In this document: one piece after another, positions 1-64,000 of the stretch
Numbering within the stretch: the first letter of the stretch is position 1
How the letters are laid out: every line of letters begins with the position of its first letter
Assembly: GCF_002844395.1 (NCBI RefSeq)
Contig: NZ_CP025197.1
Coordinates: forward strand, 1-64,000
Direction of reading: 5' to 3'
Length of the DNA: 64,000 bases
DNA from: Acetivibrio saccincola
GTDB taxonomy: Bacteria > Bacillota > Clostridia > Acetivibrionales > Acetivibrionaceae
Made by a program: the position numbers and the translations under genes
Notes under the pieces: generated by a model
What the model saw: only the letters and a program-made list of their open reading frames with translations
Database searches by the model: none
What the model was told of the DNA's origin: nothing

Positions 1-1197
1 GTGCCGGCCAGCTTCAACAAAGGCATTTTAGAATCCAGGTACCAGGATCTTATTATGAATGCTATTAAACAAGTAACTTTTAAGGAATATAAAATAAATT
101 TTGTTGTACCCTCTGAAGAAGAAGACATTCAAAATTTAACCAGTCAAATTAATCAAAATGACGATGTAGCAAAATCCATATTAAACCCTAAATATACATT
201 TGATACATTTGTAATAGGTAACAGCAACAGGTTTGCACATGCAGCTGCATTGGCTGTTGCAGAGGCTCCTGCACAAGCTTACAATCCTTTATTTATATAC
301 GGAGGGGTAGGTCTTGGCAAAACCCATTTAATGCATGCCATTGGCCACTTTGTATTAAGCCAGAACTCTTCGACTAAAGTTTTATATGTGTCATCGGAAA
401 AATTTACAAATGAACTTATTAATGCAATTAAAGATGATAAAAACGAAGAGTTCAGATCTAAGTATAGAAATATAGATATACTTTTAATAGACGATATACA
501 ATTTATTGCCGGAAAAGAAAGGACACAGGAAGAGTTTTTCCACACCTTCAATGCCCTTTATGAAGCAAACAAACAAATTATTATTTCAAGCGACAAACCC
601 CCAAAAGACATTACAACATTAGAAGAACGTCTTAAATCAAGGTTTGAGTGGGGTCTTATTGCGGACATGCAGGCTCCTGATTTAGAGACAAGAATTGCAA
701 TTTTAAGAAAAAAAGCCCAACTCGAAAACCTTGATGTTCCAAATGATGTAATGGTTTTTATTGCTAACAAAATTGCATCCAATATAAGAGAGCTGGAAGG
801 AGCACTGAACAGGGTAATTGCCTTTGCATCCCTTACAAAGAATGAAATTACAATTGATTTGGCACATGAAGCATTAAAAGATATTTTATCTGCTGAAAAG
901 ACAAAAGTAATTAATTGCGAGACGATACAAGCTGTGGTAGCCAGGTATTTTAATGTAAGACCTGAGGATTTTAAATCAAAAAAGCGAACCAGGGATATTG
1001 CTTATCCAAGGCAAATTGCCATGTATTTGTGCCGGGAACTTACTGATATGTCCCTTCCTAAAATAGGCAATGATTTTGGAGGAAGAGACCATACCACTGT
1101 TATACATGCTTATGAAAAAATAAAAGAAGATATAGAAAATAACTCAGAAACAAGAAGAGCTGTAAATGAAATTAAAGATAATATTTTAGGAAAATAG
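1..1197 (+). CDS. dnaA: Chromosomal replication initiator DnaA (5' end outside window)
   Basis: DnaA binds DnaA boxes at oriC and opens the duplex for helicase loading. About 398 residues are visible. They hold the AAA+ P-loop [10 protein letters not shown] (about 101-110), the Walker B stretch [10 protein letters not shown], and the C-terminal DNA-binding domain IV with the family signature [15 protein letters not shown]. The GTG at base 1 is almost certainly an internal valine: the usual domain I of DnaA is mostly missing, full-length family members are about 440-450 residues, and the first residues ([12 protein letters not shown]) look like the end of domain I. The gene therefore begins upstream of the window. 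It is the first gene of the dnaA-dnaN-S4-recF-remB-gyrB run. Confidence 0.98.
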
Positions 1198-1478
1198 AAT
1201 ATTTAAATAGCTTTATATTTTTTTAATTAAAAGTTATCAACAGAATTTGTTGATATGGTGATAACTCCCTGTGAATTAACTGTGTATAATAGCTCTTACT
1301 TTTATCTCATGTTAGAGCTGTTGATAACTGACAACAACTTATCTACATATTAATAACAGGTGCAAAGCCTTTTATTTTATTGTTTTGAAATGGTTATTCA
1401 CATAATTAACAGCACTTATTGTTGTTATTACTGGTTTTACTTTTATTTAATATAAAGTATAAGGAGGTCTGTTTTTTT
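1198..1478. other. oriC: dnaA-dnaN intergenic region with DnaA-box cluster (oriC candidate)
   Basis: This 281 bp AT-rich gap holds several 9-mers matching TTATNCACA or one base away. Perfect matches are 1281-1289 (minus strand) and 1394-1402 (plus). One-mismatch matches are 1234-1242 (TTATCAACA), 1319-1327 (minus, same word), 1339-1347 (TTATCTACA) and 1270-1278 (minus). Such clusters flanking dnaA are typical of Firmicute origins. The unwinding element and any second box cluster upstream of dnaA cannot be judged from here. Confidence 0.75.
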
Positions 1479-2579
1479 ATGAAGGTTATAAGCTCAAAAG
1501 AACTTCTTGTTAATGCTATAAGTATTGTTCAAAGAGCAGTATCTACAAAAAATAATATATCTTTACTGGACGGGATATTACTAGAAGCAGACGGTGTTTT
1601 TAAAATGACCGGAAATGATTTGGAAATTGGTATAGAGTGTAACATACCTGCAGATATAAGAAGGGAAGGTTCTATTGTAATTAATTCTAAAATATTTGGT
1701 GATATTATAAGAAAAATGCCTGATTCTGAAATATTAATTGAGCTACTTGATAATAATGATGTTTTGATTGAATGTGAAAACTCAGTTTTTAAAATAAAGG
1801 GAAACCCAAGTGATGAGTATCCCCTTCTCCCGGAAATTGAAGCAGAAAAGTCTTTTAAAATCAGTCAAAAAATAGCAAAGGACATGATTAGGCAAACAAT
1901 TTTTTCTGTAGGGGATGATGAGGACAGAAAGATACTAACTGGAACTTTGATAGAAAGTGATGGAAACGAACTGGTTTTTGTTGCTATTGACGGTCACAGG
2001 ATGGCTGTGAGAAAGACAGCAAATGGTGTTCAGGATACCAGTTTTAGTGTTGTTGTTCCTGGAAAGACTTTAAATGAAATATCAAAGATAATAGAACCTG
2101 AAGATGATGAAATGGAAATATTTACATCAAAAAATCAAATACTTTTTAAAATAGATAACTGCAAAATTATGTCCAGACTTTTAGAAGGGGAGTATTTAAA
2201 TTATAAGAGTATAATACCTGACGAACATGAAACAAAAATAAGGGTAAATACAAAGGAACTTCTTTCAAGTGTAGAGAGGGCTTCATTAATTTCTATAAAT
2301 GAGAAAAAATACCCTATAAAGTTTGATATAGAAGATGATGTTTTAGTTATTTCATCCAACACTGAGATTGGAAATGTAAGGGATGAAATAGCCATTGATA
2401 TGGAAGGTAAAAATATGACTATAGGCTTTAATCCCAGATATTTTTTAGAAGCACTGCGAGTAATTGATGACGAAGTTGTGGATATTTATTTTAATTCAGA
2501 TATTGGGCCGTGTACAATAAGGCCTGTTGAAACTGATGAATTTGTATACATGATTTTGCCTGTCAGGATAAAAAGCTAA
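1479..2579 (+). CDS. dnaN: DNA polymerase III beta subunit (sliding clamp)
   Basis: The protein forms the ring-shaped processivity clamp that tethers DNA polymerase III to the template. It is 366 residues, the normal length, and matches the three-domain beta-clamp family throughout, ending in the typical MILPVRI tail. I chose the ATG at 1479 because an AAGGAGGT ribosome site lies at 1461-1468; an in-frame extension back to 1419 would only add a hydrophobic stretch unlike the family. It is the second gene of the origin operon, 16 bases before the S4-domain gene. Confidence 0.97.
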   Translation: MKVISSKELLVNAISIVQRAVSTKNNISLLDGILLEADGVFKMTGNDLEIGIECNIPADIRREGSIVINSKIFGDIIRKMPDSEILIELLDNNDVLIECENSVFKIKGNPSDEYPLLPEIEAEKSFKISQKIAKDMIRQTIFSVGDDEDRKILTGTLIESDGNELVFVAIDGHRMAVRKTANGVQDTSFSVVVPGKTLNEISKIIEPEDDEMEIFTSKNQILFKIDNCKIMSRLLEGEYLNYKSIIPDEHETKIRVNTKELLSSVERASLISINEKKYPIKFDIEDDVLVISSNTEIGNVRDEIAIDMEGKNMTIGFNPRYFLEALRVIDDEVVDIYFNSDIGPCTIRPVETDEFVYMILPVRIKS

Positions 2580-2595
2580 TATTTGAGGTGTTTTT

Positions 2596-2805
2596 ATGAA
2601 AGATGTTAGAATAGAAACTGAGTATATAAAATTAGGACAGTTTTTAAAATGGGTGGGTATTGCAGATACCGGTGCAGAGTCTAAGGAACTTATAACTGAG
2701 AGCAAAGTTAAAGTAAACGGACAAGTTGAATTAAGAAGGGGTAAAAAGTTAAGAAAAGGTGATATAATAGAATTAGGAGGAAATAAATACAGGATTGTAG
2801 ATTGA
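2596..2805 (+). CDS. yaaA: S4-domain RNA-binding protein, YaaA family
   Basis: This 69-residue protein is essentially one S4 RNA-binding fold, with the pattern LGQFLKWVGIADTGAESK followed by a VKVNGQVELRRGKKLRKGD stretch. Small YaaA-type S4 proteins sit between dnaN and recF in most Firmicutes and have been linked to ribosome assembly. The short gaps on both sides fit co-transcription with dnaN and recF. Position and sequence make the family firm; the exact RNA target is not visible. Confidence 0.93.
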   Translation: MKDVRIETEYIKLGQFLKWVGIADTGAESKELITESKVKVNGQVELRRGKKLRKGDIIELGGNKYRIVD

Positions 2806-2847
2806 TATTTAAATGTTAAAAAAGTTTTTTGTGTAAGGAGAAAAGTT

Positions 2848-3951
2848 TTGTATATAGAACAGCTGGAATTAGAAAATTTCAGAAATTATAAAAGAATCAA
2901 AACTTCTTTTTCAAAAAATATTAATATTATATACGGGGAAAATGCCCAGGGCAAAACAAATATTATAGAGGCTCTTTTTCTGTGTGCAGCCGGCCGCTCT
3001 CACAGAACATCAAAAGACAGAGAACTTATAAATATAAACAGCAGTAGATTTAAGGTAAAACTTATTGTTATTGATAATAGTAAAAAAAAAGAAATAGAAT
3101 ATTCATATGAATCCGGAAAAAAACAAATACTAATAAATGAAATTCCTATAAAAAGAATGGCTGAATTAATGGGTAATCTTTTGGCGGTTATATTTTCTCC
3201 GGAGGATATATTGATTGTAAAAGAGGGGCCATCTTTGAGAAGAAGGTTTATGGACATAACCATTAGCCAGTTAAAACCGTCGTATTTTTATAATTTGCAG
3301 CAATATAACAAAATTTTAAACCAGAGAAATAATTTATTAAAAGAAGCACAGGAAAAGAAAAGTTTATTGGATACCCTTGATATCTGGGATGAAAAAATTG
3401 CCTGGGTTGGAGCAGAAATTATAATAGAGAGAAAAAAATTCATTGAAAGGCTTTGTAAAATTTCAAAAAAGAAGCATTATAATTTAACGGACAATTGTGA
3501 AGAATTAGATATAAAGTATAAAACTTTTTTAGATGAAATAGATGTGGAAAATAAGGAAAGTGTAAAAAATAAATTTGTTGAAGAAATTTTAAAAAACAGA
3601 AGGACAGAGCTTAAAAGATGTGTTACAATTGCAGGTCCTCACAGGGATGATTTTGATATAATAGTAAATGGACTGCCTTTAAAGAATTTTGGTTCTCAGG
3701 GTCAACAGAGAACTGCAGTGCTATCATTAAAATTATCTGAGATAGATATAATAAAAGATGAGACAGATGAGTATCCAATACTACTTTTAGATGATGTAAT
3801 GTCAGAACTGGATAATAAAAGAAAGAGTTATTTATTTAATAATTTGAAAAATATGCAGACATTTATAACCTCAACAGAAAAAGATTATTTTAAAGAATTT
3901 CAATATATATCTTTTTACAAGGTAAAATGCGGGGAAATTATAAATTCTTAA
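2848..3951 (+). CDS. recF: DNA replication and repair protein RecF
   Basis: RecF is an SMC-like ATPase that helps load RecA at gapped DNA. The 367-residue product starts MYIEQLELENFRNY. It has the P-loop GENAQGKTNIIEALF (about 31-45), the ABC-type signature region GSQGQQRTAVLSLKL, and Walker B LLLDDVMSELD near residue 310. The start codon is TTG at 2848, supported by AAGGAG at 2835-2840 and by the conserved N-terminus. An A-run of nine bases inside the gene is intact, which is relevant to the frameshifts seen elsewhere in the window. Confidence 0.97.
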   Translation: MYIEQLELENFRNYKRIKTSFSKNINIIYGENAQGKTNIIEALFLCAAGRSHRTSKDRELININSSRFKVKLIVIDNSKKKEIEYSYESGKKQILINEIPIKRMAELMGNLLAVIFSPEDILIVKEGPSLRRRFMDITISQLKPSYFYNLQQYNKILNQRNNLLKEAQEKKSLLDTLDIWDEKIAWVGAEIIIERKKFIERLCKISKKKHYNLTDNCEELDIKYKTFLDEIDVENKESVKNKFVEEILKNRRTELKRCVTIAGPHRDDFDIIVNGLPLKNFGSQGQQRTAVLSLKLSEIDIIKDETDEYPILLLDDVMSELDNKRKSYLFNNLKNMQTFITSTEKDYFKEFQYISFYKVKCGEIINS

Positions 3952-4085
3952 ACGAGAATAATGTTTACTTTGTATATATAGCGGAAAAGTCCTTAATATC
4001 AGGTGATAATAAAAAATAATTGCAGTTTCTGCTTAATTTGATAAAATAAAATAGGAAAGATTTTAATTAAAAATGGAGGATACAT

Positions 4086-4370
4086 ATGTTTTTACATATA
4101 GGCGGCGAATATGTTGTACCTGTTAAAAATATCATAGCCATAATGGATTTAGAAACTACTTCAATTTCAAAAGATACAAAGGAATTTTTAAGAGTTGCAG
4201 AAGAAGAAGGCTTTGTTAAGGCAGTTACAGATGATATCCCAAAATCATATATAATAACTGAATTTAATAAAAAGAGTGAAATTTATCTGTCTGCTATATC
4301 GTCTGTTACCCTGCAAAAGAGAATAAAATCTATGAGTGGGGTAAAAAATTATTTAGATAAACAGAAATGA
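4086..4370 (+). CDS. remB: DUF370 family regulator, RemB-like
   Basis: The 94-residue protein begins MFLHIGGEYVVPVKNIIAIM, the characteristic start of the DUF370 (RemA/RemB) family. RemA-type proteins form oligomeric DNA-binding rings and regulate matrix genes in Bacillus; RemB sits between recF and gyrB there too. It is preceded by GGAGG and ends 9 bases before gyrB. Family assignment is firm; the regulatory targets in this organism are unknown. Confidence 0.92.
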   Translation: MFLHIGGEYVVPVKNIIAIMDLETTSISKDTKEFLRVAEEEGFVKAVTDDIPKSYIITEFNKKSEIYLSAISSVTLQKRIKSMSGVKNYLDKQK

Positions 4371-6305
<1,935 letters not shown>

Positions 6306-6394
6306 GGAATATTATAAATCGGCTTTAAATTTATTACTTTCTAAAAGTGTAGTATAAATATTCCTAACTGTGCATTAAAAATTAAAAAATATAA

Positions 6395-6446
6395 AAAAAT
6401 CAAAAGTGTAATTGTTTCACGTGAAACAATTACACTTTTGATTTTT
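6395..6446. promoter_or_regulatory. parS: parS site inside a 52 bp perfect palindrome
   Basis: The centre at 6413-6428 is TGTTTCACGTGAAACA, identical to the consensus ParB-binding parS sequence. Both arms extend perfectly to 26 bases each, so the whole 6395-6446 is an exact inverted repeat. The right arm ends in T5, so as RNA it would also be a strong hairpin terminator for gyrB. It lies in the 314 bp gap between gyrB and parA; I see no gene in the rest of that gap. Confidence 0.95.
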
Positions 6447-6619
6447 ACAAATTACAAATACTAAAGATGATATTAGACTAATAAAATATAATAGAAATTT
6501 TACTAAGATTTGAGTATCATAAAAATTAATTTGTTATTAATGCTTTTTGTGATATAATTTAAAATAATACACTATATTAATTTTTGATTGTATGTAGATG
6601 AGCCAAGGGGTGTTGTTTA

Positions 6620-7402
6620 ATGACAAAAGTAATTGCAGTAGCAAATCAAAAGGGCGGGGTAGGCAAAACAACTACTGCAGTAAATTTAAGTTCTTGTCTT
6701 GCTTACAAAGGAAAAAAAGTTTTACTGGTGGATATAGATCCCCAAGGAAACGCTACAAGCGGACTGGGTGTTGATAAGAAAAGTACAAAGGGTTCCACCT
6801 ACGATGTTTTAATTAATGAAGAAAGTATGGAAAGAGTTCTTGTTGATACACCTATTGAAAATTTAAAATTATGTCCTTCAAATATAGATCTTGCCGGTGC
6901 TGAAGTTGAACTTGTCTCATCTATATCAAGGGAAAGCAGGCTTAAAGCTTCTTTAAAGGAAATTAAGGAAAACTATGATTTTGTAATAATAGATTGTCCT
7001 CCTTCTTTGGGATTATTAACTTTAAATGCACTTACAGCGGCGGATACAATTCTTGTACCCATACAATGTGAGTATTATGCATTAGAAGGACTAAGTCAGC
7101 TGATGGAGACTGTAAAACTTGTTCAAAAGCATCTTAATGCAGATCTGGATGTTGAAGGCGTTGTATTGACAATGTTTGATGCAAGGACTAACTTATCAAT
7201 ACAGGTGGTGGACGAAGTAAAAAAATATTTTAAAAATAAAGTTTACAGAACTATAATACCAAGAAACGTTAGATTAAGTGAGGCACCTAGTTATGGACTT
7301 CCAATAATATTATACGATGCAAAATCAAAAGGAGCGGAGTGCTATTTAGACTTAGCGGAAGAAGTAATAGAATATTCAGAGGAGGGAAGACATAATGAGT
7401 AA
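6620..7402 (+). CDS. parA: Chromosome-partitioning ATPase ParA (Soj)
   Basis: ParA/Soj is a deviant-Walker ATPase that works with ParB-parS in origin segregation and modulates DnaA. The 260-residue protein starts MTKVIAVANQKGGVGKTTTAVNLSS, with the KGGVGKTT deviant P-loop, then VDIDPQGNATSG and DFVIIDCPPSLG. An AAGGGGTG site precedes the ATG. The last 8 bases overlap parB, so the two are translationally coupled. Confidence 0.97.
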   Translation: MTKVIAVANQKGGVGKTTTAVNLSSCLAYKGKKVLLVDIDPQGNATSGLGVDKKSTKGSTYDVLINEESMERVLVDTPIENLKLCPSNIDLAGAEVELVSSISRESRLKASLKEIKENYDFVIIDCPPSLGLLTLNALTAADTILVPIQCEYYALEGLSQLMETVKLVQKHLNADLDVEGVVLTMFDARTNLSIQVVDEVKKYFKNKVYRTIIPRNVRLSEAPSYGLPIILYDAKSKGAECYLDLAEEVIEYSEEGRHNE

Positions 7403-8258
7403 AAGAGCTTTAGGAAAAGGCTTAGGTGCACTGATATCTGAAGCAAAAACCAGTCCTGATGAAAAAGAAGGAGTGCTGGAATTAGGTATAAATGAAATTG
7501 AGCCAAATTCTAATCAACCAAGAAAATCTTTTGATGAAAAAGCCCTTATACAGTTGTCTGAATCAATAAAGGAACATGGTATTATACAGCCTATAATAGT
7601 AAAAAAAGAAGGGGATATATACAGGATTGTTGCGGGAGAAAGAAGATGGAGAGCAGCAAGATTATTGGGTTTAAAGAAAATACCTGCTATTGTAAGGGAT
7701 TTTTCAAATAAACAGGTTATGGAAATAGCACTAATTGAAAATATTCAAAGGGAAGACTTAAACCCTATTGAGGAAGCAGAAGCATATGAGAGATTAATAG
7801 TTGAACATAATATGACTCAAGAACAAATTTCAAATTCCATAGGAAAAAGCAGACCGGCCATAGCTAATTCATTGAGACTATTAACATTAAGTGATAATAT
7901 AAAAAAATTTTTAATAAGCGGGCAAATAACCAGCGGTCATGCAAGGGCCTTATTATCTCTAGAAGATAAGAAAAAACAAGAAAGTATTTGTAATGAAATA
8001 ATTGAAAAAAATTTAAGTGTCAGGGAAACAGAAAAATTAGTTAAGAGTATAAAAAATAAAGACAAAGAAAGTAAAAAAAAAGTTGTAAAAAAACAAGATG
8101 AACATGAATTTGAAAAAGTAGAAGAGGATTTACAAAATATACTAGGTACTAAAGTTAAGATAATTAATAAAAATAAAAAAGGACAAATATTAATTGAATA
8201 TTATTCAAGTGAAGAATTAAATAGATTAATAGAATTAATTAGTAACAAAGGTAAATAA
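7395..8258 (+). CDS. parB: Chromosome-partitioning protein ParB (Spo0J)
   Basis: ParB is the CTP-dependent clamp that loads at parS and spreads along DNA. The 287 residues contain the N-terminal ParB/Srx-like nuclease fold with the CTP-binding motif GERRWRAARLLG, the ENIQREDLNPIEEA stretch, and a helix-turn-helix (about 120-165: MTQEQISNSIGKSRPAIANSLRLL). A lysine-rich linker leads to the C-terminal dimerisation domain. It overlaps parA by 8 bases. Two consensus parS sites lie within 1 kb on either side. Confidence 0.97.
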   Translation: MSKRALGKGLGALISEAKTSPDEKEGVLELGINEIEPNSNQPRKSFDEKALIQLSESIKEHGIIQPIIVKKEGDIYRIVAGERRWRAARLLGLKKIPAIVRDFSNKQVMEIALIENIQREDLNPIEEAEAYERLIVEHNMTQEQISNSIGKSRPAIANSLRLLTLSDNIKKFLISGQITSGHARALLSLEDKKKQESICNEIIEKNLSVRETEKLVKSIKNKDKESKKKVVKKQDEHEFEKVEEDLQNILGTKVKIINKNKKGQILIEYYSSEELNRLIELISNKGK

Positions 8259-8382
8259 TAGGACGATCTAATTTTGCCTGTAATTAATTTTTTGATAATG
8301 GTTAATATTAATATATATATAGATAAAAAAATTTATTTAAAGGAAAAATAGAAGGGTTTTAATAAAAGTGAATAAAAATTTA

Positions 8383-8420
8383 ATTTTATAAAATGTTTCA
8401 CGTGAAACATTTTATAAAAT
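8383..8420. promoter_or_regulatory. parS: Second parS site inside a 38 bp perfect palindrome
   Basis: The core at 8394-8409 is again TGTTTCACGTGAAACA. The perfect inverted repeat extends to 19 bases per arm. Its outer arms (ATTTTATAAA type) differ from those of the first parS, so the extensions are not copies of one another. It lies in the gap just after parB, so the parAB operon is bracketed by parS sites. Confidence 0.95.
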
Positions 8421-8495
8421 CATACTTAACACAATTTACACAACTTCATGCATCAATTGTCAATAATAATTTTCTAAACAAGAAGAGGAGAGAAT

Positions 8496-9035
8496 ATGTT
8501 GTCAGTACTTAATAATTTACTTGAATTTTTGGAAACGTACTATGTTATAATAATATCGTTTAATACTATCCTTATTCTAATTCTTTTTATATTACTTATA
8601 TCAGTCAACAGAAACTTTAAAAAATTTAAATTTAAATATAATAAAATAATGGAAGAAGCCAAAGAAAAAAGTGTGGAAAAAATGCTTTGTGATATATTCA
8701 ATTATACAAATGAAACATCACTTAAAAATAAAGAGTTGGAATACAAACTAAATAAAATAGAAAAAAATCTTCAACATTGTGTTCAAAAAGTAGGGGTAGT
8801 AAGGTATAATGCATTTGAGGGCGTGGGAAGTGAGTTAAGTTATGCTGTAGCCCTTCTGGATAATAATGATGATGGTGTAGTAATTAACGGAATATATGCA
8901 AGGGAGAGTTCAACAACTTATGCTAAACCCATAAAAGGGGGAAATTCCAAACACGCTTTGTCTGCAGAAGAAATACAAGCTATAGATATAGCAAGAAGAG
9001 CAAAATACCAGGATAGAAGTACAATAAAGAATTAG
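8496..9035 (+). CDS. DUF4446 family membrane protein
   Basis: The 179-residue protein has one N-terminal transmembrane helix (about 15-40), a lysine-rich coiled-coil segment, and a C-terminal domain starting VQKVGVVRYNAFEGVGSELSYAVALLD that is the hallmark of DUF4446. Members commonly sit next to parAB in clostridia. No function is established. AAGAGGAG precedes the ATG. It appears to be in the same direction as, but separately expressed from, parAB because of the palindrome between them. Confidence 0.85.
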   Translation: MLSVLNNLLEFLETYYVIIISFNTILILILFILLISVNRNFKKFKFKYNKIMEEAKEKSVEKMLCDIFNYTNETSLKNKELEYKLNKIEKNLQHCVQKVGVVRYNAFEGVGSELSYAVALLDNNDDGVVINGIYARESSTTYAKPIKGGNSKHALSAEEIQAIDIARRAKYQDRSTIKN

Positions 9036-9140
9036 TTTGTAAATTTCATTAAAATTAAAATTTTATTAATAAAAAGGGGTAGAAGTATAATAAATAAAGC
9101 TCATATAAAGTAAATATATAGTTGTTGAGGGAGAATAAAA

Positions 9141-9905
9141 ATGTATAAAAACAAAAGTAAGAATACAATTTGGATTTATGCTTTGATATTATTTACTTGT
9201 GTATTTATATTACTTCTATTGACAGGCTATAGCCAGATTAAATTTAACAGAAGCCTGAATGAGTATAGAAATAAGCTGATATCCAGTGAAGAGGAAATAA
9301 ATATTTCCAGTCACAATTTAAAAACTGCTTTAGAAGAAAATGAAATGCTGTATAAAAAGATAGAAAAATTGAATAAAACTTTAGAAGAAAAAACTGCGGC
9401 ATTTAATGAACTGGAGGAGAAATTAAAAAACAAAGAAAAAGAAATTGACGAAAGAATATTTATAAATAATTATGAGTTGTTACTGGAAGCGGAAGAATAT
9501 TTCAATAATGGTGAAGTGATAAAAAGCTCAATTATTTTATTAGAAAAAATGGATAAGAGAAAATTAGATGCAAATGGTTTAAAAAAATATAATAAATTAA
9601 AGGAAAAAATATATGAAAAAGCTCCCTGGGAGTTTTATAAGGAAGGATACAATAACTATATTGAAGAAAGATATAAAGATGCTAAATACAATTTACAATA
9701 CTCTTTAAAAATTTCAGAAAGCGAATACTTTTCAGATGACTGCTATTACTATATAGCTTATTCTGAGTATAGAATGAAGGAATATGAGCAGGCAAAAGAA
9801 ACTATAAAAATTCTTGCAGAAAAATATCCCTCCAGCAATTATATTGAGGAGGCACAAAGACTTTTAAATATAATAGAAAATGAAATAAAAAGTTTTGAAA
9901 ATTAA
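9141..9905 (+). CDS. Membrane-anchored coiled-coil protein with TPR-like tail
   Basis: The 254 residues consist of a short basic N-terminus, one transmembrane helix (about 11-32), a long charged coiled coil (about 40-110), and a C-terminal region of TPR-like helices (YKEGYNNYIEERYKDAKYNL; YYYIAYSEYRMKEYEQAKE; AEKYPSSNYIEEAQRLL) resembling the YbgF/CpoB-type repeat. It is probably exposed outside the membrane, where such repeats mediate protein contacts. I do not recognise a named family. It precedes serS by 66 bp. Confidence 0.75.
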   Translation: MYKNKSKNTIWIYALILFTCVFILLLLTGYSQIKFNRSLNEYRNKLISSEEEINISSHNLKTALEENEMLYKKIEKLNKTLEEKTAAFNELEEKLKNKEKEIDERIFINNYELLLEAEEYFNNGEVIKSSIILLEKMDKRKLDANGLKKYNKLKEKIYEKAPWEFYKEGYNNYIEERYKDAKYNLQYSLKISESEYFSDDCYYYIAYSEYRMKEYEQAKETIKILAEKYPSSNYIEEAQRLLNIIENEIKSFEN

Positions 9906-9971
9906 TGATTAAAATAGTTATAATAGATAATATAAATAAATTAAAAATATTATAAAGTAAGGGGTTTTACT

Positions 9972-11255
9972 ATGCTAGATATTAAATTAATCAGAAACAA
10001 TCCGGATATTTTGAAAAATGCAATGGCAAAACGAAAGGAAAATTTTGATGTTGATGAATTGTTAAAACTTGATGAAAAGAGAAGAAAAAATATAGCTGAA
10101 GTTGAAAGTCTGAAATACAAACAAAATGAAAGTTCAAAGTTGATACCTGTGTATAAGAAAGAAGGAAAAGATGTAAATTCATTATTAGAAGAGATGAAAA
10201 ATTTATCAGAAAAAATAAAAGTGCTGGATGCAGAAGCCAAAAGTATAGATGAAAAATTAAATGAAATCCTTCTTACTATACCAAATATACCAAATGAAAC
10301 AGTTCCACCAGGGGATAGTGATGAAGACAATGTGGAAGTAAGAAAATGGGGGGAGCCAACTAAGTTTAATTTTGACCCTAAGCCACATTGGGAAATTGGG
10401 GAAAATTTAAATATATTAGATCCTGCAACAGCTTCTAAAGTTACAGGCACAAGATTTATGTTTTATAAAGGTCTTGGTGCACGTTTAGAAAGAGCATTAA
10501 TGAATTTTATGTTGGATTTACATATTGACAAACACGGGTATGAAGAAGTGTTTCCACCTTTTATGGTTCACAGGCATAGTATGGTGGGTACTGGACAGCT
10601 GCCTAAATTTGAAGAGGATGCATTTAAAGTAGCTGATACAGAATACTTTTTAATTCCAACAGCAGAAGTTCCTGTAACAAATATGTACAGGGAGCAAATT
10701 ATAGATGCAAAAGAATTACCTATAAAGCATGTTGCATACTCTGCATGTTTCAGATCAGAAGCAGGTTCGGCAGGAAGGGACACAAGAGGGTTAATAAGAC
10801 AGCATCAATTTAATAAGGTGGAACTTGTTAAAATAACTACACCTGAGACTTCATATGAGGAATTAGAATCTTTAACTAATGATGCAGAAGAAGTTTTAAG
10901 ATTACTTAAAATACCATATAGAGTTGTAAAAATATGTGTAGGTGATTTAGGATTTGCAGCAGCAATGAAGTATGATATAGAAGCCTGGATGCCCAGCTAT
11001 AACAGATATGTGGAAATATCTTCATGCAGTAATTTTGAAGCATTTCAGGCAAGAAGAGCAGGTATCAGATTTAGAAGAGGACCTAAGGAAAAACCTGAAT
11101 TTGCTCACACTTTAAATGGTTCAGGTGTTGCAATTGGAAGGACAACTGCGTGTATACTGGAGAATTACCAAAGGGAAGATGGATCAGTTGAAATTCCGGA
11201 AGTGTTGAGAAAGTACATGGGTGGTATAAGTGAAATCCTTAAGGAAGTGAAATAG
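9972..11255 (+). CDS. serS: Seryl-tRNA synthetase
   Basis: SerS charges tRNA-Ser with serine. The 427-residue class II enzyme has the N-terminal coiled-coil arm (about 30-100) that grips the long variable arm of tRNA-Ser, motif 2 ([21 protein letters not shown]) and motif 3 ([19 protein letters not shown]). AAGGGG precedes the ATG. Two tRNA-Ser genes follow within 500 bp. The 66 bp leader is too short for a T-box, so no serine-responsive leader is visible. Confidence 0.97.
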
Positions 11256-11404
11256 TGATACATTTGTTAACTAAAAAGTTTGGAATACTGCCGGAGGAAA
11301 CTCAGTCTAAGATTGAGAAATTAGATGAAGCTGTATTATAGACTATTATTAATGAAATACTGGAATATAATAGTTTAGAAGATATTAATAGACACCTGAA
11401 GTAA
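11255..11404 (+). pseudogene. Remnant of an Rpn-type (DUF4351) transposase-related gene
   Basis: Directly after serS, one frame reads LLTKKFGILPEETQSKIEKL, then a TAG at 11339-11341, then INEILEYNSLEDINRHLK and a stop. This is the short C-terminal DUF4351-like segment found at the end of PD-(D/E)XK nuclease family proteins of the Rpn type. Nothing of the nuclease domain is left and the remnant is interrupted, so it is a decayed fragment. Confidence 0.55.
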
Positions 11405-11530
11405 TATATTTACGAAAATCTTGTTTAAATATAATAAAAATGAATAACAAAAACTAACAATAAAAAAGACTTAAAAAAGTACTTGACAAACCAGAGCATA
11501 ACATGTTATATTAATTCTTGTGACGTATAC

Positions 11531-11621
11531 GGAGAGATGGTCGAGCTGGTTGAAGGCACCGGTCTTGAAAACCGGAGTAGGCTTACGCCTACCCTGGGTT
11601 CGAATCCCAGTCTCTCCGCCA
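11531..11621 (+). tRNA. tRNA-Ser (anticodon UGA)
   Basis: The acceptor arms GGAGAGA and TCTCTCC pair and are followed by G and an encoded CCA. The anticodon loop is CTTGAAA with TGA. A long variable arm (GTAGGCTTACGCCTAC) marks a class II tRNA, as expected for serine. The T-loop GGTTCGAATCC is standard. Confidence 0.97.
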
Positions 11622-11624
11622 TAT

Positions 11625-11718
11625 GGAGAAGTACCCAAGTAGGTTGAAGGGGACGGTTTGCTAAACCGTTAGGTCGGGATTAACCGGCGCCGGGGTTCGA
11701 ATCCCCGCTTCTCCGCCA
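11625..11718 (+). tRNA. tRNA-Ser (anticodon GCU)
   Basis: Acceptor arms GGAGAAG / CTTCTCC, discriminator G and encoded CCA. The anticodon loop TTGCTAA gives GCT, reading AGC/AGU. The long variable arm again fits serine. It begins 3 bases after the first tRNA-Ser, so the pair is surely one transcript. Confidence 0.97.
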
Positions 11719-11721
11719 GAA

Positions 11722-11759
11722 AATAAAGCACCTTTATCATATGATAAAGGTGCTTTATT
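11722..11759. terminator. Bidirectional terminator between tRNA-Ser genes and pssA
   Basis: A 38 bp perfect inverted repeat centred on TATCATATGATA is followed by a T-rich run on the plus strand and preceded by an A-rich stretch. It serves the tRNA transcript and the convergent pssA gene. Confidence 0.9.
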
Positions 11760-11778
11760 ATTTTTACTGTTTTCTATA

Positions 11779-12330
11779 TCATCTCTTTTTTATACTAATT
11801 CTGCTAACCATCAGAAATGATAAAAAGATCAATATTATAGCAGTAAAAATACCATTTGAATTTGTATAGCGCATATTAATCTTAGCAAAATAATTGTATA
11901 AATTTAATATGGTAAGAAGAGTACCGGCAATGGTTATTGGAAGCCCCATAAATACATTGTCTAAATTGCTTATATTAAACCTTGCAAGCCTGTAAGCGCC
12001 AGATAATGCGAATAAGAGGGAAAGGATATATCCCAACACTCCAAAGTGCATAAAAGTGATTTCCCATGCAACTACAACAGGAGCAACACCAAAGGACACT
12101 AAATCTGAAAGAGAATCAAGTTCCTTTCCAAAATCACTGGTTACTTTAAAGAACCTTGCAACTTTGCCGTCTAATCTATCTGTAACAGCAGCCAGCATTA
12201 TAAGCAGACAGGAATAAATTAAATTTCCGGAGGATGAACTGCCGTTAACCGCCAGTAATATAGCTATCATACCTAAAGACAAGTTTATAAAAGTAATGAT
12301 ATTAGGAATACAACATTTAAATTTTTTCAA
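11779..12330 (-). CDS. pssA: CDP-diacylglycerol-serine O-phosphatidyltransferase
   Basis: The enzyme makes phosphatidylserine from CDP-diacylglycerol and serine in the membrane. The 183-residue, multi-helix protein carries the CDP-alcohol phosphatidyltransferase motif D-x2-DG-x2-AR-x8-G-x3-D-x3-D, visible as DRLDGKVARF and GKELDSLSD (about 51-76). Length and start (MKKFKCCIPNIITFINLSLG) fit the short PssA subfamily. No phosphatidylserine decarboxylase lies beside it. Confidence 0.9.
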   Translation of the reverse strand: MKKFKCCIPNIITFINLSLGMIAILLAVNGSSSSGNLIYSCLLIMLAAVTDRLDGKVARFFKVTSDFGKELDSLSDLVSFGVAPVVVAWEITFMHFGVLGYILSLLFALSGAYRLARFNISNLDNVFMGLPITIAGTLLTILNLYNYFAKINMRYTNSNGIFTAIILIFLSFLMVSRISIKKR

Positions 12331-12487
12331 TTGACCACCTCATAGTTTTTTATACCTTAACTACTATGATTATAAAGAAAAAAATATAAATCCACAATAG
12401 AATTATATAAGGAATTATTTAAAAATAAAACTGTTAATATAATAAACTTACAATAAATAAACACAATATAAATTTATTTAATAAAAT

Positions 12488-12515
12488 AAAGAAGGAGAGG
12501 CTAACCTCCTTCTTT
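12488..12515 (-). terminator. Terminator for the minus-strand genes at 12.5-13.7 kb
   Basis: AAAGAAGGAG and CTCCTTCTTT arms around CTAA form a stem with one bulged base. Read on the minus strand it lies directly after the stop codon and is followed by a T-rich stretch. Confidence 0.75.
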
Positions 12516-12516
12516 G

Positions 12517-13056
12517 TCATTTTTGAAAAAATTTATTATAAGTACTAAATGTAATTATTACTAAAGCAGAAATATTTACAAAGAGCATGTAAATTCTTTT
12601 TAAAACACTTACCTTTTCATTTGAATTATCATCTATAGACTTTTTTAAATTATAAATTAATGTACTAATCCAGTGGGCTATCACAAATACTGACAAAGCT
12701 TTTAACCAAAAATGATGCAGATAAAAAGCACAATATATGTAAAAAACTATAACAATAAGTGATTTAATTGTTTGAAAGCCCTGACCTAATTTATATAAAT
12801 CTAAATTTATCTGGCTTTCAACTTCCTGCAAAAATTCTATATCTTCCTCATCCATTTCCTCTTCACTAATTCCAAAAAAGTTATTATAAAAAGACCTTAA
12901 AGAAGAAATGGCTACAATAATGGATGTGATAATATAAAAGGCTGTATCATTTGAGGATATGGCCACAATTGGTATAATTATCAACATTATAATTAATAAC
13001 AGCATATATTCTAATTGCATTGCATATCTCCTAAACTTACTTGTTCTAAATTTCAT
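12517..13056 (-). CDS. Small multi-pass membrane protein of unknown function
   Basis: The 179-residue protein has two adjacent transmembrane helices near the N-terminus (about 17-50), an acidic loop (SEEEMDEEDIEFLQEVESQ, about 63-82) and two or three more helices in the C-terminal half. I do not recognise the family. It lies 21 bp after the SLH-domain gene on the same strand and shares its terminator, so the two may be one operon. Confidence 0.7.
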   Translation of the reverse strand: MKFRTSKFRRYAMQLEYMLLLIIMLIIIPIVAISSNDTAFYIITSIIVAISSLRSFYNNFFGISEEEMDEEDIEFLQEVESQINLDLYKLGQGFQTIKSLIVIVFYIYCAFYLHHFWLKALSVFVIAHWISTLIYNLKKSIDDNSNEKVSVLKRIYMLFVNISALVIITFSTYNKFFQK

Positions 13057-13077
13057 AAAATTTATTGATGTAAATTT

Positions 13078-13659
13078 TTAAGATTTTAGCGGTACTGTTA
13101 GGGCATTGTAAATGATCACAGACATTTCCCCACGGGTAATCCGGCTATTTGGTTCAAGACTAAGGTTTTTGTCCAATTTAAGCTCTTTTGCCTTTTGTAT
13201 TACATTATCAGGCCAGTCACCTTCTAAAGAATCTTTATAACCTAAAGCGTTTATTACAACCGCTAATGCCTCTGCATAAGTAACATCATTATTTGGTGCA
13301 ATTGTGTTGTCAGGATATCCTGTAACAATGCCGTATTTAACTGCAAGTTTTATATTATTATATGCCCAGTGTTTTTCCTCAATATCCTTAAAATTTATTT
13401 TAACATTATCTATATCGGCATCGTAATGATATCCCTTTAATCTTACAACTAAAGTTATAAATTCACTTCTTCGGATTTTATTATCAAGTCTTAAAGTCCC
13501 GTCTTCATATCCTTTTAAAATATTTAATTTTACAAGAGCCTCTGCACAATTGTCCCTAATCTCTTTAAACTTTTCATCATTTTCTTGAGCATTTAAGTAT
13601 GTTGCTGAAAAAGAAAAAATCATAAGAAATATCAAAAAGAAAGATATGTACTTCTTCAT
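13078..13659 (-). CDS. Secreted S-layer-homology (SLH) domain protein
   Basis: The 193 residues start with a signal peptide (about 1-25, cleaved near LNAQE) followed by three SLH-type repeats: ILKGYEDGTLRLDNKIRRSE, IVTGYPDNTIAPNNDVTYAE and the shorter LSLEPNSRITRGEMSV. SLH domains bind pyruvylated secondary wall polymers. There is no further domain, so the protein is little more than an anchor and might cap or organise the surface layer. AAGGGGGA precedes the start. Confidence 0.85.
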   Translation of the reverse strand: MKKYISFFLIFLMIFSFSATYLNAQENDEKFKEIRDNCAEALVKLNILKGYEDGTLRLDNKIRRSEFITLVVRLKGYHYDADIDNVKINFKDIEEKHWAYNNIKLAVKYGIVTGYPDNTIAPNNDVTYAEALAVVINALGYKDSLEGDWPDNVIQKAKELKLDKNLSLEPNSRITRGEMSVIIYNALTVPLKS

Positions 13660-13869
13660 CTAAAAAAATCCCCCTTCACATTAGTTGCTAATTCAATTAT
13701 ACACTTAAAGGAGCATATTTAAAATTAAAATATAATTACATTTTTATATATTTATAAATAAATACTTAAAATAATCTGTAAATCTAATTTATAGAACATA
13801 AAATAAATGCATAAATTACAGAAGTTTATCTAATGATATAAATGAATAAACAATACAAGGAGGCTATTT

Positions 13870-14379
13870 ATGGCAAAAACAATAGTTGCAGTTTTTAATA
13901 ACCAGGACGATGCACAAAGGGCAGCAGAGCAAATTAAAGAACAGGGTCTTAGGACAGATGATATTTCAATTGTTGCAAAGGAAAGAAAAGAAAGTAATGG
14001 GAATATGACAATGCAGCAAAATGGCGGCGGGGAAAATACAATAGAAATGAAGAATGACAATATATCCAATGGTTTGGTAACAGGAGGGATTTTAGGAGGT
14101 GCTGCAGGGCTTCTTATCGGAGCGGGAAGTATGGTTGTTCCGGGTCTTGGAATAATTGCAGCAGCAGGTCCAATAACAGGATTGCTTTCAGGTGCTGTAA
14201 CAGGAGGAATTGTTGGTAGCCTTATAGACCTAGGTATCCCTGAAGATAAAAGCCAAGAGTATGAAAGAGATGTCAGGGATGGTAAAATATTATTCAGCAT
14301 GAAGGCTGATGAGGATAAAATAGATGAAATATCCACAATACTGAGAAACAACATGGCAGAGAGTGTTAATAGCTATTAA
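13870..14379 (+). CDS. General stress protein 17M-like, glycine-zipper protein
   Basis: The 169-residue protein begins with the general-stress-protein 17M (YflT-like) fold MAKTIVAVFNNQDDAQRAAE. A strongly hydrophobic Gly/Ala-rich segment (about 75-120, GGILGGAAGLLIGAG and repeats) could insert into a membrane. A short C-terminal domain with an acidic face follows. The family is associated with general stress; no biochemical function is known. CAAGGAGG precedes the ATG and a strong terminator follows directly, so it is a single-gene unit. Confidence 0.8.
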   Translation: MAKTIVAVFNNQDDAQRAAEQIKEQGLRTDDISIVAKERKESNGNMTMQQNGGGENTIEMKNDNISNGLVTGGILGGAAGLLIGAGSMVVPGLGIIAAAGPITGLLSGAVTGGIVGSLIDLGIPEDKSQEYERDVRDGKILFSMKADEDKIDEISTILRNNMAESVNSY

Positions 14380-14428
14380 AAAATACAGGAATCTCTAATT
14401 AAATTTTAGGGGTTCCTGTATTTTTTTT
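14378..14428 (+). terminator. Rho-independent terminator
   Basis: The arms AAATACAGGAA (14381-14391) and TTCCTGTATTT (14413-14423) pair perfectly and are followed by T8, just after the general stress gene. Confidence 0.9.
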
Positions 14429-14521
14429 AAAATCCGGCTTACTATCCAACAATACTTCCTAAAAGATCTTCTTAATTTTGCATGAAATTTAAATTAATAT
14501 GATTGATTTGTATATGATAAT

Positions 14522-16204
14522 TTAATATACTGCAGGAATACTATCTTCCGGCAATTCAATTATTTCAGATGAATCAATAAGTCCTTCGCCTTCCGTATTT
14601 TCAAGTACTTTATTTTCAACTACTTTTGTCCCGCGTTTTACAATATGCTGGTAAGGGCTGTATCTGCTGCGGTGTAAAAGTATCCTTTCTGTTTCAACAC
14701 CGTTTACTTTTACCACTTTATAAGTATCGTAAACATAACCGGGTTTGCCACTTTGGATAACTACAGAAGTTCCCTCTGGCATATTGGGATCATCAATATA
14801 TTTAACAGGTGCAGGTGTAGAACTTACCTGTACGTTTACAATTTCAATTTTTCTTTCAGGGTATTCATTAGTGCCCACAATTTCAAATTTGACACTGCTG
14901 TTTGTCACATAGGCATTAATCTTTATTGGCCAATTGGTGTTGTTTTTAAATTTAAAGTCAAGTTCATTGTAGGAAACAGCCGCATCCTGGCCATATGGGA
15001 CATAACCTACCGTAAACATATGATTCATTCTATAAACTGTTTCCAGGCCGGAAAAAAGCACAGCATTGTACAGTGTACTTGAAACCTGGCAAATACCTCC
15101 ACCAACATCAGGTACAATTTTCCCGCTTATATAAACGTTAGCTGATAAATAGCCCCTGTCACTGGTCCTAGGTCCTACCACATCATTAAAGGAAAATATC
15201 TCACCGGGACCTAATAACGTGCCGTTGATTACAGAAGAGGACAGCCTTATATTAACGGCTCTGTTAGCATTATTTTGTGAGTCAGTTGAAAAATAACTGG
15301 TGTATGATGCAAGTACATCCCTAAACAAGTAGTCCTCTACATTTTCAGTTTTAATTTCAGGTTCTATGAATGTAACAGGCAATTCTCTTTTTACATCATA
15401 TTCATTTTTTAAATTATCTATAATGTCCGAAAGTTCAGATTTGTCAATTTCTATACCTGTAACATGGGGAACAATTACAACCTCATTGTTTTCAACCTTT
15501 GCACCTGCATTTTTTGATTGTCTTATAACCTTATTGTACATATCATCTACATTGGCATCATCTGGATATATTTTTTTAACAGGAACCTCAAAGGGTTTGT
15601 TTGAAGCTGTTTTTATAGAATTTTGGATATAGTCAAAAACTTTGTCCTTATCCAAAGCAGTGCCAGGCTTTCCGGTATAAAAATATACTTTGTTTTCTTC
15701 TATAATAATATCAGGATTTTCAACTTCAATAAGAGAATTTTTATAAAAATCTTCTATTGAGTCCATAAGTTTTTTTTCGTTAAAGGAAAATTCTAAATCA
15801 ATAACAATCCCGTTTTTACTAACATTTGAAATATCTTTAATTCTTTTAAATATATTGCCAGTCCGGCCTATATCGTAAGCTTTTTTTACAGCATCCTCCA
15901 CATTATAGACAACATCAAATTCAGATAAATTAAATTTTTTAGAAAAATCATTATTTGTTAAGGTTATTTCAATTTCACCTATTTTATCAGTATAAATTGA
16001 GTTTAAAAGGTGACATCCTTCAGAGTATGTCATTTTTCCTACATGAACATCCTCTATATATATACCTTTGTATATTTTTTTATTAGATAAAATGGCAATG
16101 GTGAAAATCAGGGATACAGCTAAAGAAACACCTATAATGGATAATAGTATATATATATATACCTTATTTTTGCCTTTTAGTTTTTGAATTACCGGACTAA
16201 TCAT
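14522..16204 (-). CDS. VanW family protein with peptidoglycan-binding and G5 domains
   Basis: The 560-residue surface protein has an N-terminal transmembrane anchor (about 14-38), two tandem YoaR-type putative peptidoglycan-binding domains (to about residue 290), a VanW domain (about 305-435, including GPGEIFSFNDVVGPRT and VGGGICQVSSTLYNA) and a C-terminal G5 domain. It is probably involved in wall binding or remodelling; VanW itself has no proven reaction. I start at ATG 16204 because GGGGTG lies just upstream. An in-frame extension to 16312 lacks a ribosome site and adds a Cys/Phe-rich stretch. Confidence 0.88.
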   Translation of the reverse strand: MISPVIQKLKGKNKVYIYILLSIIGVSLAVSLIFTIAILSNKKIYKGIYIEDVHVGKMTYSEGCHLLNSIYTDKIGEIEITLTNNDFSKKFNLSEFDVVYNVEDAVKKAYDIGRTGNIFKRIKDISNVSKNGIVIDLEFSFNEKKLMDSIEDFYKNSLIEVENPDIIIEENKVYFYTGKPGTALDKDKVFDYIQNSIKTASNKPFEVPVKKIYPDDANVDDMYNKVIRQSKNAGAKVENNEVVIVPHVTGIEIDKSELSDIIDNLKNEYDVKRELPVTFIEPEIKTENVEDYLFRDVLASYTSYFSTDSQNNANRAVNIRLSSSVINGTLLGPGEIFSFNDVVGPRTSDRGYLSANVYISGKIVPDVGGGICQVSSTLYNAVLFSGLETVYRMNHMFTVGYVPYGQDAAVSYNELDFKFKNNTNWPIKINAYVTNSSVKFEIVGTNEYPERKIEIVNVQVSSTPAPVKYIDDPNMPEGTSVVIQSGKPGYVYDTYKVVKVNGVETERILLHRSRYSPYQHIVKRGTKVVENKVLENTEGEGLIDSSEIIELPEDSIPAVY

Positions 16205-16507
16205 AAAAAACACCCCGTTACAAAAAATGTTAACGCTATAAGTACTAGTGGTGAATGTCATGCTACAAAATTTTCTATATTTTATACTAAAAATAAAGAA
16301 AAAGTAAAGCAAAGTCCATTCACCCTGTTGATTATTCTATAAATATGACAGTAAATTTGTGAGTATGAATTTTGCCCCTGGTACTCTGTATACACAATTC
16401 TATTATCTCAATTTTAAAATAAAAAAACAATAGAATTTTTATTACAAATATATTATTATAACTAATAATTGATTTAGTAATTTTTATAAAGGAGAGTTTA
16501 TTTAATA
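16205..16507. other. Divergent intergenic region, no gene seen
   Basis: This 303 bp AT-rich stretch separates the minus-strand VanW gene from the plus-strand phosphodiesterase. Promoters for both must lie here, but I see no consensus pair strong enough to call, no riboswitch-like fold and no coding potential. Confidence 0.6.
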
Positions 16508-16987
16508 ATGAGTATATTTGTTTTTAGCGATTCCCACGGGATTACTGACGGGATTATTAAGGTATTAAAAAAGAATAAAAACTGTGAATTGGTTATACAT
16601 TTAGGAGATTTTGCTAAAGATATGGACAGGGTAAAAGAGAATTTTGAAAATTTAAAATATGAAGTAATAAGGGGGAATAATGACTGGGACAGGGATATAC
16701 CGGCAGAAAAAATCATTGAAGTGATGGGAAAAAAATTTTTTATAACCCATGGTCACCAGTATGGAGTAAAATACGATTATCAAAGAATTATAAATAAGGG
16801 GAAAATCTTAAAAGTTGATGCGGTGCTTTTTGGACACACCCATGTTCCTGAGGAAATATTTAGTGACGGGATGCTAGTTTTAAATCCCGGGAGCATAGGA
16901 CGCCCGGTATATGGGGGTAGTCAAACATATTGTGTTATTGATATAAGGGAAAATAAATTTTGGACTGAATTCAGGCGGGTAAAATAA
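16508..16987 (+). CDS. YfcE/MJ0936-type metallophosphoesterase
   Basis: The 159-residue protein has the full set of small calcineurin-type phosphoesterase motifs: SDSHG (about 8-12), HLGDFAKD, RGNNDWD, ITHGHQY and FGHTHVPE. These ligate two metals. Family members hydrolyse phosphodiesters; the natural substrate is not fixed. GGAGAG precedes the start. In clostridia such genes often follow rdgB, which is not present here. Confidence 0.9.
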   Translation: MSIFVFSDSHGITDGIIKVLKKNKNCELVIHLGDFAKDMDRVKENFENLKYEVIRGNNDWDRDIPAEKIIEVMGKKFFITHGHQYGVKYDYQRIINKGKILKVDAVLFGHTHVPEEIFSDGMLVLNPGSIGRPVYGGSQTYCVIDIRENKFWTEFRRVK

Positions 16988-17140
16988 GAGGTTTTAAATA
17001 AAAATTTAAAATAATATGGAAAGTAATGTATAGACCCTGTAGATTTTGATTATACTTGTATTAATGAAGAATGTAAACAGTTTTTAGAAAGCAGAATAAA
17101 ATAATATAAAAGGATTATTTACAAGTATAAGGTGATCTAT

Positions 17141-17461
17141 ATGGGTTTAAATACAGAAAACAACCAAAATATAAAAATTTATAAATACAGTCCCATTGCA
17201 AAAATATTTAGTAAATTTTTACCAAAAGCACAAAGTGAAATTGATTATGAAAAAGATGACTTAGACAAAAAAGAACTGATAGAGTGCATAAACAGGGCCC
17301 GCAATGACTGGATAAATGCAAACAGGGAATTTGAATATGCACAAAATGATGAAATAGTAGATTACTATACCTATAAAATAAAGGCTTGCCAGGTGAGATA
17401 TGAGTACTTTTTAAAACTTGCTAAAAGGAAGGGAATAACAATTAACAAGGAATATTTGTAA
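17141..17461 (+). CDS. DUF2508 (YaaL-like) protein
   Basis: This 106-residue soluble protein contains a DUF2508 core, ELIECINRARNDWINANREF followed by a helical segment ending CQVRYEYFLKLAK. Family members typically precede bofA, as here. AAGGTG at 17129-17134 fits the ATG at 17141 better than the overlapping GTG at 17132. Function unknown; the conserved pairing with bofA hints at a sporulation-stage role. Confidence 0.8.
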   Translation: MGLNTENNQNIKIYKYSPIAKIFSKFLPKAQSEIDYEKDDLDKKELIECINRARNDWINANREFEYAQNDEIVDYYTYKIKACQVRYEYFLKLAKRKGITINKEYL

Positions 17462-17541
17462 TAAATATTAAAACAAGCATATATACTATAGTGTACGAAA
17501 GTGATAATAAACTTAAAAATAATTTTTAAGCGGGGATTAAA

Positions 17542-17814
17542 ATGTCTGTGGATAGTGGTACAGTATTTGCTTATTTGGCGGGAATAATACTTTTATTTTT
17601 TTTAGGGAGATTTTTTGCCCTTCCTGTGAGAGTAGCCGGAAAACTGCTATTTAATTCATTAATTGGTGGACTTGTTATATTAGCTATAAATTTTATAGGA
17701 AATTTTATAAATTTTAACATAGCATTAAATTTTATTACTGCATTGATAATTGGGGTACTTGGAATACCTGGTTTTATTTTAATCATGGTTCTAAAGAACA
17801 TCTTTAACGTATAA
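17542..17814 (+). CDS. bofA: Pro-sigma-K processing inhibitor BofA family protein
   Basis: The 90-residue protein is nearly all hydrophobic, with three predicted helices. The central pattern ALPVRVAGKLLFNSLIGG and the closing segment GVLGIPGFILIM are typical of BofA. In Bacillus BofA inhibits the intramembrane protease SpoIVFB and so delays sigma-K activation; in clostridia its role is less clear. It follows the DUF2508 gene by 80 bp. Confidence 0.85.
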   Translation: MSVDSGTVFAYLAGIILLFFLGRFFALPVRVAGKLLFNSLIGGLVILAINFIGNFINFNIALNFITALIIGVLGIPGFILIMVLKNIFNV

Positions 17815-17949
17815 TTTCAACATATATTTAACCGGATTGCTTGACAAAAAATAACTACCCATTTATACTTTTAATCAGTAAAATTAGTAAATTTGGTTTA
17901 AATTTAGTTTGGAAAACAATAATTTATCATATAAAGGAGGTTTACCACT

Positions 17950-18528
17950 ATGGGAAAGGTTGTTGAGATAAGATGGCACGGCCGGGGTGGACAAGGTGCT
18001 AAAACTGCATCATTGCTCCTTGCAGATGCTGCATTCAATACCGGGAAGTACATACAGGGCTTTCCGGAGTATGGACCTGAGAGAATGGGTGCACCAATTA
18101 CAGCTTATAACAGGATTAGTGATGAAAGACTGACAATTCACAGTAACATTTATGAGCCTGATTATGTGGTAGTTGTTGATGAAACTCTTTTAGCTTCTGT
18201 ACCTGTTACCGAAGGTTTGAAAGAAGATGGGGCAATTATTATTAACACCACTAAAACCCCTGATGAAATAAGACCTCTATTGAAAGGATATAATGGAAAA
18301 GTATGTACAATAGATGCAAGAACTATTTCTATGGAATCTTTGGGGAGATATTTTCCTAACACCCCAATGCTTGGGGCTGTTGTTAAAGTAAGTAATATAA
18401 TGGATGAAGAAAAGTTTTTAGAAGATATGGAAGAGTCATTTAGACATAAATTTACTTCCAAGCCTGAAGTTATAGAAGGTAATATGAAGGCTCTAAGAAG
18501 GTCAATGCAGGAGGTGAAGGGGTTATGA
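17950..18528 (+). CDS. porG: Pyruvate:ferredoxin oxidoreductase, gamma subunit
   Basis: The first gene of a four-subunit 2-oxoacid:ferredoxin oxidoreductase that converts pyruvate and CoA to acetyl-CoA and CO2, passing electrons to ferredoxin. The 192-residue gamma subunit starts EIRWHGRGGQGAKTASLLLA and has the FPEYGPERMGAP motif. A near-perfect AAAGGAGG ribosome site at 17934-17941 fits a highly expressed catabolic enzyme. It overlaps the delta gene by 4 bases (ATGA). Confidence 0.95.
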   Translation: MGKVVEIRWHGRGGQGAKTASLLLADAAFNTGKYIQGFPEYGPERMGAPITAYNRISDERLTIHSNIYEPDYVVVVDETLLASVPVTEGLKEDGAIIINTTKTPDEIRPLLKGYNGKVCTIDARTISMESLGRYFPNTPMLGAVVKVSNIMDEEKFLEDMEESFRHKFTSKPEVIEGNMKALRRSMQEVKGL

Positions 18529-18833
18529 GTAAAAAAGAGGTAAAAATAATTGGTCCGGATGTCAACTGGAAAGAAATTACCCCGGGTGGTGTTATTGCAG
18601 AGCCAGGCAATGCTGAGTATTTTAAAACCGGTGACTGGCGTTCAATGAAACCTGTATGGAAAGAGGAAAAATGCAAACAATGTCTTCTCTGCTACCCCGT
18701 TTGTCCGGATACAGCTATATTGGTGAATGAAGAAGGAAAAAGGGTAGATTTTGATTTTGATCACTGCAAAGGCTGTGGCGTATGTGTAGAGGTTTGCCCC
18801 TTTAAAGCCATAGACTTTGTAGAGGAAGATTAG
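18525..18833 (+). CDS. porD: Pyruvate:ferredoxin oxidoreductase, delta (ferredoxin) subunit
   Basis: The 102-residue subunit carries two [4Fe-4S] cluster motifs, CKQCLLCYPVCPD and CKGCGVCVEVCPF, that relay electrons from the TPP site to soluble ferredoxin. It overlaps porG by 4 bases and ends 15 bp before porA. The order gamma-delta-alpha-beta is that of the archaeal-type enzyme, also found in Clostridium thermocellum. Confidence 0.95.
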   Translation: MSKKEVKIIGPDVNWKEITPGGVIAEPGNAEYFKTGDWRSMKPVWKEEKCKQCLLCYPVCPDTAILVNEEGKRVDFDFDHCKGCGVCVEVCPFKAIDFVEED

Positions 18834-18848
18834 AAGGGAGGATTTAAA

Positions 18849-20033
18849 ATGGCTATAAGAGAGAGATTGAGCGGTAATGAAGCGGTTGCAGTTGCAATGA
18901 AACAGATAAATCCGGATGTAGTTGCAGCTTTTCCTATAACACCTTCAACGGAAATCCCGCAATACTTTTCCAACTATGTTGCAGATGGCATTGTTGATAC
19001 AGAGTTTGTTGCCGTTGAGTCTGAACACAGTGCTATGTCAGCATGTGTGGGTGCACAGGCAGCGGGTGGAAGAGCAATGACTGCCACTTCTGCAAACGGT
19101 CTTGCACTTATGTGGGAAATTCTTTATGTTGCAGCATGTTCAAGGCTTCCCATAGTTATGGCTTGTGTTAACAGGACCATGTCAGGACCTTTAAATATCC
19201 ACAATGACCACAGCGATTCAATGGGGGCAAGGGATTCAGGATGGATACAGCTCTATTCTGAAAACAACCAGGAAGCATATGACAATATGCTTATGGCAAA
19301 CAGAATAGGAGAGCATCCGGATGTAATGCTGCCTGTTATGGTGTGTCAGGACGGTTTTATTACATCCCATGCCATAGAGAATATAGAACTCCTTGAAGAT
19401 GAAAAAGTTAAAGAATTTGTTGGAGAATACAATCCTAAGTTACATTTATTGGACAAGGATAATCCTATTTCAGTAGGTCCATTGGATTTACAGGCATATA
19501 CATTTGAACATAAGAGACAGCAGGCGGAGGCAATGAGGAATGCTAAAAGGGTTGTACAGGAAGTTTCAGAAGAATTTTACAAATTAACCGGAAGAAAGTA
19601 TGGATTGTTTGAAGAATATAAAACTGAAGATGCTGAAGTTGTTACTGTAATTTTAAACTCCACAGCCGGTACGGCAAAATATGTTGTGGATGAGTTAAGA
19701 AAAGAGGGTAAAAAAGTAGGATTGATTAAACCAAGACTATACAGACCTTTCCCAGTTGATGAAATAGCAAATGCACTGTCAAAGTTTAAAGCTGTTGGTG
19801 TTTTAGACAAGTCTGACAGCTTTAACGGAGCGGGAGGACCTTTATTTACTGATGTAACAAGTGCATTGTATGCAAAAGGCGTTTTTACACCTAAAGTTGT
19901 AAACTACATATATGGTTTAGGTGGAAGAGATGTCAGAACGGATGATATTGAATTTGTATACAACAAAATTTTAGAAATAGCTGCCACAGGTAAAGTGGAT
20001 TCTGTTTACAATTACCTAGGTGTCAGGGAATAG
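18849..20033 (+). CDS. porA: Pyruvate:ferredoxin oxidoreductase, alpha subunit
   Basis: The 394-residue alpha subunit has the substrate-binding motif FPITPSTEIPQ (about 30-40), the ESEHSAMSACVGAQAAGGRA stretch and a C-terminal transketolase-like domain II (VGLIKPRLYRPFP). It pairs with the TPP-binding beta subunit to form the catalytic core. GGAGG precedes the start; spacing to the neighbours shows a tight operon. Confidence 0.95.
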   Translation: MAIRERLSGNEAVAVAMKQINPDVVAAFPITPSTEIPQYFSNYVADGIVDTEFVAVESEHSAMSACVGAQAAGGRAMTATSANGLALMWEILYVAACSRLPIVMACVNRTMSGPLNIHNDHSDSMGARDSGWIQLYSENNQEAYDNMLMANRIGEHPDVMLPVMVCQDGFITSHAIENIELLEDEKVKEFVGEYNPKLHLLDKDNPISVGPLDLQAYTFEHKRQQAEAMRNAKRVVQEVSEEFYKLTGRKYGLFEEYKTEDAEVVTVILNSTAGTAKYVVDELRKEGKKVGLIKPRLYRPFPVDEIANALSKFKAVGVLDKSDSFNGAGGPLFTDVTSALYAKGVFTPKVVNYIYGLGGRDVRTDDIEFVYNKILEIAATGKVDSVYNYLGVRE

Positions 20034-20044
20034 GAGGTGCAAAA

Positions 20045-20980
20045 ATGGCTTATAATTTAAAGGAAGCGGCAAAAAAACCGGAAAGGTTTACCGGCGGGCA
20101 TAGAATGTGTGCAGGCTGCGGTGCGCCTGTTGTAGTAAGACAAATTTTAAGGGCATTAAAACCGGAGGACCACGCGGTGGTAGGTTGTGCAACCGGATGT
20201 TTGGAGGTTTCAACATTTTTATACCCATATACATCCTGGAAGGATTCTTTTATTCACAATGCTTTTGAAAATGCAGCTGCAACCGTTGCAGGGGCAGAAG
20301 CTGCATATCTGGCATTAAAGAGAAAAGGGAAAATTAAACACGACACTAAGTTTATTGCCTTTGGAGGAGACGGGGGGACATATGATATAGGTCTTCAGGC
20401 ATTGTCAGGTGCAATGGAAAGAGGACATAACATGGTTTATGTGTGCTATGACAATGGTGCATATATGAACACCGGAATTCAAAGATCTTCTGCTACCCCA
20501 AGGTTTGCAAATACTACAACATCACCTGCAGGAAAAGTGATACCTGGAAAATCCCAGCCAAGAAAAGATCTAACAGAAATTATGGCAAACCACCACATCC
20601 CTTACGTTGCTCAAACAGCTGCAATAGGGAATATGAAAGATCTCTATGAAAAGGCTGAAAAAGCTTTGTACACTGAAGGTCCTGCATTTTTAAATGTTTT
20701 AGCCCCATGTCCGAGGGGATGGCAGTACAATACACCTGATCTTATGAAAATTAATAAACTTGCGGTAGAAACATGTTTCTGGCCTTTGTATGAAGTCATT
20801 GACGGTAAATATATTATAAACTACAAACCAAAAAACAAACTTCCTGTATCAGAGTTTTTGAAAGTGCAGGGAAGATTTAGACATATGTTTAGACCTGGAA
20901 ATGAATATATGATAGAAGAAGTACAAAAAGAAGTTGACAGAAGATGGGAGGCACTTTTAAAACTAGCAGGGGAGGAGTAA
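20045..20980 (+). CDS. porB: Pyruvate:ferredoxin oxidoreductase, beta subunit
   Basis: The 311-residue beta subunit binds TPP and one [4Fe-4S] cluster. It shows MCAGCGAP and GCATGCLE (cluster cysteines), the TPP motif starting GGDGGTYDIGLQAL and ending in NGAYMNTG, and the conserved AFENAAATVAGAEAA segment. A further conserved cysteine lies in APCPRGW. GGAGGTG precedes the ATG. A strong terminator follows 80 bp later. Confidence 0.95.
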   Translation: MAYNLKEAAKKPERFTGGHRMCAGCGAPVVVRQILRALKPEDHAVVGCATGCLEVSTFLYPYTSWKDSFIHNAFENAAATVAGAEAAYLALKRKGKIKHDTKFIAFGGDGGTYDIGLQALSGAMERGHNMVYVCYDNGAYMNTGIQRSSATPRFANTTTSPAGKVIPGKSQPRKDLTEIMANHHIPYVAQTAAIGNMKDLYEKAEKALYTEGPAFLNVLAPCPRGWQYNTPDLMKINKLAVETCFWPLYEVIDGKYIINYKPKNKLPVSEFLKVQGRFRHMFRPGNEYMIEEVQKEVDRRWEALLKLAGEE

Positions 20981-21062
20981 AAGCTAATTAAATAACAGAA
21001 GTTTTGGATAAATTCCGGATATAATATAGTATATAAATTTAGATATTAATGGATATAAATAC

Positions 21063-21100
21063 AAAAGGGAATCCTTATAACAAAAAAAGGATTCCCTTTT
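21063..21100 (+). terminator. Terminator after the por operon
   Basis: AAAAGGGAATCCTT and AAGGATTCCCTTTT arms pair perfectly around an A-rich loop. It also lies downstream of the minus-strand peptide gene and could serve both directions. Confidence 0.88.
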
Positions 21101-21253
21101 GATTAAAACTGGAAAACTGAACCTTAAAAAAGTTAATAAAAAAAACAGTTTATTAAAATGTTTTATTATAACTGTTTTTGTACGGTAGAGTATATGTTGT
21201 ATATTGTTATAAAACCAGATTTACGAATATAATACAGGCTTATAATACAGAGA

Positions 21254-21379
21254 TTAATTCATTAATGATTTAGGTACTTTAGGCTGATATAAAAAAATCC
21301 AACATGCAGTGCTAGCAGATACTATAGATACCACTATAAGAACGGTGGCAAGTACGTTTAATATTTTTTTAAACACCAT
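21254..21379 (-). CDS. AgrD-like cyclic lactone autoinducer peptide precursor
   Basis: This is a 41-codon gene, easily missed by length cut-offs. A hydrophobic amphipathic leader (MVFKKILNVLATVLIVV) is followed by SASTACWIFLYQPKVPKSL. That is the pattern of clostridial AgrD precursors: small residues, the ring-forming cysteine (Cys26), a run of bulky hydrophobic residues, then an acceptor-like tail with two prolines. GGGAGG sits 5 bases before the ATG. The expected product is a thiolactone ring starting at Cys26 and closing near Leu30/Tyr31, which I infer from the family. It lies 45 bp after the membrane sensor gene on the same strand. No AgrB protease is nearby. Confidence 0.8.
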   Translation of the reverse strand: MVFKKILNVLATVLIVVSIVSASTACWIFLYQPKVPKSLMN

Positions 21380-21424
21380 GGATACCTCCCAATTATAATT
21401 TATGTACGTAATAATATTGGCTGT

Positions 21425-22258
21425 CTAATTTTTATTAATATGAGATTTTAAATTTTGCAGGGCTTCTTTAGCCTCACGGTATTTTTTCTGGGTAATCATA
21501 TCATATATTAAATCTATGTTCTGTATAAGTTCATTATTATTTAATACATTCTTATTTTTATAATACGAATAAGTATCCCTTACGGCAACAGTCAGGGTAG
21601 CAGTAATAAAAAGGGTTATGCATATATTCATTCTTAGCAGGTTATTGCTTGATTCGCTGATATTGTCATTGAATATTAAAACTTTAGCCATAATTATTGT
21701 TAAAAACGCTAATGAAAGTATTGAAATCAGGTAAACAGCAATTTGAATATAAAATTCTTTCTTTTTAATATTAGAGTTCTCCATATCAAATACTTTTATA
21801 TCAAATTTATAAAGAAGAATAATTGTTATAATTTGCATAAAACGTACTGAAAAAACCCAGGGTACTAATTTGGAGTAGTTGTTATATAAATCTGCGGGAG
21901 AGGTTATTTCCAATAAATTTTTTAATAAAAGTGACATTGGTATTTCAATAATTAGAATTAGCAAAAACCCAAATACAGACAGGGATATGGCTTCATAAAA
22001 TCTATATTTTAATACGAATATCAAAAGAAGTGTAAAAAGCAACATAGAAAAAATTGTGATTTCCAGCTCATAATTAAGATATTTTCTGATTATATAGTTT
22101 AATGCACTCATAAGCAAAGATATAAATACAACTTTAACGATATTTACAGGAGATTTTAGAATGCTTTTTTTTCCGATAAAAAGAGTGCCGAGAATGAAAA
22201 CGATAATTTGTTCAGGAAAACTTATTGACATAAAACTAATAAAAGATAGTTTATCCAT
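21425..22258 (-). CDS. AgrC-like membrane sensor lacking a kinase domain
   Basis: About 277 residues from ATG 22258; a GTG at 22270 in the same frame is also possible, with GGGAG just before it. Six or seven hydrophobic helices fill residues 1-220, as in AgrC-type peptide receptors. The remaining 50 residues form one helical segment (ELIQNIDLIYDMITQKKYREA) resembling the first dimerisation helix of a Spo0B/AgrC-type kinase. There is no phospho-acceptor histidine box and no ATPase domain: the reading frame ends in a clean stop. It sits between an XRE regulator gene (58 bp before) and the AgrD-like peptide gene. A receptor or decoy role is inference. Confidence 0.65.
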   Translation of the reverse strand: MDKLSFISFMSISFPEQIIVFILGTLFIGKKSILKSPVNIVKVVFISLLMSALNYIIRKYLNYELEITIFSMLLFTLLLIFVLKYRFYEAISLSVFGFLLILIIEIPMSLLLKNLLEITSPADLYNNYSKLVPWVFSVRFMQIITIILLYKFDIKVFDMENSNIKKKEFYIQIAVYLISILSLAFLTIIMAKVLIFNDNISESSNNLLRMNICITLFITATLTVAVRDTYSYYKNKNVLNNNELIQNIDLIYDMITQKKYREAKEALQNLKSHINKN

Positions 22259-22328
22259 AATTAAAATCACTCTCCCTTAAAAGGCTTTGATTTAGTATTA
22301 TAAAATAACTGCTAAATACACTAAATAA

Positions 22329-23048
22329 TTATTCTGTACTATCCCTTTCGCCTACAATTGTTGATATAAGTATTTTTAAAGTATCAGGGCTTATATTGCT
22401 TTTTTGGGCTTCCATAGCTGCTTCTATATATGGAAGGTTTTCTTCGGAAATTACAAAATCTTTTACATCCTTTCTGAGTTTATTAAAAAGGACAAAATCC
22501 TTATTGCTTTCCTCTATAGTTTGTTTGTCCAGATTACTTCTGTACTTGATTCTTTCTTCTTCTAAAGTTTCCGGTGTATTATACCTGTACCAGAAATCCA
22601 TGGAAACTTCTGCATATTTACAAAGTATGTTAAGAGTACCTGGAAAAGGTTCTATGTCCCCGTTTAAATAACTTCTTATTTGTGAAGCTTTAATATGATA
22701 GCCGGTTTTTATATATATATCTTCAGATAATTTTTCTATGGACATATCCCCTTTTATTAAGTTAATATTGCTTTCAAAAACAGCTAGATTAAAAACTTTA
22801 CCCTTATCAGAATCTTTATCTAAATAGCCGGCAGTTTTCATCAGCTCTTCATAGGGGTAGTTGTAAGTTTCGGAAATAATCTTAAGAGTCTCAGGTCTTG
22901 GATTGGTAGCCTTCCCTGTCCTAGGGTCAACACCTTTCTCAAGAATACTAAGATAAGAATAGCTTATTCCCATTTTGTTAGCTGCTTTTCTCAGCGACCA
23001 GTTTTTCTTTATTCTTATTTGCCGGAAAAGGTCACCTAAGTCACTCAT
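22329..23048 (-). CDS. XRE-family transcriptional regulator
   Basis: The 239-residue protein opens with a lambda-repressor-type helix-turn-helix (about 5-65: LRKAANKMGISYSYLSILEKG and the PRPETLKIISETYNYPYEEL stretch). A second HTH-like segment follows in the middle (IYIKTGYHIKASQIRSYLNG). The C-terminal third is helical and may bind a ligand or partner. It is the first gene of the minus-strand cluster with the membrane sensor and the AgrD-like peptide, so it may regulate that operon or act as the output of the system. Confidence 0.85.
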   Translation of the reverse strand: MSDLGDLFRQIRIKKNWSLRKAANKMGISYSYLSILEKGVDPRTGKATNPRPETLKIISETYNYPYEELMKTAGYLDKDSDKGKVFNLAVFESNINLIKGDMSIEKLSEDIYIKTGYHIKASQIRSYLNGDIEPFPGTLNILCKYAEVSMDFWYRYNTPETLEEERIKYRSNLDKQTIEESNKDFVLFNKLRKDVKDFVISEENLPYIEAAMEAQKSNISPDTLKILISTIVGERDSTE

Positions 23049-23432
23049 TATACCACCCCAGAATTTAGTAAAAAAATTTTAAAAAAACAAATTTAGAATC
23101 ATTGCCAACCCTGAATTATTTTATAATAGATGTGTAAAAAAATCAAAGTAAAAATCGCAAAAGATATAAATTTGATATAAAAGAATAATATAGACAAAAA
23201 GTAATAATAATATATCAGTACTTAAAAATTATTATATTATTGACAAATTTAACATGATAGTATAATATTACATACAGATGATAATGATTAAATATGGATT
23301 CTTATAAATAAACAGGAATTTGTTAAAAAATAATCCATGCCAATTTGATATAAAAATATGCAAAACAGATAATTTGAGATGATACATGTTTTTTTAATAA
23401 ATACATATTTTTTAGAAGGGAGATAACTTAAA
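23049..23432. other. Divergent intergenic region with a likely sigma-A promoter
   Basis: This 384 bp AT-rich gap separates the minus-strand XRE gene from the plus-strand 86-residue gene. TTGACA at 23240-23245 and TATAAT at 23261-23266 lie 15 bp apart, shorter than the usual 17, pointing to the plus-strand gene. I see no gene or strong hairpin in the rest. Confidence 0.5.
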
Positions 23433-23693
23433 ATGGATTATATGAAATATAAACTAATCAGGGAATCAATCAGGTTTATCGAGTTATGCCAGATGCATGT
23501 GTTGGAAAACAGAATGGAAATCAAGATGTATGATGCCATGACCAATATAAAAATCAACTTTCTAAAAGATATGATGGAAGAAGAAAAAACAAACACTTTT
23601 TTAAAAGGCAGGTTTTTTAACAAGATAAATGATTTATTGAGGATAGATTCTTTTATTCATTCTTGCTACTGCTCAAAAAAAGCAAATGTATAA
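23433..23693 (+). CDS. Small hypothetical protein
   Basis: The 86-residue product is soluble, helical and rich in Met, Lys and Glu, and ends in a short Cys-containing tail (HSCYCSKK). GAAGGGAG precedes the ATG and a terminator follows, so it is very likely expressed as a single-gene unit. I do not recognise the family. It faces away from the AgrD-like cluster across the divergent gap. Confidence 0.6.
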   Translation: MDYMKYKLIRESIRFIELCQMHVLENRMEIKMYDAMTNIKINFLKDMMEEEKTNTFLKGRFFNKINDLLRIDSFIHSCYCSKKANV

Positions 23694-23752
23694 GCGTAAA
23701 AAATAAATGTTGTAATAAATTGCCATAATATAAAAAGCTATTATAAAAAAGT

Positions 23753-23776
23753 GAGGGGTTTTCCCCCTCTTTTTAT
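23753..23776 (+). terminator. Rho-independent terminator
   Basis: GAGGGG and CCCCTC arms around a T-rich loop are followed by T5, after the small hypothetical gene. Confidence 0.9.
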
Positions 23777-23874
23777 TTTCCCTAAATTAAAACACATCTT
23801 TAATTCTATAGTTTAGAAGACATGAATATAATTGTTTGTAGATTTAATTGTTTCAGTCTGGAGGTTACTTAAAT

Positions 23875-24861
23875 ATGCAGGAAACTGAAAAGCAACTATC
23901 CAATAGCTATGGATTTGAAATTAAAATGCTGTATAATTACAAAAACAGTTTTATTGCGGAAACCGGGGTTGGGAAAAAAATCATAAAAAAAATGAGCATT
24001 TCACCTGAAAGAGTGTTGTTTATACATGGTGCAAAAGAACATTTACACCAAAACAACTTTACAAACATTGACAGATATATATGTACAGAGGAAGGAATGC
24101 CTTATGCCATCATAAATGGTGCTTTTTATACAATGACAAACTTAATAAGCGGGAGGGAGTGTAATTTTGATTTAAGAGAGGATGTCGTAGAAGCCTCTAA
24201 AACCCTTGCAAAACTTCACAAGGCATCTAAGGGGTATATTCCTCCCCCGGGGTCTGCAAAAAGAAGTGAATTAGGAAAACTTCCCAAATACTATAAAAAA
24301 AGATTAGATGAGATAAAAAGGGCAAAAAAAATAGCCCAAAGGGAAAAAGGAACAGTTGATTATTTGATTCTCAAATACATAGATTATTTTTATGAAATGG
24401 GAGAAGATGCTTTAAACAGAATATATACATCAAAATATGATATGCTTGTGGAAAAAGCAAGAAATGAAAAAAAATTTTGTCACCGAGACTATTCATACTG
24501 CAATATAATATGTGACGATGATAAAATGTCGGTGATAAATTTTGACTACTGCAGTTATGAGCTTAAGATGTATGATATAGCTAATTTTTTAAGAAGAAAA
24601 ATGAGAAAGTGCGACTGGGATGTGGATGAAGCAAAGGTTATAATGGATTCTTACTGCTCCATTGAACCTATAAGTAAAGATGAGTTTTTGATTTTATATT
24701 TAATGCTGCAGTTTCCCCACAAATTCTGGAGAGTGATAAATAAGTACTACAACAGCAAAAGAACCTGGAGGGGAAAAAAATTCTTAAAAAGGTGCGAGGA
24801 AGTAATAGAGGAAATAAAACACCATGAAAGATTTTTAAAAGAATTTAAATTGCTTTTTTAA
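23875..24861 (+). CDS. CotS-family spore coat protein (kinase-like fold)
   Basis: The 328-residue protein has the aminoglycoside-phosphotransferase-like fold of the CotS/YsxE/YutH family. The catalytic-loop counterpart is FCHRDYSYCNII and the metal-binding counterpart is VINFDYCSYELKMYDIANF. The conserved PPGSAKRSELGKLPKYY stretch is typical of the clostridial branch. CotS members are coat or inner-coat components; one group has sugar-kinase-like activity. I start at ATG 23875 because GGAGGT lies at 23861-23866. It converges on fhs. Confidence 0.85.
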   Translation: MQETEKQLSNSYGFEIKMLYNYKNSFIAETGVGKKIIKKMSISPERVLFIHGAKEHLHQNNFTNIDRYICTEEGMPYAIINGAFYTMTNLISGRECNFDLREDVVEASKTLAKLHKASKGYIPPPGSAKRSELGKLPKYYKKRLDEIKRAKKIAQREKGTVDYLILKYIDYFYEMGEDALNRIYTSKYDMLVEKARNEKKFCHRDYSYCNIICDDDKMSVINFDYCSYELKMYDIANFLRRKMRKCDWDVDEAKVIMDSYCSIEPISKDEFLILYLMLQFPHKFWRVINKYYNSKRTWRGKKFLKRCEEVIEEIKHHERFLKEFKLLF

Positions 24862-24867
24862 GGCTTT

Positions 24868-24900
24868 TAAAGCTAAAGGAGCTTTGCCCCTCTAGCTTTA
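24868..24900. terminator. Shared terminator between convergent cotS-like gene and fhs
   Basis: TAAAGCTA and TAGCTTTA arms with an imperfect inner extension form a hairpin in the 51 bp between the two stop codons. The T-tract is short, so the call is moderate. Confidence 0.55.
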
Positions 24901-24912
24901 GCATTAATGATT

Positions 24913-26583
24913 TTAAAACAGCCCGTAAATGGTTCCGGATTTGTCAATATCTATTTTTTCCGCAGCCGGTGATTTAGGAAGTCCGGGCATGGTCATAATG
25001 TTGCCTGTAATTGCAACAATAAATCCGGCACCGGAAGATAATTTAACTTCCCGAATTGTTATTTTAAACCCTTCAGGCCGTCCTAAAAGGGCAGGATTGT
25101 CAGATAGAGAGTACTGGGTTTTTGCCATGCATATCGGAAGCTTGTCCATTCCAAGGCTTTCTATTTTTTCAATAGCCTTTAGGGCAGAAGGCATATAATC
25201 TACCCCTGAAGCACCATAGATTTCCTTGGAAATTATCTCAATTTTTTCTTTAATTTTAAGATTTTCATCATAGAGAGGTTTAAAATCTGATTTGGTTGTG
25301 TTTGTAATGTCAACAATTTTTTGTGCCAAATCCCTTCCTCCCTCACCACCCTTGGTGAAGACTTCTGAAATTGCACACTCCACGTTCATACTTTTGCATC
25401 TTTCTTTAATATATTCTATTTCTTCGTCTGTATCGGTATGAAAGAGATTTATGGCAACCACGACAGGAACACCAAATTTACGTATGTTTTCTAAATGCTT
25501 TTCAACATTGGCAAAGCCCATTTCCAGTGCTTTAATATTTGGGGCGTCTAAATTGTTTTTATCCACCCCGCCATTATATTTAATAGCCCTTATTGTGGCA
25601 ACTAAAACGGCGGCATCAGGTTTTAACCCTGCATACCTGCACTTAATGTTAAAAAACTTTTCTGCACCTAAATCTGCACCAAATCCTGCTTCAGTAATAC
25701 AGTAATCAGCAAGTTTTAACCCTAGTTTTGTTGCCACCACGCTGTTGCACCCGTGGGCAATGTTGGCAAAGGGACCGCCGTGTACTAAGGCAGGAGTGTT
25801 TTCAAGGGTCTGAACCAAATTAGGTTTAATGGCATCCTTTAAAAGAAGAGCCATGGCGCCGTTGACTTTTAAATCCCTGGCATACACAGGGGCACCTTCA
25901 TAGGTGTATCCTATTATAATTTTTCCCAAACGCTCTTTTAAATCCTCAATATCTTCAGAAAGGCACAGAATTGCCATTATTTCCGATGCAACTGTTATTA
26001 AAAACCCGTCTTCCCTTGGGATTCCGTTTTTCTTTCCTCCAAGCCCTGTTACAATGTTTCTAAGAGCCCTGTCGTTCATATCTATTGCTCTTTTCCATAT
26101 AATTTGTGTTGGATCTATCCCAAGGCTGTTTCCTTGATGTATGTGGTTGTCAATGGCAGCTGAAAGTAAATTGTTTGCACAAGTTAATGCATGCATGTCC
26201 CCGGTAAAGTGAAGGTTAATGTCTTCCATTGGAACCACCTGGGAATATCCTCCGCCAGCGGCACCCCCCTTTACTCCCATTACAGGTCCTAAAGAAGGCT
26301 CCCTTAAAGCAATAATTGCTTTATGTCCCAACTTGCTCATTGCCTGACCTATGCCGACTGTGGTAGTGGTTTTTCCTTCACCTGCCGGAGTTGGGTTTAT
26401 GGCAGTTACAAGAATAAGTTTACCGTCCTTATTTTTGCACACCCTTTTACAAAGTTCAGGTGATAATTTAGCCTTATATTTTCCATAAAGCTCTAATTCA
26501 TCTTCTAAAATATCCAAATCACCGGCTACCTGGGTAATTGGCTTCATTTCACAGGATTGTGCTATTTGTATATCTGTAAGCAT
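24913..26583 (-). CDS. fhs: Formate-tetrahydrofolate ligase
   Basis: The enzyme joins formate to tetrahydrofolate using ATP, feeding the one-carbon pool. The 556 residues show the P-loop [15 protein letters not shown] (about 65-79), the conserved stretch [20 protein letters not shown] and the [13 protein letters not shown] motif. Length and motifs are normal. AGGAGGT precedes the ATG. No other folate gene is adjacent. Confidence 0.97.
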
Positions 26584-26728
26584 AACTTACCTCCTTAGGC
26601 AATTAAATTATAAAAACATAGTATTATTATACCTTTTATCCTTGTTTTTTTTCAACATATATTCACATACAAACACATATAAACATATTATGTATAATAA
26701 GGGATGTTATATTTTAAGGGTGATTAAA

Positions 26729-26929
26729 ATGGCACTTAAAATCGGTGATATTGTTTCCAGGAAATCCTACGGCTCTGATATATTATTTGAAGTAGTTGAC
26801 ATAAAGAGGAAAGGGAATAAAAAAATAGCATTACTTAACGCTCTTTTCTTCAGGTTAGAAGCTGATGCTCCTGAAACTGATCTTGTTATTTACAAAAAAC
26901 AATCCATACAGAAAAAGGTATTATTGTAA
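26729..26929 (+). pseudogene. yabG: Truncated yabG (N-terminal stump of sporulation protease YabG)
   Basis: The 66 residues begin MALKIGDIVSRKSYGSDILF and run to RLEADAPETDLV, which aligns with the first 55 or so residues of YabG. YabG is normally about 290 residues and is a cysteine protease that processes coat and germination proteins. Here the frame ends shortly after at TAA, and nothing in the next 350 bp resembles the catalytic part. AAGGGTG precedes the ATG. It is in its ancestral place before veg. The stump may still be expressed but cannot be a protease. Confidence 0.75.
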
Positions 26930-27081
26930 TTATAGAAGCAGTAAAAAGTAAAATAATTACATGAATCAAAAGTTTATATTCAATAGAAACAAAAGTTAAA
27001 TATAGGAATGAATTTCTTATAAAACCTTAAAACATAAAATAAGTATTAAATTTTATATCAATACAATATGTTGCACAAACA

Positions 27082-27128
27082 ACACTAAATATTGTCCGTG
27101 AATGTTTTGTAAGGGCTATATTTAGTGT
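27082..27128. repeat. 11 bp inverted repeat between yabG stump and veg
   Basis: ACACTAAATAT (27082-27092) and ATATTTAGTGT (27118-27128) are perfect inverted repeats around a 25-base loop. The whole 350 bp from 26930 to 27279 is otherwise AT-rich and non-coding, with the veg promoters at its end. It lies where the rest of yabG should be. Confidence 0.6.
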
Positions 27129-27177
27129 AATCCAGTAATATCAAATGATTGTGAAAAAAACTACAAACAAAAAACAC

Positions 27178-27247
27178 TTGACACAACTAAAAAATACTTG
27201 TTATAATATATTATTTTTTTGACAAGCTGAATTGTATATGATATAAT
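27178..27247 (+). promoter_or_regulatory. Two tandem consensus sigma-A promoters for veg
   Basis: Upstream: TTGACA 27178-27183, 18 bp spacer, TATAAT 27202-27207. Downstream: TTGACA 27219-27224, 17 bp spacer, TATAAT 27242-27247. All four hexamers are exact consensus. The veg promoter of Bacillus subtilis is known to be among the strongest vegetative promoters, which fits. Confidence 0.9.
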
Positions 27248-27279
27248 TATCTTATTACAGAAGACGAGGTGATGGACAA

Positions 27280-27543
27280 ATGGAAAACAACAGCCTTTTC
27301 CAAATAAAGAAGGACATAGAAACCTGCGTTGGTCAGAAAGTTCAGCTGAAGGCTAATAAAGGCAGGAAGAAAGCCTTCATAAAAGAGGGAATACTGGAAA
27401 ACACCTATCCTAGCATATTTGTAGTGAGATTTGAGAATGAATATGAAGCTACAAGAAGAGTATCTTTCAGTTATACTGACGTACTTACTAAAGCAGTTGA
27501 AATCGTGGTATGCAAAGACAATAGAAAAATATGTGCCAGCTAG
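27280..27543 (+). CDS. veg: Veg protein
   Basis: The 87-residue protein matches the Veg family along its length (IKKDIETCVGQKVQLKANKG; EGILENTYPSIFVV; VSFSYTDVLT). Veg is a small soluble beta-rich protein; in Bacillus it stimulates biofilm matrix gene expression. GAGGTG precedes the ATG. It has two consensus promoters and its own terminator. It keeps the conserved place between yabG and the sipL/ispE block. Confidence 0.95.
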   Translation: MENNSLFQIKKDIETCVGQKVQLKANKGRKKAFIKEGILENTYPSIFVVRFENEYEATRRVSFSYTDVLTKAVEIVVCKDNRKICAS

Positions 27544-27625
27544 GTGTAAGTATTTCAGTTGTATTTAGTTTTAAAGTTGTAATTTATTTGTAAAATGTAT
27601 AGGGGACGTAAAAAGTTTTTTAAAT

Positions 27626-27655
27626 AAAAAAATCAGGTATATACCTGATTTTTTT
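27626..27655 (+). terminator. Terminator after veg
   Basis: A perfect 30 bp inverted repeat centred on GGTATATACC is flanked by A5 and T-rich tracts. Confidence 0.92.
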
Positions 27656-27768
27656 ATTTTTTTAGAATATTTACTACGTCTTGTCAATATATATTAATAA
27701 GTCTAGTACAAAATCAAAGGTGAAATGACAACAGCCTTATGATCACCAGAAAATAGGAGGAATATAAA

Positions 27769-29328
27769 ATGTCTCTTGAACTTGTTAGAGAATCTGCAAA
27801 AATAAATTATACAAAAGGTGAACAATCATCCCAGACAATTATTGAACATGATATAATCGTACCGGATATAAATCCCGATGTTTTGCGTATTCTAGTTTTA
27901 GACGGGGAAGTTATAGAAAAAAAATCAGAAGTACTGCAAGACAAAGTTTCGGTAAGAGGGGTTGTGAGGTATAAAATATTATATGTCTCTGATGACAAGG
28001 ATCAGTCAATAAAAAGCATAAATACTTCATATGAGTTCAGCCATATTTTTGATATGGAAAATTCCAATTCTAAAATGAATGTAAGGGTTAAGGGGGATAT
28101 AGAGCATATTGACTATGAAATTTTAAACAGCAGGAAAATAAATGTAAAGACAATTGTAAAATTAAAAGCAAAAGTATTTAGTGAAACAGAGCAAAGTTTT
28201 GTAAGTGAATTAAAAGGCATAGAAGATTTACAGGTGCTTAGAAAAAATGTGGATATATACTTCTACTTAGGGGAAAATACAGCAAATTATACATTGGATG
28301 AAGCTTTAGAAATACCATCTGGAAAGCCCTCAATAAAAGAAATATTAAGGACAGATGTAAAAATCACCGGCAAGGACTACAAAATAGCAGATAACAAAAT
28401 AATTGCAAAAGGTGATATAAACATACTCACCCTTTATATTGGAGATACAGAAGAAAGAAGTATTGAATTTATGGAACATGAGATGTCCTTTACTCAATCC
28501 CTGGATTTTCAGGGGATAGATGAAGATTCGGAATGTGAAATTGACTATAAAATTGAGGACTTTTTCTTTAGTCCTGAGGAGGATAGTGAGGGGGAGCTTA
28601 GGATATTAAAAAGTGAAGTAAGGGTTTCTATATGGGCTCAGGCAAGGAGCAAGAAAAACATGGAAGTTATATCCGATGCATATAGCATGAGATCAAAAAT
28701 AGACTTTGAAACCCGGTTATTTAAGACAAACAAGGTTGCGTGCCAGGATAAAAGCCAGGTGATATTAAAGGAAATTGTAAAGATAAATGGGGAAAGCCCA
28801 AGTATTTTAGAAGTGTTTAATGTATTATCCAAATCTGATTTATTTGAAAGCACCATTTCAGGGAACAGGGTGACTATAGAAGGAAGCTTAAATACCGGCA
28901 TACTATATGTTGCAAATAACAAAGAACAGCCTCTTTTTTGTCACTACAGCGGAATACCCTTTAAACACACCGTTGAGCTGGATGATGTAAGGGAAGGAAT
29001 GGATTGCGAAGTGGATTTGGAAGTGGAACATTGTAATTTTAGCGTGGTTTCAGAAAATGAAGTTGAGGTAAGGGCAATTATAAATGTTAATACAAAGGTA
29101 TTGGATGAAATTGAGTATACCTTAATAACTGAGGCTTTTGAAAGTGAAGATAGGGCAGATACTAAAGATTTTGCAAGTCTTACAATATATTTTTCACAGC
29201 CGGGGGATGATTTGTGGAAAGTTGCAAAAAAATATTTAACCACCGTTGAAGATGTAAAAAAATTTAACAAAATAGAGGAAGAAAGTCTGGAGGAAGGAAA
29301 ACAAATTATCATCCCAAGAAAAATATGA
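27769..29328 (+). CDS. sipL: SipL-like spore coat morphogenesis protein (DUF3794-LysM)
   Basis: The 519 residues contain three DUF3794 (SPOCS) domains (about 20-130, 165-290 and 330-455) followed by a C-terminal LysM-like domain (about 470-518, QPGDDLWKVAKKYLTTVEDV). This is the layout of Clostridioides difficile SipL, which binds SpoIVA through its LysM domain and anchors the coat to the forespore. The length agrees closely. GGAGG precedes the ATG. Neighbouring sporulation genes (yabG, veg) support the call. Confidence 0.85.
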   Translation: MSLELVRESAKINYTKGEQSSQTIIEHDIIVPDINPDVLRILVLDGEVIEKKSEVLQDKVSVRGVVRYKILYVSDDKDQSIKSINTSYEFSHIFDMENSNSKMNVRVKGDIEHIDYEILNSRKINVKTIVKLKAKVFSETEQSFVSELKGIEDLQVLRKNVDIYFYLGENTANYTLDEALEIPSGKPSIKEILRTDVKITGKDYKIADNKIIAKGDINILTLYIGDTEERSIEFMEHEMSFTQSLDFQGIDEDSECEIDYKIEDFFFSPEEDSEGELRILKSEVRVSIWAQARSKKNMEVISDAYSMRSKIDFETRLFKTNKVACQDKSQVILKEIVKINGESPSILEVFNVLSKSDLFESTISGNRVTIEGSLNTGILYVANNKEQPLFCHYSGIPFKHTVELDDVREGMDCEVDLEVEHCNFSVVSENEVEVRAIINVNTKVLDEIEYTLITEAFESEDRADTKDFASLTIYFSQPGDDLWKVAKKYLTTVEDVKKFNKIEEESLEEGKQIIIPRKI

Positions 29329-29339
29329 CGGAAAATTTT

Positions 29340-29368
29340 AAAACCCTGCTTATAAAAGGCAGGGTTTT
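29340..29368 (+). terminator. Terminator after sipL
   Basis: AAAACCCTGC and GCAGGGTTTT arms pair perfectly around a 9-base loop. It lies 12 bp after the stop codon. Confidence 0.85.
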
Positions 29369-29476
29369 AAGCTGGATATTTTCCCGTTGTTGAAAAAGAA
29401 ACTTATATTGTATATAATTATAAAAGTATACACAGAAAATAAAAACATATGAAGCAAAAACTAATTAACAGGAAAA

Positions 29477-30361
29477 ATGATAAAAATGAATAACATACTT
29501 TTAAAAGCAAATGCTAAAATAAACTTATCTCTTGATGTACTAGGAAAAAGAGACGACGGGTATCATGAAGTAAAAATGATTATGCAGTCAATAAACCTTC
29601 ATGATGATGTATACATTGAAATTACAGATGACTATACAGATGACGGGATCTATATAAGCTGCAATAAGCCTTGGATTCCTACCGGAAGTGGTAATATTGC
29701 GTACAAGGCTGCAAAACTTATTAAAAAAAAATATGAAATTAAAAAAGGCATTAAAATAAAAATAATTAAAAACATCCCTGTTTCAGCAGGGCTTGCCGGA
29801 GGAAGTACAGATGCGGCAGCTGTTATTAAGGGAATTAACAAATTATTTTCCCTTAATTTAGATAATAAAGAGATGATGGAGCTGGGCAAAACCATTGGGG
29901 CAGATGTTCCCTTTTGTATAACGGGAGGGACCGTGCTTTCAGAAGGAATAGGTGAAGTATTGACACCTGTCAGGTCTTTTAGAAATGTGAATATTGTCCT
30001 TGTTAAACCTAAGGTTTCTGTGTCAACAGCCTGGGTTTACAAAAACCTGGATTTAAACAATATATCAGAAAGACCGGACATTCCACTGATTTTAGATGCC
30101 ATTGAAAGGGAAGATATTGGGTGTGTAGCAAAAAACATGAAAAATGTACTGGAGGCAGTTACCGCAAAAAAACACCAGGTTATTGAAGAAATCAAAGAAA
30201 AGCTTATAAACTTTGGAGCCTTAGGCAGCATGATGAGCGGAAGCGGTCCTACGGTTTTTGGAATATTTGAAAACAAGGAAAAGGCTCGCTTGGCATACGT
30301 GAAAATGAAAAATAGCAAATGTGAATGTTTTATGGCGGAAACACTATGTGAGGAGATGTAG
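29477..30361 (+). CDS. ispE: 4-diphosphocytidyl-2-C-methyl-D-erythritol kinase
   Basis: IspE phosphorylates CDP-methylerythritol in the MEP isoprenoid pathway. The 294-residue GHMP kinase has the start LLKANAKINLSLDVLGKRDD, the ATP-binding motif IPVSAGLAGGSTDAAAV (about 97-113) and GSMMSGSGPTVFGIF near the C-terminus. ATG 29477 or ATG 29486 could be used; the site AACAGG is weak. It overlaps or abuts the GntR gene, so the two are co-transcribed. Confidence 0.95.
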   Translation: MIKMNNILLKANAKINLSLDVLGKRDDGYHEVKMIMQSINLHDDVYIEITDDYTDDGIYISCNKPWIPTGSGNIAYKAAKLIKKKYEIKKGIKIKIIKNIPVSAGLAGGSTDAAAVIKGINKLFSLNLDNKEMMELGKTIGADVPFCITGGTVLSEGIGEVLTPVRSFRNVNIVLVKPKVSVSTAWVYKNLDLNNISERPDIPLILDAIEREDIGCVAKNMKNVLEAVTAKKHQVIEEIKEKLINFGALGSMMSGSGPTVFGIFENKEKARLAYVKMKNSKCECFMAETLCEEM

Positions 30362-30365
30362 TATT

Positions 30366-31058
30366 ATGGCGGGTAAACTTTCAAAAGTAAATCTTAACGA
30401 TTACAAACCTTTGAGGGAAGTTATTTTTAATACACTAAAAGAAGCTATCATTTCAGGAGAGCTAAAGCCGGGAGAACGCTTAATGGAGGTTAAGCTGGCA
30501 GAGAAAATGGGAGTCAGTCGTACACCAGTAAGAGAGGCCATCAGGAAGTTGGAGCTGGATGGTCTAGTTGAAATGCTGCCTAGAAAAGGTGCCCATGTGG
30601 CGGAGCTATCTGTCAAAAACATAATGGATGTTTTAGAGGTACGTGCTTCCCTTGATGGTCTTGCTACTTCTCTTGCTGCCGAAAGGATAACAGATGAGGA
30701 AATAAAAAGTTTAGGTCAGATTCTTTCTCAGTTTAAATCTTATGCAGAAAAAGATAATTTACAGGGAACTATAAAAAAAGATGTTGAGTTTCATGACTTA
30801 ATTTATAGTGCTTCAAGAAATGATAAACTCATTCAAATTGCGTGTAAACTAAGGGAACAGATTCAAAGATTCAGGGTTATATACCTGAAGGACTACAGCA
30901 GCCATGAGGTTTTAATTAAAGAGCATCAGGATATATATGATGCCATTTCAAAAAGGGATGGGGAACAGGCCCGGATTTTTGCACAAAAGCACATAAAAAA
31001 GCAGGAAGAAAATATTATTAAGGCTCTGAAAAAAATAAATGGGAAAGAGACTAAGTAA
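30366..31058 (+). CDS. GntR/FadR-family transcriptional regulator
   Basis: The 230-residue protein has an N-terminal winged helix (about 15-78: SGELKPGERLMEVKLAEKMG; VSRTPVREAIRKLELDGLVE) and an all-helical FCD effector domain (about 88-215) with the usual metal-ligand positions, FHDLIY and EHQDIYDAI among them. Ligand unknown. I use ATG 30366 because GAGGAG lies at 30349-30354; the frame is open to 30321 inside ispE. It is 5 bp after ispE. Confidence 0.9.
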   Translation: MAGKLSKVNLNDYKPLREVIFNTLKEAIISGELKPGERLMEVKLAEKMGVSRTPVREAIRKLELDGLVEMLPRKGAHVAELSVKNIMDVLEVRASLDGLATSLAAERITDEEIKSLGQILSQFKSYAEKDNLQGTIKKDVEFHDLIYSASRNDKLIQIACKLREQIQRFRVIYLKDYSSHEVLIKEHQDIYDAISKRDGEQARIFAQKHIKKQEENIIKALKKINGKETK

Positions 31059-31095
31059 TACATTGTTTAGTATTTTAGATTGAGAAGGGGAAAGT

Positions 31096-31839
31096 ATGAT
31101 AAACACAATAATTTTGGCAGGATCACAATCTGATGAAAGCTGGAGCGGCTATAAAAATAAATGCCTTATAGAGATTAACAAAAAGACATTAATAGAATAT
31201 GTAATAGATGCATTGAGAAATGCTAATGATATAGGAAAAATAGTAGTTGTGGGTCCTAAAGAAGATATAGCAGGTGCTGTTATGGGGAAAGTTGATGATA
31301 TAATAGATTCAGAGGGTTCAATTGTTGAAAACCTTATGAAAGGTATAAGATATTTTGATAAAGACGAGCATTTATTGGTTTGTACTGCTGATATTCCTTT
31401 GATAACACCTGCTACAATAAATGATTTTGTAAGTAAGTGTAAAGAAACAAAGGGGGATTTTTGCTACCCTGTGGTTGAAAAATCCCTTAATGTAAAACTG
31501 TATCCTGAATTGGAGAGAACCTATGTAAAAGTGAAAGAAGGAACTTTTACAGGGGGGAATATTGTTTATATTAAATCCTCAGTTATACAATCTTCCCTGC
31601 CTTTAATTGAAAAGATGGTAAACTACAGAAAGAGCCCTCTTAAAATGGCACGGGTATTTGGTTTTTGGTTTTTTGTAAAATTACTGCTGGGAAGATTGTC
31701 CATAGAAGATGCAGAAAAGAAAGTTTTTAATATTTTAAATATAAAGGCAAAATGTATAATTTCAGAACACCCTGAAATAGCAAATGATGTTGATAAATTA
31801 AGCGATGTAATTGTTGTGAATGCCCATCTCAGTAAATAA
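31096..31839 (+). CDS. Nucleotidyltransferase family protein (MobA-like fold)
   Basis: The 247 residues begin with a GT-A nucleotidyltransferase core: MINTIILAGSQSDESW, an NKCLIEINKKTLIEYVIDAL stretch and LLVCTADIPLITPATI with the metal-binding Asp. The C-terminal half (FTGGNIVYIKSSVI and a hydrophobic stretch FGFWFFVKLLLGRL) could sit at the membrane. The activated sugar or cofactor it handles cannot be read from sequence. AGAAGGGG precedes the ATG; same direction as the GntR gene, 37 bp apart. Confidence 0.8.
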   Translation: MINTIILAGSQSDESWSGYKNKCLIEINKKTLIEYVIDALRNANDIGKIVVVGPKEDIAGAVMGKVDDIIDSEGSIVENLMKGIRYFDKDEHLLVCTADIPLITPATINDFVSKCKETKGDFCYPVVEKSLNVKLYPELERTYVKVKEGTFTGGNIVYIKSSVIQSSLPLIEKMVNYRKSPLKMARVFGFWFFVKLLLGRLSIEDAEKKVFNILNIKAKCIISEHPEIANDVDKLSDVIVVNAHLSK

Positions 31840-31909
31840 GGCGATATAATTAAGTGAATAAATTTAACAAGTAAAGTAGTTTAATGAGTGAGACAATTTA
31901 AGTAAAAAT

Positions 31910-31941
31910 AAAAGTGCAGATTATTAATTTCCTGCACTTTT
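31910..31941. terminator. Shared terminator between convergent genes
   Basis: AAAAGTGCAG and CTGCACTTTT arms pair perfectly between the nucleotidyltransferase (plus) and the HMA protein (minus). Confidence 0.85.
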
Positions 31942-31959
31942 ATCTTTTAAAAGTATTTT

Positions 31960-32166
31960 TTACAAAACTTCATAGCCCATTTTTGATATATGATTTTTGA
32001 TTTCTTCAGGGCTTATGTCAGAAGGATTGTATTCCACTTTAAGTTGCTGGCTTTTTAAGTCAACTGATGAATTGGTAACGCCTTTTATTCCTTTTACATT
32101 TTCTTGAATCTTATCAGAACATGCACCACATGAAAGGGTGGGAACATTAAAAGCCACCGTCTCCAT
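31960..32166 (-). CDS. Heavy-metal-associated (HMA) domain protein, copper-chaperone-like
   Basis: The 68-residue protein is a single ferredoxin-like HMA domain. The metal site is LSCGACSDKI (CxxC at about 12-15), with Ser in place of the usual Met before the first cysteine. Such proteins carry Cu(I) or other soft metals to P-type ATPases. I start at ATG 32166 because AAGGAGG lies just upstream; the frame is open for another 32 codons that do not resemble the family. No metal ATPase is adjacent. Confidence 0.85.
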   Translation of the reverse strand: METVAFNVPTLSCGACSDKIQENVKGIKGVTNSSVDLKSQQLKVEYNPSDISPEEIKNHISKMGYEVL

Positions 32167-32333
32167 AAAAAACCTCCTTATGCTGTTTTTAAATACCCTT
32201 TTTATTATTCGCTTTAAATATTCAAAACATGTATTAAAAATAAACAAAGACAAGGGTATCAATTACAATAATTTACATTGATATGAATGGTAAGTATGGT
32301 AAAATAGAAAATAAATTATTTAATTTTTTTATC

Positions 32334-32383
32334 AGGAGGTTTAGGCCAGAAAACATTCTTAGTTTTCTGTGCTTTATTAGTTT
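32334..32383 (+). promoter_or_regulatory. Ribosome site and hairpin ahead of the AAA ATPase gene
   Basis: A strong AGGAGG (32334-32339) lies 44 bases before the first available ATG (32384). Between them is a perfect 8 bp stem, CAGAAAAC / GTTTTCTG (32347-32354 / 32362-32369), with a 7-base loop. The frame is closed by TAG at 32378-32380, so the protein cannot start nearer to the AGGAGG. A likely promoter (TTGATA, 16 bp, TAAAAT) precedes it. Confidence 0.5.
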
Positions 32384-33988
32384 ATGTGGTACGATAAATT
32401 TTTAAGCATATACAAAGCGGGGATATCCCATGAATTTATTCTCTATTTTAATATAAGGGATGTTGTTGATAATTACAGGTATATTGATAGGTACATTTAT
32501 GAGGAGTTTATAAAATGCAGGAACTTTTCCATTGTAGCATTTTATGACATATCTAAGGGATTGACTTTTTTAGAACCTGAAATGGAATGGGAATTTAATA
32601 AAATCACTTTAAATGCGGTAAAAGACTCCATGCATGCAATGCCCTCTAAATTGTTTTATTATATTGACATGGCATTAAAGGACACAAAAATGGCTTTATT
32701 TATAGACCATGTGGAAAAAATAATACCATCAGGTGATGTGGCATCAATGTCCCTTGAAGAGAGAACAGCCCTTATCTGGATATGTGAATGGTCAAACAGC
32801 GCCAAAATATCCTCCGTGGGAAGCACGATATTTATGCTGGCAAACACCCTGGCTGAGGTAAACAGCGAAGTGTTAAAGTCAGCATACAGAATAGAACCTA
32901 TACTGGTGGAACTTCCCAATGAACGGGAGAGGGCAGAGTACATACAATATCTTTTAAAGGACAATAGTGTTGCCATGGATATTTCTGTACATGACTTTGC
33001 AAAGTTGTCTTCCGGGCTTAGCAAAAAAGCCATAAAAGATATAAAGCTTAAATCTGAAGCAGAAGGTGTGCCTATAAGCTTTGAATTTATCAAAGAAAAA
33101 AAGCACTCTGTTTTAAAGAAGGAATACGGGGATGTATTGGAATTTATTTATCCTGAAATAGGATTTGAAGATATAGGAGGAATGGAAAAGGCAAAAAACT
33201 ATCTTTTAAAAAATGTTGTTGAACCTGTTAGAAAAGGTGATTTAAGAAGGGTTCCAATGGGCATACTTTTGTGTGGTCCTTCAGGGACGGGGAAAACTCT
33301 TTTGGTTAATGCATTGGCAAAGTCCAGCGGTTTTAACTGTGTAAAAATAGATATGTCCAGGATACTGGGACAGTACGTGGGTGAGAGTGAAAAAAACTTT
33401 AAAAAGTGCCTTTTAGGCGCCCAATCCCAGGAACCGGTGATAGTTTTTGTTGATGAGATAGACACTGTTTTTAGAAGAGGAGAAAGGGACGACAGTGGGG
33501 TGGGCAGAAATATTTTCAATGAATTTTTGCAGTTTACCGGCAATACAAATAATAGAGGTAAAGTAATATTTATTGCGGCAACAAACAGGCCGGATCTTTT
33601 AGATGCAGCCCTAAAAAGAGCGGGAAGATTTGATAAAAAAATACCGGTTTTATTACCGGAGGAAGATGAGAGGGCTGAAATATTTAAAATAATTATAAAA
33701 AAATATGGATTTAGCACCAGCATAGAAGACTTTTCCCCTTTTGCAAAAGAGACGGAAAATTATACAGGAGCAGAAATTGAAGCAGTTGTGAGAAAAGCCT
33801 ATGAGATAGCAAATGAGGAAAACATTGAAGGGGGAACAATTACAGAGGATGTGCTGAAAGAAGCTGTAATGCGTCTAAGACCAAGTACCCAGCAGGTGGA
33901 ATTTATGACTATGTTGGCTATAAAAGAATGTGATGACAAAGATTTACTCCCTGAAAGGTACAAGGATTTATTAGATGACAAAAAATAA
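32384..33988 (+). CDS. AAA ATPase of Cdc48/Vps4 type with degenerate first module
   Basis: The 534-residue protein ends in a classical AAA module: Walker A CGPSGTGKTLL (about 297-307), pore loop GQYVGESE, Walker B VIVFVDEIDTVF, and the arginine-finger region DAALKRAGRFD. Residues 1-240 look like a second, degenerate AAA module: a Walker-B-like ALFIDHVEK, a sensor-like IFMLANT and an RIEPILVELPNERERAEYI stretch are present but there is no P-loop. No protease domain follows. It precedes pspA by 73 bp. ESCRT-III-type PspA filaments next to a Vps4-like ATPase suggest membrane remodelling; that link is inference. Confidence 0.85.
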   Translation: MWYDKFLSIYKAGISHEFILYFNIRDVVDNYRYIDRYIYEEFIKCRNFSIVAFYDISKGLTFLEPEMEWEFNKITLNAVKDSMHAMPSKLFYYIDMALKDTKMALFIDHVEKIIPSGDVASMSLEERTALIWICEWSNSAKISSVGSTIFMLANTLAEVNSEVLKSAYRIEPILVELPNERERAEYIQYLLKDNSVAMDISVHDFAKLSSGLSKKAIKDIKLKSEAEGVPISFEFIKEKKHSVLKKEYGDVLEFIYPEIGFEDIGGMEKAKNYLLKNVVEPVRKGDLRRVPMGILLCGPSGTGKTLLVNALAKSSGFNCVKIDMSRILGQYVGESEKNFKKCLLGAQSQEPVIVFVDEIDTVFRRGERDDSGVGRNIFNEFLQFTGNTNNRGKVIFIAATNRPDLLDAALKRAGRFDKKIPVLLPEEDERAEIFKIIIKKYGFSTSIEDFSPFAKETENYTGAEIEAVVRKAYEIANEENIEGGTITEDVLKEAVMRLRPSTQQVEFMTMLAIKECDDKDLLPERYKDLLDDKK

Positions 33989-34061
33989 TTTGCTATTTAC
34001 AAAGACCAACATTTATTATAAATTAATGAATAGTAAGAACTATTCTTAAGGAGGAGCACAT

Positions 34062-34808
34062 ATGGGTTTTTTCAGCAGATTAGGAAGTATGATAAGAGGC
34101 TTCTTTGGAAGGCTGTTGGGAGGATTAGAAGAAAATAATCCTGACCTCTTATTTGAAGATATAAAAAATCAAATAAAGAAGGCAAGAAAAGAAGCTGAAC
34201 AGCAAGTAATAGAAATTAAAACAAATGCAGAGCTTATAAAAATAGAAATGAGAAATGCAGAAAAAAATTTAGCTGATGTCAGGGCAAGGATAGAGGCTGC
34301 AAAAAGACAGGGAGACAAAGAGCTATTAATAGAACTTCTTATGCATGAAGAAGAGTATCAGACTGTATATGAAACCCATAAGGCTACTCACGATAATGCC
34401 ATGAAAGAAGTTGAGGCAATATGGGAAAACTACAAAGTGTTTGAATCTGAAATGAATGCAAAGCTAAATGAATTAAAGACTTTAAAGACCCAGGAAAAGA
34501 TGGCAAAATTAAGGGAAAACATAAATACCGTCAATGCAAAGTATGCATCTAAAAACAACAGAATCAGAAATATAAATGAGAATATGGACAGAGCAAGGGA
34601 AATTGTCAATAGAAAGATTGCAAGGGCAAATGCTGTTGAAAGTCTTAATGAAAGTAATATAGATATGAAATTAAAAAAATTAGACTTAAATTCTGCCCGT
34701 GAAAGGGCAAGGGTAAGGGCAGAGGCCATGCTAAGCGGCGCCGATGGCGGCTTTGAAGTAAAGGAGAAAATAGAGAACAAAAAGGTAAATCTTAAGAAAA
34801 ACCAGTAA
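34062..34808 (+). CDS. pspA: PspA/IM30 family envelope-stress protein
   Basis: The 248-residue protein is almost all helix and coiled coil. It starts with an amphipathic membrane-binding helix (GFFSRLGSMIRGFFGRLLGG), followed by the long hairpin typical of PspA/Vipp1 (ESCRT-III superfamily), with an NPDLLFEDIKNQIKKA-type segment after the first helix. PspA coats and stabilises damaged membranes. AAGGAGG precedes the ATG. It lies between the AAA ATPase and a membrane coiled-coil protein in the same direction. Confidence 0.88.
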   Translation: MGFFSRLGSMIRGFFGRLLGGLEENNPDLLFEDIKNQIKKARKEAEQQVIEIKTNAELIKIEMRNAEKNLADVRARIEAAKRQGDKELLIELLMHEEEYQTVYETHKATHDNAMKEVEAIWENYKVFESEMNAKLNELKTLKTQEKMAKLRENINTVNAKYASKNNRIRNINENMDRAREIVNRKIARANAVESLNESNIDMKLKKLDLNSARERARVRAEAMLSGADGGFEVKEKIENKKVNLKKNQ

Positions 34809-34865
34809 TTTAAGAAAAATCGGCAAGCATTTATTATCAAAAACAAGGGTTGCAGGTAATTTATT

Positions 34866-35657
34866 ATGAAGTTTAAATTGTTTATAAGTTCACTACTTAA
34901 TGGCAGAAATATAGGGACTCTTACAATTCTTTTAATGTTTTCAGGAATGGCAAGTGAAAGCAGGGGAGACCTGTTGTTTCTTCCCTTAAGTGCTGCATCT
35001 TTTGCTGTGTATTCAGGGCTAGTGATTCAAAGTTTTACCAGCAAGAAATTTCAAGAAAAATTCATTAGCAAAATGAAGCACAGGAATATAAAAAAGCTGG
35101 ACAGGACATGTATAACACTAGCGGATGATGCAAAGAGATACACAAATGCAGCCTATTACAAAAAGCTGCGTTTAATTATGGATGATAAAAATGAAATAAT
35201 GAAACTTTATTACAAAGAGGGTCCGAACTTTTTAAATGAGAAGATAACGGAAAAAGCCCTGGATTTGGTTATTTCATATATAAAACTTTTAAAAAGCTTT
35301 TGTATAAGGTATAAAGAGCTTAATTCAGTAGATGTAAAACCGGTACAGGAGAGAATTGCAAAAAACTCCCGAAAACTAAATTTCACCAGTGACCCGAAAA
35401 TACGTGAAAATATAAAAAAAATAATTGAAATGGATGAAAAAATATTGTCCAGGTTAAAAGAGGAAAAATTAAATTTAGAAAGAATAGACACCCGTCTTGA
35501 TTATATAAAGAGTACAGTGTATATGTTAAAACAGCAATTAAATTTAAAGCTCGGAACAGAGGAAGAGCTTTTAGAAAAAATTGAAGGGGCTGTAAATGAG
35601 GCTATTGCCCTTGAGAGTGTCTTGGATGAAAGAAATAAAAGGAGAATTAAAATTTAA
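34866..35657 (+). CDS. Membrane-anchored helical protein of the PspA cluster
   Basis: The 263 residues have two hydrophobic helices near the N-terminus (about 17-30 and 36-56) and then about 200 residues of soluble, highly charged helix with coiled-coil character (about 60-260). I do not recognise a family. The layout (membrane hairpin plus long cytoplasmic coiled coil) and its place after pspA suggest that it recruits PspA to the membrane, as PspB/C or LiaF do elsewhere. That is inference. Confidence 0.65.
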   Translation: MKFKLFISSLLNGRNIGTLTILLMFSGMASESRGDLLFLPLSAASFAVYSGLVIQSFTSKKFQEKFISKMKHRNIKKLDRTCITLADDAKRYTNAAYYKKLRLIMDDKNEIMKLYYKEGPNFLNEKITEKALDLVISYIKLLKSFCIRYKELNSVDVKPVQERIAKNSRKLNFTSDPKIRENIKKIIEMDEKILSRLKEEKLNLERIDTRLDYIKSTVYMLKQQLNLKLGTEEELLEKIEGAVNEAIALESVLDERNKRRIKI

Positions 35658-35673
35658 TGGACAAATACTTAGG

Positions 35674-36666
35674 ATGGTTTTGGTGGTTGGAATGGTTGGT
35701 GTAAGAAAAAAAGTAATTTTAATAATATCTGTTTTATTAATTTCTTTTTTATTTGTATCCTGTGCAAAAAAACCTGATACCGGTGAAACACTAATTGAAA
35801 TAGATGAGGCATATTATAAAGACAAGGCAGTTGTAATAAGTACGGTGGCAGATATTTTTAAAGAAACTGATTTTACATCCCAACGACTTACCCAGGCACT
35901 ATTTAATCAGGAAGTTACCGTTCTTGGAAGTGAGGGTGGGTGGTCTAAAGTCAAAGTGTCTGACGGCCATATTGGCTGGATCAGGACAAAGAGCATAGAT
36001 GAAAACTGCAGGAGTATAATGAAGGAACTCTACCAAGACAGGGTTGTGGTTACAGGGAAGACAAAGAAAATTCTTGACAAGCCGGAGGGCAGGGTTACGG
36101 TAAAGGATGTGGTAATGGGCACTGAGCTCTACATATTGAGTGTAAAGGACAATTATTATGAAGTGGCCTTGCCTAAAAACACCACCGGATGGATTGAAAG
36201 GAAAGATACAATTGTGGTGCCTGCTAAAGAGCCAATACCAAAGACTTCTGGTAAAGATTTAGCTGCTACCGTTAAAAAGTATTTAAATACCCCCTATCTT
36301 TCCGGCGGGATCAGCACATGGGAAGGGATAGATTCCGCAGGTCTTTTGTACATATGCTGCAAAATAAACGGTTTTGAATTTATAAAAGAAGACTTTTTTG
36401 ACTATCATAATTTTAAAGGTAAAGATATTAATATAGAGGATATTGAGCCGGGGGATTTGGTTTTTTTAAATAACGGAAAGGATTTAGAAAAAGTTTTTGA
36501 TGTTGGTATTTATACCGGGGAAAATCAATTTATCTATGTCAGTAAATCTGCAGGGGTTGTGGCGGATTCCATACAAAGTGAAAAATTTCAAAACAACCTG
36601 ATAGGTATAAAAAGAGTATTTGATTCAGTTGATTCAGGCAGTGCATCAGAGCAACCCTTCAATTAA
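35674..36666 (+). CDS. Lipoprotein with SH3 domains and a degenerate NlpC/P60 domain
   Basis: About 331 residues. A signal peptide ends in the lipobox LFVSC (Cys about 30). Two bacterial SH3 domains follow (about 50-105 and 120-175), then an NlpC/P60 fold (about 190-325). The catalytic Cys of the family lies in a DCSG motif; here the matching sequence is GIDSAGLLY, with Ser where Cys is expected. The catalytic His of the usual HVGIY is Asp (FDVGIYTG). The EPGDLVFL element is kept, so the fold is sound but the enzyme is probably dead and may only bind wall peptides. Start is ATG 35674 or 35692. It overlaps the convergent glycosyltransferase by 21 bp. Confidence 0.8.
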   Translation: MVLVVGMVGVRKKVILIISVLLISFLFVSCAKKPDTGETLIEIDEAYYKDKAVVISTVADIFKETDFTSQRLTQALFNQEVTVLGSEGGWSKVKVSDGHIGWIRTKSIDENCRSIMKELYQDRVVVTGKTKKILDKPEGRVTVKDVVMGTELYILSVKDNYYEVALPKNTTGWIERKDTIVVPAKEPIPKTSGKDLAATVKKYLNTPYLSGGISTWEGIDSAGLLYICCKINGFEFIKEDFFDYHNFKGKDINIEDIEPGDLVFLNNGKDLEKVFDVGIYTGENQFIYVSKSAGVVADSIQSEKFQNNLIGIKRVFDSVDSGSASEQPFN

Positions 36667-37755
36667 ATTAACTATATTTTTTGCTGAATAAGGGGTGGAA
36701 AGAGTTTTAGCCATCTCCTTCATATGCCGGAACCTTGTTTGGTTGTCTACTGTCTGGCATAAAATATTTTCTATATCGTCATTTTTAGAAATGGTTACTG
36801 CAGCTCCGGAAGTTACAAGAAATTTTGCATTTCTCTCTTCCTGGCCGGGTATGGGTGAATTTATAAACATGGGAAGTTCTTTTACAAGGGCTTCTGATAT
36901 AGTCATACCACCGGGTTTAGTCACGAGAATATCTGCTGCATCCATAAGAGTGGAAATGTTATCTGCATATCCTAATATTCTAACCTTTTTATTTTTAAAT
37001 GAGAGGGAAATTTTTTCAAGTCTCTTTTTAAGCTGTTTATTTTTCCCGCATACGGCAATTAACTGCATTTCCCTGGAACACTTTCCAAAGCCTCTAAAAG
37101 CACTTTCTAAATTTCCATATCCTAAACTTCCACCCATAATAAGAACGGTAAATTTGTCCTCTAAGGACAGTTCTTTTCTTGCCAAAGACTTTTCCTTTTT
37201 CTCTAAAAAAATTTGTGAAACAGGTACCCCGTATGAAAATATAGTTTCTCTTGGAATGCCGCATCGTATCATGTCCTCTTTTATATAATCATGCCCTACT
37301 ATAAAAGCTTCAATATTTTTGTGAAACCACAGGGGATGATTTACATAGTCAGTTAAAATTGAAACGGCAGGTGTGGAAATTTTATTTTCTTTTTTTAAAT
37401 AAGAAACCATCTTAAGGGGGAAAGGATGTGTGCACACTATAACAGAGGGGTTAAACTCTTTAACCAGCCTTTCTATTTTAGGTGACAGCATAATATTCAT
37501 GATATTGCTTAGTTTATTTAAAATTTCTTTATACTCGGACAAACTATACAGTTTTCCGTACAGCCGGGGTTTTAGTTTTATCATTTTTAAATATCCGTCC
37601 ACAATAACTTTATGTGCTAAAGGGTTTATATATTTAAAAGTATCCACAATTATATTTTTTGAATGAGGATATTTTTTTTCCACATATTCTTTTAAGGCAT
37701 AGGCAGCTTTTAAATGTCCCGCTCCCATTGATATTGATAAAAACAAAATATCCAT
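36646..37755 (-). CDS. MGDG-synthase/UgtP-type glycosyltransferase
   Basis: The 369-residue GT28-family enzyme transfers a sugar to diacylglycerol to make membrane glycolipid. It has the MGDG synthase N-terminal motif SISMGAGHLKAAYAL (about 7-21) and the UDP-sugar-binding C-terminal half (ILIMGGSLGYGNLE reading VLIMGGSLGYGN, VTKPGGMTISEAL, PIPGQEERNA). I use ATG 37755, which has GGGGTG upstream. Its 3' end overlaps that of the SH3/NlpC lipoprotein gene by 21 bp. Confidence 0.88.
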   Translation of the reverse strand: MDILFLSISMGAGHLKAAYALKEYVEKKYPHSKNIIVDTFKYINPLAHKVIVDGYLKMIKLKPRLYGKLYSLSEYKEILNKLSNIMNIMLSPKIERLVKEFNPSVIVCTHPFPLKMVSYLKKENKISTPAVSILTDYVNHPLWFHKNIEAFIVGHDYIKEDMIRCGIPRETIFSYGVPVSQIFLEKKEKSLARKELSLEDKFTVLIMGGSLGYGNLESAFRGFGKCSREMQLIAVCGKNKQLKKRLEKISLSFKNKKVRILGYADNISTLMDAADILVTKPGGMTISEALVKELPMFINSPIPGQEERNAKFLVTSGAAVTISKNDDIENILCQTVDNQTRFRHMKEMAKTLSTPYSAKNIVNLIEGLL

Positions 37756-37922
37756 AAATACACCCCGCAAGTAAATTTATTTAAAACTGATATTTTTATA
37801 TAGTTATTATTTAGCGGAAATGTCAATGTTATACCATTGGTAAACAGCATTTCGGAATGGTGAATATTTTTTATAAAAAAACAAAAAATAGCTTAAAAGC
37901 ATATATGGAAAGGAGAGATTAT

Positions 37923-38186
37923 TTGAAAAAAATTAAAATACTAATTGTACTTATTGTTATTTTTTCCATTGCAGTACCCTTGTACTTTGGAGGAAAGGGT
38001 TTTATTTCTCCTATTTTAAATAAATCAAGCATTGGGGAGGTATTTGCCAAAGGAAATTCCATCAGGGACGAGGAGCTTATTGCCAGGGCAATTAATGGGG
38101 AGGCCAGGGGAGAGCCCTCAACTAGCGACTGGATTTGGAGCAGAACAATTGTAAAGAAAATAGGAAAGCATAATTTTGGAAAATAG
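37923..38186 (+). pseudogene. sleB: Truncated sleB (N-terminal stump of spore cortex-lytic enzyme)
   Basis: About 87 residues from the TTG at 37923 (AAGGAG upstream). A signal-anchor (KKIKILIVLIVIFSIAVPLYF) is followed by RDEELIARAINGEARGEP, the exact opening of the SleB/CwlJ hydrolase domain with its catalytic Glu. Homology stops right after that; the next 25 residues are unrelated and end in TAG. About 120 residues of catalytic domain are missing, and no peptidoglycan-binding domain is present. It directly precedes ypeB, its usual partner. Confidence 0.8.
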
Positions 38187-38310
38187 GGGTAAAGAAAAGC
38201 AAGATACAAAGGGAAGCAGGAATAAAGAAAAACATAATTAAAAGAAAACAAAATTAATGGAAATGAAATTAAAAGAAATGAATTGAAAAAGTAAAACCGG
38301 AGGTGTAATT

Positions 38311-39702
38311 TTGAGTATCAGAGGGAAGCTAAAAGACTTTAAAAACAGGCTGTCAGACAGAAAGATGTACACCATTACAATTGTAGCACTGGCGTTGGTT
38401 GCAGTGTGGGGTATGTATCAGTACAGAAATGCGGCAAATTTGCGCCAAGAGCTGGACAATCAATACAACAGAGCCTTTTATGAAATGGTTGGATATGTGG
38501 ATAATGTACAGGCACTATTGATAAAATCCCTTATAACCTCTACACCAAATGCCACTGCAACAACTATGCAGGAAGCCTGGAGGCAGGCAAATTTAGCACA
38601 GGCAAATTTGGGACAGCTGCCTGTTTCACAGCATGCATTGGCAAATACAGCCAAGTTTTTAGCTCAAGTAGGGGATTTGGCCTATTCAATAAATAACAAG
38701 AATATGGAAGGAAAAAATTTAGATGAAAAAGAATACAAAATGATAGAACAGCTTCATGGTTATGCAGAATCCTTAAATAAAAGCTTAAATGATTTGCAAA
38801 GTCAAATTTCTTCAGGAAGAATAAAATGGGGGGAGCTCAGGGAGAAAGGCACTCCTTTGTTTAAAAGGACTTCCAGTGAAATGCCCAAAGAGCAGTTTGA
38901 AAATATAGATAAGACATTTGTAGACTACCCCACTCTTATTTATGACGGACCTTTTTCTGACCACTTGACAAAAATTGAGCCTAAAGGTCTTACAGGAGAA
39001 GATTTAAACCAGGATGAGGCAAAGGAATATGTCATTAAATTTTTTGGAAAGGATAAAGTGGAAAGAGTAGACACAGTGGGAAAAAATGATAATTCAGATA
39101 TTAAGACATATACCTATAATGTTGTATTTAAAGATGGTTCAGAGGATGATATTGCCACTGTGGATGTTACCCAAAAAGGTGGACATGTGCTCTGGATGCT
39201 CCGCAACAGGGACACAGGACAGGAGACGGTAGATATTGACAAGGCAAAGGAGCTTGGTAAAAAGTTTCTGGAAGAAAGAGGGTATAAGGGAATGGTAGAC
39301 ACCTATTACTTAAAAGAAGACGGCACAGCTACCATAAATTATGCCTACCAGCAGGAAGGAGTAACTATATACCCGGACCTTATTAAAGTAAAAATTGCCT
39401 TAGACAACGGTGAAATAGTGGGTTTTGAAAGTAAAGGATACCTCTATGCGCATATAGAAAGAAATATACCTGAACCTAAAATAACTGAAGAAGAAGCAAG
39501 AAGTATGATTGGGGACAGGATGGAGATAGTAAGCTCAGGTCTTGCAATTATACCTACAGATTACAAAACCGAGCTATTTACCTATGAGTTTAAAGGAAAA
39601 TTAAATGATAGGGATTTTATTGTATATATTAATGCAGAGACAGGGAAAGAGGAGAAAATTTTAATGATAGTGGATACTCCTAACGGAATATTGACTATGT
39701 AA
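38311..39702 (+). CDS. ypeB: Germination protein YpeB
   Basis: The 463-residue protein has an N-terminal transmembrane anchor (about 20-38), a long helical region (to about 200) and three C-terminal PepSY-type domains (YVIKFFGKDKVERVDTV; AKELGKKFLEERGYKG; EEEARSMIGDRMEIVS). YpeB is needed to keep and localise SleB in the spore. The start is TTG 38311 with CGGAGGTG upstream. The gene is intact although the adjacent sleB is only a stump. Confidence 0.92.
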   Translation: MSIRGKLKDFKNRLSDRKMYTITIVALALVAVWGMYQYRNAANLRQELDNQYNRAFYEMVGYVDNVQALLIKSLITSTPNATATTMQEAWRQANLAQANLGQLPVSQHALANTAKFLAQVGDLAYSINNKNMEGKNLDEKEYKMIEQLHGYAESLNKSLNDLQSQISSGRIKWGELREKGTPLFKRTSSEMPKEQFENIDKTFVDYPTLIYDGPFSDHLTKIEPKGLTGEDLNQDEAKEYVIKFFGKDKVERVDTVGKNDNSDIKTYTYNVVFKDGSEDDIATVDVTQKGGHVLWMLRNRDTGQETVDIDKAKELGKKFLEERGYKGMVDTYYLKEDGTATINYAYQQEGVTIYPDLIKVKIALDNGEIVGFESKGYLYAHIERNIPEPKITEEEARSMIGDRMEIVSSGLAIIPTDYKTELFTYEFKGKLNDRDFIVYINAETGKEEKILMIVDTPNGILTM

Positions 39703-39779
39703 GAAATAAAACAGACTTTTTTAAAAATAATATAAATATTATATATATATAAATTTAATCCATTGCTTAAAGATATAAG

Positions 39780-39820
39780 TGCTTCAGGTGTAAATAAAAA
39801 ACTTTGCCTGAAGCATTTTT
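39780..39820 (+). terminator. Terminator after ypeB
   Basis: TGCTTCAGG (39780-39788) and CCTGAAGCA (39807-39815) pair and are followed by T5. Confidence 0.85.
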
Positions 39821-39937
39821 ATGAAAAAATTTGAAAAAAGGTCATTAAAAATGGTATAATATTATAAAATTAAAAATAAGTTTAAGAAGTAAAGATATAG
39901 CTCATTAACTATAAGTAAAGAAATGAGAGGTTTAGCT

Positions 39938-40918
39938 ATGGGAAAAAGGTATTATGCAAGAGAATCTGAAAGCCTTAAGCTTATCCATGTAGGTACACTG
40001 TATTCCATATGTGTAATTTTGTTTTTATTAGCAAATAAATTGTTTATAAACTTAAATTTTTATGTAGCAAATTTAACCATCCAATTTGCATTTATACTGC
40101 TTCCAGCAGCTTTATTTCTGGTTTTATTTAAATTTGATGTAAAAAAAATACTTAGATTAAATAAAATCAAATTTAAAACACTCATTATAATATTTTTTCT
40201 CATGGTATCTTCAATGCCTTTAGCCGGTGTATTCAATCTTTTAAACCAATATTTAGTCAAGGTGATTTTTGGGGAAGTTGAATTATTAGATATTCCAATA
40301 GAAAATACTTTGCCTGGTGTAATGCTGGGTTTTTTTCTTGTAGGTATTGCAGCGGGAATTTGTGAAGAAGTTCTTTTCAGGGGGATAATTCAAAGAGGTT
40401 TTGAAAGGTATGGGGTTAAAAAAGCCATTATAATTACTGCGCTGCTTTTTGGATTAATGCATTTTGATTTTCAAAGACTTTTTGGAACTTTTCTTTTAGG
40501 AGCTTTAATAGGATTTATTGCTTACAGGACAAATTCCCTATATAGTGGTATATTTGCCCACTTTGTAAACAACTCTGTTGCACTTCTTACAAAATTATAC
40601 TATCAAAAATTAAATGAATTTTCAATGGATGTGGAAATAGGTGCAAATGCCTTACCCCAATTAGAAAACATACCTGTAGGTGATTCTGTGGTGACGGTAG
40701 TTGCTTTTATAATTGGTTTTTTAATAGCTTTGGCGTTTTTTGCAGGATTTTTTATATTATTCATGGTTTTATTTATTAAAAATACCTCAAAAACAGAGGT
40801 TGATGTTATAGAAGAGAAAGAACCTGTAATGCTGAAGGATATTCTGGTTTTTGTACCCGGTCTGTTAGTGGTAGTATATGTATATATTGAACAGGGGGCT
40901 AGGCTGATAGGACTCTAA
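39938..40918 (+). CDS. CPBP family intramembrane glutamic protease
   Basis: The 326-residue multi-pass membrane protein carries the CPBP/Abi motifs: EEVLFRG (catalytic Glu pair, about 143-149), FGLMHFDF and HFVNNS (metal/catalytic His). Family members cleave within membranes or act in prenyl-protein or bacteriocin self-immunity processing; no specific substrate is visible here. GAGAGG at 39925-39930 supports ATG 39938. Confidence 0.9.
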   Translation: MGKRYYARESESLKLIHVGTLYSICVILFLLANKLFINLNFYVANLTIQFAFILLPAALFLVLFKFDVKKILRLNKIKFKTLIIIFFLMVSSMPLAGVFNLLNQYLVKVIFGEVELLDIPIENTLPGVMLGFFLVGIAAGICEEVLFRGIIQRGFERYGVKKAIIITALLFGLMHFDFQRLFGTFLLGALIGFIAYRTNSLYSGIFAHFVNNSVALLTKLYYQKLNEFSMDVEIGANALPQLENIPVGDSVVTVVAFIIGFLIALAFFAGFFILFMVLFIKNTSKTEVDVIEEKEPVMLKDILVFVPGLLVVVYVYIEQGARLIGL

Positions 40919-40939
40919 GAAAGAGTTTTTTCATGTAAT

Positions 40940-41980
40940 TTATTTTAGTTTGTTATTTTCTGAAAGCTTTTTTAAAACACGTATATCTTCGCCGGCAAAT
41001 TTAAACAAGTCAAATCCGCCAATTATCCTGGAAACAACTCTTTCCCCATAAAACTGGTTTAGTTCATTAATCCCAATATTTGTGGAAATAATGGTTTTGC
41101 ACGGGCGGCGGATATTGTTTTCCTGACGTATGTTTATGATATTTAAAAGCTCTGCATATCTTGCAGCAGTTTGGGATTCTGTACCCAAGTCGTCTATTAT
41201 TAAAAGCTCTACATTATAGATGCTTTTATAAACCGTGTCTTCAAAAACTTCTCCCCTTTGAAATTTTAAATTGTACTGGTTTATGGTGTTAAAAAGGGAA
41301 GGTGAAGACTGGTATAAGACAGTTCTACCCTTTTCTAAAAGCTCCTTTGCAATGCAGTTTATCATAAAGGTTTTTCCCACACCGGTGGGACCGCTGAAGA
41401 AAAGGTTTTTTTCTTCAGGATTGTCTATATTGTCAATAAAGGAAAGAGCACGGGATTTTATTTTCAGTATATTTTCCCGGGGTGTTATTTTTATTCCGTA
41501 TTTTTCCGGGTCAACAATGTCAGGATAATAATTCTCATTAAAATTTGAAAAGTTTTCTCTGTCTAATAATTTTATATTTGATTGGGTGAATAAATTATCA
41601 ATGTACTGCTGTTTAAAGCAAAAACACTTTTCAACACCATTTGAGCCAACAGTAAAACCTGTATCACGACATTTCTCACAGTAAAATTTTATTTCTAAAT
41701 AATCCGGATCATTAAAATGTTTTTCAAGAAGCTGCTTTTTTTCCTCTTTAAGGTGAGAAATTTTTTTAAACAGCTGGTCTGCAGCTTTATCAGAAGGCAG
41801 GGATTTTTGAAGTATCATTTTAGTATACTTTATACCGCTAATCTTTATTTGCCTGTCAATTTCCTCTAAGAGAGGAACTTTAGAATAAGCTAAAGTTCTC
41901 CTCTTTAAAAGTGAATGATATGCTTTTTTTTGTCTATTTTCATACTCTGATTTAATCAGGTTGTATACGTTTTTGCCCAT
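40940..41980 (-). CDS. dnaI: Replicative helicase loader (DnaI/DnaC-like AAA+ ATPase)
   Basis: The 346-residue protein has an N-terminal helical region with a zinc-binding-like set of cysteines (CEKCRDTGF and KCFCF, about 100-120). A AAA+ domain follows with Walker A FFSGPTGVGKTF (about 193-204), Walker B VELLIIDDLGTE and sensor ISTNIGI. It loads the DnaB-type helicase during initiation. It lies 15 bp after a DnaD-domain gene, its usual partner. Confidence 0.92.
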   Translation of the reverse strand: MGKNVYNLIKSEYENRQKKAYHSLLKRRTLAYSKVPLLEEIDRQIKISGIKYTKMILQKSLPSDKAADQLFKKISHLKEEKKQLLEKHFNDPDYLEIKFYCEKCRDTGFTVGSNGVEKCFCFKQQYIDNLFTQSNIKLLDRENFSNFNENYYPDIVDPEKYGIKITPRENILKIKSRALSFIDNIDNPEEKNLFFSGPTGVGKTFMINCIAKELLEKGRTVLYQSSPSLFNTINQYNLKFQRGEVFEDTVYKSIYNVELLIIDDLGTESQTAARYAELLNIINIRQENNIRRPCKTIISTNIGINELNQFYGERVVSRIIGGFDLFKFAGEDIRVLKKLSENNKLK

Positions 41981-41995
41981 AATACCTCCTGGATT

Positions 41996-42967
41996 TTAAG
42001 CATTTTCATAAAGGCTTTCAAGGTAGCCCTCATCATACCGGCGCTGTTCAAAATTCTCTTTTTGAGGCACAGCTACAGGCATTTGGGCTTTTTTAGAAGA
42101 TGTTTTTTTCCTTTTGGCATCATACATAAGAATTTCCTCTTTGGTTTTAAAGCCGTTTTTATACCAGTCGGTTATGATGCTGTGTATGTAATTAAAGTTT
42201 GGGTTGGTTTTTGAAGTAGTCTTTTTAAGTGCCAGTTCTATAATTTCAAAAGAATACTTATAATCCATTACCCAGGTTTCAACATATTTTTCTTCGTATT
42301 CTGTAAGGTTTCTGTTTAGTTTGAGTTTCTTAACTATTAGCTTTCTCACATCTTTAAACTTCTCATATTCGATGGAATAATTATCCAAATCAAATGAATT
42401 TTTAATATTCCTGCTTTTCCAGCTTTCTGCCACTTTTTCAATATAGGGTTTTGACAGTCCCTTTTGATCAAAACAGTATTGAAAAAGTGCCAGCATTACA
42501 TCTTCATCAAATTTAAACCTGTCAAACCAGGTATCTATGTCAGTGTACCAGGATGGGGACATAACGCCCTGGAAAAAGGTATTGTTTATTGTAGATATAA
42601 TTTCGTTGCGTCTTTTATTTTTTTCACAATTTTTAACTGCTTCCTCAGGGGTGGAAGTTGTTTTTAAGCGGTACATTTTTTTAATTTCTTTTTCTTTTAA
42701 ATCATGAAGCTGTATGCCGTTTTCCTTCCATGTCAATATACCCATATTGTCAAGACAGGTGAAGGAATGCTTAACTGTATCTACGTCCATATTAAGGTTT
42801 TTGGCAAATTCTTCAGTGGAAGCCCTTTTATTGTGCTTGCTTAAGAACAGGCAATACAAATATACCTTTACACAATTTGAATCCAATAAAGGCATGTGTT
42901 CGGTAATAAAGATATCCGGAACCAGCGTATCTGAATATAAAATTGATTTGTAACAGTCAAAAAACAT
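41996..42967 (-). CDS. DnaD-domain replication initiation protein
   Basis: The 323 residues comprise an N-terminal winged helix (about 25-95: STEEFAKNLNMDVDTVKHSF) and two DnaD/DnaB-type C-terminal helical domains (about 130-200 and 215-285), the latter with the characteristic YKYSFEIIELAL and INYIHSIITDWYKNG-like pattern (here FNYIHSIITDWYKNG). Such proteins remodel origin DNA and help recruit the helicase loader. The gene directly precedes dnaI on the same strand. Confidence 0.9.
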   Translation of the reverse strand: MFFDCYKSILYSDTLVPDIFITEHMPLLDSNCVKVYLYCLFLSKHNKRASTEEFAKNLNMDVDTVKHSFTCLDNMGILTWKENGIQLHDLKEKEIKKMYRLKTTSTPEEAVKNCEKNKRRNEIISTINNTFFQGVMSPSWYTDIDTWFDRFKFDEDVMLALFQYCFDQKGLSKPYIEKVAESWKSRNIKNSFDLDNYSIEYEKFKDVRKLIVKKLKLNRNLTEYEEKYVETWVMDYKYSFEIIELALKKTTSKTNPNFNYIHSIITDWYKNGFKTKEEILMYDAKRKKTSSKKAQMPVAVPQKENFEQRRYDEGYLESLYENA

Positions 42968-43225
42968 ATAAAACTCATCCCTTCTATATTATTGGGAAAA
43001 TATTCTTATGTGCCAATAACCATTATATCATATAAGCCTGGCATATTACAGGAAAAATAAAACTTATATAATGTATTTTGAAGAAGAAATCCAGGAATTA
43101 AACCTCTTTTTTAAATATATCTTAATGAATCTGAAAATTTTTAAACTAAAAAAAATACAGTTGATTTTTTTTTGTTTTTATATTACTATTAAGATATTGA
43201 CCAAACAAATGAATTTATTTTGCAT

Positions 43226-43302
43226 GTGCCCATAGCTCAATTGGATAGAGTGCTTGACTACGGATCAAGAGGTTGAGGGTTCGACTCCTTCTGGGCACGC
43301 CA
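43226..43302 (+). tRNA. tRNA-Arg (anticodon ACG)
   Basis: Acceptor arms GTGCCCA / TGGGCAC pair, followed by G and an encoded CCA. The anticodon stem CTTGA/TCAAG encloses CTACGGA with ACG. The T-loop is GGTTCGACTCC. Confidence 0.97.
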
Positions 43303-43339
43303 AAATTCCAGGACATTAGCTTCTGGAATTTATTTTTTT
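43303..43339 (+). terminator. Terminator after tRNA-Arg
   Basis: AAATTCCAG (43303-43311) and CTGGAATTT (43323-43331) pair; a T7 run follows one base later. Confidence 0.88.
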
Positions 43340-43501
43340 ATCTGATATTTCACTTACATATTTTCAAAATACATAAAATATAATAATTTGGGAAAAATAT
43401 TTTTGTAGTTATAGAAGGATTTTTTAAAAATATCTAGAATAGATATTTAATAGTTCACCGCCAAAGTAAAAATATTGCATATTATAGGTAAAAATAATCC
43501 G

Positions 43502-43530
43502 TTGCATATTAGCATGGAAATACTTATAAT
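43502..43530 (+). promoter_or_regulatory. Probable promoter of the sugar ABC operon
   Basis: TTGCAT (43502-43507), 17 bp, TATAAT (43525-43530). The 10-mer TTGCATATTA occurs here and again at 43475-43484, a direct repeat that could be a regulator site. The gap 43340-43566 holds nothing else I can name. Confidence 0.6.
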
Positions 43531-43566
43531 TATGTAGTAAAAAAAACACACAGGGGGAATCTGAGA

Positions 43567-44904
43567 ATGAAGAAAAAATTAGCAATTTTTTTGGCATGTT
43601 TCATGGCACTAGCACTTGTCTTTACTGGTTGTAGTGGTAAAGACGAAGGTGGTAATGTAGAGCCCACTGAAAGTCCAGGTGCAACTGATAAAGGCAATGC
43701 AAACGATGAAGGCAAGGGTGCTAATGAAGAGATTGAGCTGATTTTGTGGAGTATTTCAACAGAGAGTGATGCGTTCCACAACGCATACACACAAGCGATT
43801 AAAGACTTTGAAGCTGCAAACCCAGGTGTAAAAATTAAGCATGAAACTTTTGAAAACCAGTCATATAAAACAATTATTGCAACATCAGTTGCAGGAAATG
43901 ACCTTCCTGACATATTTTACACTTGGGGTGGAGGATTCTCTGCACCATTTGTAGATTCAGGTAATGTGCTTGCTCTTGATGAGTATTTTACTGATGAGTA
44001 CAAATCTCAAATAAATGAAGCAGCACTTACTTACCAAACATATAATGGAAAAGTATATGGTGTAACATATACAACTCCTATTTCAACACTATTCTACAAC
44101 AAAAAGATATTTGCTGAAAACGGTGTTGAACCTCCAACTACTTTTGATGAGCTTGTTGAAGTATGTGAAAAACTTAAAGCAAACGGCGTTACACCAATTG
44201 GTATAAGTGCAAAAGATATATGGGTTCTTGCTATGACTCATGACAACCTGGTTTTAAAATCAGCGGGTCATGAAAAAACAGTATCAGCACTAACACGTAC
44301 AGGACAGAGTTATGATGATCCTGATTTCCTAAAAGCAGCAGAAAGCTTCAAAAAGTTAGTTGACATGGGTGCATTTGTTGATGGTGCAGCTGGAAGGACA
44401 AATGACGAAGCTAGTGCAGAGTTCTATGCAGGAAGAGTTGCAATGTTTGTAACAGGAAGCTGGATGGCAGGTTCTATTCAGCAGGATGCAGAAAATCCAG
44501 AAGATTTTGATGCTGTTCCATATCCTCTATTAGGAGACAAGGCAGCAGCAACTGATTTCATGGGTGGTGCAGCTGACACACTTATGGTAAGTAAGTCTTC
44601 AAAGCATCCTGAACTTGCAGCAAAAGCAGCAATAGAATTGGCAAGAAGTATATCCAAGTACTCATACCTTGACGGTGCAGGACTTCCTGTATGGGAAGTG
44701 GATTATGATGACAGTTCAGTAAATCCGCTTACAAGAAAGCTTGCAGGTTTTGTAGAAGGTGCAACATCCTTTACACTTTGGTTTGATACACTTATGGAGC
44801 CTGAGTACAAAGATCCTTATTTAGACATGTTACAGCAATTATACTTTGGCGAATTGTCACCAGAAGGTTTTGTAAAAGGAATGGCAGAGAACCTTGAAAA
44901 ATAA
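43567..44904 (+). CDS. Sugar ABC transporter substrate-binding lipoprotein
   Basis: The 445-residue protein has a lipoprotein signal (MKKKLAIFLACFMALALVF, lipobox FTGC, Cys about 22), an acidic low-complexity linker and an extracellular solute-binding domain of family 1 (about 55-440). The motif NDLPDIFYTW and the FMGGAADTLMVSKSSKHPEL region are typical of carbohydrate binders. The exact sugar is not readable; the locus suggests an oligosaccharide from plant cell walls. The coding part is less AT-rich at third positions than its neighbours, as expected for high expression. Confidence 0.92.
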   Translation: MKKKLAIFLACFMALALVFTGCSGKDEGGNVEPTESPGATDKGNANDEGKGANEEIELILWSISTESDAFHNAYTQAIKDFEAANPGVKIKHETFENQSYKTIIATSVAGNDLPDIFYTWGGGFSAPFVDSGNVLALDEYFTDEYKSQINEAALTYQTYNGKVYGVTYTTPISTLFYNKKIFAENGVEPPTTFDELVEVCEKLKANGVTPIGISAKDIWVLAMTHDNLVLKSAGHEKTVSALTRTGQSYDDPDFLKAAESFKKLVDMGAFVDGAAGRTNDEASAEFYAGRVAMFVTGSWMAGSIQQDAENPEDFDAVPYPLLGDKAAATDFMGGAADTLMVSKSSKHPELAAKAAIELARSISKYSYLDGAGLPVWEVDYDDSSVNPLTRKLAGFVEGATSFTLWFDTLMEPEYKDPYLDMLQQLYFGELSPEGFVKGMAENLEK

Positions 44905-44948
44905 CCTTAATTAAATGCTGAATGGAATAAACTTTGTAAAAACAGTAT

Positions 44949-45094
44949 CTTGGCGGTGGACTATAATGGCTACCACCGCTAAGATAAATAATGACTGCAT
45001 TTTCTCAAAAAATAAAATAGTTTTGAGAAAATATGGATCAAAACCTTTCAAGCAAATGCACATATATTCAGTATTTGTTAAGAAAGGTTTTGAT
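44949..45094 (+). promoter_or_regulatory. Three stem-loops between binding-protein and permease genes
   Basis: Stem 1: 44949-44959 with 44973-44983 (11 pairs, one G-U). Stem 2: 45000-45010 with 45021-45031 (11 perfect pairs). Stem 3: 45037-45049 with 45082-45094 (13 perfect pairs). None has a proper T-tract. Such hairpins after a binding-protein gene usually stabilise its mRNA or limit read-through, giving excess binding protein over permease. Confidence 0.75.
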
Positions 45095-45130
45095 TGTTTT
45101 TTGAAGGAGTAATTGGAGGGAGGGGTCGAA

Positions 45131-46009
45131 ATGGACTCTGTGAGAAAAAACAAGTTGGCTATATTCTTGTTTATATTTCCCGCGGCAATATTATTCATTA
45201 CTGTAATTATTATACCAATTTTTGCATCGGTATACTATAGTTTTTTTGACTATGGTGTTGCAAAAAAAATATTTGTGGGACTGGGAAACTATAAAGAGTT
45301 ATTTACAAATACCAATTTAAAATTTACCAAATCAGTGATAAACGCATTAATATTGGCAGGATTATCAGTTTTTATCCAGTTGCCTATATCTCTTTATTTA
45401 GCTTTAACATTGGCAAAGGGAATAAAAGGGGAGAGATTTTTTCTAGGGGTATTTTTCCTGCCTGTATTGCTGTCAACAGTTGTTGTAGGTCAGCTTTGGA
45501 AGAAAATTTATTTTCCCACATACGGAATTTTAAATGTCTTTTTGAATTCTATAGGATTGGAGAATCTGACTAAAAACTGGCTTGGAGATCCTAAGGTTGT
45601 ATTAATTTCGGTATTTATTCCACTCCTTTGGCAGTATGTAGGGTATCACATGCTTTTAATGTATGCTGGTATAAAGACAATCCCAACGGAGCTTAGGGAA
45701 GCTGCCCAAATAGATGGGGCAACTGAAAGACAAGTATCATGGTATGTTACAATCCCAATGCTTAAGCCAATTATTAGGGTATCTTTAATTTTTGCAGTGA
45801 CAGGTTCTTTAAAGGCATTTGACTTAATATATGTATTGACAGGGGGAGGACCGTTAAGGGCCAGCCAGGTGCCGGCTACATTAATGGTGGAACAGGCTTT
45901 TAGCAGTTACCGTTTTGGATTTGGAAGTTCAATTGCTGTTTCTATAATTTTCTTGTGTTTCTTCTTTGCACTGCTTATAAAAGCCGCTATTAAAACGGAG
46001 GAGATGTAA
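45131..46009 (+). CDS. Sugar ABC transporter permease (MalF-like)
   Basis: The 292-residue inner-membrane permease has six predicted helices and the EAA motif ELREAAQIDGATERQVSWYV (about 196-215) that docks the ATPase. The final residues run into the ATG of the second permease, which starts at the next base. GGAGGGAGGGG lies before ATG 45131. No ATP-binding subunit is encoded here, as is usual for CUT1 importers that share an MsmX-type ATPase. Confidence 0.93.
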   Translation: MDSVRKNKLAIFLFIFPAAILFITVIIIPIFASVYYSFFDYGVAKKIFVGLGNYKELFTNTNLKFTKSVINALILAGLSVFIQLPISLYLALTLAKGIKGERFFLGVFFLPVLLSTVVVGQLWKKIYFPTYGILNVFLNSIGLENLTKNWLGDPKVVLISVFIPLLWQYVGYHMLLMYAGIKTIPTELREAAQIDGATERQVSWYVTIPMLKPIIRVSLIFAVTGSLKAFDLIYVLTGGGPLRASQVPATLMVEQAFSSYRFGFGSSIAVSIIFLCFFFALLIKAAIKTEEM

Positions 46010-46861
46010 ATGAGTAAATTTAAAAAGTATATGGGAAAATTTAAAATAAAGACAATATTCACCTACATTATACTGAGCATATGGGCAATTATAAATTTAT
46101 TTCCGTTATACTGGTTGTTTACCTTTTCCCTAAAGAACAACAAGGAGATTTTTGGAGGAAACATAATAGGTCTTCCAAAGGAATGGATGTGGTCAAACTA
46201 CTTAAAGGCACTTACAATAGGAAGGGTAGGCAGATATTTTTTAAACAGTGTAATTGTAACGGGAATAACCATATTGCTGACTGTGATTTTTGCAGCAATG
46301 GCTACCTATGCTCTTACAAGACTTGTGTGGAAGGGAAGAAAGTCAGCCAACAATATTTTTATGCTGGGTTTGACAATTCCAATTCATGCAGCAATTTTAC
46401 CTATTTTCATTGTACTGAGCAAATTAAAGATGTTAAGTTCCTATCAGGCATTGATTATTCCTTATGTAGGTTTTGCATTATCAATGGCTATATTAATTTT
46501 CAGCGGTTTTATGTCAGGTATCCCGAGGGAGTTGGATGAGGCTGCCTGCATTGACGGATGCGGGGTATATGGAATATTTTTTAGAATTATATTACCTCTT
46601 TTAAAACCTGCTATTTCTACAGTAGCTATTTTCACATATTTGCAAGCATGGAACGAGCTTATGTTTGCAGTTGTATTTATCAGGGATTCAAACTATAAGA
46701 CACTGACAGTTGGAATTCAATCCCTTGAAGGTACTTTTTCTACAGAATGGGGACCTATCGGGGCGGCATTGGTTATTACAACAATTCCAACACTGCTGCT
46801 ATATGCTTTCATGAGTAAGAAAATCCAGCAGAGTCTCATGGCAGGTGCAATTAAAGGCTAA
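46010..46861 (+). CDS. Sugar ABC transporter permease (MalG-like)
   Basis: The 283-residue partner permease starts directly after the first. It has six helices and the EAA motif ELDEAACIDGCGVYGIFFRI (about 178-197). It ends in the typical MalG tail (QQSLMAGAIKG). With the binding protein it forms a CUT1-type importer for an oligosaccharide. Confidence 0.93.
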   Translation: MSKFKKYMGKFKIKTIFTYIILSIWAIINLFPLYWLFTFSLKNNKEIFGGNIIGLPKEWMWSNYLKALTIGRVGRYFLNSVIVTGITILLTVIFAAMATYALTRLVWKGRKSANNIFMLGLTIPIHAAILPIFIVLSKLKMLSSYQALIIPYVGFALSMAILIFSGFMSGIPRELDEAACIDGCGVYGIFFRIILPLLKPAISTVAIFTYLQAWNELMFAVVFIRDSNYKTLTVGIQSLEGTFSTEWGPIGAALVITTIPTLLLYAFMSKKIQQSLMAGAIKG

Positions 46862-46903
46862 TAATCTAAATACTGGCAAATTAAAGGGTTATGAATATTG
46901 GTG

Positions 46904-46934
46904 CCTTAAGGAGGGGAATGTTCCCTCCTTAAGG
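46904..46934 (+). terminator. Hairpin after the sugar ABC operon
   Basis: CCTTAAGGAGGGGAA pairs with TTCCCTCCTTAAGG with one bulged G. The T-tract is weak, so it may be a partial terminator. Confidence 0.7.
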
Positions 46935-47089
46935 TTTAATGGTTTTAATAATTTACAATTCTAAAAAAACATATCAATACAGCCATTCTCTTTTTTAAAT
47001 TTTTTAAAAAAGCAGCTATTTTTCCTATTGAATTGACGAATTTTCCAGGTCAAGTTGAGAAGAAAAAATAAATTTGTTAAAATTAAGTT

Positions 47090-47742
47090 ATGACTAGAAA
47101 GGAAAAAGAAATATTTTGCCGGTTTAATTTAAAAAAATTAAAAGCAAAATTGGGGCTCTTCAGGAGGGGATAAAACCTCATTTTTTATATAATGCACTAA
47201 GTTGTATAGCAGCTATTGCATTGGAAAATTCTGATGAAAAGACCTGCAATGCTATTATGGCACTCGGGGATTTTTATAGAGGTTATTTAAGCAAAGGCAA
47301 AAATGAAATTCCCCTAAGGGAAGAAATTGAAATGGTGAAAAGTTATTTGGAAATTCAAAAATTAAGATATGGTGATATTTTTGAGGTTGAGTATGAAATT
47401 GACGAAAAACTACTTAATATTTTAGTTCCTAAACTAATATTACAGCCTTTAGTTGAAAATAGTATATATCATGGTATAAGATTAAAAGGAGAAAAAGGTA
47501 TTATCAAGATATCTGTGTATAAAGAGAAAGACAGGGCTCACATAGTTGTTTTTGACACAGGGGTAGGAATGAGTGAAAAACAGCTTCAAGATATAATGAA
47601 TGATGAGGGAGGGGAAAAGAGTTTTGGGCTTAAAAGCACAATAGAGAGAATACAATATTATTATAATGATTTGGATTTATATGAAATTACGACTAAAGAG
47701 GGTCTTTATTTCAGAATAGATATAAAGATACCAATTATGTAG
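47090..47742 (+). pseudogene. YesM-type sensor histidine kinase, N-terminally truncated and frameshifted
   Basis: The frame open from 47128 gives GALQEGIKPHFLYNALS, the phospho-acceptor box of LytS/YesM kinases (His at 47179-47181), then the ATPase domain with PKLILQPLVENSIYHGI (N box) and VVFDTGVGMSE (G1 box). This frame has no start codon before the histidine. An ATG at 47090 begins MTRKEKEIFCRFNLKKLKAKLG in another frame and would join by one extra base in the G4 run at 47152-47155. No membrane or extracellular sensor domain exists upstream. It directly precedes the YesN-type regulator, its expected partner. Confidence 0.7.
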
Positions 47743-47753
47743 GGGGAAATTAT

Positions 47754-48518
47754 ATGTATAAAGTAATGATTGTTGATGATGAGAGGCCGTCCCGGAACAT
47801 ATTAAAAAACATATTAAAAAATATTATAGAGAAAGAAAATTTAGGTGTGGAAGTAGTCGGGGAGGCATCGGGCAGCATAGAGGCAATTAATACTATTGAC
47901 GTGATAAAGCCGGATATAGTATTTGTAGATATAAGAATGCCGTTTATGGACGGGATTGAATTTTCTAAAATAGCTATTAAGCGGTATCCTGATTTAAAAA
48001 TAATTATTATATCCGCTTTCAGTGATTTTGAATATGCAAGGGAATGTATCAGAATAGGTGTATGTGAATACTTGTTAAAACCTATAAACAGCAAAGAAAT
48101 ACGAAAAACTCTTTTAAAAGTGATAGAAAATTTAAATTCAAAAAAACAGAAAAATGAAAGTTCGCATATAGAGGAATACCAATTAGTTCACAAAAATGAT
48201 ACAGTGTCTAAAATAAAAAAATATATAGAAGAAAACTATGTGCAACCGGATTTAAATGTTGCGTCTATTGCAGAGACCTTTGGTTTTAATGCAAGTTATT
48301 TAAGCAGGCTGTTTAAAGCGGAAACTGATATCAACCTTATTGATTACATTAATGAGTGCAGGATGAAAAAAGCAATTGAATATGCAAAAAAGGGGACTTT
48401 AATGTACATAACTGCAAAAAGTGTGGGGATTCCTGACCCTAATTATTTTGGAAAGTGCTTTAAAAAATATACCAATAAGAATTATTCTGAATTTAAAAAA
48501 TACAAAGATGCAAAGTAA
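47754..48518 (+). CDS. YesN-type response regulator (REC-AraC)
   Basis: The 254-residue protein has a receiver domain (about 1-125; acidic pair DDE at 9-11, phospho-Asp in FVDIRMPFMDG, Lys in YLLKPIN). A C-terminal AraC helix-turn-helix pair follows (about 150-250; VASIAETFGFNASYLSRLFK and the ITAKSVGIPDPNYFGKCFKK stretch). Such regulators control neighbouring sugar importers in response to their YesM kinase. Here the kinase is damaged, so signal input is uncertain. Confidence 0.92.
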   Translation: MYKVMIVDDERPSRNILKNILKNIIEKENLGVEVVGEASGSIEAINTIDVIKPDIVFVDIRMPFMDGIEFSKIAIKRYPDLKIIIISAFSDFEYARECIRIGVCEYLLKPINSKEIRKTLLKVIENLNSKKQKNESSHIEEYQLVHKNDTVSKIKKYIEENYVQPDLNVASIAETFGFNASYLSRLFKAETDINLIDYINECRMKKAIEYAKKGTLMYITAKSVGIPDPNYFGKCFKKYTNKNYSEFKKYKDAK

Positions 48519-48537
48519 ACTTTTTGACATTAAAAAA

Positions 48538-48573
48538 TAAAAACCGGGGTAAAGAAACTTGTCCCGGTTTTTT
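48538..48573. terminator. Shared terminator between convergent genes
   Basis: AAAACCGGG and CCCGGTTTT arms with a 14-base loop and T-tract lie just after the response regulator and 60 bp from the end of the minus-strand gene. Confidence 0.88.
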
Positions 48574-48633
48574 AAAATTTACAAGAAGGAATTACTAGTT
48601 ACCTCTTTAATACATTATTAATATATTATCTTT

Positions 48634-49695
48634 TTAATTTAGAGTTTGTACAAATAACAGGTTATTTGAATTTAAATCTATTTTGTATAAGTCGTTCTTT
48701 TCTTCAGTTCCTCTTCTTTCAGTTAATACATAGTAGATAAATTCACCATCATATACAAATCCGTTAGTATATAAGCTTACAGGAGTTGTAGAGCTTGTAT
48801 CAGGAATGTGCTCACCTATTAGATTAAGTACGTTATTAGCTTTGCTTATTGAGAATATCCTAATGGTCTTTGGATCCTGAATACTTTGAGTATCAAAATA
48901 CATAGTATCATCTATAAAGTATCTAGAAGTTTTAACAACGGTTTCAGGGTAGTCAACACCTAAAAGTGCATCCAGTTCAGACTGATTATAAGGGTATTTT
49001 ATTGCAAATCTGCTGTGATAAGTGTCGTCATGCAATCTTGTGGCATCCTTACCGTCTATGGATACTGCAACATAATTTGTTTGAAATGAACCTGTGCTCT
49101 CACCATGTTCGTTAGTTCCGCCATCAGGTACAAAAACTATTGGTTGATAAAGTACAACTTCATTAACTACCAGCATTGAACTAATTCTCTGACAATCATA
49201 AGTATGAATTTCATTTTTCTTTTTACCGTCAAAGGAAATTCTAATAATTTGATGCTTTTTATTGCTGTATGTTGAGGAACCATCTGTAGCTTCAGTTTTA
49301 GTATAATACAATCCGTCTTTATAAACGTTTATATTGGATATTTGTCCTGTATCCAGCTCCAATTTGCCGGATCCGTCCTTGTTCACTCTGTATAAGCCCT
49401 TAGAGTCAGCATAGAAAAGGTAATCCCCTGATACAGCTAAAGTTTTAGAATTAGATGCATTTTTAATATCATTGTCAACAACAAAGACACCTGATAATTT
49501 CTCCGTTAACTTAGAGGATAATTTTTCCCCGCCATCGCCGGTATCGTCAGATGCAGGTTTTGAAGCTAATTTTATTGCCACAATAAGGACAGCAATAATA
49601 ACGGCAAGAGATGCTATAGTCAGCACAATCTTTTTTGGATCTTTATTGCCGGTATTTGGATTTGAATTTCCAAACAAGTGAATTTCGTTACTCAT
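48634..49695 (-). CDS. DUF5050-type membrane-anchored beta-propeller-like protein
   Basis: The 353-residue protein has a short cytoplasmic N-terminus, one transmembrane helix (about 24-46) and an extracellular part with repeated motifs such as GDYLFYADSKGLYRVNKDGS and KDGLYYTKTE. These repeats resemble DUF5050 or low-similarity beta-propeller blades. Ligand unknown. AGGAGG precedes ATG 49695; the frame is open further upstream but without a ribosome site. Confidence 0.75.
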   Translation of the reverse strand: MSNEIHLFGNSNPNTGNKDPKKIVLTIASLAVIIAVLIVAIKLASKPASDDTGDGGEKLSSKLTEKLSGVFVVDNDIKNASNSKTLAVSGDYLFYADSKGLYRVNKDGSGKLELDTGQISNINVYKDGLYYTKTEATDGSSTYSNKKHQIIRISFDGKKKNEIHTYDCQRISSMLVVNEVVLYQPIVFVPDGGTNEHGESTGSFQTNYVAVSIDGKDATRLHDDTYHSRFAIKYPYNQSELDALLGVDYPETVVKTSRYFIDDTMYFDTQSIQDPKTIRIFSISKANNVLNLIGEHIPDTSSTTPVSLYTNGFVYDGEFIYYVLTERRGTEEKNDLYKIDLNSNNLLFVQTLN

Positions 49696-50008
49696 TACTA
49701 GACCTCCTGGTAAAATTCTTTTGTATTTGCAAAATAATTTATAAATGTATATTATTGTTGATAAAACAACAATAAATTTTAATACTAGATTATTATAACA
49801 CAAAAACCGTTAACATTGTATAGCTTTTATTTAACAATTTTAAATAATGGTATTTTATAATGCAGTTAAATAGTAAATTTTAATACTAAATACAACCATT
49901 AAAATACAGGCTAAATGCAAAATTAATATTTGAGTTTTTATAAAAATGTGTTATTATATAAAATATCGGATTTTAGATAACAATTCATTATAAGTGGAGG
50001 GAAATTAG
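49696..50008. repeat. Divergent gap with a 15 bp direct repeat
   Basis: TAAATTTTAATACTA occurs at 49773-49787 and again at 49874-49888, 101 bp apart in the same orientation. The 313 bp gap separates the minus-strand DUF5050 gene from the plus-strand lipoprotein gene. No coding potential is visible. Confidence 0.6.
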
Positions 50009-51498
50009 GTGAGGAAAATATTACTTATTACATTGCTATCTGTTGTTTTAATTGCCTGTTTTGTTTTAACAGGGTGCTCTACAGAGTTAACGGATCAATA
50101 TGTTTTAGAGGAAAAAGAGGAAGTAATTTCTTCAGATGAGTTTGAATCAATATTGCGTTATCCAGTTGTAACAGGTTTAGTTGACAAAAAAGTTGAAGAA
50201 AAGATAAATGGCACTATAAAAGAAAGAATTGACGGATTTAAAAGAGGACTTGAAAATTTTAAACAGATTCCTGAAATGCAAGACAACACTTTAGATGTAA
50301 CGTATGAAGTTGGGTACAGAACAAAGGAGATATTAAGTATAAAAATTGAAGTTATATCCCATATGCGGAGCTTTGGAGTAGATGACCATGTGGTTATAGG
50401 CAAAAATTTTGATTTGAAAACAGGTGAATTATTAAGCCTAAAAGATATATTAAAAGGGAATTATAAAGAAGAAATAGACGCAAAGTTAGAAGTTAAGTTT
50501 TCTGAATTAGATGTAGAGGTAACAAAACAATTTGAAGGAATTAATGATGAAACGGTATTTTATATAAAAGACAATGCATTGGTATTTTGCTTCAGCGCTG
50601 TTGAATATATAAATGAAATAGGTGAGACGCTAGAACTTGAAATACCGTTTAGTGAAATAAGTGGTTTTTTGAAAAAACCGCTGGCATTTGAAGGGGATAC
50701 AAGCCCTGAATTAAAAAATTACAATACAGCTATTGATGAAGAAACAAAGCCTTCCGGGGCTTTGTTTTTTATTGGGGAAAATATTAGAAATGCGTCGCAA
50801 AAAGATGCAACCACAATGATTTTAAGTTTTGAGGAAATACAAGAAAAATATATAGGTGTGTATGAAGAAATTTTAATTGACAATGAGGTACAGCAAAAAC
50901 TTTTTGAGTTTTTTGGGGATACATTTGACAAAGATAGGGTTAGTGAATTAGAGGATGCTGATTTAAAATCTTTGCTTCAAGAAATAATAGATGGCGGATA
51001 TATGGTGGTAAATGCAGAGGGGCTATTTACCATAGTTCAGGATTACAGGGTTTTGGAGGAGTATGCAGGATATTTGTCGGATGATATAAGGGATTATATT
51101 TATCTTAAAGCAGAGGAGTCTAAGGATTTGGAAAGTTTGAAAGCAGGAGGGGTATTGCCCTGGGCTAAAATAAAAGACAGGTTAATGAAATATGAAGATT
51201 ATATGGAGACATATCCTGACAGCATAAAAGAATATGAAGCCGGAAGGGAACATATGAATCTTCTACACACGTTTTTTTTGGATTTAACGGTATGCCGGCT
51301 TTTGACTATGCTACAAATAAAATTAATGATGAATTGCTTGAAAATTACAGAGAATTTGTCAACATGAACAAAAGTTCAGAGACAGCCAAAATGATTGAAG
51401 GGTATTTGGAGGTTTTAGAAAGAAATAATTATACTTTGTGCGAAGAAGTTGAAGAATACAGAAGAAGTTTTTCAAGTATAAATGAAAATAATTTTTAA
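50009..51498 (+). pseudogene. DUF3298-like lipoprotein gene with a frameshift
   Basis: The first 423 or so residues follow one frame from GTG 50009: a lipoprotein signal (LVIACFVLTGCS-type, lipobox VLTGC) and a DUF4163/DUF3298-like (RsiV-related) domain (about 40-220), then a helical region. At a T8 run (51272-51279) the frame ends in an unrelated tail (stop at 51367). The following frame continues with GFNGMPAFDYATNKINDE to 51498. A one-base change in the T-run restores a protein of about 496 residues. It may be a true mutation, phase variation or a read error. Confidence 0.7.
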
Positions 51499-51568
51499 TT
51501 AATTTATTTGCCATTGACAAAAGGCATACATTTATCTATAATGTAATAGTCATGGAAAATAAAAATTT

Positions 51569-51666
<98 letters not shown>

Positions 51667-51670
51667 ACAG

Positions 51671-51700
51671 AAAGGCTTCCGTTTTGTTGGAAGCCTTTTT
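51671..51700 (+). terminator. Terminator after tRNA-Ser
   Basis: AAAGGCTTCC and GGAAGCCTTT arms around an 8-base loop, followed by Ts. Confidence 0.9.
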
Positions 51701-51748
51701 AGATTATTATTTTACTTTTTATATTGAAATTTGTGACTAAAAGTCTTA

Positions 51749-52168
51749 TTACACAGCCCTATAAAACTTTATATATATACCTTTATCTGTACTGATAACT
51801 TCACCAGTTAATAATTCATGATTTAAGAAACTTAAAGCTTTGCTATTTGTGATAATTTTAGGATAAGTCCTAAACAATACATTATTAGGGTTTTTTACAG
51901 CGTAGCCGTTATTTTCAATATAAATTTTACAGTCATCACCATTAAAATCTTTCCCTTCAAGAATATATCTTGCTGATAATGTATGCCTTTCCTTATCCTT
52001 TCCTATAATTTGTGTGTCCACTCCTCCGGGAAGCACCTTACCTGTAAAATACTTGCCTGTAGCAGTACCTGTAAATGAAATCATTACAACACTGTCTCCA
52101 TGGAGATTTTCTAACAAAGTTTGTTCATTAATTTCTATATGAAGTGTAAATAGTTCTTCAAAGTTCAT
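51749..52168 (-). CDS. DUF3237 family protein
   Basis: The 139-residue soluble protein matches DUF3237, a small beta-barrel family, with the pattern GKYFTGKVLPGGVDTQ and ARYILEGKDFNGDDCKIYIENNG in part visible. No reaction is established. AAGGATG precedes the start. It stands alone between tRNA-Ser and the dockerin esterase and might be part of that minus-strand group. Confidence 0.8.
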   Translation of the reverse strand: MNFEELFTLHIEINEQTLLENLHGDSVVMISFTGTATGKYFTGKVLPGGVDTQIIGKDKERHTLSARYILEGKDFNGDDCKIYIENNGYAVKNPNNVLFRTYPKIITNSKALSFLNHELLTGEVISTDKGIYIKFYRAV

Positions 52169-52301
52169 ATTAGCGCATCCTTTCTTTTAATTATAAATTT
52201 TATCTCATACTGTAAATCTTGAATACTGCGATTATTTCAAAATGTAATAATTACAATTATTTTAAAAGTAATTTAAAAAGCAGTATATATTACTCTCCTT
52301 A

Positions 52302-53369
52302 TTACTCTACAGGGAATTTATCAATTATCTCCAATATTTTCCTTTGCATTAAAGCGGCATCCCTTGTATCAATATCACCATCACCATTAACATCTGCTGC
52401 TTTTCTCCACTGGCTGTATTTAAGTTCATCTGTTATATCTAATAAATATAGTTTTATTTCAGCATAATCTATGGAGTCAAAAACACCGTCACCATTTACG
52501 TCTCCATAGACGAATTTAGGAGAAATTCCGGATATTTTCGCCATTTCTTCTGCAAAACAACTGCCTATATCCAGGATACCTTGTGTAAAGTAGTGCATTC
52601 CGTCGGTATCAAAATCTTTTGTATCAAAAATCCCCACATAGGGCACATTTTTAGCTACGTTAATCTGGGCTTGCCTCACAATGGCATGTTCAATCCATGC
52701 ATCCGAATCATCAATCATTGCTATAATAAAAGGCATTGTGGGAGCATTCAAATCTTTTCTGACATCATTAATGAAATGGGTTAAGTTGCTTTCATATTCA
52801 TTTGCAGGATAAATGTTGCAGGCATCAGATTCTCCCTGCATCCAGCACATACCTGAAATTTCATAATCAATTCCGGGATCCAGTTTAGACAGAGCTTCTT
52901 CAACTGTTTCTATTAAATTTTTGTATAAACTTCCGGTGGCCCCGCCTGCACTTGGTGGACGCCAATCCCCTTGCAGGGATGTTCCGGACCATCCACACTT
53001 AATTAAAAAGATCTGGCTGTCAGGATAAATTTTTGCTATATCCCTTCCAAAGGTTAATTCAGGTCCAAAGGCACCGGAACCGGCTCCAAAACCGGGACGC
53101 AGCGGGCTCCATACCTTTTTCAAAGAGGACTCAACGGTACCTTCTGCGTATATTTTAACATTTTCCTGAACTTCAAGAAGCTCAGAAGGTAGTTCATGAT
53201 TCATTCCTACCCCTGCCATATTTGATTGGCCGGCAAGTATGTATACCTTGTGTTTGGATGAACTTCCCTGAGCATAGGATTTAGAATATGCTCCTTTTGT
53301 TGAAACAATAATGAGCATTGGCATTAAGAAAAAATAAATAAGAAATAAATTAAAACCTGACTTTTTCAT
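52302..53369 (-). CDS. Secreted SGNH carbohydrate esterase (CE6/sialate O-acetylesterase type) with dockerin
   Basis: About 355 residues: a signal peptide, a SASA/DUF303 esterase domain (about 40-275) and a C-terminal type I dockerin. The esterase motifs are AGQSNMAG (nucleophile Ser), GMCWMQGESDA and DTDGMHYF (Asp/His). This type removes acetyl groups from xylan and related polymers. The dockerin has two Ca-binding repeats, GDVNGDGVFDSIDYAEIKLY and ADVNGDGDIDTRDAALMQRK, which attach it to a cellulosome scaffoldin. A GTG 9 bases earlier (53378) is another possible start. Confidence 0.88.
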   Translation of the reverse strand: MKKSGFNLFLIYFFLMPMLIIVSTKGAYSKSYAQGSSSKHKVYILAGQSNMAGVGMNHELPSELLEVQENVKIYAEGTVESSLKKVWSPLRPGFGAGSGAFGPELTFGRDIAKIYPDSQIFLIKCGWSGTSLQGDWRPPSAGGATGSLYKNLIETVEEALSKLDPGIDYEISGMCWMQGESDACNIYPANEYESNLTHFINDVRKDLNAPTMPFIIAMIDDSDAWIEHAIVRQAQINVAKNVPYVGIFDTKDFDTDGMHYFTQGILDIGSCFAEEMAKISGISPKFVYGDVNGDGVFDSIDYAEIKLYLLDITDELKYSQWRKAADVNGDGDIDTRDAALMQRKILEIIDKFPVE

Positions 53370-53539
53370 AATTAACACAACTCCCCTTTAAGAAATAAAG
53401 TAAAAATACAATTATTTTTATCATTATTAAAAATAAAAAATAATTTATATAAAATTATAACATGAAAGAGCCGCCATGAAAATTACATCTTGTCATTTCT
53501 CTTGTATTCTGCTCTTATAAAGGCGGATTTATGCAAATT

Positions 53540-53570
53540 AAAAGCAAAGGGCTGTTAACCCCTTGCTTTT
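53540..53570 (-). terminator. Terminator after the GH44 gene
   Basis: AAAAGCAAAGGG pairs with CCCTTGCTTTT around a short loop; read on the minus strand it follows the GH44 stop codon by about 35 bp and ends in Ts. Confidence 0.75.
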
Positions 53571-53605
53571 AACTTAACTTTATTTCATAAAAGCTTATAT
53601 TATGA

Positions 53606-56197
53606 CTACCAGTCAATTGAATCCACATAGATGGTAAAGTCGCCGCTTCCGTTTGTCTCACATTGTATACCTATTTGTTGAGGCAGTGAATCGTCTACGG
53701 TTTCAGGAAGGGTTAGTGTAAGTTCGTTCCAGTCACCTTTTTTTACATATTCATATCCGGCCCATGCTGAATTCCAGTCAAAATATGTCCAGTCTGATGA
53801 GTGAGGCATAATATAGAATTGAAGTGACCTTATTGGTGCACCTTCTGGAATCCATATTCTACAAGTTGCTGTTTCACCAGGTTTAACAACTGCAGAGCCG
53901 CCGATTATAAGGTTAGCAACAGGCTCTTCTTCTGTACCTGTAGAAGAAATATCCCATTTTAATGAGTGTTCTCCGTTAAAAGCTTTATCCGTGGTATTTG
54001 ATACTTTTGAACTTACATTTCCTCCTGTTGTAAATCCTTGCAATGTGCCGTCTTCAAAGTTAAATCTTGCATTATCACCTGTAGCAGACGTTACAGTTAT
54101 GGTTTTTGTAATGCTTCCGGTTAGTCCTAAATTATCAGTGACAACTAGTTTAACATTGTAGGTTCCGGGATTGGTGTACTTATAGTTTACAGTTTTTCCG
54201 CTGGCCTCCTGACCATTTCCAAAGTCCCATGCATAGTGGAAAATAGTCCCGTCAGCATCTGTTGATTTTGATGCATCAAAAGTTATACGGGTACCGGTGG
54301 TTATTTCATTCCCCTCTGATGAGAAAGTGAAAGCTGCTTCAGGTGGTTTGTTTGGTGAATCACTTACATGAGGCAGTGAATTTAAAATTGAAATGAGATA
54401 CCTTGATAAAATGGTGTAGTCACTTGTATTTATTATATTATCACAGTTTAAGTCAGCCGCAATAAAATCTACATCAGAAGTAATTTCAAGAAGGTACCTT
54501 CCAAGTATTGCACAGTCAATGGAATTAACTTCGCCATCACCGTTGAGGTCCCCAAAAAGTATTCCTTCATCATTGCTGTCAAGGATTATGTGGTAAGCAG
54601 ATAAAGGAGGCAGTGCGTAGCTGAATTTGTTGTCAACAATATTTATTACAGGAGTTCTTTCAGTAATATCTGAACTTATTCTGTCAAATCCAAATACTCT
54701 GCCTGAAGTATAGTTTGAAGAACTATCAATTGAAATGTTAAAGTTAACGGATTCATCATAATTTTTGTTTAAAAGGATTATATGAAGTTTATCATCTTTT
54801 TCATCAACAATGGAAGCATATGCTGATGCAAGTTCATAGTCTGAAACATCACATTTAACATTTGTATTTCCATAAGAAGAACCATTGTTGTCATAGTTTG
54901 TGTACAGGTTAAGAGCTGCCACTATGTAATTTTTATTTTGGTCGCCCCAGTAAGTAGCATAATACAAACCATATTTTCCAAATATACCAAGAGCATCAGC
55001 CTGGGCAATACCGCCGGTAATGTGGTTGCCGCCGCCAAAATCATACTCTGTAATTCCAAGTTTTGTTCCCGGATAATATTTATTTATAGATTCTTGGATT
55101 TTTGGTATTATGGGACGGTAATCGTCAAACCAGGGTTCGCCTATCCAGCTGTCTTCCCTGAATTCTTTTTGCCATAGAGTACGTGGAGCTTGAAGACGTG
55201 CTTTATTACATTCTATATTTTTAATGTCTTCTCCGAATGTTACCCTGCTGCCTCCTCCTCTTGCTTCAGGATAGTAATGTATATCAAGGACATCTAAAAG
55301 TCTCTTTCCGGCTTTGTCTGACTCTTTTTTCATTTGGTCAAGATAGTAGTCGACAAACCAATTGTAATTTCCTTCTGCTTGTATTTGTTCCCAGTCAGGA
55401 GCATTTTGAAATGAAAGGTATGCATTAAATCCATATAATGCAGGACCGAATATTTCAGCGTGGGGATCTACGTTCTTAACAGCTTTTGAAAGAGCTGCTC
55501 CCCTCTGAAGAATTTCTTCACAGGTTGCTTGTTCCGGATGAAGAAGAGCATGGGTGTGGGACCATAAGCCAGGCTCGTTATCTATGGAATAGCCCTTTAT
55601 TCCTGTTGGTGTGGATGCATCTCCAAACTCATTTACAAGGAAATTTACAAATTCATCCATATAAACATAGTCGTCATTTAAATCAGGTTCTAATGAAAAC
55701 TCACTGCCCTTTTCAAATTTTACTTCTTTCCAGCGGTCTGACGGTGCTGTTTCTGACTCTTCAACATAGCCGTCCATATCAGCGGAAACATATCCTGCTG
55801 CCTGAAGTGTTATTAATGTATGCTGTACATTTTGGGAAAGAGACTGTTTGTGAAAAGTTGTTACGACGGATCCGGGTTTGTTCCAATCTTCTGCTGGAAC
55901 ACCGGTGGAATTAAGAAGATAATTGTCACTTGAATGAAACCAGTCGCTTCCTGCGTTGGAAGCATTGTTTTCCCAGTTATAGCCTGTAAGCCTGTTTCCA
56001 CCTAGTCTTCTAGCTGTTACAGTTTGTCCTGGAAGGTCTTGATTTACACCGTAGATAAATGGACTTATTTCAGACCTTTCCAATGAAGTATTGATGGTGA
56101 CATCTACACTGTTGTCACTTGCAGTAGCACTTGTAAGTGGAAGTGCTAAGGTGAGTACCATTACAAATGCCACCAAAATTGATGTTTTTCTTTTCAT
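53606..56197 (-). CDS. Cellulosomal GH44 endoglucanase/xyloglucanase: GH44-dockerin-PKD-CBM44
   Basis: The 863-residue protein has a signal peptide (about 1-27) and a GH44 domain (about 30-540). Predicted catalytic residues are Glu208 in SIDNEPGLW (acid/base) and Glu384 in GITEYDFGGGN (nucleophile). A type I dockerin follows (about 547-606: GDLNGDGEVNSIDCAILGRY and ADLNCDNIINTSDYTILSRY), then PKD (about 617-703) and CBM44 (about 710-863). Trp803, Trp808 and Trp812 match the aromatic platform spacing known for CBM44. The order is that of the C-terminal half of C. thermocellum CelJ, here as a separate enzyme. AAGGAGG precedes ATG 56197. It is divergent from the ECF sigma operon, with an ECF-type promoter upstream. 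Confidence 0.93.
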   Translation of the reverse strand: MKRKTSILVAFVMVLTLALPLTSATASDNSVDVTINTSLERSEISPFIYGVNQDLPGQTVTARRLGGNRLTGYNWENNASNAGSDWFHSSDNYLLNSTGVPAEDWNKPGSVVTTFHKQSLSQNVQHTLITLQAAGYVSADMDGYVEESETAPSDRWKEVKFEKGSEFSLEPDLNDDYVYMDEFVNFLVNEFGDASTPTGIKGYSIDNEPGLWSHTHALLHPEQATCEEILQRGAALSKAVKNVDPHAEIFGPALYGFNAYLSFQNAPDWEQIQAEGNYNWFVDYYLDQMKKESDKAGKRLLDVLDIHYYPEARGGGSRVTFGEDIKNIECNKARLQAPRTLWQKEFREDSWIGEPWFDDYRPIIPKIQESINKYYPGTKLGITEYDFGGGNHITGGIAQADALGIFGKYGLYYATYWGDQNKNYIVAALNLYTNYDNNGSSYGNTNVKCDVSDYELASAYASIVDEKDDKLHIILLNKNYDESVNFNISIDSSSNYTSGRVFGFDRISSDITERTPVINIVDNKFSYALPPLSAYHIILDSNDEGILFGDLNGDGEVNSIDCAILGRYLLEITSDVDFIAADLNCDNIINTSDYTILSRYLISILNSLPHVSDSPNKPPEAAFTFSSEGNEITTGTRITFDASKSTDADGTIFHYAWDFGNGQEASGKTVNYKYTNPGTYNVKLVVTDNLGLTGSITKTITVTSATGDNARFNFEDGTLQGFTTGGNVSSKVSNTTDKAFNGEHSLKWDISSTGTEEEPVANLIIGGSAVVKPGETATCRIWIPEGAPIRSLQFYIMPHSSDWTYFDWNSAWAGYEYVKKGDWNELTLTLPETVDDSLPQQIGIQCETNGSGDFTIYVDSIDW

Positions 56198-56363
56198 TTC
56201 TGATTCCTCCTTGTATAATTTTTTTATTTTAAGCAAATTGACCAGGATATGCTGTATAATACTGGAAATACTTCTTACAGACTTATCCTGAATCTATTGC
56301 TTTATGTCTTGGCACTTTATGCTACAAAATATTTCATAATACTTTAACTTGTCTCTAATTTTC

Positions 56364-56391
56364 TTTTACGCCTGAGTTAAAAAAAAGTTCC
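56364..56391 (-). promoter_or_regulatory. ECF-type promoter facing the GH44 gene
   Basis: On the minus strand, GGAAC (56391-56387), a 16 bp spacer, then CGTAAAA (56370-56364). This is the classical ECF pattern of -35 GGAAC and -10 CGT. The leader to the GH44 ATG would be about 160 bases. Confidence 0.7.
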
Positions 56392-56414
56392 CAAAAAAAT
56401 TTTAGAAAAATTAA

Positions 56415-56442
56415 GGAACTTTTTAAGTCTACAGGCGTAAAT
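56415..56442 (+). promoter_or_regulatory. ECF-type promoter facing the sigma/anti-sigma operon
   Basis: On the plus strand, GGAAC (56415-56419), a 16 bp spacer, then CGTAAAT (56436-56442). Its -35, spacer length, last bases of the spacer (CAGG/CAGG) and -10 match the divergent GH44 promoter, which is why the two form an inverted repeat. The leader to ATG 56639 would be about 190 bases. Confidence 0.7.
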
Positions 56443-56638
56443 AAAGGTATAATGGGTATGACAGTTAATGTACGGAAAACTTACCACCGGATTTACTACC
56501 AAAGATGCTTGCGTTTCAAGGCTTCAAATAAAGTCTACTCAAAAAAAGTATGCCTGGTTCTTTAAATATATAAAGAGAATTTTTAAATATTAATGTATAA
56601 TAAATACATGTAGATAGAGATACAGGCATTTTTTGAGC

Positions 56639-57277
56639 ATGAATTTTACCGGCACTAAATATATTGAAGCCTTGAGAGGAAGGTGTGGGTGTTTGAAAAC
56701 AACTGAGTTTCAGGATATAGAGGGGTTTAACAAGGGACAGAAACTTTTATCTTTAATTGATATGTATAAAAATCAGGTTTACAGGCTGTGCTACCGTCTT
56801 ACCAACAATGAATTTGATGCAGATGACCTTTTTCAGGATACATGGGTAAGGGTTGTAAGAAATATTGACAGTTATGATAAGAACAAATCTTTTGAAACAT
56901 GGATTTATACCATTACTATAAACTTATACAAGGACAGGTACAGGAAGCAAAAGCGGTGGATGAATATAATAAAGGATTTTTTTACAAATGAAAAAAAGGA
57001 TTTTGAATTGTCAAAGGTACCTTTGGATAAATTTCATCCGGAGTCCCTTTTAATAGACAAGGAGTGTACAAAAGAGCTGGAAGCATTTTTAAACGGTTTA
57101 CCGGACAATTTCAGGATACCTGTTATTTTATATTACTTTAAGGAAATGAATTATAATCAGATATCGGATGTATTGGATATACCTGTTGGAACGGTGAAGT
57201 CCCGTCTGAGCAGGGGGATTCACAAGTTAAAAAAAGCACTGGAGAAAGGAGGATATGATTATGGAAATGGAAATTGA
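56639..57277 (+). CDS. ECF-family RNA polymerase sigma factor
   Basis: The 212-residue protein has sigma region 2 (about 40-108: NQVYRLCYRLTNNEFDADDL, QDTWVRVVRNI, SFETWIYTITINLYKDRYRK) and region 4 (about 145-205: LPDNFRIPVILYYFKEMNY, ISDVLDIPVGTVKSRLSRG). There is no region 3 and region 4 is present, so it is ECF-type and not SigI. The N-terminal 30 residues are an unusual extension; a TTG at 56633 or a later Met (56762) are other possible starts, and the ribosome site is weak. It overlaps the anti-sigma gene by 17 bases. Its closest functional parallel is Sig24C of C. thermocellum. Confidence 0.9.
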   Translation: MNFTGTKYIEALRGRCGCLKTTEFQDIEGFNKGQKLLSLIDMYKNQVYRLCYRLTNNEFDADDLFQDTWVRVVRNIDSYDKNKSFETWIYTITINLYKDRYRKQKRWMNIIKDFFTNEKKDFELSKVPLDKFHPESLLIDKECTKELEAFLNGLPDNFRIPVILYYFKEMNYNQISDVLDIPVGTVKSRLSRGIHKLKKALEKGGYDYGNGN

Positions 57278-58778
57278 AAAATTAGAAAAATTATTAAAGA
57301 AAATAGATTCTAAAGAAATATCACCTTCTGAAGAGTTAGTTACAAGGACCAAAGAAAGGGTTCTTAGAGAACTGGATTTAATGGATGATTCAAAAAGAGA
57401 AAGCCCGGGAAAAAGAGTTGTTTATAACAAACCCCGGTTTAGGTTTGCACAGCTTTTGGCAGTTGTAAGCTGTTTTGCACTGCTGATAATCCTGTATATG
57501 CAGAGAAGCATTTTTAACAAAGAAATATATGCATATGTTCACATAGATATTAACCCAAGCATTGAAATGACAATCGACTTAAATAATATAGTTACAAAGG
57601 TTGTAGCAATTAATGACAGTTCAAAAGAATTTTTAAAAGATTTAAAGCTTAATCAAAAGTCTTTAGACAGAGCGGTAGAAGACATTTTGGAAAAGTCCGT
57701 TGAGTCAGCTTTAATTAATGAAGAATCTAATAATGTGATTATTTGTGCACATTTAGCAGAAACGTATTCAAATGAAAAAAAGGAGGTACAGAATTTAAAC
57801 AGAATTTTGGATAATTTAAAAGTGCTGACCTCCAACTACCGGGATATTAAGATTAATGCCCATACTTTAATGGTTCCGTCTGAAGTTTTTAATAAGGCTA
57901 AAGAAAACAATGTATCAATGTCAAGGTATGTATTGTTTAAAGAGCTTGAAAAGAGGGGCTTTGAATACAGTATTGAAGATATCAAAACCGAAGATGTATC
58001 TTATATGTTGGGAAAACTCACCCAAAGACCTGAAGACGACACAAAGGAAGATATAAAACCTAAAGCAGCATTTACTTATACCCCGGAGGAAATAACAATT
58101 GGCGATGTTGTGAAATTTGATGCTACAGATTCAGAAGCCCTACAGGGAAGCATTTCTCAATATTCATGGGACTTTGGGGATGGTGCCAATGGAGTTGGAA
58201 AAACTGTGGAGCATAGATATACAGAAGTTGGCAATTATTTGGTAAAATTAAGCGTTACAAATAATTTAGGCGTTACAGGTACTTATACAGAAAAAATAAC
58301 CGTAAAATTAAATTCAAGCAATAAAACAAAATTTGACTGGGAAAACGGCAGTACTGAAGGATTTATTGTAAGCAGCGATTCATCTTCTATATCCAACACA
58401 ACAGAGAAAAGTTATGAAGGTACCAGGTCTTTAAAATGGGATATAGCGGCTTCTGGTGAAGAAATATTGGAAGTTTGCAGGGATTTGTATGATATAATAC
58501 CAGCCGGGTCAACCATAACTTTCAAAATATGGGTACCGTTAGGTGCTCCGGTAAGGGCTATACAGCCATATATCATGACTTTTGAAGGCAATTATGAAAA
58601 TTACCGGTGGTATTCTTCATGGCAGAGGTATGGAAGCCTCAAAAAAGATGCATGGAATGAATTTGTAATAAAACTGCCTGAAGATTTGGATATGACATTA
58701 GAACAGCAAATAGGTGTCCAATGTGAGATAATAGGGGAAGGGAATTTTACCATATATATTGACTTAATTGAATGGTAA
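57261..58778 (+). CDS. RsgI-like anti-sigma factor with extracellular PKD-CBM44
   Basis: The 505-residue membrane protein has a cytoplasmic N-terminus (about 1-60) that should bind the sigma factor, one transmembrane helix (about 62-80), an RsgI-type periplasmic domain (about 85-250) containing HIDINPSIEMTID, then PKD (about 266-348) and CBM44 (about 357-505). In RsgI proteins the Asn-Pro bond in this motif is autocleaved; here it is Asn98-Pro99. The CBM44 platform residues are Tyr445, Trp450 and Trp454, at the same spacing as in the GH44 enzyme. AAAGGAGG at 57245-57252 supports ATG 57261. It overlaps and is coupled to the ECF gene. Expected role: bind polysaccharide outside and release the sigma factor inside. 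Confidence 0.88.
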   Translation: MEMEIEKLEKLLKKIDSKEISPSEELVTRTKERVLRELDLMDDSKRESPGKRVVYNKPRFRFAQLLAVVSCFALLIILYMQRSIFNKEIYAYVHIDINPSIEMTIDLNNIVTKVVAINDSSKEFLKDLKLNQKSLDRAVEDILEKSVESALINEESNNVIICAHLAETYSNEKKEVQNLNRILDNLKVLTSNYRDIKINAHTLMVPSEVFNKAKENNVSMSRYVLFKELEKRGFEYSIEDIKTEDVSYMLGKLTQRPEDDTKEDIKPKAAFTYTPEEITIGDVVKFDATDSEALQGSISQYSWDFGDGANGVGKTVEHRYTEVGNYLVKLSVTNNLGVTGTYTEKITVKLNSSNKTKFDWENGSTEGFIVSSDSSSISNTTEKSYEGTRSLKWDIAASGEEILEVCRDLYDIIPAGSTITFKIWVPLGAPVRAIQPYIMTFEGNYENYRWYSSWQRYGSLKKDAWNEFVIKLPEDLDMTLEQQIGVQCEIIGEGNFTIYIDLIEW

Positions 58779-58836
58779 AAGCGGGTTTTCAACCCTATCT
58801 TGAATTAGTAAAAAAATCAAAGGATTCAAAAATCTA

Positions 58837-58866
58837 TTGACATTTTATACATATATATTTTAAAAT
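58837..58866 (+). promoter_or_regulatory. Possible sigma-A promoter for the SLH gene
   Basis: TTGACA (58837-58842), 18 bp, TAAAAT (58861-58866). No ECF-type GGAAC/CGT pair is seen here, so the SLH gene need not belong to the ECF regulon. Confidence 0.45.
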
Positions 58867-58901
58867 TGTTATAATATCAAACTATATAAACAGGGAGAAC
58901 G

Positions 58902-61900
58902 ATGATGAAAAAAAGTAAAAAGTTTATTATGTTAGTTTTACTTATTAGTATTGTGGTACAGGGGTTAATGGGGAATATAACATATTCTCAAAACAATTCT
59001 AAAGATCATACCGAAAAATTGTTTAGTGATATTACAAATCATTGGGCAAAAGAATCCATTAATTTTTTAGCAGAAAAAGATTATGTGAGTGGATATGTAA
59101 CTGATGAAGGATATGTAATAAAACCGGACTCAAAGATAACAAGAGCAGGATATTTAGCAGTGCTTTTAAAAACAAAGAAACTTGAAGTTATAAAAGAAAA
59201 AACAAAGGAGTTTACAGACATAAAAGATAATAACTGGTTTAAGGAAATGGTTGATATAGCTTCAAGTAATGGAATACTAGAAGGTTATCCAGATGGAAGT
59301 TTTAAACCTAACAATCCTATTACAAGGGCAGAAATTGCAGCCCTATTGGTAAAACTAAACAATTGGACTTTAGATGAGCTTAATTTAACAATAGATAATT
59401 TTATAGATGTTGAAAAAAACTCTTGGTTCTATAGTCCTGTAATGATATGTAAAGAAAGAGGAATTATAAATGGATATTCTGATAAATCTTTCAAACCTCA
59501 TAACTACGCATCAAGAGGCGAGGCATTTACATTAGTTGCAAACTATGTCAAAAGTCTAAATTCAACTGAATTAGACAGAGAAGAAATACCTGCTGCTCCA
59601 GAATCAGCACCTGAAAATGAGCCTGAAAATACACATCAGACAGTACCAACACCTACAAGCACACCAACACCCCGAAGTAACAAATCATCTGGGACTAGTC
59701 CGAAAAAGAACGAAACATCTGATCTAGAAATATATGTTTACAATAACAATCAAGAGCCACTAAAAAAAAAGTGGAAATAATTGCAATTCCAAAAGACAAG
59801 AATTTGAAAGAAATATCGGCAAAAAGTGACCAAAACGGGTATGTTAAGATTAACATTTTATCAAAAAAAGAATATGAAATAATTGTTAAAAAGGAAGGAT
59901 ACAAGAGTATAGTAAAAGAAAATATTCTTCTCGATGTAGATGAGGTTGTTGTTTCCATGAAAAATGGAAAAAAACTAAGTAAAGAATTTTCAATTGATGT
60001 GTTAGAACCTTTACCAGATGAAATATTTGAAAATGTTTTAAATATAAATAAATACATAACTAAGTACGCCTCAGAGTATTTTAGTAACAATGAAAATGCC
60101 AATATAGAAGAACTGGTAGAAGAACTCCAAAGTATTTTAACTCAGGATGAGCGGATAAAAGAAGTAAATAACTTAAATGGTACTATTGAAATTGTACTAT
60201 CAAGCGGATTACGTACTTTTATACAAGTAGTAAATTACGAAGATATGGAAACTATGCCTAGAGGAAGCTCCAATAGTCTTCAGAAAATAAATAATTTCCA
60301 AGAAATCAGTGAAGAAGAATATCAAATTACAGATTATGACTTCTTAATGTCAAAAGACATTCTTATATGGTCTCCTTTTGATACTAAATGGAGTGAAGCA
60401 GCAGAAACTGTTTACATAGAGGAAATTGTTAAAGAATCTGTTTATAAATATAATTTAGACATATTAAGAGATGAATATGCGAATATAGAATCCTTAAAAG
60501 AAATATGCGAGTATGGAATAATTGTATTTTCAACACATGGTATTAACGGAGACTGGATTGTAACAGGGGAGAAAGTAGAAGACAGCCAAAAGTACAGAAC
60601 TGAACAGCAAAGAGGAGAAGTGTCTATATATAATATAATTGATAAAAAAGAAGGAAATATAGAAAGTTATTATATGGTTAATTCGAAATGGTTTGAAAGA
60701 AATATACAAGGAACATTTCCAAAAAGTATAATTATAAACAATTCATGTGAAAGTGCAAAAACAGAGTTACTATGGGATGTTTTCAAAAAAAAGGCGCATC
60801 CACATATTATGGATACACTGATAAAATTACCAATGAATATGTAGTAATTCAATCAATTAAACTATTATCAGAAATAATACTTGGGGGAAAGAGTACACTT
60901 GAAGCTTACAATCCGTCACTTGATAGGTATTATAATGATGGAGGAATGCTTATAATTAAAGGACACGCAAATTTAAAACTTCCAACCGGACTAATTAACG
61001 GTGGTTTTGAAAATGGTTTGGCGGGATGGCAAAAAGATGGAGATGGAAGATCTATTACCCAGCTAGGTTCAATCCGACCAACAGAAGGAAATAGAATGGG
61101 TATAATATCAACAGGATTGGGCTATACTCTGGTACAGGGAATACTTAATCAAAGCATTTACATTCCAGAAACAGTCAACACAATATCTTTTAATTGGAAT
61201 TTTTTTGTCAGAAGAATTTTTGGAGTTCATCGGAAGCAAATTTGATGATCCTTTTGTGGTTTCAATAACCTTAGAAACACAGAATAATGAAGAGATTAAA
61301 GTTTTAGATATTAATGTTAATAAAATAGCTGAAATGTTTAATGCCACACAATACGATAGTGGTAATTTGATATCTGTTTCACCAGACATAGTCTTTGACA
61401 AAGGTGATGTCTGGATGACTGGGTGGCAAACGACAGAAATTGACATAAAAGATTATCGGAATCAAAATGTAATTTTAAAATTTAGTGTCGAAGATGCTGT
61501 AGATACAATATATACTACTGCTGTATTAATTGACAATGTAAAATTTGATGTTGAAGATTTATATAACGGTCAACGGATAGAGGTTGACTCTTTAGTATTT
61601 AATGAAGACTACATAAGAGGAATTTGGTTTAACGATGCAAAGGGTTCAAGTTATGTATTATACTGTCCTGATGACTTTAGCTCTCAAGCTGAATTTGTAA
61701 GAAAACAAACCAAGTTTTTTAACGGATACAAAAATATTGAACAAGTTAAATTTCATGCCATAAAAACAACTAAAGAATTTGAAGAGGTATGGAATAACAT
61801 GGAGGGACATCCTGATACAGGAGTTATTGACGATGTAATACTTCTTTTTCATAGTGATTATCATGCTATTTTTATTGATTCTTCCAATAGACAGTATTTA

Positions 61901-62241
61901 ACTGTCAGTCCGGGTGGTTTTGCAGGAAGGGGCAAAACTATATATGAAGCGTATCATATAAGGAATCTACAAAAAAAGAAGATAAAAAGAATTGAGTTAC
62001 TTACATGTAATAAAGATTAGCAATAAACCAAAGTGCTTTTTATAATTATTTAGAATATTTAGAAAACATAAGAAAAATAAAGCCCTCGAGAACCTATGGC
62101 TACATATTTGCGCCTCGTGGATGGCTTCCAAAACCTGAGCCATTTGGTTCTGTTATATACTATAAAGATAAAAAGGGAAACATGTCAGTAATGTATAGAA
62201 ATACAATAACATGGAGGGAGATCGGGAATTACGATGAATAA
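58902..62241 (+). pseudogene. Large SLH-anchored protein with two caspase-like folds, broken by four frameshifts
   Basis: Four consecutive frames join into one protein of about 1,110 residues. Segment 1 (58902-59780): signal peptide, three SLH repeats (GYPDGSFKPNNPITRAE and others), a Pro/Thr-rich linker and the start of a carboxypeptidase-regulatory-like domain. Segment 2 (to about 60784): the rest of that domain and a caspase/CHAT-like fold with His in IVFSTHGING and Cys in INNSCESAK. Segment 3 (to about 61206): the end of that fold and the start of a beta-sandwich. Segment 4 (to 62020) starts SEEFLEFIGS and ends in a second fold with FHSDYHAIF and RIELLTCN. A last stretch (62015-62241) gives LAINQSAFYNYLEYL. 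Breaks lie at A9 59762-59770, A8 60785-60792, T7 61200-61206 and A3 62012-62014. Its stop overlaps the next gene by 8 bases. Confidence 0.7.
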
Positions 62242-62689
62242 GGGAAAGGCTAAATCAAAAATGAGCATAGCAGTTATATTTGTTGTATTTGCGTTAGCAG
62301 TGGTAAGTTTTTTAGCTTGGTATATATATACAACTTCATATTATGAAATAGATGTTGAATTTATTGGAAAGATTGAAACGGAGATGAATCTTACTAAGAA
62401 TGACTGGTGCTGTATAACAGTTGAAACTGCAATAAGAGAATTATCCCAGGGAGGAGCACAAAGGGCAGTACAAAATTCAAATACAGAAGAAATGATAGAA
62501 AAACTTAAGCTTATTGAAAGGGATAAATACAATATTTTAATAACCGATGGTTCAAGGATAGAAAAGGTTACCAAGACAAGAGAAGAACATGACAGGTTGC
62601 TAAAAATAGATTATAGCCCTGAATTTTCACACAATTCTTTGTATCTATATACTATTGCCAAAAACGTCCGAGCTGTTAATGATCCGTAG
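62234..62689 (+). CDS. Small membrane-anchored protein, partner of the SLH/caspase-like gene
   Basis: The 151-residue protein has one N-terminal transmembrane helix (about 11-31) and an extracellular domain of about 115 residues with a WCCITVETAIRELSQGG segment and a C-terminal ITDGSRIEKVTKTREEHDRL stretch. I do not recognise it. The ATG overlaps the end of the restored SLH/caspase reading frame by 8 bases, so the two were once translated together. This gene is intact although its partner is broken. Confidence 0.65.
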   Translation: MNKGKAKSKMSIAVIFVVFALAVVSFLAWYIYTTSYYEIDVEFIGKIETEMNLTKNDWCCITVETAIRELSQGGAQRAVQNSNTEEMIEKLKLIERDKYNILITDGSRIEKVTKTREEHDRLLKIDYSPEFSHNSLYLYTIAKNVRAVNDP

Positions 62690-62714
62690 ATAATACTTGA
62701 GATAATGCTTTTTT

Positions 62715-62757
62715 AAAAAACATGACTAAAGTCATTATGACTTTAGTCATGTTTTTT
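62715..62757 (+). terminator. Strong terminator with a 43-base near-perfect palindrome
   Basis: Two 21-base arms (AAAAAACATGACTAAAGTCAT and its complement) around a single T, ending in a T-run. It closes the SLH/caspase two-gene unit. Confidence 0.9.
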
Positions 62758-62763
62758 TTAAAA

Positions 62764-62806
62764 AGTCACGGAAGGTCACGAAAAAACGTGACCAAAGTCA
62801 CGAAAA
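62764..62806. repeat. Cluster of GTCACG motifs
   Basis: GTCACG occurs at 62765-62770, 62775-62780 and 62797-62802, and its complement CGTGAC at 62787-62792. GGTCACG (62774-62780) and CGTGACC (62787-62793) form an inverted repeat around A6. The cluster lies upstream of the CarS-like gene and could be a regulator binding region. Confidence 0.6.
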
Positions 62807-62895
62807 GAAATGACTTTTGGCATCTAGGAAGTTAAATGATATGGTAGTATAATGAAAAAAAGAGAAATAAGCTTAATTGAAAAGAGGGAGAAAAA

Positions 62896-63489
62896 CTGCT
62901 TATAAAGATTGCACAAATGTACATAACTTTGTTCCCGGTTATATTGGCTGGGATATTTAATATGATTTGGTGCAAAGCACCTATATTTAACTTTATGAAA
63001 AAGCCCATTGACGGCGGAATGTGTATATGGGACGGCAAAAGACTGTTTGGTGACAATAAGACCTGGAAAGGTTTTTTTGGGATGATGCTGGGGGGTACTT
63101 TTCTGACTATAATCTGGGGGCTGATTTGTGGTACCAATGAGTTTTTTGAGGTTAACAATTTTATGTACGCCACAAGGGAAAATACCATTGGGTATAACGG
63201 AATAATGGGACTTTCATTGGGATTTGTATATGCTGTCTTTGAACTTCCAAATAGTTTTATAAAAAGAAGAGTGGGTATTACTCCGGGAAAGACTGCCGAA
63301 GGTTTTAAAAAAGTAATATTTATGTTTATCGACCAGATTGATTCTATACTAGGATGTGTGCTGGTAGTAAATATGGTTTACAAAATGCCGTTATGGTTTT
63401 ATTTTTTCTATGTTTTAATGGGGGCAGTGACGCATATTGTTATAAATATTTTGCTGTACTCACTAAAACTTAGAGACAATATGTTTTAG
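62896..63489 (+). CDS. CarS-like CDP-archaeol/CDP-lipid synthase (DUF46 family)
   Basis: The protein has about five membrane helices and the CTP-transferase-like motifs FGDNKTWKGFFGMMLGG (about 48-64) and ELPNSFIKRRVGITPGKTAEG (split motif, about 110-130) typical of the CarS family. CarS activates archaeal ether lipids with CTP; bacterial members are of unsettled substrate. The best-placed start is CTG 62896, with GAGGGAG just upstream, giving 197 residues; ATG 62917 (190 residues) has no ribosome site. It ends 10 bp before the PEP-synthase-like gene. Confidence 0.75.
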   Translation: MLIKIAQMYITLFPVILAGIFNMIWCKAPIFNFMKKPIDGGMCIWDGKRLFGDNKTWKGFFGMMLGGTFLTIIWGLICGTNEFFEVNNFMYATRENTIGYNGIMGLSLGFVYAVFELPNSFIKRRVGITPGKTAEGFKKVIFMFIDQIDSILGCVLVVNMVYKMPLWFYFFYVLMGAVTHIVINILLYSLKLRDNMF

Positions 63490-63499
63490 GGGGAAGGGT

Positions 63500-64000
63500 A
63501 TGTTTGTTGGTCTAGACAATTACGTCAACTTAGATAAGGTGGGAAATAAAGCAAAATCCCTTATGCATCTTAAAAATAACGGGTTTTGTGTGCCGGATGG
63601 CTTTGTGCTTGACATTGATGTTTATGATGAAATAATAAAGGAAAACCGGCTTGATCTTCAGATTAATAAGTTGTGTTTTGATATCAGTAAAGAAAATGCC
63701 AAAGAAATTAGCTTTAGTATATTAAAATTGTTTGATGAAGTAAAAATTCCCCAAAACATTGTATCTGAAATATCAAAACTTATTAAAAACAAAAAATATG
63801 CAGTAAGAAGCAGCGGGTTTAAAGAGGATCTTGCTGACTTTGCTTTTGCAGGACAGTACAGCACTTTTTTAAATGTAAAAGGAATTGATGAAATTTGCAG
63901 AGCCGTTATAGGATGCTATAAATCAATGTATGAGGAAAGAGTCCTGTCCTATATGTTAGACAACGGGATGGATTTAAAGAATATGAAAATGGCTGTTATT
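63500..64000 (+). CDS. PEP-synthase/PPDK-type ATP-grasp protein (3' end outside window)
   Basis: The first 167 residues, from ATG 63500 with GGAAGGG upstream, match the N-terminal nucleotide-binding domain of phosphoenolpyruvate synthase-like proteins: VGNKAKSLMHLKNNGFCVPDGF near the start (conserved Gly and Lys) and YAVRSSGFKEDLADFAFAGQ (about 94-113, the ATP-contact motif). The frame is open to the end of the window. It follows the CarS-like gene by 10 bp. Whether it is a true PEP synthase or a phosphotransferase variant cannot be told from this part. Confidence 0.8.
   Translation, partial: MFVGLDNYVNLDKVGNKAKSLMHLKNNGFCVPDGFVLDIDVYDEIIKENRLDLQINKLCFDISKENAKEISFSILKLFDEVKIPQNIVSEISKLIKNKKYAVRSSGFKEDLADFAFAGQYSTFLNVKGIDEICRAVIGCYKSMYEERVLSYMLDNGMDLKNMKMAVI

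Follow-up and report, generated by a model that had tools for sequence, protein, structure and literature searches.

A divergent locus of Acetivibrio saccincola probably constitutes a dedicated, autoregulated polysaccharide-sensing unit made up of an ECF sigma factor, a membrane anti-sigma factor that ends in a CBM44 sensor module, and a neighbouring cellulosomal GH44 enzyme that ends in the same module. The domain make-up, the gene overlap, the homology of the CBM44 modules, a shared pair of promoter-like sites and the conservation of the locus are established from the sequence. The conserved arrangement, and the presence of one and the same ECF-type promoter before each of the divergent genes, support a sense-and-respond unit; that sensor and enzyme share their wiring is well supported.

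Gene organization of the locus

The window analyzed here, 64,000 nucleotides long, covers the first 64 kb of a genome assembled as one 3.6-Mb contig. The enzyme lies in a minus-strand ORF (53606-56236) with Pfam matches to Glyco_hydro_44 (1e-76), Dockerin_1 (2e-13) and PKD (4e-21), followed by a C-terminal jelly roll, and its N-terminus is a signal peptide. The most likely start codon is ATG 56197, which has the ribosome-binding site AAGGAGG and agrees with the orthologues; for these reasons TTG 56236 is disfavoured. The preliminary description had recognized a secreted GH44 enzyme with a C-terminal PKD-CBM44, which the ORF and Pfam matches bear out; the dockerin is an addition, and the enzyme carrying it is therefore a component of the cellulosome.

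The divergently transcribed sigma gene, starting at either TTG 56633 or ATG 56640, encodes regions 2 and 4 only and shares an operon with its anti-sigma gene, as is characteristic of ECF sigma factors. Its best model scores were to PRK12522 and SigW, both under their cut-offs. Orthologues, 72-83% identical, were found only within the same genus, and the overlap of the sigma and anti-sigma genes is present in all four genomes that carry the sigma factor. The earlier claim of an ECF sigma gene overlapping that of a membrane anti-sigma factor, divergent from GH44, thus holds in both coordinates and domains.

Table 1. Features of the locus in window coordinates
Feature	Position	Strand	Basis
Terminator-like hairpin 3' of GH44, between GH44 and the SASA-esterase-dockerin gene (52302-53378)	53547-53564		weak: scan near chance level
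Secreted cellulosomal enzyme, GH44-dockerin-PKD-CBM44	53606-56197	-	ORF call, Pfam, orthologues (L038, L039)
Enzyme CBM44	53609-54064	-	C-terminal jelly roll
Enzyme PKD	54089-54331	-	Pfam
Enzyme dockerin	54395-54553	-	Pfam
Enzyme GH44 domain	about 55262-55963	-	Pfam
Putative ECF-type promoter facing GH44, GGAAC-TTTTTTTTAACTCAGG-CGTAAA, spacer 16	56365-56391	-	motif, conservation
Putative ECF-type promoter facing the sigma gene, GGAAC-TTTTTAAGTCTACAGG-CGTAAA, spacer 16	56415-56441	+	motif, conservation
Conserved block TGTATAATAAATACAT with TATAAT (56596-56601)	56594-56609	+	near-invariant in four genomes
ECF sigma factor, sigma70 regions 2 and 4	56633-57277	+	ORF call, Pfam, orthologues
Anti-sigma/sensor, overlapping the sigma gene	57255-58778	+	ORF call, Pfam, homology to 2c26
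Sensor TM segment	about 57441-57503	+	
Sensor RsgI_M	57528-57941	+	PF23750, E 3.5e-26
Asn100-Pro101 of DINPS motif, predicted autocleavage site of RsgI-type periplasmic domain	57552-57557	+	conservation
Sensor PKD	58059-58304	+	Pfam 7e-20
Sensor CBM44	58332-58775	+	match to 2c26

The cytoplasmic part of the sensor is short and helical and precedes the TM segment; residues 1-92 matched no named anti-sigma domain in Pfam. The DINPS motif is kept in all four sensor orthologues and in most RsgIs of the family. Among the other RsgI_M proteins of the family that we examined, 20 of 22 have a SigI gene upstream, the remaining two have no sigma match, and none is paired with an ECF sigma factor. Because RsgI_M goes with SigI elsewhere in the family and with an ECF sigma factor here, the window anti-sigma factor is, judged by its domain composition, an ECF/RsgI hybrid distinct from both SigI-RsgI and sigma24C-Rsi24C. 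No proline-rich linker separates its RsgI_M from the PKD, while 13 of 14 family RsgIs examined have one. An AlphaFold2 model of the sensor built from four sequences reached a mean pLDDT of 53 and was set aside. An Rfam scan of the locus matched no family.

A promoter-like motif shared by the sensor operon and its neighbour enzyme

The gap between the divergent genes (56237-56632) contains two GGAAC-N16-CGTAAA sites arranged head-to-head, one per gene, the GH44 start codon lying about 170 nt downstream of its site. These sites have the -35/-10 form and the 16-nt spacing of SigW-type ECF promoters. The window holds no further such site, even with one mismatch allowed; shuffled windows contained a mean of 0.1 sites, and none of 100 shuffles contained two. 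Closer to the sigma gene, the TGTATAATAAATACAT block may serve the sigma operon as a basal promoter of the housekeeping type.

The preliminary description had called for a search for other genomes in which an ECF gene adjoins an anti-sigma gene with CBM44 or PKD. Four genomes of the same genus, the window's included, have an ECF gene beside a CBM44-bearing anti-sigma gene, the others being Acetivibrio alkalicellulosi DSM 17461 (a record flagged as contaminated), Herbivorax sp. ANBcel31 and a Clostridium MAG. All four retain the sigma-side site. The GH44-side site occurs only where GH44 itself is present at the locus, in three genomes (the window's, the MAG and A. alkalicellulosi), and is gone in ANBcel31, where the locus has no GH44 and a CBM30-GH9-dockerin gene lies directly upstream of the sigma gene, co-directional with it. 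This GH9 gene carries GGAAC-ATAAATAATTATGAGG-CGTATA (N16) about 35 nt before its ORF. The neighbour enzyme thus differs while the promoter motif is kept, a pattern that we count as the strongest evidence that the sigma factor controls the neighbouring enzyme. No CBM44-type GH44 was found anywhere in the ANBcel31 genome, though the sensor is kept. Near the A. alkalicellulosi CBM30-GH9 gene, 87% identical to that of ANBcel31, no such promoter was found.

Genome-wide, the strict pattern GGAAC-N15-R-CGTANA gave 3, 2, 2 and 2 matches in the four sigma-bearing genomes and is nearly unique in each; eight of the nine lie at the sigma operon or before the gene of the adjacent enzyme, although the locus matches by construction, the pattern having been built from it, GH9 site included. 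The ninth, which reads against the MATE-type transporter ORF that contains it, is not upstream of any gene. Independent support therefore comes from the rarity of the pattern elsewhere, from conservation, and from the fact that the ~400 nt preceding the GH9 gene of ANBcel31 hold a GGAAC-N16-CGTA site at all. Looser patterns, with up to 2 mismatches, gave counts at or below those of controls and no credible further regulon members; two of the extra matches were viewed in context, and both lie inside unrelated coding genes.

Together these features suggest how the unit would work. In the resting state the anti-sigma factor would keep the ECF sigma factor at the membrane, while the outer CBM44, carried on its PKD spacer, would bind beta-glucan or xyloglucan chains. 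The RsgI-type domain is predicted to be self-cleaved at Asn100-Pro101, so that ligand binding could pull the halves apart. Intramembrane and cytoplasmic proteases would then degrade the anchor and free the sigma factor, by analogy with RsgI6 of C. thermocellum, for which autocleavage and the RseP and ClpXP steps are documented (PMC12203970). The freed sigma factor would transcribe from both GGAAC-N16-CGTAAA promoters and in this way increase expression of its own operon and of the GH44-dockerin-PKD-CBM44 enzyme. Given the shared CBM44 module and the same promoter sequence, the enzyme is probably made when the sensor meets plant glucans.

Origin and ligand of the sensor CBM44

Alignment of the two PKD-CBM44 regions, proposed earlier as a check on their likeness, shows them to be homologous, with 43% identity over 264 residues (E 1e-69). 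The best solved match of the sensor pair is 2c26, the PKD-CBM44 of C. thermocellum Cel9D-Cel44A (E 1e-60). Across the order, 23 of 58 genomes contain the module. Apart from anti-sigma and RsgI proteins, its carriers are ORFs of 858-1617 aa, like GH44 enzymes, the one exception being a 185-aa fragment; anti-sigma-borne copies are limited to the four genomes of this genus. At the threshold used, 391 class-level genomes yielded no further sensor ORF. Of the short CBM44-like ORFs found elsewhere in the class, four were inspected: three have a CBM-like module and look secreted or cell-surface, and none is an anti-sigma factor. No relatives were found in viral contigs. The tree groups the four sensor copies in a single clade (support 100/100), placed with moderate support (85/72) beside the genus's own GH44 copies on a long stem branch. 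A single capture in the ancestor of the genus, with divergence afterwards and not recent copying, would account for this most simply.

Two readings would remove the sensing role or the link to the enzyme. The sensor CBM44 could be a passive leftover from a domain swap, with the sigma factor answering to envelope stress and the tie to GH44 incidental. The apparent single capture from a relative of the genus's GH44 (85/72), with its long stem branch, would fit this reading, which we nevertheless consider improbable: the sensor PKD-CBM44 has stayed 69-82% identical over four species, its aromatic face is conserved, and in each genome the sigma factor's promoter motif accompanies the cellulase gene next door. 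The aromatics occupy three aligned positions, which we take, following Najmudin 2006, to be the CBM44 binding face; each of the 22 enzyme-type copies has W/W/W there, and each of the four sensors Y/W/W. Even less probable, in our judgement, is that a dimeric repressor or activator recognizes the inverted pair of sites and that the ECF sigma factor controls something else. The sites do make perfect 10-nt inverted repeats, but either half by itself shows the -35/-10 form, with the 16-nt spacing, of a SigW-type promoter, and in ANBcel31 the sites are single: the sigma gene and GH9 are each preceded by one that faces the gene.

Which polymer the sensor sees is a finer question. The preliminary description had proposed a self-matching loop in which enzyme and sensor see the same polymer. 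The loop gains from the shared promoter and the conserved arrangement; sameness of polymer is plausible and goes no further, because Tyr replaces one face Trp in the sensors, ANBcel31 keeps the sensor without a GH44, and CBM44 binds broadly. Both xyloglucan and plain beta-glucan are ligands of CelJ's CBM44, and likewise of its CBM30 (PMC10992016), and the C. thermocellum CBM44 showed the broadest binding among 39 modules tested, other beta-glucans included (PMC4687162). The sensor might instead report soluble chains or fragments freed near the cell, such as pieces of xyloglucan or mixed-linkage glucan, and not the intact wall polymer, in which case it would gauge the success of digestion and not the enzyme's own polymer. 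We hold this tentatively, as a serious possibility that we do not favour. Lacking the proline-rich trans-wall linker, the sensor would stay near the membrane, which would favour soluble chains; as a type B module, CBM44 binds chains (PMC10992016), and the Trp to Tyr change is found in all sensors. Against this, PKD-CBM44 gives some added reach, and insoluble amorphous cellulose (PASC) is among the ligands of the C. thermocellum CBM44 (PMC4687162).

Relation to known clostridial sensors

The sensor resembles the SigI-RsgI systems of C. thermocellum (sigmaI1-8, RsgI1-9) in its single TM segment, its RsgI_M with Asn-Pro, its C-terminal carbohydrate-binding module and its operon with a sigma gene. 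It differs in that the sigma factor is of the ECF type, with regions 2 and 4, and not SigI, and in that the sensor has a short cytoplasmic segment, no recognizable RsgI N-domain and no proline-rich linker. The unit would thus work like SigI-RsgI sensing but is no member of that group, because its sigma factor is ECF. CBM44 is absent from the sensor modules listed for SigI-RsgI (PMC3413522, PMC12203970). The RsgI at locus L041, in a genome of another genus, likewise combines RsgI_M with a CBM44-like C-terminus (2c26 match E 1e-13), but has a SigI partner, a proline-rich linker and no PKD, and its CBM44 is only about 31% identical. This diverged module is apparently a separate acquisition, so CBM44 sensing probably arose twice.

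A loop in which sensor and enzyme share a module is not wholly unprecedented. The closest ECF precedent is sigma24C-Rsi24C (Cthe_1470-1471), which lies directly upstream of celH (Cthe_1472), a GH26-GH5 enzyme gene of C. thermocellum. It too joins an ECF sigma factor, a membrane anti-sigma factor with a carbohydrate module and an adjacent cellulosomal enzyme with the same broad family (GH5). Rsi24C differs from the window sensor in having no RsgI_M match, beginning with an HxxxCxxC-type segment and ending in GH5. The two sigma factors are 29% identical, and the GH5 modules of Rsi24C and celH are remotely alike (18%, E 8e-4). At that locus, where the genes are co-directional, no exact shared promoter motif was found. 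On the enzyme side, CelJ/Cel9D-Cel44A (Cthe_0624) has the order CBM30-GH9-GH44-Doc-PKD-CBM44 (PMC3413522). The window enzyme corresponds to its GH44-PKD-CBM44 half and the ANBcel31 neighbour to its CBM30-GH9 half, but this genus encodes the two halves in separate genes, either of which can stand beside the sensor operon.

A search of the main texts of openly accessible papers found no CBM44 sensor and no ECF/RsgI_M sensor described, in line with the earlier statement that no CBM44 sensor was known. We consider it evenly balanced whether the locus represents a third architecture of clostridial glycan sensing, in which an ECF sigma factor would be joined to an RsgI autocleavage transducer, the CBM44 captured from the genus's GH44, the regulon essentially one enzyme and the unit itself, and the neighbour exchangeable (GH44 or CBM30-GH9) with the promoter logic kept. 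The locus would show that an RsgI autocleavage transducer need not go with SigI and can stand in front of an ECF sigma factor. It would form a compact sensor-promoter-enzyme unit, both promoters of which are predicted to the base, in which the match between sensor and enzyme ligands becomes directly testable and which may offer a small part for glucan-responsive expression.

Surroundings of the sigma gene and GH44

Comparison of four genomes identified a 16-bp block upstream of the sigma gene, TGTATAATAAATACAT, which is almost unchanged among them and contains a partial palindrome (ATGTAT/ATACAT); it is a candidate basal promoter or operator. The esterase gene directly downstream of GH44 also adjoins GH44 in the Clostridium MAG G005, whereas no SASA-type esterase gene does so in A. 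alkalicellulosi. The ORFs 3' of the anti-sigma gene look like a single surface protein split by frameshifts; the set is missing at the matching place in G005 (L038).

Locations of the features discussed
Feature	Source	Position	Strand
Conserved block	window	56594-56609	
SASA-type carbohydrate esterase with dockerin	window	52302-53378	-
SLH-domain ORF, then three overlapping ORFs in shifting frames	window	58902-62020	+
RsgI-like protein	same genome, L004	2177364-2181011	
RsgI-like protein	same genome, L007	3242996-3246634	
SigI-RsgI pair	G012, L041	3833-5914	

Other RsgI-type sensors

Both RsgI-like proteins end in a jelly-roll-like module, and no SigI match was found upstream of either gene; as putative orphan sensors, they recall RsgI9. 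In G012, from a related genus, the C-terminus of RsgI is a diverged CBM44, and this protein is predicted to be a second CBM44 sensor, apparently of separate origin.
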